Source of the DNA: Leucothrix pacifica
GTDB lineage: Bacteria > Pseudomonadota > Gammaproteobacteria > Thiotrichales > Thiotrichaceae
Direction: 5' to 3'
Assembly: GCF_003172875.1 (NCBI RefSeq)
Contig: NZ_QGKM01000013.1
Span: 1-64,000, forward strand
DNA length: 64,000 nt
Shown here in pieces: positions 1 through 64,000 of the stretch (positions are counted from its first letter, which is position 1; each line of letters begins with the position of its first letter). The translations under genes and the position numbers were made by a program. The notes under the pieces are model-generated. The model had not been told where the DNA came from and searched no databases. It was given only the letters and a program-made list of their open reading frames with translations.

Positions 1-3
1 AAT

Positions 4-822
4 TTATAGTTGGTTACTTACCACCAAAAGCGACTGTTCTGGTAAAAGCGACGCGCCCTCATCAATTGCTAAATTAGTGATCTTATCGATGGATGTATTG
101 ATTATGTCTTTCTTCATGTCCTTTGGGCTAACCCATGGGGTATCTCCTCCCCAATACTTGTTGTTCTTTTTACTCGGTGTTCCACCACTTACCCATATTC
201 CAGCATCCCCTAAAGGTACAGAAATATGAAGATTGTCTCGGAAGTGATCATCTAATAAAGAAGAAATAAGTTTATCTGTTTCAAAAACGCACTTCTCCCT
301 TTTTGTTATTAGTTCATTGATTCCCCAGAGAAGTTGAGAGATCTCAGCCTGTTTTTGCTTAGGCGGCAAAAGAAATTCATAACTTCTTAGATCCTTCCAT
401 TTAATTCGCCTCGTGATTGACCCAGATGCATTCGATACAACAAACTTCCAAAGCTTAGAACTGTTTAGAACTCCGATCAAAAAACCATCACACAATAAAT
501 CAGGATTCTCTTTTATGGTTAAAATATCACCAGAACAAATTCCTGAAAAGTGAGCTCGGGGTGCACGCTCTCTGAAATCACTAGCGTAGAGACTTCTACG
601 AACCAAAAGATAATCATTCGACTCAAAAACTTTCATTGCAGAAGTTACTGAACTTGTCGACTCCCAACGCTTGACTCTAAAGTCCCACTGATCAATATTG
701 CTATTTCCTACAAAACAATCATGATTACTGTCAGCTGGGTTACTTATTCTTTTGCTGTATTCGTGTGATACATCGCCCAGTTGAACTCTGATCCAGTCGC
801 TTTTATCAATATTAAGTTCCAT
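4..822 (-). CDS. hsdS: Type I restriction-modification specificity subunit HsdS, truncated
   Basis: HsdS chooses the DNA target of a type I restriction-modification complex. This 272-residue protein has a complete first target-recognition domain (about residues 8-150), the conserved central helix (around LPPKQKQAEISQLL, about 153-190) and the start of a second domain (TPSKKNNKYWGGDTPWVSPK, about 215-235). It stops soon after, at LLVVSNQL, where family members continue for 130 or more residues. The TAA is at 4-6, and the other two frames also close within a few codons, so one indel would not restore it. The ATG (820-822) overlaps the upstream hsdM stop by one base (TAATG), so translation is coupled. 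HsdR is not visible and may lie left of the window. The protein is probably inactive or half-sized; an inversion or insertion breakpoint is the likeliest cause. Confidence 0.85.
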   Translation of the reverse strand: MELNIDKSDWIRVQLGDVSHEYSKRISNPADSNHDCFVGNSNIDQWDFRVKRWESTSSVTSAMKVFESNDYLLVRRSLYASDFRERAPRAHFSGICSGDILTIKENPDLLCDGFLIGVLNSSKLWKFVVSNASGSITRRIKWKDLRSYEFLLPPKQKQAEISQLLWGINELITKREKCVFETDKLISSLLDDHFRDNLHISVPLGDAGIWVSGGTPSKKNNKYWGGDTPWVSPKDMKKDIINTSIDKITNLAIDEGASLLPEQSLLVVSNQL

Positions 823-2285
823 TAATTCCCCAGATCTCTAAAAAATGAATTCATTGTTGTTTTTAGAGAATCCCCTGACTTAACCCAGTGATTATAAACT
901 TCTTCAAAACCGCCTTGCATAACCCCACCGTATTTATTGACATACAAGTTAATATTTAAAGATGATCTATTTTTAATAATTTCATCTAAATCAACAACTT
1001 TTGACAAACCATCTTTATCAGAATAGCTACTATATGCATCATAAATAGCGTTGACATGCTCGGGATCCAAGAAACTAATTGTTTTCTCTTTTGTTACCAA
1101 GTCATGAGCATTAATAAATAAAACCTTACCTTTTTGATCACTGATTTTGTTAGTCTTTGAAATCACCAGACATGATTCCATACCTGAGTTATAGAAAAGA
1201 TTTCTACCTAAGCCAATTACTGCTTCTAAACGATCAGACTCAATAAATGATCTCCTCATTTGCTCTTCACTATTCCTATCAAGAAAGCCTTGTGGCCATA
1301 GACTTATAGCTCTGCCATTATTGTCATCTAAACTTTTTTGGATGTGTTGCTCAAAAGCATAATCCGCACAACCTTGCGGCGGTGTTCCCCAAAGATTTCT
1401 GCCATAAGGGTCACTTTCAAAACTGTTACGATCCCATGATTTAATCGAGTATGGCGGGTTAGCCAGTATGACGTTAAAGCGTTTCAACTCGTCATTTTCC
1501 AGCAAACCCGGATTCGCCAGCGTGTCACCTCGCACAATGTCGAACTCTTCAATACCGTGCATAAACATGTTCATGCGCGCGATGGCAGAGGTAATCAGGT
1601 TGATCTCTTGCCCGTAGAGTTTCAGCGTGCGGTATTCCTTACCTTCATCCTTTAAATGCAGCGCACAGTTCAGCAGTAAACCACCAGAACCACAGGTCGG
1701 GTCATACACTGACTCACCGGGTTGCGGGTTCATGATCATAGTCATCAGTTTGACCACGGTACGGTTGGTATAGAACTCAGCGGCCGTGTGACCACTGTCA
1801 TCTGCAAACTCTTTTATCAGGTACTCATAAGCGTTACCCAGCTTGTCGTCTGGCACATTGCTGAGGTTGAGTTTGTGTTGTGAGTAATGCTCAACAAGGT
1901 TCGTTAGCATCTCATCGGACAGTCGCTCTTTATTGGTCCAACTCGCATCACCAAAAATACCGTGCAAGGTACCTGGGTTCGCCTGTTCGATAGCGCGCAT
2001 GGCGTTTTGCAGTGCCATACCGACATTGACCGTGACTTCTCGTACATCTTTCCAGTGCGCACCTTCGGGTATCTGAAAGTGGTGATGCTCTGCAAATGCT
2101 GCGTATTCAAGATCGCCATCTGAGTCAGCCAGTGCTGCTTCAAACTCTTCTTCGTATACGTCAGAGATGCGCTTGAAGAACAGCAGCGGGAAGATGTACT
2201 GTTTGTAGTCTCCCGCGTCGATGGTGCCTCGGAGCGTGGTGGCTGCGCCCCAGAGGTATTTTTCTAGTTCGGCTTGGGTCATCAT
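822..2285 (-). CDS. hsdM: Type I restriction-modification N6-adenine methyltransferase subunit HsdM (second copy)
   Basis: This 487-residue HsdM has the N-terminal helical HsdM_N domain (about 1-130) and an N6-adenine methylase domain. The AdoMet motif I is DPTCGSGG (about 195-202) and the catalytic motif IV is NPPY (276-279), so the active site looks intact. The motif usually written EFYTPR is EFYTNR here (about 170-175). Two ATGs are adjacent (MM). The start overlaps the end of the DUF262 gene by four bases (ATGA), and the stop overlaps hsdS. It resembles the other hsdM of this operon over its whole length but differs at many positions, so the two are old paralogs rather than a fresh duplication. 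As partner of the adjacent hsdS it is the likely modification subunit. Confidence 0.93.
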   Translation of the reverse strand: MMTQAELEKYLWGAATTLRGTIDAGDYKQYIFPLLFFKRISDVYEEEFEAALADSDGDLEYAAFAEHHHFQIPEGAHWKDVREVTVNVGMALQNAMRAIEQANPGTLHGIFGDASWTNKERLSDEMLTNLVEHYSQHKLNLSNVPDDKLGNAYEYLIKEFADDSGHTAAEFYTNRTVVKLMTMIMNPQPGESVYDPTCGSGGLLLNCALHLKDEGKEYRTLKLYGQEINLITSAIARMNMFMHGIEEFDIVRGDTLANPGLLENDELKRFNVILANPPYSIKSWDRNSFESDPYGRNLWGTPPQGCADYAFEQHIQKSLDDNNGRAISLWPQGFLDRNSEEQMRRSFIESDRLEAVIGLGRNLFYNSGMESCLVISKTNKISDQKGKVLFINAHDLVTKEKTISFLDPEHVNAIYDAYSSYSDKDGLSKVVDLDEIIKNRSSLNINLYVNKYGGVMQGGFEEVYNHWVKSGDSLKTTMNSFFRDLGN

Positions 2286-4612
2286 AAATTAGGAAAACGC
2301 TCTTTCACATAATTTGCGACTTCTTCAACCGATAAAGCCTGAGACGAATTACCGCTTCTAACATAGAAAGTACTCGACTTCACGCCATGCTTATTAGCAA
2401 CCTCTAAGTACTTAGGAACTTTCCCACGTTTAACATCAATTTGACAGAACTCCACTCCCTCAATATTTGGGAAGCTAATAGTCATCTGTGATGTAGCAAA
2501 ATCAGTTCCAAACCTATCATTCACTAGGTTTCTAATATGGATTTCATAATGATCTGTATTTCGATCAGCTTCTTTAAAAGTTTGGTAATCAAGATCAAGT
2601 CCTAATACATTCTTGTCATCATCAACCCCGATCATCAAAGTACCACCATAACGATTATTAAATGCAGCAATGGTCTTGATAATTATATCTTCTAGTTTTG
2701 TATTTTTTACATCCTGCTTTACATCCCAACGCAAGGTTGATTTGAACTCTAAAACCTCAGACTCTTCTGATGCTAGTTTATCCAAGACTGACTTTTGGCT
2801 TTGCTCTTTTGAGTCATACCCAAATAGCGCGAAATCAGTGGGTGTTTTTTCCTCTTTACCCATCGCGCGATAAATCAAGTTAACAAGCTCGATAGATCTA
2901 AGGTTTAAGAATTGAGTAAAGTTGTTCGTTCTGAAGGCCCCTGGATCAATTAGGTGTGAATCAAGAATCTGATCCATTTCAATATCTGTTAAACCAACCT
3001 GCTCATCTTTCTGAATTTTCTGTAGATATCCAGATGGAGCATCACCACCAATTTTTCGATTCGCCTTAAAAGAGATTGGAGTTTTATTGATTACAGAATC
3101 TGTAATTTTTTTAGAGACTCCTTTAGCAGCACACCATTTTTTAGGGAATAAGTGATGTATCTCAAGCCTTGCTTCCATAAGATCCAATTCTTGCACACCT
3201 GCTTTCCAATAGAAGTCTTTAGCGCCATTGCGTAAAGTAAGTATGTTTAAACCTTTATAAGCAGCACTGTTTCTCGTCCTAAGTGTTTCTAATCGACTAG
3301 GGTGAAATGATGCGTCAAATACAGTCCTAGGTGCTTTCGTCTCATCGTTGACCCAAATCAAGAAGTCTTCAATATCATTAGCAAACCTATTCTCTACAGC
3401 GCTTCCATAAAGCTCACCCATTACCCCACACCAAAACCATTGGCTTAGTCGGTCATATACTTTTGGTTGCAACCAACGCTCACCTAAGTGAGTCATGATA
3501 GCTGCTAAAGGCACTAGTTGAGTTCTATACGGGATGTCCTTACTTGAAAAGAAACACTCTTTTTGAAGAAACTTAGCAACCAATTTGAAACCTGACTCTA
3601 ATTTCTCAGCCCATTTTTGGTAATCAGCAAGTTGGAGATTTAGCATTGCTTTTCTTTTACAGCTGATGCCGGGAAGCTGGTTATCTGCTTTCCCTAATTC
3701 TCGCGCCTTCTGATTTAAATCATAGGTATGTAACAGAGTGACTGCTTGAAGAAAGTCGGTGGTCTGTACCCCGCCTAAGATTTTCTCTTCCTTTAATCGT
3801 GCCAAACGACCAATGGAAGAATCACCATTGCCGTACCAATCTTCTCGAAGGTTATAGCCGTCAGCCGCAAAAGATGCCGTAATTAATTCAAAAGCGGTCA
3901 AAGAAACACCGCCTGTATTAACCTTCTCAAAGACTAAACAGACAGCTTCTTTAGTGGTCGTTTTATTTAGCGCAATGACAGGTATTTGGTAATCCCTGAA
4001 TGGCTCCAGAACTGCCTTCTTAAATGCTTTGAATTCTTTGAATTTACCAAGTTCATAACAACGGTCTTGCCAATCGTCATAATCTAAAATTTGATTACAC
4101 GGAAACTGTAGCTCGCTTACTTCTTTATCAATTGTAGAAATATCAAGCTCGACATTTCTTCCAAAGTTGGATGTGACTTTTTTCTCTTTTCCTACAGAAT
4201 AGAAGGCTTCATCATAATCAGCACCTTCAAGAATTTTCTTGATATCAACGTAGTAATAGCGCTCTATTTTACTTTTTTTATTATCAAACGTATTCACAGG
4301 GCCTTCTAGACCTAGTACCTGTGTTAACGATGTAAGTCGCTGTTGCCCATCAAGAATCAATGTATCTGGCTCTTTTTCTGAATCAATTTTTACATTCTCT
4401 ACAGGACGTACTTGAAATCGGATATCTCCGCCAGTAGCTAAAGTCATGATTGCACCGACAGGGAATGATCGAGCAATACTTACAAGCAAGGACCGCACAT
4501 GTTCATCATCCCATACCCAGCCACGCTGAAAGTCTGGAAGTTGAAAGTTGCCTTTTTTGATATCATCAATTACTTCGCGTAAAGGTATCTTTGTACTATC
4601 GAATGTGCTCAT
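2282..4612 (-). CDS. DUF262 / HNH-like / AlbA-type ATP-binding fusion protein inside an RM operon
   Basis: This 776-residue protein has three recognisable parts. Residues 10-250 are a DUF262 domain with FQLPDFQRGWVW (23-34), DGQQR (88-92) and a family-typical VNTGGVSLTAFEL stretch near 231-243; this is the GmrS/ParB-like nucleotide-binding fold of GmrSD-type enzymes. Around 484-493 is EIHHLFPKKW, which resembles the DUF1524 His-rich nuclease motif of GmrD. From about 615 to the end is an AlbA_2/Schlafen-like domain: EVLEFKST near 619-626, then AAFNNRYGGTLMIGVDDD near 649-666. It lies between two hsdM genes with four-base ATGA overlaps on both sides, so it is part of the RM operon. DUF262 proteins commonly belong to anti-phage nucleases. 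An accessory nuclease or sensor in the system is inferred; the enzymatic activity is unproven. Confidence 0.88.
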   Translation of the reverse strand: MSTFDSTKIPLREVIDDIKKGNFQLPDFQRGWVWDDEHVRSLLVSIARSFPVGAIMTLATGGDIRFQVRPVENVKIDSEKEPDTLILDGQQRLTSLTQVLGLEGPVNTFDNKKSKIERYYYVDIKKILEGADYDEAFYSVGKEKKVTSNFGRNVELDISTIDKEVSELQFPCNQILDYDDWQDRCYELGKFKEFKAFKKAVLEPFRDYQIPVIALNKTTTKEAVCLVFEKVNTGGVSLTAFELITASFAADGYNLREDWYGNGDSSIGRLARLKEEKILGGVQTTDFLQAVTLLHTYDLNQKARELGKADNQLPGISCKRKAMLNLQLADYQKWAEKLESGFKLVAKFLQKECFFSSKDIPYRTQLVPLAAIMTHLGERWLQPKVYDRLSQWFWCGVMGELYGSAVENRFANDIEDFLIWVNDETKAPRTVFDASFHPSRLETLRTRNSAAYKGLNILTLRNGAKDFYWKAGVQELDLMEARLEIHHLFPKKWCAAKGVSKKITDSVINKTPISFKANRKIGGDAPSGYLQKIQKDEQVGLTDIEMDQILDSHLIDPGAFRTNNFTQFLNLRSIELVNLIYRAMGKEEKTPTDFALFGYDSKEQSQKSVLDKLASEESEVLEFKSTLRWDVKQDVKNTKLEDIIIKTIAAFNNRYGGTLMIGVDDDKNVLGLDLDYQTFKEADRNTDHYEIHIRNLVNDRFGTDFATSQMTISFPNIEGVEFCQIDVKRGKVPKYLEVANKHGVKSSTFYVRSGNSSQALSVEEVANYVKERFPNL

Positions 4613-6093
4613 TTAATAAACCCCTGTAAAACTTTCTTAAATTTTTCTTCAGCTTTCTGACTCGCTTGCCAAACCTCTTTCAAATCAGCCAGTGCTTCTT
4701 CAACACTCGGCAGGTTGTCTTCTATGATTTTTTCCACGTAGAGCGGTATGTTGAGGTTGAAGTCGTTTTCTTCTAGGTCTTCAAACGAAGCGACTTTGAC
4801 GTAGTTTTCAACGTCTGCGTAGGCTTCATACCATTCGTGAATTTGCTTTACATGCCCTGACTCTAAGAAGTTCTGTGCTCTTCCTGTTCGTATTTGGTCT
4901 GAGGCATCTATGAATAAGACTTTTTGCTTTTTCGCAGGTGTTTTGTCTTTCTTAAACACCATTACGCAAGCAGCGAGTTGTGTGCCGTAAAACACGTTTG
5001 GCCCTAGACCAATAACCGCTTCTAGTAGATCTTGTTCGAGTAGTGCTTTACGAATTTTTCCTTCTGCGCCTTTTCTAAACAAAGCACCGTGGGGCAGTAC
5101 AACTGTCATACGGCCATTCGCATTCATTGAACGAACCATGTGCTGCACCCATGCCATGTCACCGTTTCCTTTGGGGGGAATCCCTGCAATGTTGCGGCCA
5201 AAGGGGTCGTTAACCCACGCATCAGCACCCCAGTCTTTTAACGAGAATGGCGGATTAGCGATGACACAATCAAAGGTTTTAATACCGTCTGCTTCAAAAA
5301 ATGCCGGGTTACGTAAGGTATCGCCACGAACAATTTCGAAATCTTCAATACCGTGCAAAAACATGTTCATTCTGGCTATGGAGCTAGAGGTTAGGTTTTT
5401 CTCTTGTCCAAACAGCTTGAGCGTTCTGTAGTCTTCGCTGTTTTCTTTTAGGTGATCAACACATTCAAGCAGCATACCGCCCGTACCACAGGCTGGGTCA
5501 TAGATGGTTTCGCCTTCGTGTGGATCAAGCATTAGCCCAAGCAGATGTACAACCGAGCGCGGCGTGTAAAACTCCCCTGCCTTCTTGTTGGTAAGGTCAG
5601 CAAAATGTTTAATCAGGTACTCGTAGGCCTGCCCCAACATGTCCGGTTGAACGTTGTCGTTTCCTAAGGTGTATTGTGAGAAGTGTTCAACCAGATCAAT
5701 CAGAAGTCGGTCAGATAATTTGTTTTTATTGCTCCATTGAGCATCACCAAAAATACCGTAGAGACTTTCCTGATTTGCTTGCTCGATCCCACGCAAGGCT
5801 TTTTCTATCGCAACTCCAACATTAGTCGTCGTCGACCTTACATCATTCCAATGGCAATCCTGCGGAATTTCGAAGCGATGCATCTCTGGTAAGCTGGCGT
5901 ACTCTTCATCCCCGTCAGACTCATCGAGTGCCACTTGGTACTCTTCGTCATAAACATCTGAAATGCGTTTGAAGAATAACAGTGGGAAAATGTAGACCTT
6001 AAAATCTGAAGCATCAACCGGCCCTTTCAGTATCCAAGCCGCTTTCGATAAGTACTGCTCTAGCTGGGAAAGCGATATCTTTTTATCAATCAT
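4609..6093 (-). CDS. hsdM: Type I restriction-modification N6-adenine methyltransferase subunit HsdM (first copy)
   Basis: This 494-residue HsdM is the first large gene of the operon. The HsdM_N helical region covers about 1-140, followed by GEFYTPRSVV (about 173-182), motif I DPACGTGG (199-206) and motif IV NPPF (280-283). The C-terminal tail is helical and charged. All catalytic elements for N6-adenine methylation are present. The stop overlaps the DUF262 start by four bases. The ATG at 6091-6093 follows AAGCAGGC at a good spacing and overlaps the stop of a possible tiny upstream ORF. A second, divergent HsdM lies downstream in the same operon; type I systems normally encode one. Whether the two form one complex or serve different S subunits cannot be seen. 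Confidence 0.93.
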   Translation of the reverse strand: MIDKKISLSQLEQYLSKAAWILKGPVDASDFKVYIFPLLFFKRISDVYDEEYQVALDESDGDEEYASLPEMHRFEIPQDCHWNDVRSTTTNVGVAIEKALRGIEQANQESLYGIFGDAQWSNKNKLSDRLLIDLVEHFSQYTLGNDNVQPDMLGQAYEYLIKHFADLTNKKAGEFYTPRSVVHLLGLMLDPHEGETIYDPACGTGGMLLECVDHLKENSEDYRTLKLFGQEKNLTSSSIARMNMFLHGIEDFEIVRGDTLRNPAFFEADGIKTFDCVIANPPFSLKDWGADAWVNDPFGRNIAGIPPKGNGDMAWVQHMVRSMNANGRMTVVLPHGALFRKGAEGKIRKALLEQDLLEAVIGLGPNVFYGTQLAACVMVFKKDKTPAKKQKVLFIDASDQIRTGRAQNFLESGHVKQIHEWYEAYADVENYVKVASFEDLEENDFNLNIPLYVEKIIEDNLPSVEEALADLKEVWQASQKAEEKFKKVLQGFIK

Positions 6094-6167
6094 TTAGCCT
6101 GCTTTAAAGTTGCTCTATAAAGTGTTTGTACTTTAGCGGCATAGTTTAGCAGTACTTGCTCATTCAT
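6090..6167 (-). CDS. Possible small ORF coupled to hsdM
   Basis: A 25-codon reading frame (ATG at 6165-6167, peptide beginning MNEQVLLNYAAKVQ) ends in a TGA that overlaps the hsdM ATG as ATGA. This is the same coupling used between the other genes of the operon. The frame stays open upstream to about 6260, so a longer form with a TTG or GTG start is possible. The predicted peptide is helical and of unremarkable composition. There is no clear Shine-Dalgarno sequence. It may be a leader peptide, the end of a decayed regulator, or chance. Confidence 0.25.
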   Translation of the reverse strand: MNEQVLLNYAAKVQTLYRATLKQAK

Positions 6168-6308
6168 AGTACATTCAGACACAGGAAAATTAGCATGGAC
6201 TGCCAACTGAGCAATTTCAATACACGCATTTATACACGCAATTGATTTTGGTATGGATTAATTTATGGGGAATAATTAGCACGTTATAGAGACTAACATG
6301 CTGAAATA

Positions 6309-6345
6309 TATAAAATTACTGGTTATGCTTGATAACCAGTAATTT
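6309..6345 (-). terminator. Rho-independent terminator of tRNA-Ser
   Basis: A perfect 14-bp inverted repeat (6313-6326 with 6332-6345, loop 6327-6331) lies a few bases past the tRNA-Ser CCA on the minus strand. It is followed by TTTTATATATTT, as expected for intrinsic termination. Confidence 0.8.
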
Positions 6346-6350
6346 GGAAT

Positions 6351-6441
6351 TGGCGGAGAGAGAGGGATTCGAACCCTCGATAAGCTATTAACCTATACAC
6401 ACTTTCCAGGCGTGCTCCTTAAGCCACTCGGACACCTCTCC
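6351..6441 (-). tRNA. tRNA-Ser (anticodon GGA)
   Basis: The minus strand folds as a class II tRNA. The acceptor begins GGAGAGG, the anticodon stem CACGC/GTGTG encloses loop CTGGAAA with anticodon GGA, and there is a long variable arm. The T arm is GAGGGTTCGAATCCCTC. The 3' CCA is encoded at 6351-6353. It reads serine codons UCC and UCU. It lies between the RM operon and the housekeeping rsuA-purA block, and tRNA-Ser genes are frequent integration sites. No attachment-site repeat was found within the window. Confidence 0.97.
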
Positions 6442-6496
6442 GTACTAATCTCACAACATGCGCTGTGCGATTAAGGTGCGGCAGATTAACCCATTT

Positions 6497-7192
6497 CTAG
6501 GGCTTTGACAAGTCAATCTCATCGGGGCTTAGCTCACGCCATTTCCCCGGCTCTAAACTGGTATCCAGCTCAATATGCGCAATCGCTTCACGGTGTAAAG
6601 CAATCACTTCATTACCAACCGCTTCCAGCATACGCTTTACCTGATGATAGCGCCCTTCACTAATGCTCAGATTGATCAGGTCAGGCTCTAATACATCCAC
6701 CATTGCAGGTTTGGTAGGCTTGGTCTCGCCTTCCAACAATATCCCCTCTTCCAGCGCCAGCTTAGCCTTCTCGGTCAGTGCCTCTGCCAGAGTGACCCGA
6801 TAGCGCTTAAAGTGCTCATGCTTAGGCGAGGTTAAGCGGTGTGACCATTGACCATCGTCTGTGGCAATAATTAACCCTGTGGTATCCCGATCCAAACGTC
6901 CGGCAACGTGTAATTGATCGCGTCTCGGTACTAGCAAGTAGTCAAAGACAGTCAGGGAGTTTTTATCACGATTCGCACTCACGCAGTCCAGCGGCTTATT
7001 CAGCATGTAGTAGCGAGGCTTTGGCTCAGTAATGAGTGTACCAAGGTAGCGCACTTCATTGTCTTCTGTGACTTTTGAAGCACCCTTTGTGACAGGTTCG
7101 CCATCAACCAACACATCGCCTTGCTTGATGGCTTTTACCGCCTGAGAACGCGTCAGATTAGACGCGTTGCTCAGTAGTTTATCTAAGCGCAT
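6497..7192 (-). CDS. rsuA: 16S rRNA pseudouridine synthase, RsuA family
   Basis: This enzyme isomerises a uridine in 16S rRNA to pseudouridine (U516 for RsuA). The 231-residue protein has an N-terminal S4 RNA-binding domain (about 1-58, starting MRLDKLLSNASNLTR) and the RluB/RsuA catalytic domain with GRLDRDTTGL near 97-106; its first Asp is the catalytic residue. A second family motif, EGRYHQVKRML, is near 179-189. The length equals E. coli RsuA. It begins 6 bp after purA ends, so it is probably the last gene of the hflK-to-purA transcript. RluB/RluE/RluF have the same fold, so the exact target base is inferred. Confidence 0.88.
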   Translation of the reverse strand: MRLDKLLSNASNLTRSQAVKAIKQGDVLVDGEPVTKGASKVTEDNEVRYLGTLITEPKPRYYMLNKPLDCVSANRDKNSLTVFDYLLVPRRDQLHVAGRLDRDTTGLIIATDDGQWSHRLTSPKHEHFKRYRVTLAEALTEKAKLALEEGILLEGETKPTKPAMVDVLEPDLINLSISEGRYHQVKRMLEAVGNEVIALHREAIAHIELDTSLEPGKWRELSPDEIDLSKP

Positions 7193-7198
7193 TCAGAC

Positions 7199-8515
<1,317 letters not shown>

Positions 8516-8527
8516 CTAAATGCTTAA

Positions 8528-9715
8528 TTAACCTGCGCTGACAATGTGCCACTCGCCGGATTGCTGCTCCAGTACACGGTCACACCCTTGTGCTTCAGCC
8601 GATAACTGAGTCAATGGTACTAACTGTCGTACTACTATTTCACCTTGGGCGCGTAGTGTTTTCACTGTTTGCTCAAGTCCGGCATCATCTATCGCCGGAG
8701 CCAGGATGCCCTTAGTTTCAGAAACAACTGAGTCTTCACTAAGACTGATCAGTGTTCTTAAATTCGACGTAAAACCTGTCGCAGGGCGGGCATTACCAAA
8801 ATATTCGCCGATGCCGTCATAACGACCACCGCGCGCTACTTCACGAGGGCTACCTGCTGCATAAGCCGAGTACACAATACCTGTGTGATAGGTGTAACCG
8901 CGCATTTCAGCCAAGTCGATGTTAATGGCAAGCTCCGGATAGTCTTTCTGTAGTCGTGTAATCAGTTGCTGCAAGTAGTCAATCGCAGCAAGTACGTTAT
9001 CGCCTGCTTTGTTTAGTTGTTGTGTCGCCGTTTCTAAAATTTCGACGCCACCGTGCAGATTTGGCAGGCAACTGAGTAGCTCACTACTGGCTCCGTCAAA
9101 ATCACTCTGCTTTATCCAGTGGCTGATCTCTGGCAATGATTTACGTGCCAGCATATCCAGATAAACCGCTTGCTCAGCATCCGTCAGTCCGATTTTTGCA
9201 ATTAAACCGCGCAATACACCGACGTGACCAAGATCCAGCAAAACACTTCTGGCGCCTGCAACCGATAAGGTCTCGAGCATCAACTTAATGACTTCGTAAT
9301 CGCTCTCTAAGCCTTCGTGCCCAAACAGCTCTGCGCCAATTTGAATCGGTGAGCGCGAACCACCGGCGACTTCGCTATGTGTACGCAGCACAGATCCCAT
9401 GTAGCACAAGCGGTTTGGTTGGCCTTCAACCATCGACATGCGATGTGAATCAATCCGCGCAACCTGTGGCGTAATGTCAGCTCTGACGCCCATTAAGCGG
9501 CCATTAGTTTGGTCAGTAATTTTGAAGGTTTGCAGGTCAAGCTGAGAGCCCATGGCAATGCTTAACGATTCAAGGTATTCAACTAAGGGGGTCATGATGA
9601 AGCGGTAGCCCCATCCCCGATACAGGTTCAGCAGCTCGCGGCGCATCGTTTCAAGTGCGTCGGCTTCGGCGGGAAGTGACTCGTTAATTCCGTCCGGAAG
9701 TAACCAATATTTCAT
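8528..9715 (-). CDS. hisZ: ATP phosphoribosyltransferase regulatory subunit HisZ
   Basis: HisZ is a catalytically dead relative of histidyl-tRNA synthetase. With short-form HisG it makes the hetero-octameric enzyme of the first step of histidine synthesis. The 395-residue protein opens with the class II synthetase-like MKYWLLPDGINESLPAEA and has the GYRFIMTPLVEYLES motif near 36-50, plus a MRGYTYHTGIVYSAYAAG segment like HisRS motif-A regions. It lacks the anticodon-binding domain length of true HisRS. HisG is not in the window. Placement between yjeT and purA is a recurring gammaproteobacterial arrangement. Confidence 0.94.
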   Translation of the reverse strand: MKYWLLPDGINESLPAEADALETMRRELLNLYRGWGYRFIMTPLVEYLESLSIAMGSQLDLQTFKITDQTNGRLMGVRADITPQVARIDSHRMSMVEGQPNRLCYMGSVLRTHSEVAGGSRSPIQIGAELFGHEGLESDYEVIKLMLETLSVAGARSVLLDLGHVGVLRGLIAKIGLTDAEQAVYLDMLARKSLPEISHWIKQSDFDGASSELLSCLPNLHGGVEILETATQQLNKAGDNVLAAIDYLQQLITRLQKDYPELAINIDLAEMRGYTYHTGIVYSAYAAGSPREVARGGRYDGIGEYFGNARPATGFTSNLRTLISLSEDSVVSETKGILAPAIDDAGLEQTVKTLRAQGEIVVRQLVPLTQLSAEAQGCDRVLEQQSGEWHIVSAG

Positions 9716-9737
9716 GTCAAACGATTCTCGTGTGGCA

Positions 9738-9929
9738 TTAAATCAAAAAAAGAAGTATCAACCCCGCAACCATACTGCCTAAACCAAGGCTTCGTAAAGT
9801 CTTGTTCGGCATCTGTAGCATAGATTGATAAACTTCTTTTATTTTCGAAGGGGCTGCAAACGGAAGCAACCCTTCTATTATGAGTACCAACGCAAAGGCA
9901 GTCAGCAGATCATTCCAATTGATATTCAC
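9738..9929 (-). CDS. yjeT: DUF2065 (YjeT-type) small inner-membrane protein
   Basis: This 63-residue protein has two hydrophobic helices (about 8-26 and 45-63) with the family pattern AFALVLIIEGLLPFAAPSK in the first. It lies between hflC and hisZ, as YjeT lies between hflC and purA in E. coli. The function is unknown; the conserved position suggests a link to the HflKC membrane complex. Confidence 0.85.
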   Translation of the reverse strand: MNINWNDLLTAFALVLIIEGLLPFAAPSKIKEVYQSMLQMPNKTLRSLGLGSMVAGLILLFLI

Positions 9930-9950
9930 TGCTCACTGCCTATTTGGTAT

Positions 9951-10808
9951 TTACTGCGATTTGTTCTTGAAGTAGCGGAAGAACTCAGAGTCGGGCTCCA
10001 TCACCATCACATCGCCAGAGTTACCCATCGACTTGCGGTAAGCTTCCAGACTACGGTGGAATGAATAGAACTCAGCGTTCTTGTTGTAAGCTTCAGCATA
10101 AATCTCTGCCGCTTTAGCATCACCCTGACCTCGGATTTTCTCAGCAGCACTGTATGCATCTGCTTCAATAATTTCCGCGTCACGGTCTGCCGCTGCCTGA
10201 ATACGCTCAGCTTCTTCCGCACCACGTGCACGAAGGTCTTGCGCTACACGCTCACGCTCTGAACGCATCCGCTTAAATACCGACTCACTGTTTTTCTCAG
10301 AGAAATCGATCTGACTGACACGAACATCAACGATACCAACACCTAGCTGATTAGCCGCTTCATTCGACTTAGTCTGAAGGCCTTGCATAATCTGATCACG
10401 CTCACCAGAAATCGCTTCCTGAATGGTACGCTTTGAGAATTCGTTACGCAGACCATCTTTCATGATGCTCTCCAAACGATTCTTTGCAACTCGTAAGTCA
10501 CCACCGGTTGAACGGTAGAACTTACCCGGCTCAGAAATGCGCCACTTAACAAAGAAGTCAACCACAACATATTTCTTTTCATTTGTCAGGAATTGCTCAG
10601 GCTGAGCATCCATTGACAAAATCTGAGATGAGAACGTTTCGATATTGTTGATCAGCGGGATTTTAAAGTGCAAACCCGGACCAATGTTTTCTTCAACGAT
10701 TTCACCGAAGCGGAATTTGATCGCTGTCTGGCGCTCATCAACCACATAGGCGCTGCTCATGACCACAACAAAAATAGCCATCAGTGCAATAATAATTGGA
10801 TTTTTCAT
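9951..10808 (-). CDS. hflC: FtsH-protease modulator HflC (SPFH/band 7)
   Basis: HflC forms, with HflK, a large membrane cage around the FtsH protease and restrains its action on membrane substrates. The 285-residue protein has one N-terminal membrane helix (about 5-22, signal-anchor type) and a periplasmic SPFH domain. A long Ala/Glu-rich coiled-coil follows (about 185-250), as in E. coli HflC. The ATG overlaps the hflK stop by one base (TAATG), giving translational coupling that suits equimolar subunits. Confidence 0.96.
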   Translation of the reverse strand: MKNPIIIALMAIFVVVMSSAYVVDERQTAIKFRFGEIVEENIGPGLHFKIPLINNIETFSSQILSMDAQPEQFLTNEKKYVVVDFFVKWRISEPGKFYRSTGGDLRVAKNRLESIMKDGLRNEFSKRTIQEAISGERDQIMQGLQTKSNEAANQLGVGIVDVRVSQIDFSEKNSESVFKRMRSERERVAQDLRARGAEEAERIQAAADRDAEIIEADAYSAAEKIRGQGDAKAAEIYAEAYNKNAEFYSFHRSLEAYRKSMGNSGDVMVMEPDSEFFRYFKNKSQ

Positions 10809-12031
10809 TATCGCCCCTCCCTCGTTGCATCACGGACACTGCTAACGCTGCTACTCGCTGTGCTTTTCGTCGTTGAATTATTCATCGTATCAAACGCTGA
10901 CACGGCTGCAGCTACTGCGCCTTGATCAGCCGATGAAGCCCCCGTGCCTCCGGATAATTTATCTAAAGGCAGATACATCATGTTATTTCCTGAATCAGAG
11001 TCAATCAGCACTTTAGAACTACGCTGTAAAACTTCTTCCATCGTTTCCAGATATAGACGCTCGCGTGTAACTTCCGGCGCTTTGGCATAAGCTGTTGCCA
11101 ACTGTTCGAATCGTGAGGCCTCACCTTGTGCCTTCGATGTTAAACGGCTGCGATAAGCGGTTGCGCTTTCAATGGTTCGTGCTGCCTTACCTCGGGCAAC
11201 CGGTACCACTTTCTTAGCGTACGTTTCAGCTTGGTTTTTATAACGGTTCTGATCTTCTCGTGCCTGAATGGCATCATCAAATGCGTCTTTTACTTCGTCA
11301 GGCGCTTCTGCTTTAGTGACGTTGACCTTGATGACATCCACTCCGGATTCATAATCATCCAGAACCCGCTGCATAATCTGCAGGATCTCCGGAGCGATCT
11401 TTTCACGATCCGCACCGATGATTGAGTCCATCGTCTCACGACCCACCACTTCACGTACAGCACTTCGCATGACGTTATAAACGGTTGCAATTCGCTGATC
11501 CGGCTCAAAGTCCGGTAGCTCAACGTTGAACAGATAGTCTTCAGGATTCTTAATATTGTACTGAACGTTAACCGCAATAGAGATGATGTTCTCATCTTTA
11601 GTCAGCATGTGGGTCACGCTGCGTGCATCTTTAGCCGTACGACTGCGATCCACATCTACTTTTTCTAACGTTTCGATAGGATATGGAAGCTTCCAACGCA
11701 AACCTGGCATTGTGGTGCGCTGATACTTACCAAACCGAAGCTCTACGCCACGTTCGGCGGAGTCGACGGTGTAAAAACCGGTTGTCAACCAACCAAGAAA
11801 TGCGACTGCTGCAATGCCGATCACAACATTTTTATTCAGGCTTGGGCCCTGACCGCTAGGTTGTTCGCCATTTCCGTTACCGCCTGACGAGCGGCCGCCG
11901 AACAGCTGCCCTAGCTTTTCATTCATCTTTTGAATAGCATCTTCAATGCCATCTGACGATGAACCGCGTGAGGGCTTATTATTGCTCCACGGATCTTTGT
12001 CTTTATTCCCACCTGGTTCATTCCAAGGCAT
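10808..12031 (-). CDS. hflK: FtsH-protease modulator HflK (SPFH/band 7)
   Basis: This is the partner of HflC in the HflKC-FtsH complex. The 407-residue protein has the family's Gly/Ser/Asn-rich cytoplasmic N-terminus beginning MPWNEPGGNKDKDPW and a single membrane helix at about 68-89. The SPFH domain follows (ERGVELRFGKY near 94-104), then an Ala/Arg-rich coiled coil and a low-complexity Ser/Thr-rich tail. It is the first gene of this hfl block. Unlike E. coli there is no hfq-hflX upstream; the next gene is a uracil-DNA glycosylase behind its own terminator-like hairpin. Confidence 0.96.
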   Translation of the reverse strand: MPWNEPGGNKDKDPWSNNKPSRGSSSDGIEDAIQKMNEKLGQLFGGRSSGGNGNGEQPSGQGPSLNKNVVIGIAAVAFLGWLTTGFYTVDSAERGVELRFGKYQRTTMPGLRWKLPYPIETLEKVDVDRSRTAKDARSVTHMLTKDENIISIAVNVQYNIKNPEDYLFNVELPDFEPDQRIATVYNVMRSAVREVVGRETMDSIIGADREKIAPEILQIMQRVLDDYESGVDVIKVNVTKAEAPDEVKDAFDDAIQAREDQNRYKNQAETYAKKVVPVARGKAARTIESATAYRSRLTSKAQGEASRFEQLATAYAKAPEVTRERLYLETMEEVLQRSSKVLIDSDSGNNMMYLPLDKLSGGTGASSADQGAVAAAVSAFDTMNNSTTKSTASSSVSSVRDATREGR

Positions 12032-12089
12032 GTATTACTCCATTGTATAAGTTGTGCAGACTCACGCCTGATTTTCCAACTATATGGGC

Positions 12090-12129
12090 TAAAATCAAAA
12101 AGTCAAAGCGGGGAATTGTATTACCCCGC
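12090..12129 (-). terminator. Terminator after the uracil-DNA glycosylase gene
   Basis: GCGGGG and CCCCGC arms (12108-12113 and 12124-12129) form a hairpin just past the stop of the minus-strand glycosylase gene. T-rich sequence follows (TTTGACTTTTTGATTTT). It separates that gene from hflK. Confidence 0.6.
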
Positions 12130-12156
12130 CAGCGTTCAATCAATGGCTGATCACAA

Positions 12157-12774
12157 TTACTTGAGACGTTGCCATTCCGGATGTTCACCCAGTAACGCTA
12201 AAGCGACTTGAAGTAAACTAATTCCCGGCTCCGTTCTGTGCCATGTTGAGGCACCTGAAGGATGCGGCAATGGTATCAAAGTACATTGCCCTCCGGCTAT
12301 TTCCCGTTCAAATTTCAGACCAATTACGTCGGTTAGTTTGTTGACAGGTAAAAACTGAGAAATTGCCAGCTTACCGACCAGGATAATGAGCTTAGGTTGC
12401 TGCAATGCGAACTCTTTATCCATCCAACGCCGACAGTTTGTTATCTCATCTTTATTCGGCACCCGGTCACCCCCTTTTGGGTTCTTACCGGGAAAGCAGC
12501 GACAAACCGATGCGATGTAAACGGCTTCACGAAATCTTTCCTCATCAACACCTTGGCTCGCAAACCATTTGAAGAGCGTTTTACCCGCAGTCCAGCCAAA
12601 GGGGCGACCAATCACGCCCTCTTTATCACCCGGCGCTTGCCCGATCAGCATGATCGGTGACACCACGGTTGTGCCAGTGATGACCGGCCCTATCATTTGT
12701 GGACAGGCTTTACACTCCCGCAGCGCTTGCTGGTGCGTGTGGATATCAATATATGAGGTAGATTCATTTTTCAC
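12157..12774 (-). CDS. Uracil-DNA glycosylase, family 4-like (iron-sulfur type)
   Basis: Such enzymes remove uracil from DNA. The 205-residue protein begins with a CKAC pair (about 21-24) and has the substrate-pocket motif GQAPGDKEG (about 45-53), which fits the GEAPG-type motif of family 4/5 enzymes. Two more cysteines, in SVCRCFPG and TNCRRWM, could complete the four ligands of a 4Fe-4S cluster. The later motif LPLPHPSGAS matches the HPS loop of the fold. It lies upstream of hflK in the same orientation but is separated by a hairpin. Assignment to family 4 rather than family 5 rests on these motifs only. Confidence 0.8.
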   Translation of the reverse strand: MKNESTSYIDIHTHQQALRECKACPQMIGPVITGTTVVSPIMLIGQAPGDKEGVIGRPFGWTAGKTLFKWFASQGVDEERFREAVYIASVCRCFPGKNPKGGDRVPNKDEITNCRRWMDKEFALQQPKLIILVGKLAISQFLPVNKLTDVIGLKFEREIAGGQCTLIPLPHPSGASTWHRTEPGISLLQVALALLGEHPEWQRLK

Positions 12775-12939
12775 GCCAGCATTATAGAGTAATGCAACCC
12801 ACAGACCATGATAAATGACAAAGTATTAACAAAAACTCCATTGGTCATCTAACTTCTTGCGCTTAAGCTGTTAGCAAAGGCCAGCGAGTACTCGGATGAC
12901 ATAGACTAATCACCACATCACTTAGAAAAACATTAGACT

Positions 12940-14259
12940 ATGTTCTCTGAAAAACAGATTCATAATGATTCTCACAGGATTGGAGAATCAGGAATCCCAA
13001 CTGATCACACTCAGACTTTTCAACGAATTAATATTGAATATTACTCGCTCTATCATAAGGTCAGAGGCAGGCCACTACTTGCGACTGTACATGAGGGCGT
13101 TTCCAGAAAGTTATTAAACTCCAGCTTAGGTCGTCAGCAGGCGGCTCAATGGCGGAAACAATACCAACTGTCGCTAACAAACCTTTCGAAACAACTCACT
13201 GCTGATCTGATTCAACAGAGTAAACAATTACCGGTCATCGGCTTACAAAAGCTTAGTGACGAACCAGCTACATTACTAAAGGCCCTGAGTAAAAACCCCG
13301 GTGACTATTTATGCCACTTCCAATTCGCCTGGCTACAAGCTAACTCGGGCAATCTAATGCTGGCCGAGCGTCACTACAATATTGCCGCCCTGCAAAGCCT
13401 GGAGGTTAACCCTGTATTTTCTTGCTTTGCGTTTCGCCACCTTTCAGATACGCGCTACCGAGCTGGCAAGTACATGCAGGCGTTGTTAGCCATCGAATCA
13501 GCACGTGAGTGCAACAAAGGCTTTAATGCGGAACTTCAGTTTGAATACATCCGTATGTTATCGGTTACTCAAAGAACCTCGCAGGCACTCAAGCAACTGC
13601 AACTGCTACTTAGCAAAGCACCACACTATGAAGTATTAATGCAGTACGAACCGGATCTCACCCATAACCCGTCACTACAACGCGTGTTGGTTCAGCTAAA
13701 CCAGCAGCACCAGCAAAATGTGAGAAACAACTTATTATTAAAGTGGGAGAACGATCCGTTAAGATTGCTGGATCTGGATAAAGAACTCGGCAAGCCAAAT
13801 AGTCTGGAGGCGTTACGCCACAAACAAGAACATACACTTGGGCAACTTCCCCATCTTCTGATTCAGGATGAGGCACAGGCGGGAACCCTTATTCAACAGC
13901 AAAGCCGACGCTTTGTAATGAACACTTTGGATATCCGTAAACAGAATTACATTCAGCAGATTGAGGAGCATCAGGGACGTGCCCGAAGTATTCATCACCT
14001 CGGCCAGTGGCTGGTTTACACAATGGTCATCACGTTAATGTCACTGGCGCTCAGTTACGGCATCAGCACCGTTGCCTCACTGTTTTCATATGACTGGCCC
14101 ATTAACCGAACCGTACAAACTCTGGTGTTGATAATCGCCGGAGTTGTTGGTGTGTGCGGCATGCTACTACTGCACTTCTCACCCAGAAAGCTCAGTCGTC
14201 TGTTAAAGCAAAAGCAACAACTAGAACAACTGAGCGCTAAGATTGGTGTATCAGCGTGA
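12940..14259 (+). CDS. Unknown protein with TPR-like region and two C-terminal membrane helices
   Basis: This 439-residue protein is not recognised. Residues about 110-235 are helical, with a TPR-like pattern (HFQFAWLQANSGNLMLAERHY, then RYRAGKYMQALLAIESA). A Gln-rich helical stretch follows, then two strongly hydrophobic helices at about 355-378 and 390-412, and a basic C-terminal tail. There is no signal peptide, so the large N-terminal part is probably cytoplasmic and anchored by the hairpin. No clear ribosome-binding site precedes the ATG, and a somewhat later start is possible. Its 3' end overlaps convergent cysZ by 9 bp. Confidence 0.7.
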   Translation: MFSEKQIHNDSHRIGESGIPTDHTQTFQRINIEYYSLYHKVRGRPLLATVHEGVSRKLLNSSLGRQQAAQWRKQYQLSLTNLSKQLTADLIQQSKQLPVIGLQKLSDEPATLLKALSKNPGDYLCHFQFAWLQANSGNLMLAERHYNIAALQSLEVNPVFSCFAFRHLSDTRYRAGKYMQALLAIESARECNKGFNAELQFEYIRMLSVTQRTSQALKQLQLLLSKAPHYEVLMQYEPDLTHNPSLQRVLVQLNQQHQQNVRNNLLLKWENDPLRLLDLDKELGKPNSLEALRHKQEHTLGQLPHLLIQDEAQAGTLIQQQSRRFVMNTLDIRKQNYIQQIEEHQGRARSIHHLGQWLVYTMVITLMSLALSYGISTVASLFSYDWPINRTVQTLVLIIAGVVGVCGMLLLHFSPRKLSRLLKQKQQLEQLSAKIGVSA

Positions 14260-14982
14260 GAGCTGCTTTACCCACATCGCCGTCGCGCCAGCAACCGCAA
14301 CCGGCATTGCGAAGAAATTGACGACCGGGATTATTGTCATGAGTGTAGTTGCAGCACCAAAACCGAGTGCGTGGCTGCGGTTTTTACGAAGTACCACTAA
14401 CTCTTCTTTAATAAACATTTCATGGTTACCCATCGGATAGTCAGCATACTGTAATGAATACATCCACGCTCCATAGATGATCCATGCAGCAGGAGCAATC
14501 AGATTAAGCCCCGGTATAACGGTTATTAATAACAAGACTGGCATCCATTTAAGCATATAAATCATTTTTTTGACTTCACTTCCTAATGCCTTACCTACAT
14601 TAACAGCCATTGCTTTAAAACCGGATGATTCTGGTAATGGCAAACCATTAAGTTTCTTTTCAACGCGCTCAGCTAATAAAGAATTAAAGGGTGATGCTAT
14701 AAAATTAGCGATAATACTAAACGTGTAATAAATGATTAATAAAACTAATATCGCAAAGAAAGGCAGGAGCACCCACTCAATCCAAGACAACCAGGAAGGT
14801 AACCAAGCCGTCAGACTATCCATTAAGCTCTGAAATTGCCCATAGGCAAGCCACACTGCAGCACTAAAAACGACAATATTGATCAGTAGCGGGATTAGCA
14901 CGAAACCGCGTATACCTTTCTGCGTGATCAACGTAAAGCCTTGAAAAAAATAGGCTATTCCTTGCATGAAACCTTGAATCAT
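14251..14982 (-). CDS. cysZ: CysZ-type sulfate permease / EI24 family membrane protein
   Basis: CysZ is an inner-membrane protein that imports sulfate for cysteine synthesis. The 243-residue protein starts MIQGFMQGIAYFFQGFTLIT and continues with a glycine-arginine-Phe entry (KGIRGFVLIPLLINIVVF), as in the family. It has four or more hydrophobic segments, the central SIIANFIASPFNSLLAERVE motif and a late AATTLMTIIPVVNFFAMP helix. No other sulfur-assimilation gene is nearby, so the transport role rests on family resemblance. Confidence 0.88.
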   Translation of the reverse strand: MIQGFMQGIAYFFQGFTLITQKGIRGFVLIPLLINIVVFSAAVWLAYGQFQSLMDSLTAWLPSWLSWIEWVLLPFFAILVLLIIYYTFSIIANFIASPFNSLLAERVEKKLNGLPLPESSGFKAMAVNVGKALGSEVKKMIYMLKWMPVLLLITVIPGLNLIAPAAWIIYGAWMYSLQYADYPMGNHEMFIKEELVVLRKNRSHALGFGAATTLMTIIPVVNFFAMPVAVAGATAMWVKQLSR

Positions 14983-15044
14983 TGACTATATGCTCTCTGG
15001 ATTTATTGGTATGTCATCTAGGTGGGCATGATAACCCGAACACC

Positions 15045-15079
15045 AAAAAAAAACGACCTACCCGGTTACAGGAGGTCGC
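15045..15079 (-). terminator. Orphan terminator-like hairpin in the cysZ-aqpZ gap
   Basis: The 396-bp gap 14983-15378 has no convincing gene. Read on the minus strand, a CGACCT/AGGTCG stem (15054-15059 with 15073-15078) is followed by nine Ts. No minus-strand protein gene lies upstream of it within the gap, so it could end a small RNA made from 15080-15378. It could also be a decayed gene end. The rest of the gap is AT-rich and should contain the aqpZ and cysZ promoters. Confidence 0.35.
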
Positions 15080-15390
15080 TCAGTATCTTTGATGCTTTGT
15101 ACCAACATCTTCTTTCGATTGGGGATTATTTTTTGTTATTAAATTGGTTAAACCAAACCTTATTGATTTTGATGATTAGTGTGTATTTCAGGTTGGGCGG
15201 TTCAAAAAAAATTTAAAATTTTTCTTATCGCATTCTTATTCTTTTTTTTGTGAAAAATATAAACAATGAAATGAACTAAAGCTGAATAGCATTTCACTTA
15301 GTCGGCAGTGAAGCTAAGAACCGCTAATATAAAAACTTTACGGTCTGGCCTCACCCCCCTTTTATTAATTAATAAGAAATGGATTTATCT

Positions 15391-16128
15391 ATGCATTTAC
15401 ACAACAGGCTCTTCGCCGAATTCTTTGGTACTCTATGGTTAGTTCTTGGTGGTGTTGGTAGTGCCAAGTTGGCAGCTGCGTTCCCGGACGTTGGAATTGG
15501 TTTAGTCGGTGTTTCACTGGCATTTGGTTTGACTGTTCTAACAATGGCATACGCCGTAGGTCACATTTCTGGCGGACACTTCAACCCTGCTATCTCTATC
15601 GGCCTGTGGTTCGGCGGTCGTTTTTCTTTCGGAGAATTAATTCCTTACATTATTGCTCAGGTAGCAGGTGCGTGTGCAGCAGCAGCGATTCTGGCCATTA
15701 TTATCACCGGGCAAGATGGCGGTGAGATAGGGAATCTGGCCTCCAATGGTTACGGTGAAGCCTCTCCTGGTAAGTACAATCTTCTTGCCGTTATCGTTAC
15801 TGAAGTTGTTATGACTGCTGCATTCCTGATGGTTATCATGGGAGCAACGGACACAGGTGACGCTAGTGTTGGTGGTACTATTAAAGGCCGTGCTCCAGCT
15901 GGTTTCGCACCAATTGCAATTGGTCTTTGCTTAACGCTGATCCACTTGATCTCCATTCCGGTATCAAATACATCAGTAAACCCAGCTCGTAGTACGGGTC
16001 CTGCATTGATCTCTATGGATGCAACAGCAATATCTCAGCTTTGGGTATTCTGGGCAGCGCCTATCGTTGGTGCGATTATCGGTGCTTTGGCATACCGCGC
16101 ATTACTGGGTGCTCCGAAGGAAGACTAA
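15391..16128 (+). CDS. aqpZ: Aquaporin Z (MIP-family water channel)
   Basis: This is a six-helix water channel with both Asn-Pro-Ala loops: [11 protein letters not shown] in the first half and [14 protein letters not shown] in the second. The Arg after the second NPA is the selectivity-filter arginine, and the early [21 protein letters not shown] segment is typical of AqpZ rather than glycerol facilitators. Two starts are possible: ATG at 15379 and ATG at 15391. The second is chosen because GGA lies six bases before it and [13 protein letters not shown] matches the family N-terminus, giving 245 residues. It is a single-gene unit ending in a clear terminator. Confidence 0.93.
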
Positions 16129-16149
16129 CAACGTCTTTACTTCAGACAT

Positions 16150-16181
16150 AAAAAATGCCCGGCTTAGGTCGGGCATTTTTT
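16150..16181. terminator. Bidirectional terminator between aqpZ and zwf
   Basis: AAAAATGCCCG and CGGGCATTTTT arms enclose an 8-base loop. The A and T tracts on the two sides let the hairpin stop transcription from both convergent genes. Confidence 0.88.
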
Positions 16182-16204
16182 ATGGTGATACAATCAAAAA
16201 ACCG

Positions 16205-17671
16205 TTACAACTTACGCCAACGTCTTCCTGATTTTGCCATCATTTCAACAGCAGCAGTCGGACCTTCACTATTACTGTCATACGTTTCAGGTTTAGTACC
16301 GGAGTCATCCCAGCTTGCCATGATAGGATCGATCCACTCCCAGGCAGCTTCTACCTCATCCCCTCTCATAAACAGGGTTTGATCGCCACGCACTACGTCC
16401 ATCAGCAAGCGCTCATAGGCATCTGGCATTCTAAAGTCATCCCCGAGAGACTCGGCAAACGTCACATCCAACGGCGTTGAGTGTAAACGGAAACCACCTG
16501 GCCCCGGATCTTTAGTCATCAACTCCAGCTGCAAACCTTCATCAGGCTGTAAGCGAATACTCAAGACATTGGACTCGATAGGCGTAGTCAAGTTACCAAA
16601 CACTGAGTGCGGTGGCTTCTTGAAGACAATCGCGATTTCAGTTGCCTGATTACGTAATTTTTTACCCGTACGCAAGTAGAACGGAACACCAGCCCAACGC
16701 CAGTTTTCGATTTCAGCTTTAATCGCAACATAACACTCTGTGTTGCTGTTTGGATTATTCACTTCTTCCACATAGGATGGCGAGTTCGGCCCTTCCAGAT
16801 ATTGTGCACGAACCGTGTTTTCTAAAGCCTCAAGCCCTTTCATCGGCTTAAGCGCTCTTAATACCTTGAGCTTCTCATCACGCACGGCATTACCATTAAA
16901 GGCGTGTGGTGGCTCCATCGCAATCAGACACAGCAGCTGCATTAAATGGTTTTGCACCATGTCACGCATCGCACCGGAGTGATCATAATAACCACCACGG
17001 CTACCAACCCCTAAGGATTCTGCTGCAGTAATTTGTACGTGATCAATAGATTGTGCGTTCCAGATCGGCTCAAACAAGGCATTTGAGAAGCGCAATGCCA
17101 TCAGGTTTTGCACGGTCTCTTTACCTAAGTAGTGATCGATACGGTAAGTACAATCTTCATTGAATACTTCACCAATATCTTTATTTAGCTTCTGGGCACT
17201 TTTCAGGTCATGTCCTAGAGGCTTTTCAACGACCAGTCGTGCTTTACCATCTGATAAGCCAGCCGTTGCCAAACCATGAGCGATCACACCAAATAATGAT
17301 GGACTAACCGCAAGATAGTACACGCGTATCCAGTCTGGCTTTTCGCCCAGCAGGTCAACTAACTCTGTCCAGCCTGACGGATCTGTTACGTCATTTGGGA
17401 TATAGTGAATGCGGGCCAGAAACGTTTTGACTAAATCAGCATCCAGCTCTTCGGCCGGAATATGCTGTTTAAGCGCATTATCTGCTAATTCACGGTATTT
17501 TTTGGTAGTGTGTTTACTGAGAGATAGGCCGATGATACGAGCATCTTCAGGGATCTGAGCAACAGCATGACGACGAAACAAGGCTGGTAGCAATTTTCGC
17601 ATCGCTAGATCGCCAGTTGCTCCAAAGATCACAAGGTCAAACGGGTTTACAGGAATTACAACGCTAGTCAT
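16205..17671 (-). CDS. zwf: Glucose-6-phosphate 1-dehydrogenase
   Basis: Zwf oxidises glucose-6-phosphate to 6-phosphogluconolactone with NADP, opening the oxidative pentose-phosphate and Entner-Doudoroff routes. The 488-residue protein has the N-terminal dinucleotide-binding motif FGATGDLAMRKL (about 14-25) and the active-site signature RIDHYLGKE (about 181-189), with the catalytic His of the family. The length matches E. coli (491). No pgl, edd or eda follows within the window. It is divergent from cls with 137 bp between. Confidence 0.97.
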   Translation of the reverse strand: MTSVVIPVNPFDLVIFGATGDLAMRKLLPALFRRHAVAQIPEDARIIGLSLSKHTTKKYRELADNALKQHIPAEELDADLVKTFLARIHYIPNDVTDPSGWTELVDLLGEKPDWIRVYYLAVSPSLFGVIAHGLATAGLSDGKARLVVEKPLGHDLKSAQKLNKDIGEVFNEDCTYRIDHYLGKETVQNLMALRFSNALFEPIWNAQSIDHVQITAAESLGVGSRGGYYDHSGAMRDMVQNHLMQLLCLIAMEPPHAFNGNAVRDEKLKVLRALKPMKGLEALENTVRAQYLEGPNSPSYVEEVNNPNSNTECYVAIKAEIENWRWAGVPFYLRTGKKLRNQATEIAIVFKKPPHSVFGNLTTPIESNVLSIRLQPDEGLQLELMTKDPGPGGFRLHSTPLDVTFAESLGDDFRMPDAYERLLMDVVRGDQTLFMRGDEVEAAWEWIDPIMASWDDSGTKPETYDSNSEGPTAAVEMMAKSGRRWRKL

Positions 17672-17808
17672 GAGGACGTCCTAATGATTTGAGGCGGGTA
17701 AATAAAGCACATGATTATATCACCCCCGATAGTAGCATCACAGTACTCAGTTAACCCAAAAGTAATACGCAAAAGGATGATAGTAGTGGGTATACCAAGG
17801 ACAGTGAC

Positions 17809-19230
17809 ATGACATCAACAATGGCGTTTATCTACGCTGCGGTGCAACTGCTTGGGCTTATTACAGCCGTATTTGCATTACTCGCTACCCGTACATCACA
17901 AGGCACAATTGCATGGGTCGTCACTCTGATTGCTTTTCCGTGGCTGGGTGTACCGGCATACCTTATTTTTGGTCGTACCCGATTTAATGGTTATATTTCA
18001 GCAAGAGCTGAAGATGAGAAAGATTTCCGCGATAAATTAGGTATCGCATGGCATGACATCAGTCCATATTTATCGCCACAACCTCAGGAACATCACAATC
18101 TCAAAGCATTTGAAACGCTTGCCAAACTTCCTTTCACGCAAGCCAACCATGCAACCTTACTGATTAATGGTCACGATACTTTCGAGGACATATTCACCGG
18201 ACTACAAAACGCTGACGAATACATCCTTATTCAATTTTATATTATTCGTGATGATGAGCTAGGCATGAAGCTGCAACAGCATTTGATCGATGCTGTACAT
18301 CGAGGGGTTAGGGTCTACCTCTTGTATGATGAAATCGGTAGCTATTCGCTGAGTGATAATTACCTTGATGATTTGGCTGAAGCCGGAGTTTTGGTGTACT
18401 CGTTCCACTCCTCCCGGACCATTCACAATCGTTATCAACTTAACTTCCGAAATCACCGTAAAATCGTGGTTGTGGATGGCCAGATCGCGTGGCTGGGTGG
18501 GCACAATGTCGGCAATGAATACCTCGGTAAAGATCCGGACTTCCCATTTTGGCGCGACACTCATATAAAATTGGAAGGCCCTGCAGCACTGGCTGCTCAA
18601 CTGTCATTTATTGAAGATTGGCACTGGGTAACTGAAGACACACCAACACTGAAATGGACACCCAAGATACCGGAAGACCCGAGAAAAAGAATCCTTATAT
18701 TACCTTCCGGCCCTTCTGATCCGTTTGAAACAGCCAGTCTAATGATGCAGCATGCGATGCATATCGCACAGAAACGCATATGGATTGCCAGCCCTTATTT
18801 CGTGCCTGATGAAGGTGTGCTACAGGCGTTACGCTTAGCTGCTATCCGGGGCGTTGATGTGCGGATTCTGATCCCGGAAAAAGCTGATAATTGGTTGATC
18901 TATCTCTCCGCGTTCTCCTTTGTCGCTGGTATCTTACGCGCCGGTGTAAAGGTAATGCGTTACCAGAAGGGCTTCTTGCATCAAAAGGTCTTTCTGGTGG
19001 ATGACTACTTATCGGCAGTTGGTACGGCTAATATGGACAACCGATCTTTTCGCCTTAACTTTGAAATCACCGCACTCGTTGACGATGAACAATTCGCGAA
19101 ACAGATAGAAGACATGTTACTGGATGATTTCAGTCATTCTAATGATATGTTTATTGATGAAATCGATGCCAAACCGCTCTGGTTTAAAATCCTGAGTCGG
19201 GCAGCCTATCTATCAGCTCCCATTCAATAA
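17809..19230 (+). CDS. cls: Cardiolipin synthase (phospholipase D family)
   Basis: Cls condenses phosphatidylglycerol molecules into cardiolipin at the inner membrane. The 473-residue protein has two N-terminal membrane helices (about 6-26 and 34-53) with the IAWVVTLIAFPWLGVPAYLIFG family segment. Two HxKxxxxD phosphodiesterase motifs follow: NHRKIVVVD (first domain) and HQKVFLVD (second domain, followed by GTANMDNRSFRLNFE). AAGGA lies seven bases before the ATG. Which paralog (ClsA or other) it represents is not certain; the two membrane helices favour ClsA-like. Confidence 0.93.
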   Translation: MTSTMAFIYAAVQLLGLITAVFALLATRTSQGTIAWVVTLIAFPWLGVPAYLIFGRTRFNGYISARAEDEKDFRDKLGIAWHDISPYLSPQPQEHHNLKAFETLAKLPFTQANHATLLINGHDTFEDIFTGLQNADEYILIQFYIIRDDELGMKLQQHLIDAVHRGVRVYLLYDEIGSYSLSDNYLDDLAEAGVLVYSFHSSRTIHNRYQLNFRNHRKIVVVDGQIAWLGGHNVGNEYLGKDPDFPFWRDTHIKLEGPAALAAQLSFIEDWHWVTEDTPTLKWTPKIPEDPRKRILILPSGPSDPFETASLMMQHAMHIAQKRIWIASPYFVPDEGVLQALRLAAIRGVDVRILIPEKADNWLIYLSAFSFVAGILRAGVKVMRYQKGFLHQKVFLVDDYLSAVGTANMDNRSFRLNFEITALVDDEQFAKQIEDMLLDDFSHSNDMFIDEIDAKPLWFKILSRAAYLSAPIQ

Positions 19231-19319
19231 CGAACAATACAGCCTGACCATTATTAGTAGCTAACCTCACGCGTGATGGATTCATTTAATTTACAAAAAG
19301 CCACCTATCCTTCTTAAGC

Positions 19320-20282
19320 TTATTCTCCAACGGCTAATTTGATCTGATCCAACTGTTTTAGTGTGACATCATAGCCAATCTGTATCACCTCTTCTGCGCG
19401 ATAAAACTCCATCAAACTAATATGCGCAAGTCGTGGCGACAGCAACACTTCCGGAGGGTCACCAGCCATTCGGCTTCTGGTAATACGATCCTGCATGATA
19501 TTGATCGACCCTGAAATTGTGTCAAAGAAGCCCGGCACTTCTGGCTCGGCGGAGTCTTGCTGATCAGGAAATATACTGGATGAATAATCGAGGATTGTAC
19601 TTTTTAAACTGCCAAACAGATCCGTTGAAGCTGACTCCTCATCATCTTCCTGACGGGCTTTTTTGGATAATTGCTTCGGATTAACTTTTGATTGCACGGG
19701 TTGCGTATGGATACGACCATGCTTACCCACAATATCGCCATTCAAATCCACTGCGATCACAACGTCCGCCCCTAATGACCGACACATTGATACCGGCACC
19801 GGATTAACCAGACCACCATCAACTAACCATTTATCCTCAAACTTCACCGGAGGGAATAAACCGGGTAAAGACATTGATGACCAGATTGCCGTCAGATAAT
19901 CACCTTTGGTAAACCAGACTTCGCGACCGCTATGAAGATCAGTTGCGACGGCGCCAAAAGCTTTATCCAGAGACTGGATATTGGTGCCCTCAATACTGAT
20001 GTGCTTTAAAAAACCATCGGTTAATCGCTGCTTATTAATGAGTCCGGAGCGAAAGCTCAACTCCGCATACTTGGCCATCTCCATGCGTGTCAGTGTTCTG
20101 ATCCAGCCTTCAAAACTGTCCAGACTAGAAGCAGCATAGGCGGCACCAACGACTGCTCCAACAGAACATCCACACACTATATCAGGCTCGATACCGTACT
20201 TTTCGAGTGCACGAATCACACCGATGTGTGCCCAACCACGCGAAGCCCCACTACCCAATGCAAGCCCAATTTTAAGTGCCAT
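19320..20282 (-). CDS. Patatin-like phospholipase, RssA type
   Basis: This is a serine lipid hydrolase of the patatin fold. The 320-residue protein has the oxyanion-hole motif GSGASRGWAHIG (about 10-21), the nucleophile elbow GCSVG (Ser 40) and the DGG motif of the dyad Asp (VDGGLVNPVPV). The C-terminal 120 residues are variable and charged and have no recognised domain. There is no signal peptide, so it should act in the cytoplasm or on the inner membrane face, like E. coli RssA. It faces the cardiolipin synthase gene; a role in lipid turnover is inference. Confidence 0.88.
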   Translation of the reverse strand: MALKIGLALGSGASRGWAHIGVIRALEKYGIEPDIVCGCSVGAVVGAAYAASSLDSFEGWIRTLTRMEMAKYAELSFRSGLINKQRLTDGFLKHISIEGTNIQSLDKAFGAVATDLHSGREVWFTKGDYLTAIWSSMSLPGLFPPVKFEDKWLVDGGLVNPVPVSMCRSLGADVVIAVDLNGDIVGKHGRIHTQPVQSKVNPKQLSKKARQEDDEESASTDLFGSLKSTILDYSSSIFPDQQDSAEPEVPGFFDTISGSINIMQDRITRSRMAGDPPEVLLSPRLAHISLMEFYRAEEVIQIGYDVTLKQLDQIKLAVGE

Positions 20283-20426
20283 AAGCGAATTCTCTAGAGT
20301 GTTGAAGGTATTAACAGAGTGCTTAATCTAGCATAATAATGAGTGATTCTCATGGATTCAACTCCGTCATGATGCGACTATACGCACCCAATAATCACTG
20401 CAACTCTGACGGCCTACCTGACTATT

Positions 20427-20753
20427 ATGTTTCATATGTTATTGCACTTTGTGCTACCGCTAATCATTGCTTTGGCTTTTTTCCGGACTCGCTGGAAAAC
20501 GGCTTATCTCATCATGATGGCAACGATGCTGGTAGATATCGACCACCTGTTGGCAACGCCTATTTATGATCCACTTCGCTGCAGTATTGGCTTTCATCCG
20601 CTGCACCGCTTGGTGCCGATCGGGATTTATATCGTGCTTAGCCTGATACCCAAGACCCGTTTGGTAGGACTTGGCTTGGTGATTCATATGGCGCTGGATA
20701 GTGTTGACTGCAAGGTGAATACCGGGGAGTGGATTCATCAATTAGCTATCTGA
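20427..20753 (+). CDS. DUF6122-like small membrane protein
   Basis: This 108-residue protein has about three hydrophobic segments and a pattern of polar metal-ligand-like residues: HFVLP near the start, VDIDHLLATPIYDP in the middle, then GFHPLHRLVPIG and IHMALDSVDC. Conserved His/Asp in membrane helices resemble the YdjM-type membrane metal hydrolases, of which this looks like a short relative. The function is unknown. Start ATG 20427 or 20436 are both possible. Confidence 0.75.
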   Translation: MFHMLLHFVLPLIIALAFFRTRWKTAYLIMMATMLVDIDHLLATPIYDPLRCSIGFHPLHRLVPIGIYIVLSLIPKTRLVGLGLVIHMALDSVDCKVNTGEWIHQLAI

Positions 20754-20772
20754 ATACGGCCCTAATAAGAGA

Positions 20773-20809
20773 CAATAAAAAAGCACGGCAACCTGAGCTG
20801 ACGTGCTTT
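20773..20809 (-). terminator. Terminator of the ampG transcript
   Basis: AAAGCACG and CGTGCTTT arms (20780-20787 and 20802-20809) face each other. Read on the minus strand the hairpin ends in TTTTTTATT, so it mainly serves ampG. In the plus direction it could weakly stop the convergent DUF6122 transcript. Confidence 0.75.
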
Positions 20810-20863
20810 CTTGAATCTCAATAGCTTTTCAACAATCGAGACATGTTGCAGCGTTACGTTTCG

Positions 20864-22261
20864 TTATGTTTCTGCCACCACATTAGCCGGTTCATCTTTC
20901 TTCGCGACGAAGTTGATCTTATCTTTGAGGAACCAAAGTAGTATCAATGACGGGATAACCATTATAGCGGTGATAATAAAGAATAGTCCCCAGTCTCCGT
21001 CTAAACCATCCACTAACGCGCCTGAAGAAGAGGCTAACAAGGTTCGCCCTAAGGTACCAATGGAGGCTAACAGGGCGTACTGTGTGGCTGTATAGGTTCG
21101 GTCTACCAACCTCGAAATAAAGGCCACGAAGGCCACCGTTGCAAAGGCAGCAGCGATATCATCCATCACAACGGCCAGCGCAAACAACGCTTCCGATTTA
21201 CCACTCCATGCCAATACACTGAACATAATATTCGTTGCAGCCATCGCCACACCCGCCCAGAACAATGCCTTTAGCGAGCCCGCTTTCATGGCGAACCAAC
21301 CACCAACCAGCGTGAAGACAACGGTAGTAATCCAACCCAATGTCTTTGAGTAAATAGCGATTTGTGATTTAGTGAAGCCAAGCTCTTTATAGAAGACGAC
21401 AGACATCTTACCCATGAACGCTTCACCGATTTTGAACAGGAAGATAAAGGATAAGATCGCAATACCAATAGACAGTCCGTTCTTGCGGAAGAAGCTCGTC
21501 ATCGGGCTAAGCACGGTACTGACAAACCAGCTAGCAACAGAAGGCAAACTCACTGCACCTGAACTTAAGCGCTGCTGATCTTCCAATTGACGCTGCTGAC
21601 GCTCAACCGATGATGCTTCAGGGATCATCAGCAAGGCGATATTAAACAGCACAATCAGTCCACACAGGAAGATAAAGGCCATTTGCCAGTAATTATCAAA
21701 GCCTTGAGCCTGGAAATAATCAGCGGCAAACAAGGCAATCATTCCACCTAGTTTATAACCACTCCACCAACCAGCAACCGCGACTGCCGCACCGGCCGCC
21801 ATTGAGGCCGACTCATGTTCATCAATCTGCTCGATTCGCAGTGCATCAATGGTGATGTCTTGCGTGGCTGAGGAGATCGCAATAATCAAACCGATGAAGA
21901 TAACCATTTTTAGATTATCAACCGGATTGACTACACTCCAGATTATCAGCGACAGCAGAATCAACAACTGCATACTCAGAATCCAGGACTTTCGGTGCCC
22001 GATCAGATTCGTTAACACAGGAATTCTAATGCGATCAACTAGTGGCGCCCACATCCAGTTCACGGCATACACACCAAAAATCAAACCTGCCCAACCAATT
22101 GTACTTCGGCTTAGTCCATCTTCCTTCAACCAAAGTGTTAAGGCAGTACCAATCAATACCCAAGGAAAACCACTGATGATTCCGAGCATTAATATTCGGA
22201 GCATTCTCCGGTCGAAGTACAATGAAAAGTCGCGCTTCCCCTCGCTAGCTGCATTACTCAT
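20864..22261 (-). CDS. ampG: AmpG-like muropeptide permease (MFS)
   Basis: AmpG brings GlcNAc-anhydroMurNAc peptides from the periplasm into the cytoplasm for wall recycling. The 465-residue protein has about 12 membrane helices. It has the family's opening segment (LGIISGFPWVLIGTALTLWL), the motif GWAGLIFGVYAVNWMWAPLVDR, and SSATQDITIDALRIE near residue 140, all typical of AmpG. A hydrophilic loop of about 40 residues lies mid-protein, as expected between the two six-helix bundles. Its start overlaps the xthA stop by four bases (ATGA), so the two are co-translated. Confidence 0.9.
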   Translation of the reverse strand: MSNAASEGKRDFSLYFDRRMLRILMLGIISGFPWVLIGTALTLWLKEDGLSRSTIGWAGLIFGVYAVNWMWAPLVDRIRIPVLTNLIGHRKSWILSMQLLILLSLIIWSVVNPVDNLKMVIFIGLIIAISSATQDITIDALRIEQIDEHESASMAAGAAVAVAGWWSGYKLGGMIALFAADYFQAQGFDNYWQMAFIFLCGLIVLFNIALLMIPEASSVERQQRQLEDQQRLSSGAVSLPSVASWFVSTVLSPMTSFFRKNGLSIGIAILSFIFLFKIGEAFMGKMSVVFYKELGFTKSQIAIYSKTLGWITTVVFTLVGGWFAMKAGSLKALFWAGVAMAATNIMFSVLAWSGKSEALFALAVVMDDIAAAFATVAFVAFISRLVDRTYTATQYALLASIGTLGRTLLASSSGALVDGLDGDWGLFFIITAIMVIPSLILLWFLKDKINFVAKKDEPANVVAET

Positions 22262-23040
22262 GTTTTAGGTATCTCATAGTTATAGTCAATTGTCAGCGGA
22301 GCATGATCCGAGAATCGCTCGTCGCGATACACTGCGGTCGCTTCCACCGTACCTTTCAAACTGGGTGATAAAATATGGTAGTCGATACGCCAGCCAGTGT
22401 TGTTAGCCCAAGCCTGCCCCCGGTTCGACCACCAGGTGTATTCGTGTTCTTCTTGTTCAAGCTCGCGAAATGCATCAACAAAGCCTTCTTCGTAAAATAA
22501 GGTGTCAAGCCATGCGCGCTCTTCTGGTAAGAAGCCTGAATTCTTTTTGTTGCCCTTCCAGTTTTTAATATCTTCATTCTTATGAGCGATATTCCAGTCA
22601 CCACAAATGACGAAATCCCGACCTTCATCCCGTAGTGCTTGCATCTTTGGCAAAAAGAAATCCATCCCACGGTATTTTACTTCCTGACGCTCCTCTTTGG
22701 CAGAGCCTGACGGCATGTATAAACTCATGACGCTGAGCTTACCAAAGCGCGCCTCGAGATAACGCCCTTCACTATCCAGCTCTTCAAACCCCATTCCAAC
22801 AATCACTTCATCAGGCTCGTGTTTGCAGTAGAGCGCAACACCACTGTAGCCTTTCTTTTCAGCATCATTGTAATAGCAGTGATAGCCTTCGGGATGAAAT
22901 ACGGGATCGCTTAATTGATCGATTTGAGCTTTGGTTTCCTGAATGCAAACCACATCAGCTTCTTGTTTAGCCAGCCAGTCAAAAAAGCCTTTTTTTGCGG
23001 CGGCACGTATGCCATTTGTATTAACTGTAATAATTCTCAT
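22258..23040 (-). CDS. xthA: Exodeoxyribonuclease III / AP endonuclease
   Basis: This base-excision-repair enzyme cleaves at abasic sites and degrades from 3' ends. The 260-residue protein has the EEP fold motifs in order: NTNGIRAAAKKGFFDWL, the Mg-binding QETKAQ (Glu near 35), GDWNIAHKNEDIKNW with catalytic Asp and Asn, and the C-terminal SDHAPLTIDY with the catalytic His. It resembles the shorter XthA group with a GFLPEERAWLD loop. It is the first gene of the xthA-ampG pair. Confidence 0.95.
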   Translation of the reverse strand: MRIITVNTNGIRAAAKKGFFDWLAKQEADVVCIQETKAQIDQLSDPVFHPEGYHCYYNDAEKKGYSGVALYCKHEPDEVIVGMGFEELDSEGRYLEARFGKLSVMSLYMPSGSAKEERQEVKYRGMDFFLPKMQALRDEGRDFVICGDWNIAHKNEDIKNWKGNKKNSGFLPEERAWLDTLFYEEGFVDAFRELEQEEHEYTWWSNRGQAWANNTGWRIDYHILSPSLKGTVEATAVYRDERFSDHAPLTIDYNYEIPKT

Positions 23041-23155
23041 GGTGTAATACTATACTTAAAATGCCCAATTACCTCTACTAATTAGCATTTTGCCAATTAA
23101 TAAGGTTAGAATGTAAAAAATCAAAATTATCGCCAAAGAGGCTATCACCTTAATT

Positions 23156-23788
23156 ATGGAACTTGCCGTCTTAATCGCCGCCGCTGTCGGTATCCTGCTC
23201 TTCGCTATTAGCTATCTGAAATTTGCTTATGAAGGCTTCCGATACCACCTTATTACCGGAGTCCTTGCACTGATACCAGTCATCAATCTGGTTGCATTAC
23301 CGACACTCTGGGATCGAACCAATCGTATGCTGATGGTGGGTCTGGTCGGCCTGGTTATCGCTATTGGTGCCTGGTTTTTAGGTGCAGGAAAGACGTTTCA
23401 TGCTTATTGGGGTAATCGTCAGGCTCAGCAAGTCGCTGCTCCGGTTGTTACTAACACAGGCACACCCATTGCTACCGCGCCAGTTGCCGGCTCTTCAGCA
23501 GTGCCAGCAGTAACCACCAGTGTAGCTGACAGAAAAGTAAGTTTATTACCCAGCAAAGCGCTGTACCGCTTAGATTTTGAATCAGCCTCTGCCGACCAAA
23601 TTAAAACATTCACTGGACGTATTGTTAAAATCACTTCAGCAGACCACACCGTCACTGACGGACGGATTCAGTCGGTCACACCAAGCAGCGTCTTTATTGA
23701 GCAGTCAGGTGATGGACAGATTGCTTACGAGATGATGCTGAGCAATATCAAATCAATCGAAGTGATGGTGAAAAGAGCAGCCAGATAA
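23156..23788 (+). CDS. Unknown membrane protein upstream of ycgL
   Basis: This 210-residue protein has three hydrophobic segments (about 1-22, 32-53 and 60-82). An Ala/Thr/Val-rich linker (about 92-125) follows, then a soluble C-terminal region (about 130-210) with strands such as FTGRIVKITSADHTVTDGRI that look like a small beta-barrel. No family is recognised. The stop codon TAA is directly followed, without any spacer, by the ATG of ycgL, so the two are translationally coupled. Confidence 0.72.
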   Translation: MELAVLIAAAVGILLFAISYLKFAYEGFRYHLITGVLALIPVINLVALPTLWDRTNRMLMVGLVGLVIAIGAWFLGAGKTFHAYWGNRQAQQVAAPVVTNTGTPIATAPVAGSSAVPAVTTSVADRKVSLLPSKALYRLDFESASADQIKTFTGRIVKITSADHTVTDGRIQSVTPSSVFIEQSGDGQIAYEMMLSNIKSIEVMVKRAAR

Positions 23789-24076
23789 ATGAGTCTATCA
23801 ATCGACTGTCATGTTTATCGCAGTAAGGCGAAACAAGGCATGTACATATACCTCTCAGAAAAAGATAACTTTGATGCGATCCCTAAGGATCTTCAAAAGC
23901 GCCTAGGTAAGCTTGAGTACTCCTTCGAGTTCACCCTGACTGAAGATCGAAAGCTGGTTCGTTATGACACTAAACAAGTTATTAAGCAGATTCAGGACAG
24001 CGGCTTCTTTTTGCAAATGCCACCGCCTGAATCAAACTTTCTGGATTTAGATTTCAGGAACTCAGATGGTTTTTAA
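23789..24076 (+). CDS. ycgL: YcgL domain protein
   Basis: YcgL proteins are small cytoplasmic proteins of gammaproteobacteria with no settled function. This 95-residue member has the family features: an N-terminal [16 protein letters not shown] strand-turn-strand, [16 protein letters not shown], and the late [15 protein letters not shown] motif. It starts immediately after the preceding stop codon, and its last 15 bases overlap the end of convergent hisC. Confidence 0.9.
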
Positions 24077-25117
24077 GCTATCGATTAATTGCTGCATTTC
24101 TTCGTTCGTACCAATTGAAATCCGCAAATAATCCGAGATTCTTGCCACTTTGAAGTAACGCACCAGAATCCCCTTCTCTCTCAGTGCCAGATAGATAGCT
24201 TCGGCCGATTGTCCTTGCGGTGGTTTGGCAAAGATAAAGTTAGCTTTAGAGGGCAAGACGTCGAAACCTAATGCTTCCAACGCTTTAGTACTTGATTCCC
24301 GCGTAGCAATGATCTGATTGCAGCAGGACTCAAAGTATTCACGATCCTGCATCGCATAGCTTGCACCCAACTGCTCTACCCGACCCAAGGGGTAAGAGTT
24401 GAATGAATTCTTCACTCGCTCAAGCCCTTCAATCAGCTCAGCATTTCCAATAGCAAAACCAACCCGTATTCCCGCCAAAGACCGTGACTTTGAAAGTGTT
24501 TGCACAACCAACAAATTAGGATAACGATCAATTAAACTGACCGCTGTGTCGCCACCAAAGTCAACGTAAGCCTCATCGACCAACACTACTGAGGTAGGAT
24601 TGCTTTGCAAAATTTGTTCAACCGCATCTAAAGGCAGCACCATTCCCGTCGGTGCATTGGGATTAGGGAAGATAATCGCGCCATTGTCTTGCTGATAGCC
24701 CCTTGGGTCTATCTCAAATGAGTCATTAAGAGGGACCTGGATTGAATCAATGCCAAACAGCTTGCAATAGACCGGATAGAAACTGTAACTGATATCAGGA
24801 TACAAAAGAGGCTTATCTTGCTTAAGTAATGCTACAAAGGCATGAGCTAAAACCTCATCAGAACCGTTACCCACAAACACACAAGCTTTGTCGATATCAT
24901 AAAAATCAGCTATTGATTGCTTCAGCTGGTCTGCATTTGGGTCCGGATATAAACGAAGTGATCCGCTAACGGCCTGCTGCATCGCTTCCAATGCTTTGGG
25001 AGAAGCAGGATAGGGGTTTTCGTTGGTGTTTAGTTTTATAAACTGCTGATTCTTGGGCTGTTCGCCAGGCACGTAAGGGTCTAACTCCTGTACGCGCTGG
25101 CTCCAAAACTGACTCAT
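24062..25117 (-). CDS. hisC: Histidinol-phosphate aminotransferase
   Basis: HisC is a PLP enzyme that transaminates imidazole-acetol phosphate in histidine synthesis. The 351-residue form starting at ATG 25115-25117 is chosen because GTGGAG lies just before it and [20 protein letters not shown] matches the family. A longer reading from 25174 would run into the upstream gene. The PLP lysine lies in [18 protein letters not shown]. The NPNAPTG motif and the C-terminal [18 protein letters not shown], with the substrate-binding arginine, are present. HisZ is also in this window but the genes are unlinked. Confidence 0.95.
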
Positions 25118-25155
25118 ACGACTCTCCACATTAAGGATTGAGCCGTACTTACTTG

Positions 25156-26328
25156 CTAGGCACGGCATTCCCAAACTAATAATTTGTGCCCTGCTCTCAA
25201 GGTAGACTTTGAGGTTAGGTGATTCATGCGTTTTATCGCATTAATATGCACACCTGTTTTGTTCATGACATGCGCCAGATTCTCATGTTGGCGCAGCTGA
25301 TAATATCTACGCCAGATTCTGCCACCACGACCACTTCGCTTCAAGCCTGTTAGTGAGCGTAAATGCGTTGGCACCGCTTCAACACAACGACGCTCATTTA
25401 GCGGGCGTGCCTGTTGACTTGCTCGCAACTGCTTTGCGCGTTGCTGTTGCCAGATTCTATGGTAATCAGCACGTGTTTTTTGAAGCGCTCCACCGGGTTT
25501 CTCATTGAAGTGACTGGTATCTTTGGTATGCAAGGTCTTATAGACCCCCATTACTCTTTTCACGTACTCACGCGTCTCTTTATAAGGAGGAATTCCACCA
25601 TAACGGTCGACTTTACCCTCACCTGCATTATAACCCGCCAAGGCAAAGCGAACATTTCCCTTATAACGATCCAGCAACCAACGCAGATATTCCGCACCGG
25701 CCCGAATATTCTGGTGACTACTGTAGCTGTTCTTCACACCGAAACGTCGTGCTGTGGCTGGCATTAACTGCATCAAACCACGTGCGCCCTTGTGAGAGCG
25801 GGCACGAACTTTGAAACAACTCTCCGCGGTGATCACAGACTTGATCAGATTCTCATTAACACCATGAAGGCGACTTGCCTCGGTGATTGATTGCTGATAA
25901 CGCTTGGAGCGGTTCTGCAATTCCTGATACCCATACTTGTAACAGGGCCGATAAGAGCGACGTTTTTTAGACATTACCGTACGGTACGTCTTGCTGCTGA
26001 CCTTGGTTGCTTTTTTGCTCTTTTTAGCAGGTTTTGTGAATACACTCAGATCCAGACCCTCAAGGTCTTTAAGGTCAATCACATCACTACCCTCAGCAGA
26101 GCGATTAGCAACTAACTTAACCTTGGAATCAGTTTTTACTGATGGAGCCTTGAGCACTCCTTGTGATGCAGCGCCGCCTTGATTAAGCAGAGAAACAACT
26201 TTTAGCAAGTCTTTCTCTATATTACCAACGAGATTATCTGATCTCTCAGCTGTATACCCTGTATTTAAAACCCCGATTACAGGCAGCAAGATCATTGCCC
26301 GAAGCAAGCTATGCTTATTTATCACCAT
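25156..26328 (-). CDS. Exported lytic transglycosylase with SLT and LysM domains
   Basis: This enzyme cleaves the glycan strands of peptidoglycan. The start at 26328 gives a signal peptide ([19 protein letters not shown], cleavage near TGYTA) and 390 residues; an upstream in-frame ATG lacks such logic. After a basic linker (Lys/Ser-rich, about 95-140) comes a family 1 SLT domain. It has the catalytic Glu in [24 protein letters not shown] and the [17 protein letters not shown] motif. The C-terminus has a LysM-like peptidoglycan-binding repeat ([19 protein letters not shown]...). It lies 38 bp upstream of hisC and divergent from nadB. Confidence 0.9.
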
Positions 26329-26793
26329 ATGATGGCTTCTCTTTAACTCTAAATTCTGGAAATGGGTCAGTCCATTTAGCTGAACCAACAGACCGTCAAA
26401 CTAGCATAGGAGTGTGATGCCCATGACTAACGATCCGAATCAACGGTACAAAATCACTCAATGAACTGTATAGACCACCACATAAACGAAAGAAGTGATG
26501 TTGTGACAGCCATAATGAATTGAATGATTGAAGTGTGCCCGTTTTCCCCCTACTGGCTCATTTCGAGCGTGAATTTTCTTTATATAACAGCAATAAAGCT
26601 GTGAGTCGTAACATAATACACGAAGTGATCTTTGTCAAAATCCAGAACATTAAATCGGCACACGTATTGGTTCGTCTGGTTGAGACCGATAAGTCAAAGC
26701 ACTTTCACCTGCTACCTAATAAGCCTACTGCGCATTAGCATAAAAATCCCCTATACTAGGATCTCGACAATCTCTCAAAGGTTAGGCAGATAC
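26329..26793. promoter_or_regulatory. 465-bp divergent intergenic region with a candidate nadB promoter
   Basis: No supportable gene is seen between the transglycosylase gene and nadB. A TATACT -10 box at 26752-26757 lies about 37 bp before the nadB ATG. No convincing -35 box is present, so the promoter call is tentative. The rest is AT-rich. Confidence 0.35.
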
Positions 26794-29858
<3,065 letters not shown>

Positions 29859-29866
29859 GAACCACT

Positions 29867-31054
29867 ATGTCACAGGCTTTGTTTGGTGAACTATCCACCC
29901 AAGACTTTCTGAACAAACATTGGCAACAAAAGCCATTACTGGTCAGACATGCATTCGAGCTTCCGGAACTGAGCTTTGATGCCGGAGAGCTAGCCGGACT
30001 TGCCTGTGACACAGAAGCCCCCGCGCGGATCGTAATAGAGCATGGTGAAAAGCCATGGCAACTTAAACAAGGCCCCTTTCAGGAAACCGATTTCACATCA
30101 CTTCCTGCGACCCATTGGTCACTACTTATCAATGATATCGAGACCTACTTTCCAGAGCTGAATGTATTTATCGAACCGTTTCGGTTTATTCCGGATTGGC
30201 GCATTGATGACTTAATGATTAGTTATGCTGCTGATCAAGGCTCAGTTGGTCCTCATGTTGATGATTATGATGTATTTCTTATTCAGCTGGACGGTATACG
30301 TCGCTGGTCAATTGACGAAAACCCTGAGTTTGATAGCACTGCGTTAGAAGGACCAGAGCTAAAGATTCTGAAAAATCCAGCCACCACTCAGAGCTGGGAG
30401 CTACATCCCGGCGATATGTTATATCTGCCACCGAACATGCCGCATCACGGGGTTGCCCAAGGAGAATGCATGACTCTATCAGTGGGGTTTCGCGCACCAT
30501 CCAGTGGTGAGCTGGTGCAAGCATGGCTTGATGACATCGGTGACACCGCAGCCTTTAAAGTACGCTTCAGTGATCAACAAAGAGAACTGCAAAACAACCC
30601 CGGTGAGATTACACAGCACGACCTGAAGCGACTGCGCGAAATACTAATCGAAGGCATTGAAAAATCTTCTGGTGGGCTCGATATTTGGTTAGGCAAATAC
30701 CTAACTGAAAATAAACGGCCTGATCCAAACATACTAGAAGCAATGAGCGAGCAGTTTGCCGAAGCATTCGAAGAAGGCGAAAGCTATCAACGATTCCCCG
30801 GCACCAGAGCTGCATACACACTGAACAAAAATCAAATTCAGCTGTTCGTCGGAGGATTAGAGTATTCACTAGACGAAAAGCACATCAGAGCAGTAGAGTA
30901 TCTGTGTCGGGAGCTTGAATATGAAGCCTCGGCAATAGCCACGTTCTGTCACGATACAGAGATTCGTGAGCTAATTAATACACTAATAAATAATAATAAC
31001 ATAGTATTAATGGAGCACTCCCCATGCGATTACTCAAAGGAGCCCTATTCCTAG
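29867..31054 (+). CDS. roxA: 50S ribosomal protein L16 arginine 3-hydroxylase, RoxA/YcfD type (JmjC)
   Basis: This Fe(II)/2-oxoglutarate oxygenase hydroxylates an arginine of ribosomal protein L16. The 395-residue protein starts with FGELSTQDFLNKHWQQKPLL, as in YcfD. It has the iron-binding HVDDYDVFLIQLDGIRRW stretch (His-x-Asp) and the distal His in YLPPNMPHHGVA. A C-terminal winged-helix-like half follows. It is 8 bp downstream of purB. Its 3' end overlaps the next gene by 31 bases. Confidence 0.92.
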   Translation: MSQALFGELSTQDFLNKHWQQKPLLVRHAFELPELSFDAGELAGLACDTEAPARIVIEHGEKPWQLKQGPFQETDFTSLPATHWSLLINDIETYFPELNVFIEPFRFIPDWRIDDLMISYAADQGSVGPHVDDYDVFLIQLDGIRRWSIDENPEFDSTALEGPELKILKNPATTQSWELHPGDMLYLPPNMPHHGVAQGECMTLSVGFRAPSSGELVQAWLDDIGDTAAFKVRFSDQQRELQNNPGEITQHDLKRLREILIEGIEKSSGGLDIWLGKYLTENKRPDPNILEAMSEQFAEAFEEGESYQRFPGTRAAYTLNKNQIQLFVGGLEYSLDEKHIRAVEYLCRELEYEASAIATFCHDTEIRELINTLINNNNIVLMEHSPCDYSKEPYS

Positions 31055-31635
31055 GCGTTAGCCTATTCTGTAGTCTTGCCACTAGCACGACCGCCAGTGC
31101 CTATAGCATACAACAGCTGGTTGCAGCTGCAGATGAAAGAACTCGTCACCCTGTCGTCTACGACGGCAGTTATAAGAAAATCGGCTTTCCGTGGGGTGAT
31201 TTATCGAATAATATCGGGGTTTGTAGTGACGTTATCATCCGCGCCTATCGCCGGCTTGGGATTGATTTACAGCACTTAGTCAATCATGACATGTCATTAA
31301 ACTTTTACGCCTATCCTAGCTATAAGCATTGGCGGCTGACTCAACCAGACCCAAATATTGATCATAGACGCGTCCTGAATCTGCAAGTATTTTTCTCAAG
31401 AGCAGGACAAAACTTACCTATTACCCATCGCGCTCAAGATTATAAACCTGGTGATATTGTCACCTGGGATATTAGACCCGGAATGCCACACATTGGTATA
31501 GTTTCAGACAAACTTTCTGCTGACGGCATCACTCCATTAATCATTCATAACATCGGAAATGGCCCTGAGTACGAAAATACTTTGTTCTCAATGAGAATAA
31601 CAGGCCATTTTAGATATTTACCAAGAACTAGTTGA
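31024..31635 (+). CDS. Exported DUF1287 protein (NlpC/P60-like fold)
   Basis: This 203-residue protein begins with a signal peptide (MRLLKGALFLGVSLFCSLAT, cleavage near ASA-Y, about 26). The mature part is DUF1287. The likely catalytic Cys is in GVCSDVIIRAYRRLGIDL and the His in MPHIGIVSDK, an arrangement like cell-wall NlpC/P60 cysteine peptidases. The DIVTWDI strand before the His is typical. The ATG lies inside the end of roxA (31-base overlap, different frame), which suggests shared transcription. The substrate is unknown. Confidence 0.85.
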   Translation: MRLLKGALFLGVSLFCSLATSTTASAYSIQQLVAAADERTRHPVVYDGSYKKIGFPWGDLSNNIGVCSDVIIRAYRRLGIDLQHLVNHDMSLNFYAYPSYKHWRLTQPDPNIDHRRVLNLQVFFSRAGQNLPITHRAQDYKPGDIVTWDIRPGMPHIGIVSDKLSADGITPLIIHNIGNGPEYENTLFSMRITGHFRYLPRTS

Positions 31636-31702
31636 TGCTATTTATCTTAACAATAATTAAGGTAACCCCTAATACATTCAGCTTATATTCAGAATAAAAA
31701 AC

Positions 31703-31753
31703 AGATAATCACGCTCAAGAGATGAACACGCTCTTAATGGCGCGTGTTTATCT
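31703..31753 (+). terminator. Long imperfect hairpin after the DUF1287 gene
   Basis: AGATAATCACGC (31703-31714) pairs with GCGTGTTTATCT (31742-31753) with one mismatch, and AAGAG/CTCTT form an inner stem. The T-run is weak, so this may end the purB-roxA-DUF1287 transcript. A second, smaller hairpin lies at 31808-31825 (seven pairs, loop GGGC). The rest of the 343-bp gap 31636-31978 shows no gene. Confidence 0.45.
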
Positions 31754-31978
31754 ATTACTCAGGATTTTCGATTACCAATAATCAAAAGATCGTATCCTAG
31801 CTAAACCGTGTGAAGGGCTTCGCACAAAGCTAAGTTAAACAACCACAAACATATACCCGCTCAGAAAATTCGGCTTCTGCCGATACTTTGACCACAATAT
31901 GTAATGGGAAGCAACGCGATTTATTAGCCTTATTCTTAAGGTTAATCCTGAAGTATTTTTATTTATTGGGGAAAATTA

Positions 31979-32278
31979 ATGGCCACTACTACAACTGCCA
32001 TTGTAAAACTACGCACAGTATTCGCTGCAGCAACTTTGCTGACATCTTTAGGTGCAAACGCAGCAACAGGGATCATTCACGATAAGCTTGGAAGAGCTGA
32101 AGCTGGTAGAGCGGTGAGTTCCTTGCAGGTCGTAGATTTTGTAAAAACTAAGTACGCACACAAGGGGCGCGGTGTAGGTATGCACAAGTTCCCTCAACCC
32201 AACTTCCCTGACTGCTACATAGTCAGACTAATGGATCATGTAGGCAAAATTACAATCTTAAAAATTAATTGCCAGTAG
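31979..32278 (+). CDS. Small exported protein, possibly PepSY-like, upstream of phoPQ-like genes
   Basis: This 99-residue protein has a signal peptide (hydrophobic TVFAAATLLTSLG, cleavage near ANA-A, about 29) and a mature part of about 70 residues. Two cysteines (PDCYIV and the NCQ C-terminus) could form a disulfide. The C-terminal strand pattern YIVRLMDHVGKITILKI resembles the end of PepSY domains, which are often encoded beside two-component sensors. GGGGAA precedes the ATG at good spacing. It lies about 120 bp before the response regulator. The PepSY call is inference. Confidence 0.7.
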   Translation: MATTTTAIVKLRTVFAAATLLTSLGANAATGIIHDKLGRAEAGRAVSSLQVVDFVKTKYAHKGRGVGMHKFPQPNFPDCYIVRLMDHVGKITILKINCQ

Positions 32279-32400
32279 CATCTGATCCAAATCGTTTTTT
32301 ATACATTACACTAGCTTTACTCTCGCTTTGTAACTATATTAGGGAACTGCACTAAGCAAACGACTATACAATCAATAAATTTACAATATCAGGGGTGGCA

Positions 32401-33084
32401 ATGAGAGCACTAATAGTCGAAGACAATACAGAAATCCGTGAAGATCTCACCCGAATACTTAAGAAAGCAGGTTTTGTTGTTGATGCAGCAGCCGATGGCT
32501 CTCAGGGTCTATACTATGCGCTTGAGTATCCGATCGATATCGCGATCATTGACTTAGGCTTGCCCGAAGTTAGTGGCATGGATATAATAAAAAATATCCG
32601 AACCAAGAATCTCGACTACCCCGTTTTAATTCTTACTGCCCGTAATCGCTGGCAGGACAGAGTTGAAGGCCTTGAAGCTGGTGCGGATGATTACTTAGAC
32701 AAACCCTGCCATCACGAAGAACTTCTCGCAAGACTGCGTGCACTTCTGCGTAGAACAGGCCGCTGGGCGCAGACTGAGTTTGCTTGTGGCCCGATTCGCC
32801 TGAATACATCAGAGCAACGCGTATACCTGAATGACGAAGAAGTGTCTCTGACAGCATATGAGTACAAAGTTCTTCAGCACTTAATGCTCCATGCAGGTGA
32901 AGTAATCTCTAAAACAGACTTAACGGAAAGTATGTATGATGATGATTCCGACCGCGATAGTAACGTAATCGAGGTATTCATTCGTCGTTTGAGAATGAAG
33001 CTTGATAAAGACAACACCTTGGGTCCCATTGAGACATTACGTGGAAGGGGTTACCGATTCACTCTCCCAAGGAACAACCAATAA
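32401..33084 (+). CDS. OmpR/PhoP-type response regulator
   Basis: This two-component transcription regulator has a receiver domain (1-115) with the phospho-acceptor Asp in IIDLGLPEVSGMD and the conserved Lys in DDYLDKPCH. An OmpR winged helix follows (about 130-225) with LTAYEYKVLQHLMLHAGEVIS and RGRGYRFTLP. ATG 32401 is preferred, with AGGGG five bases upstream; a GTG six bases earlier is also in frame. It resembles PhoP and is followed 11 bp later by a PhoQ-like kinase. Target genes are unknown. Confidence 0.93.
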   Translation: MRALIVEDNTEIREDLTRILKKAGFVVDAAADGSQGLYYALEYPIDIAIIDLGLPEVSGMDIIKNIRTKNLDYPVLILTARNRWQDRVEGLEAGADDYLDKPCHHEELLARLRALLRRTGRWAQTEFACGPIRLNTSEQRVYLNDEEVSLTAYEYKVLQHLMLHAGEVISKTDLTESMYDDDSDRDSNVIEVFIRRLRMKLDKDNTLGPIETLRGRGYRFTLPRNNQ

Positions 33085-33095
33085 TGTAGGGATTC

Positions 33096-34619
33096 ATGGA
33101 AGAAACCGGATTTACGCCAGCTGGAAGCATAAAGAAACCAATAATTTCCAACGTAATAAACTCTCTCAGATGGCGTCAGATGGTTTCATCACTTGTCATC
33201 GTGGCTACAGGTATAGCCGGCACCGGTGCAGTCTATTACTATTACAAATACGAATCCCTGTTTCTCGCAGAGAGCAAACAGATGGAGCAGGATGCTTACA
33301 AGATTATTGGCTCGATAGAACTCGAAGCCGAAAGTAAGCTCTTTGTATTAGGTAATTATGTCGACGAGGACAACTTTACCGAACATCTAAGAGCCCGTGG
33401 CTTCTCTGACACACTCAATGAGACAGGCATTACTTACTATGCCTATATACAAGAGCTAAAAGAACCCAAAGGCATCTACTGGTCACACCTTCACCCGAAC
33501 GAAGAACCTAAAACTAACGAATCACCCTACAGCACCTGGAAGAAGCGGGATTTCCTTCTTTTCAACATCAAACCACTTGTTGATGACACACCATACGCAG
33601 GAATTCTGGAAGCCAGTACTGCAGCCGGAAGAAACCCTGGCAGTCGCTCCAAACTAAAAGGCGCAAGATTTATTGTATACGCCAGGCGAATTGCTTTTGA
33701 AGACGACGCTTTCCAACTGGTACTCGCTAAATCAACCGAAAAGCTAGAAAGTGACCAAGATGAACTGGTAAAAAGTATTCAGGCATTGGTATTGGTCACT
33801 ACCCTGCTGGTGCTTCTTGCCCAGCTTGCCGGAAGCTATATTGTACTCTCTCCGATTCGCCGTATTGAAGACGAAATTAAACTGATCGAAGCGGGTGAAA
33901 AAGACTTTATTGAACATGAATACCCTAGCGAACTTAACCCGGTTAAGAGTGCAATTAATACACTCATTAATGCAGAGAAAGGCCAAAAGAAGCGTTATCG
34001 TGACGCCTTAGACAATCTTGCTCATGCATTAAAAACACCGCTAGCTGCGCTTCAAAGCTCCTCTGAGCGCTCCGGTGAGAATGAATCAATCAACCAAACA
34101 TATGTTGATGAACACATACAGCGCATGAACGATATTGTTGCCTATCAACTGCGCAGAGCCGTTGTTAGCGACCACAACGCAATCGTCAAACTAGAAAGTC
34201 TGCGCCCTATCGTATTCCGTCTTCGGGATTCATTACTCAAAGTCTATTTCGATAAACAGTTCACGCTTGATATCAACATTGACGAGTACGCAAGATGTCG
34301 CGTTGATTATGACGACTTAATGGAAGTATTCGGTAACTTACTCAACAATGCATGTCGCTTTTGTGAATCAAAAATTGCCGTAACTGCTACGCAAGATGTC
34401 GATTTTCTAATTGTTGATATCGATGACGACGGCATGGGATTCCCGGACAACAACCCTTCCCAATTACTGAAACGTGGCATGAGAGCTGACAGCAAAACAG
34501 ACGGCCAAGGCATTGGTTTAGCGGTTAGTGCCGAGATTGTGGAAAACGCAGGCGGAAAAATATCACTACTAATGTCACCGTTCGTTGGAGCCCGCGTCAG
34601 ACTTCATTTACCGGTCTGA
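33096..34619 (+). CDS. PhoQ-like sensor histidine kinase
   Basis: This 507-residue inner-membrane kinase partners the regulator just upstream. It has a membrane helix at about 30-50 and a periplasmic sensor of about 165 residues. A second helix (about 225-248) and a HAMP-like linker come next. The dimerisation box is DNLAHALKTPLAALQSS with the phospho-acceptor His, and an ATPase domain follows with FGNLLNNACRF (N box), DIDDDGMGFP (G1) and GQGIGLAVSAEIVE (G2). The LAHALKTPLA form is typical of PhoQ relatives. The periplasmic region lacks an obvious acidic cluster, so the signal may not be Mg2+. Confidence 0.9.
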   Translation: MEETGFTPAGSIKKPIISNVINSLRWRQMVSSLVIVATGIAGTGAVYYYYKYESLFLAESKQMEQDAYKIIGSIELEAESKLFVLGNYVDEDNFTEHLRARGFSDTLNETGITYYAYIQELKEPKGIYWSHLHPNEEPKTNESPYSTWKKRDFLLFNIKPLVDDTPYAGILEASTAAGRNPGSRSKLKGARFIVYARRIAFEDDAFQLVLAKSTEKLESDQDELVKSIQALVLVTTLLVLLAQLAGSYIVLSPIRRIEDEIKLIEAGEKDFIEHEYPSELNPVKSAINTLINAEKGQKKRYRDALDNLAHALKTPLAALQSSSERSGENESINQTYVDEHIQRMNDIVAYQLRRAVVSDHNAIVKLESLRPIVFRLRDSLLKVYFDKQFTLDINIDEYARCRVDYDDLMEVFGNLLNNACRFCESKIAVTATQDVDFLIVDIDDDGMGFPDNNPSQLLKRGMRADSKTDGQGIGLAVSAEIVENAGGKISLLMSPFVGARVRLHLPV

Positions 34620-34656
34620 TCGGCCACAAGCTATACACCGGAACATTTAATGAGGA

Positions 34657-34685
34657 AGTGACTCGACCCAAAGTCACTCATTTTC
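34657..34685 (+). terminator. Candidate terminator after the two-component operon
   Basis: AGTGACT (34657-34663) and AGTCACT (34672-34678) form a 7-bp stem followed by CATTTTC, about 40 bp past the kinase stop. The T-run is short. Nothing else is seen in the 304-bp gap up to the tRNA-Glu cluster. Confidence 0.45.
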
Positions 34686-34923
34686 AAAGCAGTACTGTCA
34701 TTACAGACCACGACATTCGGTGACCAAAGCCAACCCAATATGTAACACATGATGTTTAGCGGCAGTTTAGCCTAACTGTATAAGTTATCATCTGGATACA
34801 CATCTACTTGATCAGAGGGCAAGGAATCTCACGGATTACACTGCATCCAAATCACAACGTAATAACAGAATGATGATAGAGGGCATCGAGTGGATTTTTC
34901 CATCGCTTCGAAAAAAGCTCAGA

Positions 34924-34998
34924 TGGTGTCCCCACGGGGATTCGAACCCCGATTACCGCCGTGAAAGGGCGATGTCCTAACCGTTAGACGATGGGGAC
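34924..34998 (-). tRNA. tRNA-Glu (anticodon TTC), copy 4 in transcript order
   Basis: The minus strand reads GTCCCC at the 5' end, anticodon loop CTTTCAC with TTC, T arm CGGGGTTCGAATCCCCG and encoded CCA (34924-34926). It appears identical to the copies at 35029 and 35237. Confidence 0.97.
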
Positions 34999-35028
34999 TA
35001 AATTGTAGCAAACTTCAAACTGTTGACA

Positions 35029-35103
35029 TGGTGTCCCCACGGGGATTCGAACCCCGATTACCGCCGTGAAAGGGCGATGTCCTAACCGTTAGACGATGGG
35101 GAC
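35029..35103 (-). tRNA. tRNA-Glu (anticodon TTC), copy 3 in transcript order
   Basis: It has the same sequence as the neighbouring copy at 34924, with CCA encoded at 35029-35031. It is separated from that copy by a spacer of about 30 bases. Confidence 0.97.
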
Positions 35104-35123
35104 GTATGTCAATTATATTCGCA

Positions 35124-35199
35124 TGGCGTCCCCACGGGGACTCGAACCCCGGTTACCGCCGTGAAAGGGCGGTGTCCTAGGCCACTAGACGATGGGGAC
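35124..35199 (-). tRNA. tRNA-Glu (anticodon TTC), divergent copy 2
   Basis: It has anticodon TTC like the others but differs in the D arm (AGTGGCCTAGGACACC in place of AACGGTTAGGACATC), the T arm (GTTCGAGTC) and the discriminator (G rather than A). It is 76 bases with an encoded CCA. The stem changes look partly compensatory, so the fold is kept. Confidence 0.96.
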
Positions 35200-35236
35200 A
35201 GCGAATCTAATTTTAAGCAGAGAATTGAGTACTAAA

Positions 35237-35311
35237 TGGTGTCCCCACGGGGATTCGAACCCCGATTACCGCCGTGAAAGGGCGATGTCCTAACCGTTAG
35301 ACGATGGGGAC
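35237..35311 (-). tRNA. tRNA-Glu (anticodon TTC), copy 1 in transcript order
   Basis: This is the first tRNA-Glu after the 72-residue membrane protein gene on the minus strand. It appears identical to the copies at 34924 and 35029, with CCA encoded at 35237-35239. Confidence 0.97.
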
Positions 35312-35326
35312 ACTGAAATAGTAGCG

Positions 35327-35545
35327 TTACAACGAATCGTTGAACTTTTCTCTTTTATCGGGCGTACTCATTAATGTTGCAGTAAAACCTGCGAAGCCGA
35401 TCACAAAACCAACCGGTACTAACATCAAAAATAACTTTGCCCATTCATCAATGTCTTGAAACATAAGTCCGAATCCGGCAACTAAGCCAATCAGAGTCAG
35501 AATCAAACCAAGGATAAATAAAAAACGGCCTATTTTTACAGCCAT
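35327..35545 (-). CDS. Small two-helix membrane protein between tRNA genes
   Basis: This 72-residue protein has two hydrophobic helices (about 6-28 and 37-60) and a charged C-terminal tail (TPDKREKFNDSL). It lies in the same orientation between tRNA-Ala and the four tRNA-Glu genes, with 33 and 15 bp to its neighbours, so it must be carried on, or processed out of, a tRNA precursor. The ribosome-binding site is weak. The function is unknown. Confidence 0.7.
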   Translation of the reverse strand: MAVKIGRFLFILGLILTLIGLVAGFGLMFQDIDEWAKLFLMLVPVGFVIGFAGFTATLMSTPDKREKFNDSL

Positions 35546-35578
35546 ATAATTCTATTAACCTGTATTTCAGCAGTATAT

Positions 35579-35654
35579 TGGTGGAGCTAAGCGGGATCGA
35601 ACCGCTGACCTCTGCAATGCCATTGCAGCGCTCTCCCAGCTGAGCTATAGCCCC
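35579..35654 (-). tRNA. tRNA-Ala (anticodon GGC)
   Basis: The minus strand starts GGGGCTATAGCTCAGCTGGG. The anticodon stem CTGCA/TGCAG encloses loop ATGGCAT with GGC. The T arm is AGCGGTTCGATCCCGCT and CCA is encoded at 35579-35581. It is the first gene of the tRNA-Ala / small protein / tRNA-Glu cluster. Confidence 0.97.
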
Positions 35655-35673
35655 AACTACCGAAGAAGCGCGA

Positions 35674-35702
35674 ATTCTGAGGCATCATTACTAATCTGTC
35701 AA
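35674..35702 (-). promoter_or_regulatory. Promoter of the tRNA-Ala to tRNA-Glu cluster
   Basis: On the minus strand a perfect TTGACA (35697-35702) is followed 17 bases later by CAGAAT (35674-35679) and then a GC-rich TCGCGC stretch. GC-rich discriminators of this kind are typical of stringently controlled stable-RNA promoters. Confidence 0.6.
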
Positions 35703-35953
35703 GCCGATTATTAAAAAAATAACGTTTTGTTCAGTTAGATAAATCTCGGCTTAACTCCAGCTGTATACAATACAATAGCTTAGCACTTTTCACCACTAAT
35801 CAGAAAGCAAAAGACAGCAGCGACATTGTTGTTATACTCAGGTCTGAATAACAATAACTAAGGGCCACAAAGATTGGATATTCGGTAGTTTCTCTTCCCG
35901 AGAAGTGACAGCTACCCCCGACTTTATGTACCCGACTTGCTTGGTAAATAATA

Positions 35954-38599
35954 ATGAGAATAAACATAAAGCCACTCGGTAAAGTGGGCGCCCTTGGCTT
36001 GGCGTGCCTATTACTTCTACCGTTTTCCCCCAGTATGGCTGGTTACAATAACTCTTTATCTCCAATGGGAATAAATACTAACGAGGTAATGGACGATGAT
36101 GCCAGCGCTCCATTCGTCGATGTATTCCGTGGAAGTACCCCTTTTGAAGAAGCACGTCCCTGGCTAACTAAAGGCAATATTGCCTATGATAAAAACGGAT
36201 GGCCCATTCGTCTGAACGGCGGTCAAGTCGGTGCTCGTTTCATCAATAAACTACCTGCCGGCACTATTCCGGATGGTAAGTACATCGTGCTCTATGATGG
36301 AGAGGGTAAACTTCAATACGGCAATGATGCCAAGCTTATCTCCAAGACCAAGGGACGCGAGGTGATCTCGATTATTGCAGGTAGTGATCGCGAGATTCGT
36401 GCCACCCTGCTCATTATGGAAACCAACGTTAAAAACCCTATCAGAAACATCCGTATCCTGATGCCGGGCGGTATTTGTAGCAACAATCCATACAAGCGAG
36501 TTTTCAGTCAAAGTTCATGCCGCGGCTCGCAGTACCTGTCTTTTGAGAAGCATTACTCGCGCATCATCTTCAATCCAGACTACCTGAATTACATGAAGGA
36601 CTTCAAAGTGCTTCGTTTTATGAACATGGCGGGTATCACGCGTAACCCTATAAAGGAGTGGCACAAGCGTCCCTTGATGACCCAGTCTACATGGGGTGGT
36701 AAGCCGACAGTTCGTGGAGCACCTCTGGAAATCATGGTCGAATTGGCGAATCAGAGTAATGCAGACGCTTGGTTCTCATTACCTCATGCGGCTAATGATC
36801 ATTACCTACGCCAGTACGCTCAGTACTTACGCAAACACCTGAAACCTGGCCTTAAAGCGTATATTGAGTATACCAATGAGGCCTGGAACACGATTTTTGA
36901 CCAAGCTCATTACATGAAGGATATGGGCCTGAAGCTTGGACTGGATACTGACCGCGACAAAGCGGGCTATAAGTACTATTCGATGCGCTCAGTTCAGGTA
37001 TTCCGCATCTTTGAACAAGAGTTCGGTGGCACACAACGCCTGGTGCGTGTAATGGGTAGCTGGACGGGTTATACCAAGCTTAGCAAAATGTTGTTGAGTT
37101 ACCGTGATGCTTACAAATACACCGATGCTTTAGCAATTGGTCCATACTTTTACGGCAGTCACAGTGCGTTGAAGAAAGTAAGATCAGTCAGTGATGTCTT
37201 CAAGATGATTTATGATAAGTCACTACCCTACTCCATTCCGGGTGTAGAAAAATTAGTGCGCTCTCATGCCGATGTTGCTAAGAGCTATGGTGTCAGCCTG
37301 ATTGCTTATGAAGGTGGCCAGCATCTGGTGGACTGGAAAAACAGAGATATCAAACAGGCTCCAACCAAGTACTACATCGCAGCTAATCGTGACTGGCGCA
37401 TGGCTAAAGCCTATAAAGACTTCTTAGATAGCTGGAAACGTGCCGGCGGTGAGTTATTCGTTAGTTTCTCAGCACCACGAACCTATCAATGGTTTGGCAG
37501 CTGGGGAACCCGTGAGTATCTGACACAATCTGACAGAAACGCGCCGAAACACCGCGCGATTCTAAGTTTCATTAAAAACAACCGCTGCTGGTGGCGAAAC
37601 TGTAGTAATGCTCAAATTGCTCGTTTGCCTAAGCCTGCGAGAAACCCAGATCGTGGTGTCTATGAGACGGTTATCTCTAAGACAAACATTAAGTACAAAC
37701 CACCAGCGAAGAAGCCTACACCTGCCCCTGTTAAGCAAGCAGCAAAGCCGGCACCAAAGGTTGTACCTAAGCAGGCTCAACGAGCGCCAGTGGTTATCCC
37801 ACAAAGAACCGCGCCACAACCTGTGCGTCGTCCTGCACCGGTCGTTGCTCAAAAGCCAGTGCAACGTGCAGCACCTCCAAAGCCAGTACAGAGACCTGTT
37901 GTTCAGCGTCCTGTCGCGCCACGAGTTGCTCCTGCACCTGTCAGCGCTCCGGTTCAAAGAGTCGTTCAGGCACCACCTGCACCAGTGGTTATTCCTCCAA
38001 GACCTCGTGTTGTAAATCAGCATGACGGAATAATCAGACAGCGCAGACACGGACGTGACTGGCACATCCAGCCGACTAACCAGCTACGTAATATTGTTGG
38101 CGGTAGTATTGCTAACGGACAAGATCTGGCGGCAATTTGGCAAACCAGTTGGGATAACCGTCATCTGCATATCCGTGTAGATACAACGGATGACCGCTTT
38201 GTGAAAGACTCAGCGACTCCCTGGAGTGATGACTCAATCGAAGTGTTTGTAGATGCTGACGGCTCCCGCGGCACACGATTTGACGGTCGTAATGACTTTC
38301 ACTTCATCTTCCGCTGGCGTGATCATCAAGTCAACCTGAGCCAAAGCTCACCTCGCCGGGCAAACCTGGGTGTAATTCAGTCCATGACACGAAACAGTAA
38401 AGGTTATACGCTGGAGGCATCAATTCCTTGGAGCACTCTGGGTGTTCACCCACAACAAGGTGCGATTATCGGCCTTGAAGTTCAGGTGAATGACGATGAC
38501 ACAGGTCGTGGCAGGGACGGAAAGTTAGCGTGGTTCTCCCGTGATGACAACGCATGGAGAAATCCACAGAACTTTGCTCGCATGTTACTTGCAAACTAA
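35954..38599 (+). CDS. Exported clan GH-A-like glycosidase with proline-rich linker and CBM9-like domain
   Basis: This 881-residue protein has a signal peptide (cleavage near SMA-G, about 29) and a predicted catalytic region (about 35-560). A 100-residue Pro/Ala/Arg/Gln-rich linker (about 582-685) and a C-terminal domain (about 702-881) follow. In the catalytic part, IEYTNEAWN holds Asn308-Glu309, the Asn-Glu acid/base signature of clan GH-A barrels. AYEGGQHLVDW holds Glu453, a candidate nucleophile. The last domain resembles CBM9 (AIWQTSWDNRHLHIRVDTTD, DDSIEVFVDADGS). No exact GH family is recognised. A membrane-anchored paralog without linker and CBM follows 106 bp downstream. The substrate is probably a polysaccharide; which one is unknown. 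Confidence 0.8.
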   Translation: MRINIKPLGKVGALGLACLLLLPFSPSMAGYNNSLSPMGINTNEVMDDDASAPFVDVFRGSTPFEEARPWLTKGNIAYDKNGWPIRLNGGQVGARFINKLPAGTIPDGKYIVLYDGEGKLQYGNDAKLISKTKGREVISIIAGSDREIRATLLIMETNVKNPIRNIRILMPGGICSNNPYKRVFSQSSCRGSQYLSFEKHYSRIIFNPDYLNYMKDFKVLRFMNMAGITRNPIKEWHKRPLMTQSTWGGKPTVRGAPLEIMVELANQSNADAWFSLPHAANDHYLRQYAQYLRKHLKPGLKAYIEYTNEAWNTIFDQAHYMKDMGLKLGLDTDRDKAGYKYYSMRSVQVFRIFEQEFGGTQRLVRVMGSWTGYTKLSKMLLSYRDAYKYTDALAIGPYFYGSHSALKKVRSVSDVFKMIYDKSLPYSIPGVEKLVRSHADVAKSYGVSLIAYEGGQHLVDWKNRDIKQAPTKYYIAANRDWRMAKAYKDFLDSWKRAGGELFVSFSAPRTYQWFGSWGTREYLTQSDRNAPKHRAILSFIKNNRCWWRNCSNAQIARLPKPARNPDRGVYETVISKTNIKYKPPAKKPTPAPVKQAAKPAPKVVPKQAQRAPVVIPQRTAPQPVRRPAPVVAQKPVQRAAPPKPVQRPVVQRPVAPRVAPAPVSAPVQRVVQAPPAPVVIPPRPRVVNQHDGIIRQRRHGRDWHIQPTNQLRNIVGGSIANGQDLAAIWQTSWDNRHLHIRVDTTDDRFVKDSATPWSDDSIEVFVDADGSRGTRFDGRNDFHFIFRWRDHQVNLSQSSPRRANLGVIQSMTRNSKGYTLEASIPWSTLGVHPQQGAIIGLEVQVNDDDTGRGRDGKLAWFSRDDNAWRNPQNFARMLLAN

Positions 38600-38607
38600 G
38601 CCCGACA

Positions 38608-38640
38608 ATAGGCACTCAGCTTTAGACGCTGAGTGCCTAT
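38608..38640 (+). terminator. Strong inverted repeat after the first GH-like gene
   Basis: A 13-bp perfect stem (38608-38620 with 38628-38640) and a 7-base loop lie just past the stop. There is no T-run, so it may be a stability or attenuation hairpin between the two paralogs rather than a full terminator. Confidence 0.55.
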
Positions 38641-38705
38641 CATTCATTGAATTCTGGGGCTAGCTCAAAGATAATCGACACATCCTACCTACGACGGTTA
38701 TCCCT

Positions 38706-40406
38706 TTGAGAAAGCTCACCAAACTACTCTTGATGCTTGCGGTTTTAGCAGGTCTGACACTCATAGCTTACTTGGTTTATACCAAAGTCTTGCGTCCCGA
38801 CAGAATACCCCATCAGCCCCCCTCTCCCGAGTCGTTACAAAATCTGCTACCACAAAAAAAACACACCCGTCATTTATTAGGCACTAACACCAATGAACTC
38901 AGAGAGGACAACGCCAGTATTCCTTTCATCGACCTGTTTAAATCATCCATACCTTTTGCAAATACACACCCATGGTTGAGTAGCAAGGATGTTGAATATG
39001 ACAACGATGGCTGGCCACTTGAGCTTAATGGTGGGGTTGCAGGTACCAAATTTTTAAATCGACTACCAAAGGGTACTGTGCCTGACGGCGCTCAATACAC
39101 CGTGCTATATCAAGGCAAAGGGACAATCAATTATGGCAATGACGCTCGCCTGATCAGTCGTCACAACGGTAAAGACATTATCCGTGTGAGTGCTGGAGCG
39201 GATAATATATTAAACGCATCTCTTATCGTACAGAGCATGGAACCAAGCGACCCTATTCGCAATATTAGGGTGCTGCTACCGGGGGGCATTTGTCAAAACA
39301 ATCAGTTTAGACGCGTTGATAATGCCTCTCAGTGTAAGAATAGTCAGTTTCTTTCATTTGAGAAATACCATTCCAACATTGTCTTTAACCCAGACTACCT
39401 GAACTTCATGAAAGACTTCCGGCTAATTCGGTTTATGAATATGTCAGGCATGACCCGCAATGCTATCGAGTCTTGGTCAGACCGTAATCGTCTATCCAAA
39501 GCAACCTGGGCGGGCAAGGAAGGACAACGCGGTGCTCCCGTCGAGGTGATGGTGGCACTGGCAAACCGTCTCAATGCCGATGCTTGGTTTGCTATGCCGT
39601 ACAAAGCCAGCGATGAATATGTGACCCGCTTTGCAGAGTATGTCGCGCAACATCTAGACCCATCACTCAAAGCCTATATCGAATATACCAATGAGGCCTG
39701 GAATAATATTTTCCCCCACCGACGATATGCAATCGACAATGGTATTGCACTTGGCCTGGATAAACACCCTGAGACCGCGGGTATTAAGTTTTATGCCAAA
39801 CGAAGCACAGACATCTTCAAACTTTGGGAAAATGCCTTCAACGGCCGCTCAAGGCTGGTTCGGGTGATTTCCGGATGGTCAGCCAACCATAAATTAAGTA
39901 GCCAACTTCTGTCTTACAATCAAACACATCAACATACGGATGCATTGGCCATTGCCCCCTACTTTTACACTGATTTAGATAGCTTGCGTGCAGCTAAAAG
40001 CACTGAGGATATTTTCGATGCTGTGCTGGATAAGGGCTCGCGGTATGGTCTGCCTGCCAGCATTCGACAGATGCAACAGCAGGCAAAACTAGCGAAGGCG
40101 TTTGGCGTTGAGCTAATTGCCTATGAAGGCGGACAACATCTGGTCGATTGGGAAACCAGGACTGTAGATCAACACCCGAATCCACTTCTCTATTCCGCGA
40201 ATCGTTCACCTAAAATGGGAGCCCTGTACACTGAGTACTTAGAAGCATGGAAACATGCAGGCGGTAAAACGTTTGTTCATTTCAGTGCGCCGAGGATTTA
40301 TAGCTGGTACGGCAGCTGGGGAGCGAAAGAACATATCCGACAAGAACGCAGTGAAGCCCCGAAATACGATGCTTTACTGCGCTATCTTGAACAATATGAA
40401 AATTAA
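38706..40406 (+). CDS. Membrane-anchored clan GH-A-like paralog
   Basis: This 566-residue paralog of the preceding protein is alignable over about 58-560. It has an N-terminal membrane anchor (about 5-26) and no CBM or Pro-rich linker. The two candidate catalytic glutamates are kept: IEYTNEAWN (Glu330) and AYEGGQHLVDW (Glu474). So are the paired cysteines around PGGICQNN and ASQCKNSQF. The start is TTG at 38706, chosen because it supplies the basic residues (MRKLTK) before the hydrophobic helix; an ATG nine codons later would remove them. It probably acts in the periplasm on the same glycan as its exported sibling. Confidence 0.78.
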   Translation: MRKLTKLLLMLAVLAGLTLIAYLVYTKVLRPDRIPHQPPSPESLQNLLPQKKHTRHLLGTNTNELREDNASIPFIDLFKSSIPFANTHPWLSSKDVEYDNDGWPLELNGGVAGTKFLNRLPKGTVPDGAQYTVLYQGKGTINYGNDARLISRHNGKDIIRVSAGADNILNASLIVQSMEPSDPIRNIRVLLPGGICQNNQFRRVDNASQCKNSQFLSFEKYHSNIVFNPDYLNFMKDFRLIRFMNMSGMTRNAIESWSDRNRLSKATWAGKEGQRGAPVEVMVALANRLNADAWFAMPYKASDEYVTRFAEYVAQHLDPSLKAYIEYTNEAWNNIFPHRRYAIDNGIALGLDKHPETAGIKFYAKRSTDIFKLWENAFNGRSRLVRVISGWSANHKLSSQLLSYNQTHQHTDALAIAPYFYTDLDSLRAAKSTEDIFDAVLDKGSRYGLPASIRQMQQQAKLAKAFGVELIAYEGGQHLVDWETRTVDQHPNPLLYSANRSPKMGALYTEYLEAWKHAGGKTFVHFSAPRIYSWYGSWGAKEHIRQERSEAPKYDALLRYLEQYEN

Positions 40407-40437
40407 TTTTTACTTGGTGGACGTGGAATGACTAGCG

Positions 40438-41271
40438 CTACTCTCCGGACAACTGCTCTGTGAGAGCAGCTAAAACAGGAGACGTATCCGGCCTTACACC
40501 TCGCCAAATCCAAAAGGATTCAGCAGCTTGCTCTACCAACATCCCCAAACCGTTGTGCACAGACCCTGCACCATTTTCTGAACACCATATTTCAAAGACA
40601 GTCTTTTGTGACGCATACATCATGTCATAGGCGTGACAGTTATCAGCCAAAACAGCTTTGCATAGTGGCGGCAAATCACCAGTCAGGCTAGATGCGGTTC
40701 CATTAATAATTAAATCGAATTCACCGGCATCGGCCAATGTATTGTAACCACTAACACTGATATTTGAATAGTGCTTAAATAACTCAAGCAGATCCTGTGC
40801 CTTCTGCACTGTACGGTTAACAATATGAATTTGGGACACGTTCTGCTCAAGCAATGGCTGAAGAACACCCCGAACAGCCCCACCTGCGCCCAAAATTAAT
40901 ACACGTTTACCAGACAAGTTCATACCCTGATTTTTAGTTAAATCGGACACTAAACCAACACCATCCGTATTGTCACCCCGAATGGTTCCGTCCGGATTGA
41001 AACTTAGTGTATTCACTGCACCGGCCAATCTGGCATGTTCTGATAACTCATCAGCCAAAGACCATGCGTCTTGTTTAAACGGAACAGTAACGTTCAGGCC
41101 CTTCGCCCCTTTTTTAATAAATGAGCGCACTGTAGTGTTGAAAGCATCCAGGGCTGAATCCATCAAAGCGTAATTAATGTCTTCATTTAATTGCTGCGCA
41201 AACTCTGCGTGAATCCACGGCGATTTGCTATGAGAGATTGGATGACCGATGACCGCATATTGATCTGACAT
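40438..41271 (-). CDS. aroE: Shikimate dehydrogenase
   Basis: AroE reduces 3-dehydroshikimate with NADPH in aromatic amino acid synthesis. The start at 41271 (MSDQYAVIGHPISHSKSPWIH) gives 277 residues and has GAGGG seven bases before it; the longer reading overlaps hemB. NVTVPFKQDA has the catalytic Lys, NTDGVGLVSDL the catalytic Asp, and GAGGAVRGVLQPLL is the NADP-binding loop. It starts 2 bp after the hemB stop, so the two are an operon. Confidence 0.95.
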   Translation of the reverse strand: MSDQYAVIGHPISHSKSPWIHAEFAQQLNEDINYALMDSALDAFNTTVRSFIKKGAKGLNVTVPFKQDAWSLADELSEHARLAGAVNTLSFNPDGTIRGDNTDGVGLVSDLTKNQGMNLSGKRVLILGAGGAVRGVLQPLLEQNVSQIHIVNRTVQKAQDLLELFKHYSNISVSGYNTLADAGEFDLIINGTASSLTGDLPPLCKAVLADNCHAYDMMYASQKTVFEIWCSENGAGSVHNGLGMLVEQAAESFWIWRGVRPDTSPVLAALTEQLSGE

Positions 41272-41273
41272 AT

Positions 41274-42293
<1,020 letters not shown>

Positions 42294-42364
42294 CTAAAGC
42301 GAGATAAATTTAGGTTATCGATTAAGCCACAGGCAGAAAATGATGTCACCCGAATTTTAGTCTG

Positions 42365-43498
42365 CTAACTATTGTTAGCCGGAAGCACCTCTGGCGTTGG
42401 TGATGAAGACACTTGCTTATACAAAGCCTTGTACTTATCCCCCATCGCATCGAAAGAAAAGTTCTGCTTTACGTATAAACGTGCGCCGGCGCCTAATTGC
42501 TCACGAAGCTCCGGGGACTCGATTAAACGCTCAGTAAAGCGGGTCAGCTCTTCTTCATCGTCACCCACAAAGCCACACTGTTCGTGCTGAACCACCTCAT
42601 CATTACCCGGAATATTACTGACAACTGCGGGGACTCCGGCAGCCTGCGCTTCCAGTAATGCCAGTGAAAGGCCTTCATATAAAGAGGTTTGTAGGAAAAT
42701 ATCTAAACCTGACACCACCTCAAGCGCACTGTCCCGATCAAGGAAGCCTGTTATAGTGACGCCTGCATCTCTCAAAGGCTGCTCATCATCTGTTTCGCCA
42801 GCACCAACCCAGATAAATTCAACATTGTCGTAATTTTTACTGATATTGTTAGCAATTGAGGCAAATACCCATGGTGCTTTCTGGTTTGAAATACGTCCCA
42901 ATACACCAATCCGGACTTTCTCGTTACGCTTAGCATAGTCTTTTATCATGACCTGTTTGAGGTCAATCCCGTTACTGATACAAGCAAGTCGTTTGGCATT
43001 ACCTTTGGTTATCTCATCTAAAATAATATCGTATTCACGCTTTGAACAAGCAATGATAGTTCCACCCATCCAATAGGCAACCAATTCCAAATACTTATAG
43101 ATTGCACGCTTAACCGGCTGCTTGATCAACGGATAATGAATAGCATGGGAGGTATACAGGGTTCGTTTGTTTTGTCCAAGTAAGAAACCAGCCGCACGCG
43201 CTAACACGCCACTTTTTGATGAATGCCCGTGAATCACATCCGGCTTTATACGTTTAATTTCCTTGGTAATTCTAAACAGTGCTTTTATATCGGTTAATGG
43301 GTTGATTGCTCTACCCATTTGCACATGTATCAACTCCACTCTGGGATCAAAAAGACTTCTCCAATTCTCAGGCGTCTCTTCACGGAGTGAGTGAATAACC
43401 GTGACCTCATAACCACTTTCAACGAGGTTATTAGCCATATCAATCACCCAAATGAACACGCCGTGCGACATGGGCTCGATTACATGTACAACTTTCAT
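42365..43498 (-). CDS. GT4-family glycosyltransferase
   Basis: This 377-residue GT-B fold glycosyltransferase has an N-terminal acceptor domain beginning MKVVHVIEPMSHGVFIWVIDMAN. The C-terminal nucleotide-sugar domain has IGVLGRISNQKAP and the EGLSLALLEAQAAGVPAVV motif, whose Glu-x7-Glu pair is the GT4 hallmark. There is no signal peptide, so it acts at the cytoplasmic membrane face. Its start overlaps the FemAB-like gene by four bases (ATGA). It is the last gene of a three-gene operon likely to make a surface glycan. Confidence 0.92.
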   Translation of the reverse strand: MKVVHVIEPMSHGVFIWVIDMANNLVESGYEVTVIHSLREETPENWRSLFDPRVELIHVQMGRAINPLTDIKALFRITKEIKRIKPDVIHGHSSKSGVLARAAGFLLGQNKRTLYTSHAIHYPLIKQPVKRAIYKYLELVAYWMGGTIIACSKREYDIILDEITKGNAKRLACISNGIDLKQVMIKDYAKRNEKVRIGVLGRISNQKAPWVFASIANNISKNYDNVEFIWVGAGETDDEQPLRDAGVTITGFLDRDSALEVVSGLDIFLQTSLYEGLSLALLEAQAAGVPAVVSNIPGNDEVVQHEQCGFVGDDEEELTRFTERLIESPELREQLGAGARLYVKQNFSFDAMGDKYKALYKQVSSSPTPEVLPANNS

Positions 43499-44682
43499 TT
43501 TATTTTTTCCTTACCTCTACATGAGGCACTTTTATTGGGTGAGCTTAATTTTGATTGTGATTTCACCCGTTTAAATGTTTTATATAGATTAAACACACTC
43601 AAACGATAACGACTTGGTGTCCATACCAGCCGGTACATCGGGGACGCCTCAGCAGCGTACTGTTGCTTCTTGTAAGACTCAACATTGTCATCAAACATAA
43701 AGTCAAAACGCTTGTCTTTCTCAACCGCCGCACCAATTTCATTGCACACCAGATAGAACAATGGCATATAACGATTAGCATCTTTTTGATAAAAAGCACT
43801 TTGGTAATAATGCACCTGTCCTTTATCCTCAAAAGCATAATAACTACTCATCGGCTGACCATTTAGTGACAACGTTCGAATATATGCTTTACCTTTTGGC
43901 AACAATTTACGTAATATTTCCCGATGAAAGCGAATAAAGTTTTCAGATTCGAAGATTAAAAAATCCGCACGACCAGACCAGCGGTCACAATGCATATCTT
44001 TGAGAATATTTATTGCCGACTCGATCGAGTCTATCTCAACGGTATCAACTTCAAGTAAGCCGTCCTTGCTAAACAGACGGTCTTTTTTACGATAATCTTT
44101 TTGCCATCTTCTCGCTAACGTACTTAGATATGCTTGCTGATTTTCACAGGGAGGAACCTGATAACGATAACCATAGGGATATAATTGCTGATTGACGCGA
44201 CTTGACTCGCCTTTGAAGCATCTGAAAATGAGTGAGTCTTCCAGCAGGAAATCAAACTCAGCAAAATCCCAGCGTTTTTGATGTACTGAGACAGCGGACT
44301 CCACCGCCTTAATCACTGCATCCTCGTAACCATCACGGATGAGCAAGTCAACAAACGGAGTAGCAATGCTATCTTCCAGAGGCTCACCTGAGGCAATAAA
44401 ACGAAGGGTTTTACCTAATATATAAGTATGTGGATATTTCTTCTCAATTTGAAAAGGCGCTATCCCGACAAGCTGATCTGCGTCATAAAAACAGAAGATG
44501 AATAAATCGCGCGAGTCGCACTCACTGAACGTAGACCACCACGTATACAGCCAATCCCAACAATTAAAAATCGTTGCTCGCTCTGAACTGTCATAGAGCT
44601 CACCCCATGATTGTTCCAATGCGTTGAACTCTCTGGGACAGCTCACTAAACGCGTGTTTAAACTAACATTAATCCCCATCAA
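43495..44682 (-). CDS. FemAB/CelD-like GNAT-fold acyltransferase
   Basis: This 395-residue protein has an acetyltransferase-6 (CelD/BcsL-like) double GNAT fold. An N-terminal segment with NCWDWLYTWWSTFSEC and LVGIAPFQIEKK is followed by the late half with RTLSLNGQPMSSYYAFEDKGQVHYYQSAFYQKDANRYMP, typical of the family. Members are found in exopolysaccharide and cellulose clusters and transfer acyl or aminoacyl groups. ATGA overlaps join it to both neighbours. The C-terminal tail is basic. The exact substrate is unknown. Confidence 0.8.
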   Translation of the reverse strand: MMGINVSLNTRLVSCPREFNALEQSWGELYDSSERATIFNCWDWLYTWWSTFSECDSRDLFIFCFYDADQLVGIAPFQIEKKYPHTYILGKTLRFIASGEPLEDSIATPFVDLLIRDGYEDAVIKAVESAVSVHQKRWDFAEFDFLLEDSLIFRCFKGESSRVNQQLYPYGYRYQVPPCENQQAYLSTLARRWQKDYRKKDRLFSKDGLLEVDTVEIDSIESAINILKDMHCDRWSGRADFLIFESENFIRFHREILRKLLPKGKAYIRTLSLNGQPMSSYYAFEDKGQVHYYQSAFYQKDANRYMPLFYLVCNEIGAAVEKDKRFDFMFDDNVESYKKQQYAAEASPMYRLVWTPSRYRLSVFNLYKTFKRVKSQSKLSSPNKSASCRGKEKIK

Positions 44683-46304
44683 AAGAGCCTTTTAGTTTTA
44701 ACCCGCAACGCGTCAGAAGCTGCGATGTGTTCATTAAAATTGAGGGTATGCAATGCCGTCAATTTATCATCCCAATCAGGATAAGACTGATAAACCAACG
44801 TTTCCTCATACCGCTCGGTATTAAGCTCAATCACTTTATTCACATTGATACCTGCACCATATTCACCGGCACAATCTTGCGAAACCCTGTACAGCTGCTG
44901 ATCTTTTATAAAGAAATTACCACCAGGCCTTGCTCGAGCGGCTCTGTTTATCACAGGACTCTGGCTGTGCTCTTGCCAGTCAGTACTAAGCGGTGAATCA
45001 GCGTAAAAAATATGCAACGCTTGGCAACCTGACAAACCAGGCTCTGGTACTACCGTTGCAAACAGCCACCAATGCCCATCGTGCTCGATTAATGTCGAAT
45101 CGTAGGCGTGTATGTTGCTCATCAAGGTTTGGTGATGTCCCCATTGGTAAGGAAACGCTGTACAGCGATAAACATCTATGGTGCCGTGATCACCTGACTC
45201 AGGAATCATGTAATAGGATGATTCATATTCGAAAACATTTGGATATGAGAGGTGGTGATCTTCCTGAAGAATGATGACAGGGTCACTATGTGTGCCATCA
45301 GAAAATACCTCCATGCAACTTAGGTGACCACGCTCTGTTGCAAAAGGCAGCTCTTCAAAAAACACATAATTCTTATTATCTTGTGAAATCACAAAGGGAT
45401 CAGCCCAGAAGCAATCATCGGGCGGACTCAACTCCTGATAGCCTGAAAAGTCTAATACTTCATTATCACCAGAAGCACCGTAATTGAAATGCTTAATTAG
45501 CAGAACCCATTGTTCTGTGTGTTGATATTTTTGTTGAAACTTTTGTTTTATATGACCGCTTAATCGCAAGATAGCTTTGCTTGTATCAGTCACCGAAAGA
45601 TGTCTGCGATCAGAATTCACTGGTCGACCAATTAGACTAGCCCCATTTTTTTGAGAGCAGTTATCGAGAATGCTCAACGTTTCAGCTGATGCATCGTCGA
45701 CTTGCTTCAAGAACCGAATCGCTTGCTGCCACAAATAAGCTAGCCAAAACCAATATTGATACAGATTACGTGTCAGCGAGCCACTATTCAGACTATGAGA
45801 GGCCTCTGCAATGACTCCGTCACCACCACTCTTGGACTCAGCTAATACCGACAAACACACCTCAGTTTGCCCTTGAATATATTCATGAACAGCTAATCGC
45901 TGCGACCGCAACTCACCACCTTTGGAAAATAAAGGTGTTAATACACACAAGGCAGCCATGTCGATACACTCAGACGCTGCTGAAACTTCAGAAAGATTAA
46001 TCAATATATCGACATTAATATCGACACTTGAAATGGTGTCAAAGAAATGGATATCGCCAGTCAGCGTCGCTATATCTACCAGATCAAACGCACTGACTTC
46101 ACAACTAAAGACCTTTCCGTCAAGGCGATGTAATAATGAGATAGACTTATCAGATGTGATCTGCGGCAGGCCGAGGATAATTATTTTCCGCACATCAACC
46201 AATCCCCATTCAATCAATGACTGAATAAGCTGATACTGCCAGCGCCAAACTGTGGTTGAACCAACAATCAGACCTGCTGAAAATCCATGAGGAAAGTGAG
46301 CCAT
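44679..46304 (-). CDS. Large protein with GIPC-transferase-like beta-propeller domain
   Basis: This 541-residue protein, first of the operon, has two halves. The C-terminal half (about 290-541) resembles the domain at the N-terminus of plant glucosamine inositolphosphorylceramide transferase, a GH43-like propeller: FWADPFVISQDNKNYVFFEE (299-318), LSYPNVF (352-358) and YYMIPES (364-370). The N-terminal half (about 1-240) starts GFSAGLIVGSTTVWRWQYQLI and resembles formyltransferase-like regions found in front of this domain in bacterial glycan loci. There is no signal peptide. A role in decorating or building a surface polysaccharide is inferred from the neighbours. Confidence 0.75.
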   Translation of the reverse strand: MAHFPHGFSAGLIVGSTTVWRWQYQLIQSLIEWGLVDVRKIIILGLPQITSDKSISLLHRLDGKVFSCEVSAFDLVDIATLTGDIHFFDTISSVDINVDILINLSEVSAASECIDMAALCVLTPLFSKGGELRSQRLAVHEYIQGQTEVCLSVLAESKSGGDGVIAEASHSLNSGSLTRNLYQYWFWLAYLWQQAIRFLKQVDDASAETLSILDNCSQKNGASLIGRPVNSDRRHLSVTDTSKAILRLSGHIKQKFQQKYQHTEQWVLLIKHFNYGASGDNEVLDFSGYQELSPPDDCFWADPFVISQDNKNYVFFEELPFATERGHLSCMEVFSDGTHSDPVIILQEDHHLSYPNVFEYESSYYMIPESGDHGTIDVYRCTAFPYQWGHHQTLMSNIHAYDSTLIEHDGHWWLFATVVPEPGLSGCQALHIFYADSPLSTDWQEHSQSPVINRAARARPGGNFFIKDQQLYRVSQDCAGEYGAGINVNKVIELNTERYEETLVYQSYPDWDDKLTALHTLNFNEHIAASDALRVKTKRLF

Positions 46305-46361
46305 AAGGTAGTCAGACTAGTTATTTTTTGTTATGCAACTTGCTATGGCACAATTGTACGT

Positions 46362-47990
46362 CTAGGCACAATCCTGAGCAGTTTTTTCCTGACCAAAGGA
46401 AGCACCTGACAGTACGAGCAGTCTATTCTGAGATTTCTGAATTGCATGAGGAATAAACACTGAAACCCCTCTTCCTTCTATTTGCTGAACGAACCTGGAC
46501 AAAAACATATTGCCGTCAGGTTTTTCTTTCAAAACATCCAGCCACTCTGAGTCTAAGAATACAACCTCAGGCTGTATACGCCGGTATAAAAACAACGGTG
46601 TGGTATCCACTGAAAAGTTATTTAATGCAATTTTACAACCACTTCTCCTGAGCACATCGATCACTTTTTGAGTCTGCGGAATTCTATTCATAGAAATTTG
46701 GGCATCAACCAGTAACATCAACTGGATGCTCTTACTCTTGAGCAGTTGTAACATTTTAAACAACCACATCACCGACTCTGTATCAGTGATCATGCCCACA
46801 CTCAAATTAACCAGATACACCCGCTCATTACTGCTTTCATGCAGTAACTCATCACAGACCATTCGATACAACAACTGATCCCAGAATTGTCCGTATATCT
46901 TAGGATTTGAGGACACTTCAGGCATTTTTCCTAACAGCGTATTTATCTTTTTGAATTCATCCGGCATGACGTCCAGATCGAGCAGCACATAATTTAAAGC
47001 GCCTTGCCCGCTGACATAGAGCTCTTTTTGACGTAACTGAACCAACTCATCATGCTGCAAAGCATCCAGCATCACATCAACATTGGTTTCCTTATACTTT
47101 TGATCACCGGACTTACTAAGTACACGATCGAATGGGTTTACCTGTATCGTGTCTGATTGCTCCATTGGCATATCCCAGACGTTCAATGACTTCGCCACAG
47201 GGATCATTTCCGGCTTAGAATCTTGTGGTAATTCTTCTACCCACATTTGGTAGCAACGCTGGTCCCGAATCACAACGGGTGACACATAAACCTTTGCATA
47301 AAACGGAGCGCCCGTAACACGCTTTAAGGTCAGCGTTAGCTCTGTTTTATACTCTGGTGATTGTCTGACTTCAGATAAGTAACTCGCGAAGATCTTATGC
47401 TCTTCATCATCGATCAACTTAAGTAGCGGAAAACGCTTAAACTCTTTTACAGAATCAGCTTTAAACATCACTAAAAACGGAATGTTCGCATGAAGAATTT
47501 TACCTTGGTGCAAGTAGGCAATCGCCACGCTACTACTATTGACCAACCTTGATGCGCGTCGCTCCGATAAAAAGAGCAGTGATTTACACCGGCGAAAATC
47601 GATCTTAAGACGCGTGTACTGCATAACGAACTGCAATGCCAGATAAAATTCGGCATGACTTCTGTCAAAAATAATTTTGCAGCTTTGCAGGTCGATCAAC
47701 TCATCAGCTTGAAGCAGTGAGACCGGAGGCTCGATTAGCTCCACGACAATGCAATCAGGATTGTTTTTTTTCAGGACAGGATAAAGACTATCCAAACTGG
47801 CTTCAGGTTTTCGCTTAATGAAGATGGTATCGACTGAGCTTTTCAGAAGCACAGACTTGAACTCAGATGCACTGAGAGGCTGCTCATTAATACGCACAGT
47901 GTTGTCTACCCGCTTACAATCACTGATTAAGGCTGCGTGTTGCGGCACAGAAAGGCCGACGATCAGAATGTGTAGGGGAGACTTTTGCAT
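46362..47990 (-). CDS. Degenerate receiver-PAS-EAL protein (FimX-like architecture)
   Basis: This 542-residue protein has a receiver-like N-terminus (about 1-125) without an obvious phospho-acceptor Asp. A PAS-like domain follows (about 150-260, SSSVAIAYLHQGKILHANIPF), then a C-terminal EAL-like domain (about 325-535). In the last, the VNLSVG strand is kept. The EAL signature itself is absent, the usual DDFG reads NNFS, and the EGVE-type motif reads PHAIQ. Catalysis of cyclic-di-GMP is therefore unlikely. A binding or protein-interaction role, as in FimX, is more plausible. It sits between a glycan operon and a PilZ-like gene. Confidence 0.78.
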   Translation of the reverse strand: MQKSPLHILIVGLSVPQHAALISDCKRVDNTVRINEQPLSASEFKSVLLKSSVDTIFIKRKPEASLDSLYPVLKKNNPDCIVVELIEPPVSLLQADELIDLQSCKIIFDRSHAEFYLALQFVMQYTRLKIDFRRCKSLLFLSERRASRLVNSSSVAIAYLHQGKILHANIPFLVMFKADSVKEFKRFPLLKLIDDEEHKIFASYLSEVRQSPEYKTELTLTLKRVTGAPFYAKVYVSPVVIRDQRCYQMWVEELPQDSKPEMIPVAKSLNVWDMPMEQSDTIQVNPFDRVLSKSGDQKYKETNVDVMLDALQHDELVQLRQKELYVSGQGALNYVLLDLDVMPDEFKKINTLLGKMPEVSSNPKIYGQFWDQLLYRMVCDELLHESSNERVYLVNLSVGMITDTESVMWLFKMLQLLKSKSIQLMLLVDAQISMNRIPQTQKVIDVLRRSGCKIALNNFSVDTTPLFLYRRIQPEVVFLDSEWLDVLKEKPDGNMFLSRFVQQIEGRGVSVFIPHAIQKSQNRLLVLSGASFGQEKTAQDCA

Positions 47991-48095
47991 ACCCTACAAA
48001 CTAATAGCATCAGAAATAGCCCGCAGCTTCCGGACGGACTATCGAATCAAGTTAGGTGATGAACTGTCATTCCTGACAGCTAACACAGCGGTTAT

Positions 48096-49784
48096 TTAGA
48101 TAAAGTCCCACACACCGCTAAAGTCACTCTCTTCCTCAACTTCTTCCGCAGCATCAAGTACCACATAATCACAGTATGAGAAGCTTCCAAGGCATTCATC
48201 TATCGTTGTGATTTGAAACTGCTTTTCAGCATTATTGACTTCAATGACTAATATATCTTCCACTGAGAACATATGACCCGGGAGCACTAAGCTTGGCTTT
48301 TCTCTGACACCTTCGACCTTTGGCAATTTCAGTCCCGCTATCGGGAACCGTTGCGGCGCTTCACGATTGGTGATTTCTTTGACTAAAATACTGACCGCAC
48401 GGGGTGATAAAATTTCAGCGCCAAAACACAAGCCACGATCCCGATAAAAGTCCATCCAACGGATGACAGCGACTTGCCAGTTTTCTGACTCATCCGATGG
48501 GTCTCGAATAGCAAGAATTTCACCAACGCGTGCCGATGACGGACCCACAATTTTCTGTCGTAAGCCATATCCACGTGAACTACTGTTATCGATATGCCAA
48601 GGCTGAATTTCTGCATCACTATCATCAAATGACGCTTCAACATTCATTTCAACCCAAGGACTAGAAGGGCCATCCCCAAACGCGAGTTGCTCATAAAGAT
48701 CGTCTTCAGACTCTGCCGTATCTTCATCCTCGTCCTGATTAGTGCCACTCGCTGCCACAACTGAAACGACATCATTCAAGCGGAACACCAGACTCGCTAC
48801 TTCTTCACGCTCAAAACGTTTATTTTTTCGGCTGCTCGCACTGGTCAGAGCCTTGAGTAATCGCTTGGCTAAACCACGGTTCAGCATCGGTTGATCCTGA
48901 TGCAAACCAAAACTGGCATCTGCAGTGATATTGATGAAATCTTTGAGCACCGTTTCGATGTTACTAACATCAAAAATACGACTAGTCGGTGAGTTCAACA
49001 CCTCACTCACGGGCATGAGTGCGGCAGGCTCATCACTATTTAACAAAGCAATATGTGCGTAATCACCAGTGATATGATCTACATCATCCAGTATGGACAC
49101 ACTAGCGACCATCGTGGCAAAGAAACGCTCAAGACGATCGATCTCGCCTTGCCTCAGACTGTTTGGCGCGCCAAGCGCAACAAGATTAAATAACTTATAA
49201 AAAGCTTCAATCGTGAATGAGTCATATTGACTGTCACCCGATGCTTTGGGAACAACCTTGTCTTCTATTTTGTTTTCACAGGCCAATAAATACAGGTGAT
49301 GTACGTCATGCCAGACATTACGTTTACCTTTAACGTAAACACCATAAGTGTTCACCAAAGTACGTCCCATATAACTAATCGCACGACCAATCGCAATCGT
49401 TAAACGCTTATGATTGATGCTGCCGCGGGTGAGCATATCTAATGCTGCGAGCTGATAAGACCCTGCCAACTCAAGTTGCAATGCCTGCTTAAGATCGAAG
49501 ACCTTTTGACTACGATCTGGCAGTGGGAAGGAGCGCGTCGAGAAGTGACGATCAAGATTCTCAAGCGCAATATTCACGTAAGACAACAACACTTCGGTGA
49601 TATCGATACGAGTCGCAGGTGCCAATGGGTGTTGATTAATCGCAACCAGACTTTGGTACAACACACGCGTTACTTCGCCCATATTGGTCAGTGGTAAATC
49701 CTGAACCCAGTCTTTAGCTTGAGAAACCGTCGTTAATAAGGCCGCTTCTGCTTTCTTTTTTTCCGGACTAGAAAGCTGACTCAT
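48096..49784 (-). CDS. Conserved protein with C-terminal PilZ-like domain
   Basis: The start at 49784 is fixed by a near-perfect Shine-Dalgarno (GGAGGTGA) and gives 562 residues; a longer in-frame reading has none. The first 340 residues are helical and of unknown function, followed by an acidic linker (about 350-362). The C-terminal region (about 375-500) resembles PilZ, with NSSSRG (400-405) fitting the [D/N]xSxxG cyclic-di-GMP motif, but no clear RxxxR precedes it. It is upstream of the degenerate EAL gene in the same orientation, so both may respond to cyclic-di-GMP. Ligand binding is unproven. Confidence 0.7.
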
Positions 49785-49964
49785 AGTCACCTCCGTGAAT
49801 TTTTTATTATTTATTGGTTCAACTATACCACTGAGCCGATGACAATCGACGACCGTTCGACGGAAAGCCAACAGAATTTTACAGACTGTAAAGACTTAAA
49901 AAGCATAGGTTTGGTAGCGTTTTCCGGTTATTATATCGCGATTGATTTTTCAGGAGTTATACCA

Positions 49965-50537
49965 ATGGCTAGTTACAATACCAGCGAATTCAAGAGTGGG
50001 CTTAAATTCATGCTGGACGGGGATCCTTATAACATTGTTGAGAATGAATTCGTGAAACCTGGAAAAGGTCAGGCATTCAACCGTGTTAAAATCCGCAACC
50101 TGAAAACTGGCCGTGTCGTCGACAAAACCTTTAAGTCGGGCGAAAAAGTCGAGGCTGCTGATGTAATGGAAGTGAATGCTGAATACCTTTATACCGATGG
50201 TGAATTCTGGCATTTCATGCAACCAACATCATTTGAGCAGTATCAGGCATCAGACACCGCGATTGCGGATGTGAAGAACTGGCTAAAAGAACAAGAGAGC
50301 TACATCGTGACTTTATGGAATGGTGAGCCTCTGTCAATTACTCCGCCAAACTTTATTGAGCTGCAAATTACCGAATGTGCTCCGGGCGTTCAGGGTAATA
50401 CCGCGCAAGGTGCAACTAAGCCCGCTACCGTACAAACGGGTGCTCAAATCAAAGTACCTCTGTTTGTCGAAGAAGGCGAAATGGTGAAAATTGATACCCG
50501 CACAGGTGAGTACCTGTCACGCGCTAAAGAATCCTAA
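49965..50537 (+). CDS. efp: Elongation factor P
   Basis: EF-P rescues ribosomes stalled at polyproline stretches. The start at 49965 ([17 protein letters not shown]) gives 190 residues and has CAGGAG upstream; the frame is open further upstream but without family match. Lys34 in KPGKGQAF is the site of beta-lysylation. The three-barrel length is normal. It is followed 5 bp later by epmA, the ligase that modifies this lysine, so substrate and enzyme are made together. EpmB is not in the window. Confidence 0.97.
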
Positions 50538-50542
50538 ACCTT

Positions 50543-51502
50543 ATGCAATGGCAGCCTCAAGCCGATCAAAACTCCCGAATTGCACGTGCCACTATGCTAC
50601 GAACGATTCGGGAGTTTTTTTATCAGCGTAATGTGCTGGAGGTTGAAACACCTGCCCTATCACAAGCTGCCAATACAGATCCTTTTATCGACTCATTCGA
50701 GGTCGTGATCAGTCGACTGAAGCGTTATCTTCACACATCGCCGGAATACGCAATGAAACGCTTGCTAGCGGCGGGCAGTGGCGATATTTATCAGATCTGT
50801 AAAGTTTGGCGAAATGAGCCTTTATCAACTCATCATAATGCTGAGTTCAGCATGTTGGAGTATTATCGGGTTGGCTTTGACCTTGCAGATTTGATGAATG
50901 AGGTTGAACAGCTGTTTCGGGAAATACTACCGGATCTAAAATCTGACAGTAAATATCAGACTTATGAGTCCTTATTCCTTGATAATTTGGGCTTTAACCC
51001 CCATACCATAGCGAGTGAAGCGCTACAACGTTGCGTTGTGGAGCGGGTACCATCGTTTCAGGGGGAATTAGACCGTCAGGCGTCGCTGGATCTGCTATTA
51101 ACACATTGTATAGAACCAGATTTTGATAATGATCGTATTACCTTCGTTTATGACTATCCTGCTTCACAAAGTGCTTTAGCAAAAACCGAAGCAATTTCTG
51201 ACAGGTCATCAACACAGATTGCCAAGCGATTTGAAGTGTACATAGGGTCATTAGAGCTGGCGAATGGCTATCAGGAATTAACAGATGCATCAGCGAATCA
51301 AGCAGTTTTGGAAAAAGAACTAGAGGCGCGAAAAGCATTGGGAATCACAGCTGTACCGGAGGACCGGCGTTTTCTGGCTGCGATGGAGGCGGACATGCCT
51401 GAATGTTCCGGAGTCGCTATTGGGCTGGATCGTTTATTAATGCGAGCGACAGGGGCGTCTACTCTGGCTGAAGTACTGAACTTTAGTTGGGAAAATGCAT
51501 AA
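50543..51502 (+). CDS. epmA: EF-P--(R)-beta-lysine ligase EpmA
   Basis: EpmA (PoxA/GenX) attaches beta-lysine to Lys34 of EF-P. The 319-residue protein is a class II lysyl-tRNA synthetase core without the anticodon-binding domain. It has FFYQRNVLEVETPALSQAANTDPFIDSF (motif 1 region), EYAMKRLLAAGSGDIYQICKVWRNEP (motif 2) and SGVAIGLDRLLMRATG (motif 3). The length is close to E. coli EpmA (325). It is 5 bp from efp. Confidence 0.97.
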   Translation: MQWQPQADQNSRIARATMLRTIREFFYQRNVLEVETPALSQAANTDPFIDSFEVVISRLKRYLHTSPEYAMKRLLAAGSGDIYQICKVWRNEPLSTHHNAEFSMLEYYRVGFDLADLMNEVEQLFREILPDLKSDSKYQTYESLFLDNLGFNPHTIASEALQRCVVERVPSFQGELDRQASLDLLLTHCIEPDFDNDRITFVYDYPASQSALAKTEAISDRSSTQIAKRFEVYIGSLELANGYQELTDASANQAVLEKELEARKALGITAVPEDRRFLAAMEADMPECSGVAIGLDRLLMRATGASTLAEVLNFSWENA

Positions 51503-51602
51503 AAACCCTGGCAAAGAATATGGCATACTATGCCGCAAATTAACTCACTTGCCGGACGCGAGTGTTAACACATTTAGTACGACATTTTAATTGGAGAACA
51601 GT

Positions 51603-51932
51603 ATGAACTTTTTCATTTCAGACGCGATGGCAGAAGGCGCAGCAGCACCTCAGGGTGGTGGGCTACAGCTAATCATCATGATGGCTATCTTTTTCGGTAT
51701 CATGTATTTCATGATCATCCGCCCACAGCAGAAACGTGCCAAAGAACATAAAGCGCTGATTGAGTCTTTGAGCAAAGGCGATGAAGTAGTTACTGGCGGC
51801 GGCATCATCGGTAAAGTCACCAACCTTGGTGATAACTTTATCGAAATGAGTGTATCAGACACAACGACGATCAAAGTACAACGTCAGGCAATCGCAACAG
51901 TGATGCCTAAAGGCACCATGAAAGGCCTGTAA
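51603..51932 (+). CDS. yajC: Preprotein translocase subunit YajC
   Basis: YajC is a small inner-membrane protein bound to SecDF and SecYEG. The start at 51603 (MNFFISDAMAEG) follows TTGGAGAACAGT and gives 109 residues. One membrane helix at about 25-44 (LIIMMAIFFGIMYFMIIRPQ) is followed by the conserved RPQQKRAKEHKALIESL segment and a small soluble domain. It leads the yajC-secD-secF set, but a terminator-like hairpin separates it from secD. The usual tgt-queA genes are not upstream. Confidence 0.95.
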   Translation: MNFFISDAMAEGAAAPQGGGLQLIIMMAIFFGIMYFMIIRPQQKRAKEHKALIESLSKGDEVVTGGGIIGKVTNLGDNFIEMSVSDTTTIKVQRQAIATVMPKGTMKGL

Positions 51933-51952
51933 TTTCTATTAATGATCGACAC

Positions 51953-51977
51953 AGCCCTGAATATGTTCAGGGCTTTT
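51953..51977 (+). terminator. Terminator-like hairpin between yajC and secD
   Basis: AGCCCTGAA and TTCAGGGCT (51953-51961 and 51966-51974) form a 9-bp stem with a 4-base loop and end in TTTT. It lies in the 64-bp gap before secD and could lower secDF expression relative to yajC. Confidence 0.7.
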
Positions 51978-51996
51978 GCATATTCGGATTATAACA

Positions 51997-53865
51997 ATGA
52001 ATCAAAATCCAACCTGGAAGTACCTGCTACTAGTCGCGGTTTGCGTGATTGGTATGGTGTATGCCCTTCCGAATCTCTACCCTTCTAATCCTGCACTTCA
52101 AATCTCGCTAACCAATACGGATCAGCGCTTTGTCGGTACAGAAATTGAGACCATTACCAAGTCACTGAATGATGCCGGTATTGATATCAAGAAGGTAGAA
52201 AACAAAGACAACAAGCTAATGGTGCACTTCGCCGACACTGACGCACAATTCGCGGCAGTCGATCCGGTAAAAGCATCCTTGGGAGACCAATACGCAGTTG
52301 CCTTAAACCTCGCACCGACCACACCGTCTTGGTTAAGTGGTGCAGGTGCTAAGCCAATGTACCTTGGTTTGGATCTTCGTGGTGGTGTGCATTTCCTGAT
52401 GGAAGTGGACATGGAAGCCGCCCTGAACAAAGGGGTGGAGCGCTACAAAGAGGAGATCAGAGGCTATCTGGTTGATGAAAAGCTCAAATACCTTGGTGTT
52501 ATCCGCGAAGCTGATGATTCCCTGACGATTAAGTTTAAGGATCAGGCGGCCTTGGATGCAGCCTCTAAAAAGCTGACTCGTCAGTACCAAAACCAGTTAA
52601 GCATCGAGCAGGTAGACGCAACTAAAGGCGCTTCGTTGAGAGCGGCTATTACTGAAGACAACCTCAGCAATATCAAAAAGCTGGCGCTACAGCAAAATAT
52701 CACCACACTGCGTAATCGTGTAAATGAAATTGGTGTCGCTGAGCCTATCATTCAGCAACAAGGTCTTGAGCGGATCGTTGTTCAGTTACCGGGTGTACAG
52801 GACCCTTCAGAAGCAAAGAAGATTCTGGGTGCAACGGCAACACTCGAATTCCGCATGGTAGATGAAGAAAACAATGCCTTCGATGCGCAAGCGAATAAGC
52901 GTACACCGATCGGTTCTGTGCTGTATGAAGAGCGTGGTGGTTCGCCGATTTTGCTGAAACGTCAGGTGATGCTGACGGGTGACTTTATTACCGATGCATC
53001 GGCCACATTTGATCAAAACAACCAACCTGCAGTTAGTATCACACTAGACGGTAAAGGCGCTCGCATGTTTGAACGTGCTACCGGTGCTAACGTGCAGAAG
53101 CTAATGGGCGTTGTGTTCATCGAGAGCAAGACTGACGTAAGTCGTGATGCTGACGGTAATATCGTCAAGAAGACTGTGAACAAGCAGGAAGTAATCAATG
53201 TTGCACGTATTCAGGAGCAACTGAGTTCAAACTTCCAAATCACTGGTCTGGATTCACCAAAAGAAGCACATGACCTTGCACTACTACTGCGTGCAGGTGC
53301 TCTGGCAGCTCCAGTCTACATCGTTGAAGAGCGTACCGTTGGCCCAAGCTTAGGTGCTGATAACATCGAAGCAGGTTTCAACTCCGTTATCTATGGCTTG
53401 ATCGCAGTACTGATCTTTATGCTGATTTACTACCGTGTCTTCGGAATCGTGGCAAATCTAGCACTGAGTCTCAATCTGATTCTGATCGTTGCGGTACTTT
53501 CACTGCTACAGGCAACACTGACACTACCGGGTATTGCAGGTATCGTATTGACCGTTGGTATGGCGGTGGATGCTAATGTACTGATCTATGAGCGAATCAA
53601 AGAAGAGATACGCGCAGGAATGAGTCCACAAAATGCGATCCACTCAGGTTATGAGAAAGCATTTTCAACCATCACCGATGCAAACATCACTACGTTTATC
53701 GCAGCGATTGTGTTGTACGGCATGGGAACTGGCCCCATCAAGGGCTTCGCGATTACCTTGGCGATCGGAATATTGTCATCCATGTTCACCGCAATCTTCG
53801 GTACACGTGTGATTGTCAATATGATCTACGGCAACCGTCGTGTCGAAAAACTCAATATAGGATAA
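51997..53865 (+). CDS. secD: Protein translocase subunit SecD
   Basis: SecD, with SecF, uses the proton gradient to help export across the inner membrane. The start at 51997 (MNQNPTWKYLLLVAVCVIG) gives 622 residues, near E. coli SecD (615). It has the first helix, the large periplasmic P1 region with LGLDLRGGVHFLMEVDME, and five C-terminal helices with GIAGIVLTVGMAVDANVLIYERIKEE and GFAITLAIGILSSMFTAIFGTR. SecF follows by 7 bp. Confidence 0.97.
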   Translation: MNQNPTWKYLLLVAVCVIGMVYALPNLYPSNPALQISLTNTDQRFVGTEIETITKSLNDAGIDIKKVENKDNKLMVHFADTDAQFAAVDPVKASLGDQYAVALNLAPTTPSWLSGAGAKPMYLGLDLRGGVHFLMEVDMEAALNKGVERYKEEIRGYLVDEKLKYLGVIREADDSLTIKFKDQAALDAASKKLTRQYQNQLSIEQVDATKGASLRAAITEDNLSNIKKLALQQNITTLRNRVNEIGVAEPIIQQQGLERIVVQLPGVQDPSEAKKILGATATLEFRMVDEENNAFDAQANKRTPIGSVLYEERGGSPILLKRQVMLTGDFITDASATFDQNNQPAVSITLDGKGARMFERATGANVQKLMGVVFIESKTDVSRDADGNIVKKTVNKQEVINVARIQEQLSSNFQITGLDSPKEAHDLALLLRAGALAAPVYIVEERTVGPSLGADNIEAGFNSVIYGLIAVLIFMLIYYRVFGIVANLALSLNLILIVAVLSLLQATLTLPGIAGIVLTVGMAVDANVLIYERIKEEIRAGMSPQNAIHSGYEKAFSTITDANITTFIAAIVLYGMGTGPIKGFAITLAIGILSSMFTAIFGTRVIVNMIYGNRRVEKLNIG

Positions 53866-53872
53866 GCGGACC

Positions 53873-54805
53873 ATGTTTCTAACAAAACATATTAACTTCA
53901 TGGCCAAGCGAAAGATCGCGATGATCTTCTCCGCCATTTTGATCCTGATTTCTGTTGGGTCACTGGTGACACGTGGATTGAACTTAGGTGTCGACTTTAC
54001 GGGTGGTACAGTTATTCAGGTAGGTTACCCGGAAAACGCTAACATCACTCAGATTCGTGAAACACTGACGACAGCTGGTTACGACGCTGCAGTGCAGCCA
54101 TTTGGTACGGCGCAAGATGTACTGATTCGCCTGCCGGATCAACCAAATGCTGATCGAAGTAAAGTCAGTAACGATGTTATCAAAGCACTGCAGGCTGAAT
54201 CCTCTGATGTCGTGATGAAGCGTGTCGACTTCGTTGGTCCGCAGATTGGTGACGAGCTACGGGATCAGGGTGGTATTGCCATGCTGTTGGCACTGGGTGG
54301 TATTTTGATCTACATCGCTTTGCGATTTGAGTTCCGCTTCTCAGTGGGGTCGATCATTGCTTTGCTACATGACGTGGTGTTGACAATTGGATTCTTCTCG
54401 GTAACAGGTATTGAGTTCGATCTGACCATACTAGCCGCCATACTGGCGATCATCGGTTACTCACTCAACGATACCATCGTGGTGTTTGACCGAATACGGG
54501 AGAACTTCCTCAAGCTACGAAAAGCAGAAACCGATGAATCGATTGATACCTCTATTAATGAGACCTTGTCACGTACCTTAGTGACCTCGTTTACTACATT
54601 ACTTGTATTGGTATCGTTGTTCTTCTTTGGTGGAGAAATCATTCATGGTTTCTCAATCGCAATGATCGTGGGTATCGTGATCGGTACTTATTCTTCTATC
54701 TATGTAGCAAGTAGCTCTTTGCTGATGATGGGTGTAACGCGTGAGACATTGCTACCACCTGCTAAAGATGAGGAAGCTGATGAAGAGTTGGATGCAATTC
54801 CATAA
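53873..54805 (+). CDS. secF: Protein translocase subunit SecF
   Basis: SecF completes the SecDF complex. The 310-residue protein has an N-terminal helix, then the GLNLGVDFTGGTVIQVGYP periplasmic motif. Five C-terminal helices follow, with ILAAILAIIGYSLNDTIVVFDRIREN, which carries the conserved charged residues of the family. It lies 7 bp after secD and ends before a strong terminator. Confidence 0.97.
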   Translation: MFLTKHINFMAKRKIAMIFSAILILISVGSLVTRGLNLGVDFTGGTVIQVGYPENANITQIRETLTTAGYDAAVQPFGTAQDVLIRLPDQPNADRSKVSNDVIKALQAESSDVVMKRVDFVGPQIGDELRDQGGIAMLLALGGILIYIALRFEFRFSVGSIIALLHDVVLTIGFFSVTGIEFDLTILAAILAIIGYSLNDTIVVFDRIRENFLKLRKAETDESIDTSINETLSRTLVTSFTTLLVLVSLFFFGGEIIHGFSIAMIVGIVIGTYSSIYVASSSLLMMGVTRETLLPPAKDEEADEELDAIP

Positions 54806-54832
54806 CTTTTCAGCCTAGCTCAAACTTAGTAG

Positions 54833-54860
54833 AGGCGCCCTATTTCGGGCGCCTTTTTTA
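54833..54860 (+). terminator. Rho-independent terminator of the secDF operon
   Basis: AGGCGCCC and GGGCGCCT (54833-54840 and 54847-54854) form an 8-bp GC-rich stem followed by a run of Ts. Confidence 0.9.
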
Positions 54861-54929
54861 TGGCATCGACAAGCATACGAGCGTTATGATGAGGTATTGA
54901 CCCACTCAGCACATGACACAGGCATCACT

Positions 54930-56300
54930 ATGAACACCCTGCACTTTTCAGAAATCATCCACGCTTTTCCCAATATCACTCTGGCTGACCCTGAAAAAAA
55001 CTTGCAGATAACCGGAAGTGAAAGTCTCCCTGCCTGGTACGCTGTGAGTGATTTAGCAGTTGATAGCATTGCTGCTGCGGGCCTGTTGTTAAACCAAGGA
55101 ATGACTCAAGATACGAATAAGGTCACTGTCGATAGACGCTTAGCATCGATATGGTTTAACCACTCAATTCGGGAAGTTGGCTGGCAATTACCAGATCCTT
55201 GGGACTCCATTGCGGGTAACTACCGCACTAGCGATGGCTGGGTCAGACTGCACACCAATGCTAAAGCACACAAGGCCGCTGCGTTATCAGTGTTGGACTG
55301 TACTGATGATCGGAACTCAGTCACTGAAGCAGCCCGCAAATGGTCTTCTGAGGCTTTAGCCGATGCCGTGGTAGAAGCCGGAGGATGTTCAGCCACAATG
55401 TATACACCCGAGGAATGGATGAGTCACCCTCAGGGTAAGGCGGTATCGCTCGAACCATTAATACATTGGGAATTATTGGACATATGCAAACCTGATTCCT
55501 GTTCACTCAACCCATCTCGCCCACTCGAAGGAATCAAAATACTGGATCTGACGCGAATTCTGGCAGGCCCGGTTGCCACAAGATTTCTGGCTGGATATGG
55601 GGCAAATGTTTTAAGAATAGACCCACCAGAATGGGACGAGCCAGCCGCAGCACCTGAAGTCACGCTAGGCAAACGTTGCGCAGCTTTGGACTTAAACAAA
55701 CAACAGGATCGGCAGCAATTTGAAACATTACTCACTCAAGCTGATGTATTGGTCCATGGCTATCGCCCTGACGCACTGAATAATCTCGGTTATGATTCCG
55801 AGTCTCTGCGCAGCATCAATCCCAAATTAATTGATGTTTCGTTGTGCGCCTATGGTTGGACCGGGCTATGGGCAAAACGCCGTGGCTTTGACAGTGTCGT
55901 CCAAATGAGTTGTGGTATAGCAGCTTATGGCATGAAACAAGCGGGTGCTGAACAACCCGTTTCATTACCCGTACAAGCGCTGGATCATGGGACTGGCTAC
56001 TTGATGGCAGCGTCGGTTATTCATGCTCTGAACCGACGCCGGACTCATGGAGAAATCTATTCTGCCCGCCTTTCATTGGCCAGAACAGCCTGCTTATTAA
56101 TGTCTCACCCAAGCAAACCTGACGATAATCATTTTGCCGCGGAAACAGAACATGATGTGAGTGATGTGATTGAAGCTACCAGCTGGGGAAACGCTCACCG
56201 AGTTAAGTTCCCATTGCAGATCCAGGGAGCAGATGCCTTTTGGCCATATCCTGCCGGGCCGTTAAAGACGGCTTCACCGACGTGGGGTGTGAAGCAGTGA
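54930..56300 (+). CDS. CaiB/BaiF-type CoA transferase with permuted domain order
   Basis: Family III CoA transferases move CoA between carboxylic acids. In this 456-residue protein the usual N-terminal motif, GIKILDLTRILAGPVATRFLAGYGANVLRIDPP, starts near residue 201. The catalytic Asp candidate is Asp352 in ALDHGTGYLMAAS. Residues about 20-180 instead resemble the normally later region of the family (DGWVRLHTNAKAHKAAALSVL, then GGCSATMYTPEEWMSHPQGKAV). The protein therefore looks like the two parts joined in reverse order. ATG 54930 is preferred, with AGG eight bases before it; a TTG at 54897 is also in frame. It overlaps the next gene by four bases. Substrates are unknown. Confidence 0.8.
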   Translation: MNTLHFSEIIHAFPNITLADPEKNLQITGSESLPAWYAVSDLAVDSIAAAGLLLNQGMTQDTNKVTVDRRLASIWFNHSIREVGWQLPDPWDSIAGNYRTSDGWVRLHTNAKAHKAAALSVLDCTDDRNSVTEAARKWSSEALADAVVEAGGCSATMYTPEEWMSHPQGKAVSLEPLIHWELLDICKPDSCSLNPSRPLEGIKILDLTRILAGPVATRFLAGYGANVLRIDPPEWDEPAAAPEVTLGKRCAALDLNKQQDRQQFETLLTQADVLVHGYRPDALNNLGYDSESLRSINPKLIDVSLCAYGWTGLWAKRRGFDSVVQMSCGIAAYGMKQAGAEQPVSLPVQALDHGTGYLMAASVIHALNRRRTHGEIYSARLSLARTACLLMSHPSKPDDNHFAAETEHDVSDVIEATSWGNAHRVKFPLQIQGADAFWPYPAGPLKTASPTWGVKQ

Positions 56301-57160
56301 CAAACTCAACACCCATTCGTCCTTATAAAATCGGCCTTCCCCAATGGCATCATGACAAGTGGTATGCACCGGATCATCGCAAAGACGATTCACTATCGGC
56401 CTACTCTAAACATTTTTCTTCTGTTGAGGGTAACAACACGTTTTATGGACTTCCGAGTGAGCTGACGATCAAGCAATGGGCGCTACAGACACCGGATGAT
56501 TATCAGTTCTGCTTCAAGTTTCCTCGCTCCATTAGCCACAGTGGACAACTGTTAGCTTGTGAGTATCTGGCCAAGGAGTTTCTTGAGCGAATCGCACCAC
56601 TAGAGCACCGTATTGGAATAGTGTGGCTGCAGCTCAGTCAGGAATTTTCACCGGCCCAACTGAGCTCGCTCAGTACCTTTCTGGCCAGATTACCCAAACA
56701 CCTAAAATACGGCGTTGAAGTGAGAAACAAGCATTTCTTTAATAAGGGGCAAGATGAAAAAACCCTGAACCAAATATTGATACAGCATCAGGCTAATCGA
56801 GTTATTTTTGATACCCGATGTTTATTTGCAAATTATGCCGATGACCCTGACACTATCGCTGCCTTTAATGATAAGCCGAAAGTCCCCACTCATGTGATCG
56901 CTACCGCAGACAACCCTCTGGTACGCTTTATGGGGCCACATGATCCGGCACTGTCTTATCAGGCATTGCTGCCATGGGTGAATAAAACGCTGCAATGGGT
57001 TGATGAAGGCAAAACACCATATTTATTCTTTCATACGCCGGGCAATGAACATGCACCGGAATTAGCACGATGGTTCTCAGAGCAGATTCATCAGCAACGT
57101 CCTGAGATTCCAGCCATCACGCTTTGGAATAGGCAACCTAAGCAAACTGAACTTTGGTGA
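56297..57160 (+). CDS. DUF72 family protein (YecE-like)
   Basis: DUF72 proteins have a TIM-barrel-like fold and unknown activity. The chosen GTG start at 56297 overlaps the preceding stop as GTGA and is preceded by TGGGGTG, giving 287 residues (VTNSTPIRPYKIGLPQWHHDKWY). Family features are EGNNTFYGLPS, YQFCFKFPRSISHSG, LKYGVEVRNKHFF and the C-terminal DEGKTPYLFFHTPGNEHAPELAR. Coupling to a CoA transferase gene is unusual and may point to a shared pathway. Confidence 0.85.
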   Translation: MTNSTPIRPYKIGLPQWHHDKWYAPDHRKDDSLSAYSKHFSSVEGNNTFYGLPSELTIKQWALQTPDDYQFCFKFPRSISHSGQLLACEYLAKEFLERIAPLEHRIGIVWLQLSQEFSPAQLSSLSTFLARLPKHLKYGVEVRNKHFFNKGQDEKTLNQILIQHQANRVIFDTRCLFANYADDPDTIAAFNDKPKVPTHVIATADNPLVRFMGPHDPALSYQALLPWVNKTLQWVDEGKTPYLFFHTPGNEHAPELARWFSEQIHQQRPEIPAITLWNRQPKQTELW

Positions 57161-57195
57161 AATAAACAGGAGATAGCAAAACACGCTATCCCCTG
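57160..57195 (-). terminator. Hairpin between DUF72 and muramidase genes
   Basis: CAGGAGATAGC (57167-57177) pairs with GCTATCCCCTG (57185-57195) with one mismatch. On the minus strand it is followed by TTTATTT, so it probably ends the muramidase transcript. Confidence 0.55.
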
Positions 57196-57207
57196 TATGC
57201 CCGATTA

Positions 57208-58080
57208 TCACGCCGCTTGTGGCAATATTGCCAACTCTTCAGTGACGGTGACGCTGTGTTTCTGATACGCCGATAACATCTTGGTGTGATACTTATATCG
57301 CTTATAAGCAGGCCCATTGTAGCGATACGCAAATCCTGCGAAATTTTTAAGTGACAGACTGATTTGACCCGGTTTAAGGCGCAGCCACTTTGCCAAGTTA
57401 TTGACTTCGATATAACGAATAAAGGCGTCTAACTGCTCTGATTCATTCTTCTTCATACGCTGCATAAATACCTCCGCACTGTCATAGCCCAGTGCTTTCC
57501 AGTGGTAGCCCATAATCTGGAACAGCCCCCATGAAGCCGACTCCAAAGCAGCAGTGGCATGAATAGCGCTCGCTCTTTCAAGACGGGCAACCTCACTAAC
57601 ACCACCCTCATATCCACCACTCTTTGTCTGCAGGATATCTTCATTTCCAATCGTAACAAGCGCTGGATCGACACCGTGCTTTATCAAGCGCTTCCAAAAC
57701 ACATGACGCTCAAATAAGATCTTCGGGTGATTATTCAGAAAACCAGTCCCTGCTGACTCCACTTCATTGACCGCTTTAATCGCAGCCAACTCAACCCCTA
57801 AACGCTCAGCAGCCGCGACAAGATCGCTTTCTGCCAGGTAGCGGCTTGATGATTGATCCAAAAAGTGACTTCCCATTAGCGTCAGTAGTTTCCAGGTCTT
57901 TTCACCAATAATTCCATCGACAACTAATTGGTTTTCCCACTGAAACGCCATCACAGCTGCTTGCGTTTTTTTATCAAACTTACCGTCAATTGCAAGTACA
58001 TAGCCCAAACCGCTTAACATACTCTGGGCCTGAGTGACTGCATTTGTATTACTGCTATTTAACTTAATTTTATAAAACAT
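57208..58080 (-). CDS. Endolysin-like N-acetylmuramidase (DUF3380) with peptidoglycan-binding domain
   Basis: This 290-residue protein has a PG-binding-1 domain at the N-terminus (about 15-70, DGKFDKKTQAAVMAFQWENQL and DGIIGEKTWKLL). A DUF3380-type muramidase domain follows (about 80-265), with a likely catalytic Glu in AVNEVESAG, then HPKILFERHVFWK and ESASWGLFQIMGYHWKALGY. There is no signal peptide, as in many phage endolysins. It lies 26 bp downstream of a beta-helix protein gene, an association like a phage lysis or tail module. Other phage genes are absent. Confidence 0.87.
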   Translation of the reverse strand: MFYKIKLNSSNTNAVTQAQSMLSGLGYVLAIDGKFDKKTQAAVMAFQWENQLVVDGIIGEKTWKLLTLMGSHFLDQSSSRYLAESDLVAAAERLGVELAAIKAVNEVESAGTGFLNNHPKILFERHVFWKRLIKHGVDPALVTIGNEDILQTKSGGYEGGVSEVARLERASAIHATAALESASWGLFQIMGYHWKALGYDSAEVFMQRMKKNESEQLDAFIRYIEVNNLAKWLRLKPGQISLSLKNFAGFAYRYNGPAYKRYKYHTKMLSAYQKHSVTVTEELAILPQAA

Positions 58081-58106
58081 ATCGTTTACCCCCTGCTGGA
58101 TTTGAA

Positions 58107-59189
58107 CTATGCCACTGCTTTTTCAGCCCACCTGGCATCCTGAAACTCTGCCAGGTGCTGCGTACTGGTAGTGTTATTAGCAATAACGTGTTTCACCATT
58201 TCCGGCTCATAAATAAAGCGCGCACTCTCATTAAACGCAATACGGTTTCCTTCAGAGCTAAAACGTTTCAGCTTATTAGTACCAATTTTAATCCAGCTCT
58301 TACGCACATCCGGGCGAGGACTAAATACCAGGTTTTCCTCAATCACTGAGTTTTTTGCCATCCCCAAGGTGATACCGTGATAATGATCAGTCGCCACAAT
58401 ATTGCCTACAACCTGCCCATCCTTCATCAAACCGTTAAAGCAACCAATTCCCTGCATCATGCGTGCTCCCGGCAGATCTGAACGATTCCAGATATAGTTA
58501 TAGAGGACTGAAACGCCACTCAACACACCCTCGTCCGGACTTGGTGCTTCATGATTCCACATTTGAATAGCGTCAGAGTGGACTTTGTCACTTCCACAGC
58601 TCTTGGAAAACATAATGTAGTTATTGGCTAGCTTGACGTTATCCGCCAAGGCTCGCATGCCATCATTAAAGAAATTAGACACGCGGTTAGCAATGGCTGA
58701 GCCATGTTTTGCTCTTACCTCGATACCCGTGCGAACGTTGAAAACTTTATTAAACCGAGCATAACAGTATTCACCATCTAAGATGATCCCGTTACGGGCT
58801 TCCTCCAACCAAGTGCGTTCCTCCCAGGAATCCGTGTTCTCTGTTGTAAACACTCGTAACCCCTCTACAAGGCAATGCTCACCATTTAGCATGACCATAG
58901 GCAACTCAGGATGAAAGCCAACATCACTGGATAGACCGGTGATTTCTGTTCTATCCATGCCACTAATTTTAAGATGACGGCAATCATTAACCGTTAAACG
59001 ATTGATCACAAGCTCTTGATCCGGTGCAGGAAGCACCTCAATCGGGCTTTCTTCACTACCCAGATCGTAGAAGCTTAGAAAACGGAAGTGACCAGATAGA
59101 TACACCGTGCTCTTGTGGTTGGAATCAATCAGCTGGCCATTAATCACCAGATTCTCCCCGGTCCCATGAAAGTTATATTGCTTAGACAT
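58107..59189 (-). CDS. Right-handed parallel beta-helix protein
   Basis: This 360-residue protein has the repeated short strands and Asn-rich turns of a parallel beta-helix, for example VINRLTVNDCRHLKISGM, GIILDGEYCYARFNKVFN, NVKLANNYIMFS and NGLMKDGQVVGNIVATDHYHGITLGMAKNSVIEENLV. A NDGMRALADN...HSDAIQMW region resembles those in pectate-lyase-like or phage tail-spike helices. No signal peptide is seen. AGAGGAAG precedes the ATG. It is upstream of the endolysin-like gene by 26 bp. A carbohydrate-binding or depolymerising role is inferred. Confidence 0.75.
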   Translation of the reverse strand: MSKQYNFHGTGENLVINGQLIDSNHKSTVYLSGHFRFLSFYDLGSEESPIEVLPAPDQELVINRLTVNDCRHLKISGMDRTEITGLSSDVGFHPELPMVMLNGEHCLVEGLRVFTTENTDSWEERTWLEEARNGIILDGEYCYARFNKVFNVRTGIEVRAKHGSAIANRVSNFFNDGMRALADNVKLANNYIMFSKSCGSDKVHSDAIQMWNHEAPSPDEGVLSGVSVLYNYIWNRSDLPGARMMQGIGCFNGLMKDGQVVGNIVATDHYHGITLGMAKNSVIEENLVFSPRPDVRKSWIKIGTNKLKRFSSEGNRIAFNESARFIYEPEMVKHVIANNTTSTQHLAEFQDARWAEKAVA

Positions 59190-59499
59190 TGTTGTTCTTC
59201 CTCTTGGTAGTAATAAAGACTATCGGCCAACTGATGATACAAATGTATTAAAAACCAGCGACGAAATAAGTCTCTACTGCTACCCCTCGAAAATCCAACG
59301 TTATTAAATCACCTGAAAATTATTGCTCGCTGTTACACGGTAGTCTTTTGGTTGCGATTGAATAATGATGACGTGATAGGCAATAAAATTATTTTATGAT
59401 TGAATAGCAGTGGCTAAAAAATATCCTGTTATTGGATGACAGCCCCTGATTTCAAGGATGTAATTTAATAACATTGCGAAAAAGTGAGAGAATAAAGAA

Positions 59500-59566
59500 C
59501 GTCGGCTGATGAATAAGAAAAATCTATAGGAATACTTTGGGCGAGACAGTTCCTATTCAGCCGACG
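59500..59566 (+). other. Folded leader-like structure upstream of a small exported protein
   Basis: In the 417-bp gap 59190-59606, a 10-bp perfect outer stem (59500-59509 with 59557-59566) is stacked directly on a 7-bp inner stem (59526-59532 with 59550-59556), with a 16-base bulge on one side. It ends 40 bp before the ATG of the 86-residue gene. No T-run follows, so it looks like a 5' leader structure rather than a terminator. The remainder of the gap is AT-rich and shows no gene. Confidence 0.5.
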
Positions 59567-59606
59567 GAAAATAGAATAAATTTTAAACATTAAAAAGGGG
59601 CTACCC

Positions 59607-59867
59607 ATGAAAACAATAAGGTATGGCTTAATCGCTTGCGTACTATTACTCAGCACAAATGCACACGCTGGTTCCTGCCAGGTAAGCTACAAAGCCAAGA
59701 AAGAACAAATCGATAGATTTCTATTCAGAGATGTAGAGACCCTTAAGTACTCATCGGGAACAATATCCGGGGTTGGGGATACCAAAGAAAAATGCGAGGC
59801 GAACGCCCTGCAGAAAATAAAACAGAAAGGTTGGACGATCACTTACTCTGCAGTAAAAATGAACTGA
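59607..59867 (+). CDS. Small exported protein of unknown function
   Basis: This 86-residue protein has a signal peptide (MKTIRYGLIACVLLLSTNAHA, cleavage near 21-22). The basic mature part of about 65 residues has two cysteines (GSCQV and EKCEA) that could pair in the periplasm. AAGGGG lies six bases before the ATG. The mature sequence shows a beta-beta-alpha-like pattern ending in KQKGWTITYSAVKMN. No family is recognised. Confidence 0.72.
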   Translation: MKTIRYGLIACVLLLSTNAHAGSCQVSYKAKKEQIDRFLFRDVETLKYSSGTISGVGDTKEKCEANALQKIKQKGWTITYSAVKMN

Positions 59868-59912
59868 TAACAGAGCCGTGCAAGAATCATAATAAACATC
59901 TGAGTTTAAACC

Positions 59913-59942
59913 GGGATAGTACGAGTACTACTCGCCTATCCC
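59913..59942. terminator. Two-part hairpin between convergent small genes
   Basis: GGGATAG/CTATCCC (outer) and CGAGT/ACTCG (inner) form one long hairpin between the small exported protein gene and the convergent regulator gene. T-runs are weak on both sides. Confidence 0.55.
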
Positions 59943-59971
59943 AAAATTACATGTCATTCAGTCTGTAAAAA

Positions 59972-60628
59972 TCAAAGCCCGTGGATACCGGTAGCATCTA
60001 CCTCAAGCCAATAACCTTCCCTTCTTCTGACTTTAACCAAACTTTTCTCAATAAATTTAGCGCCTAACTCTTCCCTAAGCCGCTTAATGGATTGAACGGC
60101 ATGATCACCCATATCCAGTGAATGCAGAGGTTTGCCGATTACACGATTGTGTGCCAGTTTTCGCAGACTTTCGATCTGTGTTTTATTGAGCTCTAATTCA
60201 AGATTATTTAACTTTACGCGGTTTGCCGGTAGAAACTCCAATCGCTCGCAAAGGAAACCGGTTTCCCGCCAGAGATCAATCTTCTTCAAATCAAGACTTC
60301 GAAGATACATTTGATAAATCAGGATGCCTAGCAGCAAAATAAGAGTCGCGAATAGCACACCAATCGTTACAGTAAACAAGGTCAGTGTTTTTGATACATA
60401 ACCGTCAAAAAGAGATAAAGCAGCTGACTCTCCACTGCTGGACGGTGAGTTTTCCCAATAAAGAAATTGCTCAGTAGTTTCTAAGTGCTTAAGTACTGAG
60501 CCGTTCTCAGCAACCTGTAACACATGCACGACACCAATCAACACGAAAATTACCAATAACGTAATTGCGCCGCCGACAATCCAGAGAAATAAATTTTGAC
60601 GTGTTGAACCACGTTGTTTTTTAGCCAC
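59972..60628 (-). CDS. Membrane protein with C-terminal OmpR-like winged helix (reversed ToxR layout)
   Basis: This 218-residue protein has a short basic N-terminus, membrane helix 1 (about 12-37), a periplasmic segment (about 38-79) and membrane helix 2 (about 80-107). A cytoplasmic C-terminal domain (about 128-212) follows. That last part has the OmpR/ToxR winged-helix pattern: LELNKTQIESLRKLAHNRVI, then HAVQSIKRLREELG, and VRRREGYWLEV at the wing. ToxR and CadC carry this domain at the N-terminus, before one membrane helix. Here it comes last, after two. It could be a membrane-bound one-component regulator; the signal is unknown. Confidence 0.7.
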   Translation of the reverse strand: MAKKQRGSTRQNLFLWIVGGAITLLVIFVLIGVVHVLQVAENGSVLKHLETTEQFLYWENSPSSSGESAALSLFDGYVSKTLTLFTVTIGVLFATLILLLGILIYQMYLRSLDLKKIDLWRETGFLCERLEFLPANRVKLNNLELELNKTQIESLRKLAHNRVIGKPLHSLDMGDHAVQSIKRLREELGAKFIEKSLVKVRRREGYWLEVDATGIHGL

Positions 60629-60849
60629 GTTGTAACCCCTTACATCATGTGTGATGAAGGCTATTTTGAAACTACCTAATGATCCGTATTAAGAAGACTG
60701 CTAGAAGCAGTCAATATATTCCCTATATAAAGTACAGCAAGCCTAATTAGAATAATTTTAATACACTATAACGGGAATAATTTATTGCTGCAATCGATTA
60801 TTTATATCACAAGAGATCTTTAAGAATAGCCTATAGTTGACAGTCAATA

Positions 60850-61881
60850 TCAAGTCACTTCCTCAGTTTTCTTCTTATCACCACCAATCGTTACAATAAA
60901 CAACAGGGCAAAGAAAAGACTCGAGGTAATACTGATCAATAATTCCAGTGTAATCCGTAGCGCTTTGACACCTCGAATGGCACCTTTGCCTAACAGACGA
61001 AACACACCCCGGGTATGGATACCATAACGCTCAGTCACCCGATGCACCCGATTAAGGTCAGCAGTATTATCGACATATTGTAAAAGATGAATACTGTCAG
61101 CAACGGAGGTATTCTTACGAATCCCATTGGCTTGCTCTGCTAATGCGCTAATTTGACGGGCAGCCTGAGGGTTATATGCTTGCTTAGCGATTCGGCTAAT
61201 ACTGCTCAGGTCAGCATTTTTACTCTGCCGGAGAAATTGCTGCCAATCAAACACCTTGCCAGCCATCACAGTCAGTTCATCACGAAAACTTCGGCTAAGT
61301 CTGTTCATACGAGTAGCGAGTTTGAGTGTGGAAGCACCAGCTTTAACCGGTGCAGCAGCACCTAAAGATCCTATGCTGGCTGCCGTCAGACCAACGCCAA
61401 CACCTGCTAATGATGTAATCAATTGATTGACCGGTAAGCCCTGCTGGTAACGGCTATATTGTTCGCTAAGGTCGCGCACATCCCCCACTACGGTGAAGTC
61501 TGCTGCTAAAGCACCGGCAACCCCTGACATATCTGCCCCCTTACCAGATAAAAAGCCTTCAGCAAATCCGCTCACATTTTTAGTTAAGCGAGCGCCTGTG
61601 GTGTCATGCTTTAACAGGTAATTTTCATAAGCCGGATAGTCGAGTGCGTGATTGTAGCGTTTACCGATGGCAAGCAAAGAGCGCGCCTCATCATACTCTT
61701 CAGCCCGAAGTGCATCTTCAACGGACTGTTGAAGCACAGCTGGCTCTACCCGTTGGGCCAACATTTGCTCAATATCAGGCGGATTAATATCATAATCCCA
61801 ATGCTCAGCGATGCTCACCAGACTATAAATAAAGCCGGCCAACCAAACTAAGAGAAATATTTGTCGGAAAAAAGCACCCAT
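60850..61881 (-). CDS. Unknown membrane-anchored protein
   Basis: This 343-residue protein has an N-terminal hydrophobic helix (about 6-27), a long soluble helical region and a hydrophobic C-terminal helix (about 312-333) followed by a charged tail (DKKKTEEVT). The middle (about 152-190) is Gly/Ala-rich and amphipathic (LITSLAGVGVGLTAASIG). No catalytic motif or known family is recognised. It lies between the membrane winged-helix gene and tyrA, same orientation, with 159-221 bp gaps on each side, so it is probably transcribed alone. Confidence 0.65.
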   Translation of the reverse strand: MGAFFRQIFLLVWLAGFIYSLVSIAEHWDYDINPPDIEQMLAQRVEPAVLQQSVEDALRAEEYDEARSLLAIGKRYNHALDYPAYENYLLKHDTTGARLTKNVSGFAEGFLSGKGADMSGVAGALAADFTVVGDVRDLSEQYSRYQQGLPVNQLITSLAGVGVGLTAASIGSLGAAAPVKAGASTLKLATRMNRLSRSFRDELTVMAGKVFDWQQFLRQSKNADLSSISRIAKQAYNPQAARQISALAEQANGIRKNTSVADSIHLLQYVDNTADLNRVHRVTERYGIHTRGVFRLLGKGAIRGVKALRITLELLISITSSLFFALLFIVTIGGDKKKTEEVT

Positions 61882-62040
61882 ACTCGTTTGAAGTATCTAC
61901 CAGAAGAAAAGTTCACCAAAGCCGGTGACAACTCCCTCTTAGTATAACAAGTGGGGTGAACCACAACATTACATCGAATAAACAATGCGATCTGGCAGAT
62001 GAGCATATCGCCCAATGAGTGACTAACGATTAAGGGATAC

Positions 62041-62907
62041 TTAGGACTGTTTTTTCAGATACGCATCGCGTGCAGACTTTGCATGACTAAACATATCCAT
62101 AATGCCGCTACTGTCTGATTCAGCAACCATGTCATGCAGACTACTTAAATTTTTCTGGAAAGCTTCGATAGACTCCAGAATAGCATCACGGTTTTCCAGA
62201 CAGATATCTCGCCACATCACCGGGTCACTGGAGGCAATGCGCGTAAAGTCACGGAAACCTCCGGCAGCATAGTGGAAGATATCTTCTGAGACTTCAGAAC
62301 GAGATAAGGTATCGACCAGTGCGAAAGCCAGTGCATGTGGTAAATGGCTAGTTGCTGCCAATACACGATCATGGTTCTCGACATCCATACTCTCAACATC
62401 AGCCCCTGCCGCTTCCCACATTGCTATGACACGCAGCTCAGCATCGCGACTAGTGTGAGCTAGTGGTGTAACAATCACTTTATGATCAACATATAAATCA
62501 ATCAAAGCTGCTTCTACGCCACTTTTCTCCGCACCTGCAATGGGATGACCCGGTACAAAGTTTTCCGGAACAGTGCCGTAAACAGACTCTGCAGCCGCCA
62601 CTACACTTGCCTTGGCGCTACCCGCATCCGTAATCACCGCATCCGCTGAAGTATGTCCTTTGATAGCTGATAACACTGAGGCCATCGCACCCATTGGCAC
62701 CGCTAACAAGATCATGTCAGCATCTTTTACCGCTTCTGCCGGATCGAGTGTGTAGCGGTCTATAACCCCAAGCTCAACAGCCTTTTCTAAGCCTGATGCC
62801 TGACGACTGCAACCAACGATTTCTTCACAATAATTCGCACGCTTTAAGGCTAAGGCCAAAGAGCCACCAATTAATCCAACACCAAATATGACTAACTTTT
62901 TAATCAT
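62041..62907 (-). CDS. tyrA: Prephenate dehydrogenase
   Basis: This enzyme converts prephenate to 4-hydroxyphenylpyruvate for tyrosine synthesis. The 288-residue protein has the NAD-binding VIFGVGLIGGSLALAL (about 6-21) and the VPGHPIAGAEKSGVEAA signature with the active-site His. The later TSHLPHALAFALVDTL helix and the AAGGFRDFTRIASSDPVMWRDI motif are also present. It is the monofunctional type without a chorismate mutase domain. It lies 8 bp downstream of pheA in the same operon. Confidence 0.93.
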   Translation of the reverse strand: MIKKLVIFGVGLIGGSLALALKRANYCEEIVGCSRQASGLEKAVELGVIDRYTLDPAEAVKDADMILLAVPMGAMASVLSAIKGHTSADAVITDAGSAKASVVAAAESVYGTVPENFVPGHPIAGAEKSGVEAALIDLYVDHKVIVTPLAHTSRDAELRVIAMWEAAGADVESMDVENHDRVLAATSHLPHALAFALVDTLSRSEVSEDIFHYAAGGFRDFTRIASSDPVMWRDICLENRDAILESIEAFQKNLSSLHDMVAESDSSGIMDMFSHAKSARDAYLKKQS

Positions 62908-62915
62908 ATCAGCTC

Positions 62916-64000
62916 TTACAAAATCGCTTTGGCGTAGGAACCCAGCACACGAATGTACTCAGCTTCATCATCCAATTCAGCCAACGCAGCTTGCATCGCG
63001 TCTTCACTAATATGACCGTTAAGATCCATAAAGAAGAAGTAATCCCAATGCGTGTCAGGTGCCGGACGTGACTCAATACGGGTCATATCCAAACCATGTC
63101 GCTTAAGTGGTTCTAATAAATGATACAAAGCACCAGAGCCATTGTGAGTGGATATCAAAATGGAGGTACGGTCATTACCACTTGCTGGCACATCTTCTTT
63201 ACCAATCACCAGAAAACGAGTGACATTATTCGGTGAGTCTTCGATATGTGGTGAAATGATTTTCAAATCATAAAGTGATGCGGCATTTTCACCTGCAATC
63301 GCCGCTGACTTAGGATCCTCAGAGGCCAGACGCGCTGCTTCAGCATTACTTGCAACCGCGATCCGTGCAACACCCGGGTAATTTCTATCTAACCAGTCAC
63401 GACATTGCATCAAGGATTGCTCATGTGAGTAAATGCGCGTAACGCCACTCATATCCTTGGTTTTATTCATTAAATTCTGGTGAATCGCTAAATGTATTTC
63501 GCCGCAGATCTTTAGTGGAGAACTAACAAACCTATCCAATGTATGCGAAATCACACCACCAGTAGAGTTTTCAATCGGCACAACACCATAGTCTGCTGTT
63601 CCGGCTTCCACTTCGCGAAACACTTCAGAAATCAACATAAATGGCAGCGTACCTACCGCCTGACCAAAATGTTTTTGCGCCGCCGCTTCTGTGAAGGTGC
63701 CAGCCGGACCGAGATAAGCCACTTTGATTTGCTGTTCCAGCGCCAGACAAGAAGAAATGATTTCACGGAAGATTGCGGTGACACGCTCCCCGGCCAACGG
63801 CCCGGGATTTAACTCGGTGACTCTACGAAGGATTTGTGCCTCACGTTCCGGACGATAGAATTTGATATTCTTTTCACCCGCTTCCCGCTTGGTTTCCCCA
63901 ACCTCTTCAGCACAGTGTGCTCGTTCGCTGAGCAAACCGAGAATTTGGTTATCGATTGCATCAATACGATCCCGTATTCCACCGAGTTTAGTCAGTACTG
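62916..64000 (-). CDS. pheA: Chorismate mutase / prephenate dehydratase (P-protein), 5' end beyond the window
   Basis: This bifunctional enzyme makes phenylpyruvate from chorismate. The reading frame stays open to the window edge, so the start codon lies beyond 64000. The visible N-terminal part is the AroQ-type mutase (LGGIRDRIDAIDNQILGLL near the edge, then LSERAHCAEEVGETK). The dehydratase domain follows with AYLGPAGTFTEAAAQKHF and GVVPIENSTGGVISHTLD. A C-terminal ACT domain has the ESRP motif that senses phenylalanine. It is followed by tyrA; serC or aroA may lie upstream or downstream in the same operon. Confidence 0.95.
   Translation of the reverse strand, partial: VLTKLGGIRDRIDAIDNQILGLLSERAHCAEEVGETKREAGEKNIKFYRPEREAQILRRVTELNPGPLAGERVTAIFREIISSCLALEQQIKVAYLGPAGTFTEAAAQKHFGQAVGTLPFMLISEVFREVEAGTADYGVVPIENSTGGVISHTLDRFVSSPLKICGEIHLAIHQNLMNKTKDMSGVTRIYSHEQSLMQCRDWLDRNYPGVARIAVASNAEAARLASEDPKSAAIAGENAASLYDLKIISPHIEDSPNNVTRFLVIGKEDVPASGNDRTSILISTHNGSGALYHLLEPLKRHGLDMTRIESRPAPDTHWDYFFFMDLNGHISEDAMQAALAELDDEAEYIRVLGSYAKAIL

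Follow-up and report, generated by a model that had tools for sequence, protein, structure and literature searches.

A GmrSD-family gene with a Schlafen-type AlbA_2 domain lies between the two hsdM genes of a predicted PacII-type restriction-modification operon in Leucothrix pacifica

Results

Within the window, that is, the whole stretch of 64,000 nucleotides analyzed here, a type I restriction-modification (RM) operon carries between its two hsdM genes a gene for a 776-residue protein which, judging from its domains, is a GmrSD-family core (DUF262 plus a probable HNH) joined to a Schlafen-type AlbA_2 domain. By their motifs and closest structures, hsdM1 and hsdM2 are the predicted m6A and m4C subunits, respectively, of the PacII type, a non-canonical type I system already known, and the junction between them forms a cassette slot for accessory genes with a predicted anti-phage role. 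The sequence itself shows this slot as well as the backbone, the domains and the intact motifs of the locus (Table 1). Each half of this arrangement is known, and the combination appears to be new.

Table 1. Features of the operon and its surroundings (window coordinates)
Feature	Position	Strand	Basis
End of repeated (insertion) element interrupting hsdS	1..18	.	Recurrence of 19-mer
hsdS, 5' part only	4..822	-	Methylase_S Pfam match, sequence
hsdM2 (487 aa)	822..2285	-	Pfam, PDB match, motifs, tree
Effector gene (776 aa) encoding GmrSD_N, a helical linker, HNH and AlbA_2	2282..4612	-	
SLFN_AlbA_2 domain, residues 617-760 (E617, E622, D665)	2333..2764	-	Pfam, alignment, Schlafen matches
Probable His-Me finger (HNH) region, residues 484-526	3035..3163	-	Conservation, model
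GmrSD_N / DUF262 domain, residues 12-248	3869..4579	-	Pfam, motifs, BrxU fold match
hsdM1 (494 aa)	4609..6093	-	Pfam, PDB match, motifs, tree
tRNA-Ser (GGA), immediately upstream of the operon	6351..6441	-	ARAGORN

All four open reading frames of the preliminary description, namely hsdM, the 776-residue fusion, a second hsdM and hsdS, were recovered on the minus strand, with overlaps of 4, 4 and 1 bases at the hsdM1/fusion, fusion/hsdM2 and hsdM2/hsdS boundaries, respectively. HsdM_N and N6_Mtase were assigned by Pfam to both hsdM1 and hsdM2 (N6_Mtase E 2.1e-102 and 2e-80) and Methylase_S to hsdS (E 8.2e-6); the fusion is the only DUF262 gene in the operon.

The presence of two hsdM genes, previously presented as unusual for a type I system, turned out not to be so, the pair being the known m6A/m4C backbone of the PacII type (PMC9613975). 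The closest PDB entries are 7vru_A for hsdM1 (E 6e-172) and 7vru_B for hsdM2 (E 3.7e-181), and hsdM1 carries the AGEF and NPPF motifs whereas hsdM2 carries AAEF and NPPY, the motif pairs that define M1 and M2 in PMC9613975. R19 of hsdM2 aligns with R29 of 7vru_B, and hsdM1 has K23 at this position. Like PacII_M1M2S (PDB 7vru/7vs4), the window operon thus combines two distinct hsdM genes with these motifs, an R29 equivalent confined to the NPPY subunit, a single hsdS and a single hsdR (the latter on contig C24, see below), but differs from it in the 2.3-kb effector gene between the hsdM genes and in the interruption of hsdS. The hsdM1/hsdM2 pair is, by comparison of 20 operons, old and co-inherited. 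A recent hsdM duplication around the fusion was ruled out, since the two subunits are only 51% identical, the NPPY subunits form a separate clade (support 100/100) and the nearest relatives of both are found in the same two genomes, G097 (where hsdM1 is truncated by the contig end) and G726. Neither is the fusion the cause of the two hsdM genes, which in 14 of the 20 PacII-type operons are too close together for another gene to fit. Among the 78 genomes of the class of G447, at an E-value limit that keeps close relatives only, the hsdM pair is present in one, G447 itself.

In those 14 of 20 operons, at most 235 bases separate the two hsdM genes. The set of 20 is no census, because the E-value limits of the hsdM-pair searches keep close relatives only and the class and phylum genome sets overlap, with G165 and G282 present in each. 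Large accessory genes are located between the hsdM genes in 4 of the 20 operons and belong to the GmrSD family in two of those four; an AlbA_2 protein occupies the slot in another operon. Two plasmid operons were picked, from 465 and 43 matching records, for side-by-side matches to both hsdM. In the operon nearest to that of the window, from G726 (M1, M2 and R 85%, 75% and 81% identical), the slot contains a different, canonical GmrSD gene (27% identity to the window fusion over 95 residues), which also has 4-base overlaps on both sides. The recurrence of a GmrSD-family gene with double 4-base overlaps indicates that the arrangement did not arise by chance. Together with the position of the fusion as an overlapping defence gene inside the operon, and with a further type I operon (G425/L146) in which a fusion of the same build precedes hsdM at a distance of one base, it bears out the earlier proposal that the fusion is more than a chance neighbour. 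The preliminary description had made its reading depend on a second genome with the same gene order: the order hsdM1-GmrSD-hsdM2-hsdS-hsdR does recur, whereas no second case of this very fusion in this slot was seen. The recent insertion into a normal operon that it had named as counter-evidence applies in part, the slot content differing between near relatives. The idea that G097, a near relative, retains a decayed fusion found no support: its 972-base hsdM1-hsdM2 gap contains no ORF of 90 aa, and tblastn detected no trace of the fusion.

Of the three domains previously proposed for the fusion, GmrSD_N (E 4.7e-32, above cut-off) and SLFN_AlbA_2 (E 1.7e-16) were confirmed by Pfam, whereas the HNH part, which has no Pfam match, GmrSD_C included, is probable, based on conserved residues and the BrxU fold match. 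The DUF262 motifs, as defined in PMC11411939, are QR (29-30), DGQQR (88-92) and FEKVN (228-232); in the HNH part, HH486-487, P490, N509 and N518 are conserved in a 34-row alignment (HHxFP...N...N). The top three Foldseek matches of the core are all BrxU chains (E 9.9e-14 to 3.8e-12), and a profile search matched it to 7p9k (E 1.4e-7). With 16% identity, TM-scores of 0.30-0.44 and an rmsd of about 20 Å, the core is far from BrxU, and the domain placement is therefore unsure. NCBIfam assigned no family to the fusion at E<=0.001, and its best-matching stretches in PADLOC (PDC-M55C, HEC-05, NsnA, SspE and others) all fall within the DUF262 part.

Among the loci of 80 relatives of the core, which include one without a DUF262 frame (L112), 19 were type I, 10 Hma-like and 6 DISARM-like, and 44 had no neighbouring system recognized by the reference set used. 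L048 and L077 were counted as 'other' because their contigs end early, even though the DUF262 gene in them has hsdM next to it, at -4 and 11 bases downstream. The name Hma-like (helicase, methylase, ATPase) follows PMC11411939, and the label is based on similarity to locus L053 only. A BREX identity of the neighbours of the core in L053 was rejected, the methylase matching PglX models far below the cut-off. The whole GmrSD-AlbA_2 build was also found without recognized hsd genes (L081 and L106); thus, it can exist without a type I partner.

The AlbA_2 domain has the fold and the E-E-D triad of Schlafen RNases, from which RNase activity is predicted: E617, E622 and D665 are invariant across 8 sequences from unlike contexts and align with E205, E210 and D248 of the SLFN13 RNase site. 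Profile searches matched the domain to SLFN14 (E 9.8e-12), SLFN11 and 5yd0 (labelled Schlafen 8 in this search and SLFN13 in the fold search), and fold matches included DIP2311, SAMD9 and SLFN13. A DNA-bound SAMD9 domain (7ksp) was also among the fold matches, and AlbA_2 is termed a DNA-binding domain in PMC6299218. Elsewhere, AlbA_2 is fused to HsdM (L137) and possibly to a protein resembling HsdS (L139, with a Methylase_S match below cut-off), and it lies within 6 kb of HsdM_N on the same strand in 10 of 112 cases, where 1.6 would be expected.

The window starts at base 1 of its contig, and the stop of hsdS at positions 4-6 lies within the end of a repeated element rather than in hsdS sequence, so that the last codons belong to the element. 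The 19-mer of this element end recurs at positions 2-20 of contig C111 and 31773-31791 of contig C143 (117 bases short of the C143 end), and the TA at 19-20 of the window is present again at the other flank of the element. The opposite element end shares 21 bases between contig C24 and positions 1-21 of contig C12. The rest of hsdS forms the start of C24 (L121), through base 457, and is followed by hsdR (989 aa, 459-3428), which we infer to be part of the window operon, joined across the element. The type I part is probably disabled or altered in this isolate by the element in hsdS. The effector gene, upstream of the element, is intact by its reading frame, and hsdM1, the fusion, hsdM2 and hsdR are all full-length and open, with intact motifs.

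Discussion

GmrSD genes within type I operons have been published before, as TgvAB of Vibrio cholerae VPI-2 (PMC11411939) and RloF of Campylobacter (PMC4619093), and 'undescribed system', the label under which the locus was put forward, is therefore too strong. As described in PMC11411939, TgvAB requires two proteins, one with DUF262 alone and the other with DUF262-DUF1524, in a one-hsdM operon; the window has a single DUF262 protein, in a two-M operon, and an AlbA_2 domain, which is not mentioned in the account of TgvAB drawn upon here. BrxU, a type IV enzyme of the GmrSD family from a BREX island of E. fergusonii, resembles the fusion in its DUF262 plus HNH core and in being embedded in a defence locus (PMC12707154), but it is a 587-aa protein without AlbA_2 and belongs to BREX rather than type I. 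The AlbA_2 fold with E-x4-E and GVDD residues is common to the fusion and Schlafen RNases (SLFN13; bacterial Schlafen near BREX); in the fusion it stands behind a GmrSD core, whereas the bacterial Schlafen is fused to a histidine-kinase-like plus wHTH part (PMC12839542). Fusion of a DUF262-HNH core to another RNase domain, HEPN, has also been published (PMC3710099).

We give slightly better than even chances to a PacII-type operon whose slot effector, one chain with two nuclease-like parts, restricts modified DNA left uncut by the type I enzyme and, on alarm, cleaves RNA. M1M2S would methylate self DNA, placing m6A and m4C on opposite strands, and together with HsdR would cut unmethylated invading DNA. 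The GmrSD core, a putative DUF262 nucleotide-binding sensor plus HNH nuclease, would attack modified-base DNA resistant to the type I enzyme, as BrxU and TgvAB do, and the C-terminal Schlafen-type domain may cleave tRNA or other RNA once the sensor fires, so that phage production would stop even if DNA escapes. Should the fused domain prove to be an active RNase, DNA restriction and translation shutdown would be combined in one protein. The locus joins three lines described apart, namely, two-methylase m6A/m4C type I systems, embedded GmrSD enzymes and Schlafen-type RNase effectors, and the different effectors in one slot of close operons constitute a natural swap experiment on the dependence of an effector on its host RM enzyme.

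The fusion could instead be an independent type IV-like gene that uses the promoter and translation of the operon with no functional link to type I, its AlbA_2 domain only binding nucleic acid. The change of slot content on a maintained backbone, as between the window and G726, and the presence of the core in Hma-like, DISARM-like and unrecognized contexts fit such a gene; yet the Schlafen triad is invariant in unlike contexts, the double 4-base overlaps of two different cassettes suggest that matched expression matters, and tgvAB, a system with demonstrated anti-phage activity, protects 10-100-fold less against several phages outside its full cluster (PMC11411939), and we consider this reading somewhat unlikely. 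A tighter relation, in which M1M2S keeps the fusion inactive, as EcoprrI does PrrC, until phage inhibition of the type I enzyme (by Ocr, ArdA or Stp-like proteins) frees it to cleave RNA (and DNA), strikes us as unlikely.

Unlike the window fusion, PrrC, a tRNA anticodon nuclease, is not known to contain DUF262/HNH, and it is paired with a conventional type IC enzyme rather than with the PacII type of the window. It offers a precedent for such control as an RNA-targeting effector within a type I operon (PMC3874165); moreover, Ocr and ArdA inhibit PacII (PMC9613975), the fusion overlaps both hsdM genes, and AlbA_2 is found fused to, and in excess near, type I subunits. Conversely, the GmrSD-AlbA_2 build occurs without recognized hsd genes, protection by TgvAB does not need HsdR activity (PMC11411939), and the fusion is intact despite the broken hsdS, a state that should not be tolerated with a lethal effector left unguarded unless the M subunits suffice. 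The split of hsdS across two contigs, with element ends on both, also raises the prospect that the element silenced the operon and left the fusion as a remnant being lost, similar to V. cholerae DRC193A, where an hsdS insertion goes with methylation loss (PMC11411939); with the other four genes full-length and their motifs intact, such decay seems very improbable.

On a further reading, AlbA_2 might serve type I RM machines in general as an arm for cutting RNA, carried by fusion on HsdM, HsdS or an embedded GmrSD. In that case the window protein would sense and cut modified DNA and cut RNA while docked on an asymmetric m6A/m4C M1M2S, with the hsdM1/hsdM2 junction as an effector swap slot, a generalization that we regard as quite improbable. 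Viral contigs carry three relatives of the fusion, which match it through residue 586 only.

Operon organization and an interrupted hsdS

The four consecutive genes named in the preliminary description are present on the minus strand, with overlaps of 4, 4 and 1 bases (see table). However, hsdS is broken in the present assembly: contig C35 begins at window base 1, and the hsdS stop (bases 4-6) is part of a repeated element rather than of hsdS. The terminal 19 bases of this element are found again at one edge of C111 and in C143, 117 bases short of its end, and the element's opposite end is the start of contig C24, with 21 bases common to C24 and the edge of C12. On C24, the element end is followed by the C-terminal part of hsdS and then, 1 base past the hsdS stop, by hsdR, encoding a 989-aa protein with SWI2_SNF2, HSDR_N and T1R_D3-like domains. 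TA is present on either flank of the element, and the start of C24, read by eye, looks like a transposase tail; we take IS630 to be a possible family name for the element. We infer that C35 and C24 were formerly adjacent and that, given this adjacency, the original order was hsdM-fusion-hsdM-hsdS-hsdR. The C-terminal part of hsdS also contains a 21-base tandem repeat (L121:113-154; VPVAINT repeated), which may reflect slippage or an assembly effect close to the contig start.

Features of the operon, the fusion protein and the hsdM2-hsdS site of related operons
Feature	Location	Strand or source
hsdM1 (494 aa)	4609-6093	-
fusion	2282-4612	-
hsdM2 (487 aa)	822-2285	-
hsdS, frame ending in stop at 4-6	4-822	-
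tRNA-Ser	directly upstream of operon	
GmrSD_N	fusion residues 12-248	Pfam
SLFN_AlbA_2	fusion residues 617-760	Pfam
AAA ATPase + subtilase	hsdM2-hsdS site, locus L193	
AAA	hsdM2-hsdS site, locus L218	
subtilase	hsdM2-hsdS site, locus L215	
HTH-M78	hsdM2-hsdS site, locus L216	

A PacII-type methylase pair with a variable slot

The 494-aa and 487-aa HsdM proteins best match chain A (E 6e-172) and chain B (E 3.7e-181) of 7vru, respectively, the other chain being weaker in each case. This structure is PacII_M1M2S; in this non-canonical type I enzyme, m6A is made by M1 (AGEF, NPPF) and m4C by M2 (AAEF, NPPY) (PMC9613975). AGEF and NPPF are found in the 494-aa protein, AAEF and NPPY in the 487-aa protein, and in the alignment the M2-marking arginine (R29 of PacII) corresponds to R19 of the latter and K23 of the former. 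With the 487-aa query (E<=1e-135), the class yielded 9 matching genomes out of 369 and the phylum 12 out of 398, the window and two other genomes being on both lists. An NPPF hsdM lies beside an NPPY hsdM in 20 operons from the class and phylum genomes and two plasmids, including one (G097) whose NPPF hsdM is cut by the contig end. In a tree of their 40 HsdM subunits and three outside HsdM, rooted only for drawing and computed with a program warning on long branches, the NPPY subunits form a single clade (100/100), and groups are largely parallel in the NPPF and NPPY halves. Thus, judging from their side-by-side occurrence in 20 operons, the NPPY clade and the matching tree groups, the two hsdM genes are an old, co-inherited pair.

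The hsdM1-hsdM2 gap is at most 235 bases in 14 of the 20 operons; in G165 it contains a 164-aa ORF without Pfam match, and in the 972 bases of G097 no ORF of 90 aa was found. Large genes occupy this slot in four operons: the window, G726 (a 715-aa GmrSD with GmrSD_N and GmrSD_C and 4-base overlaps on either side), G268 (a DUF4062 protein and a 492-aa SLFN_AlbA_2-HATPase_c_4-Fic-like_C protein) and G447 (a 507-aa DUF4062-HATPase_c_4 protein). The operon closest to that of the window, G726, is 85% (M1), 75% (M2) and 81% (R) identical, but the slot genes share only 27% over 95 residues; therefore, slot content varies among operons that are otherwise conserved. The hsdS genes of the two operons are only 27% identical over 194 residues. 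Across the 20 operons, the arrangement originally described recurs in part: a GmrSD-family gene does stand between the hsdM genes in G726, but it is a different GmrSD and not the fusion of the window. Accessory genes also occupy a second site, between hsdM2 and hsdS, in four PacII-type loci (see table); partners at this site in L217 and others were assigned by equal lengths only.

Domains and relatives of the fusion

The fusion has all of the QR, DGQQR and FxxxN motifs, and in a 34-row alignment no row departs from H487, F489, P490 or N509, while H486 and N518 are almost fully conserved. AlphaFold2 predicts its structure with mostly good confidence as far as about residue 590 and poorly thereafter; BrxU chains take the first three places among the PDB matches of this model (E 9.9e-14 to 3.8e-12), at low TM-scores of 0.30-0.44. 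When the C-terminus was modelled separately, together with seven other AlbA_2 domains, the model was confident (mean pLDDT 88.6) and matched DIP2311, SAMD9 (DNA-bound structure) and SLFN13. E617, E622 and D665, invariant in 8 of 8 AlbA_2 sequences, align with E205, E210 and D248 of SLFN13 (entry 5yd0, titled Schlafen 8), mutants of which cleave less (PMC5862951).

Pattern searching of genome contigs gave 101 matches, of which 82 encode a relative; 80 loci were retained, one of them without a DUF262 frame. Compared with reference proteins, their surroundings were type I (19), Hma-like (10), DISARM-like (6) or unrecognised (44), and an hsd gene lies within 50 bases in 18 of the 19 type I cases. 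The full GmrSD-AlbA_2 build occurs in two of the 80 loci, L081 and L106 (41% identity); L112, truncated where its contig ends, is a possible third. Neither L081 nor L106 has a recognised hsd gene nearby; at L106, an Hma-type methylase was matched weakly. Of the relatives' genomes, 19 of 95 match somewhere at E<=0.001. At E<=1e-30, the fusion is matched in 9 of 369 class genomes, window included, the AlbA_2 part only in the window and G425. The G425 order is hsdR, GmrSD-AlbA_2 (707 aa, 28% identical to the window fusion over residues 13-775), hsdM, hsdS, unknown gene and KwaB-like gene (L146:13589-14482, second past hsdS). On a Sinorhizobium plasmid, a fusion lies ~2.8 kb ahead of hsdM. In G008, of the window's family, DUF262 (C56:5165-6280) and AlbA_2 (C56:6844-7200) matches in adjacent frames (L138:5162-7553) are perhaps a split fusion. 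In a Halomonas MAG, DarT and Macro-domain genes follow a DUF262 gene within a type I operon (L103:5930-7641), with equal gene lengths in L047 and partly in L049.

AlbA_2 alongside type I genes

In G016, of the window's family, an 866-aa HsdM-AlbA_2 fusion, a 798-aa HsdM, HsdS and HsdR are encoded consecutively (L137:6167-15572), both HsdM proteins being only 23-26% identical to those of the window. Across 63 family genomes, 10 of 112 AlbA_2 hits, the window among them, have an HsdM_N hit no more than 6 kb away, in every case on the same strand, the expectation for uniform placement being 1.6; this null favours the link because defence genes cluster anyway. The genome of the window has another type I operon with AlbA_2 (L008 on C33: hsdM, hsdS and an AlbA_2 protein beginning 17 bases past hsdS). 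Also within the family, on a contig too short to show an operon, a 549-aa protein with a C-terminal AlbA_2 matches HsdS, though below the cut-off (L139:397-2046).

Possible roles of the embedded protein

The arrangement had been put forward as a candidate for an undescribed system; both the m6A/m4C backbone and GmrSD genes embedded in type I operons have, however, already been published. Where Machnicka et al. list extra domains of GmrSD proteins, these are DUF4268, DUF4357 and DNA_binding_1, AlbA not being named there (PMC4619093). In a full-text search of open-access journal papers, no paper combining GmrSD, m4C and hsdM was found, and DUF262 and Schlafen co-occurred in one paper, as separate entries.

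With confidence barely above even, we infer a division of targets: M1M2S with HsdR would restrict unmethylated DNA, the embedded protein would restrict modified DNA, like BrxU and TgvAB, and the Schlafen-type domain would cut RNA on the same alarm as the embedded protein. A fusion of the DUF262-HNH core with another RNase domain, HEPN, has been listed (PMC3710099), and Schlafen RNases have been described as backup effectors of BREX (PMC12839542). Confidence in this division of targets, and in the rather unlikely alternative that inhibition of the type I enzyme releases the effector, in the manner of PrrC, is tempered by the loose superposition on BrxU and by the sub-threshold HsdS match of the HsdS-AlbA_2 fusion. 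Release upon inhibition is further weakened by the relatives that exist without recognised hsd genes and by the fusion remaining intact next to a broken hsdS.
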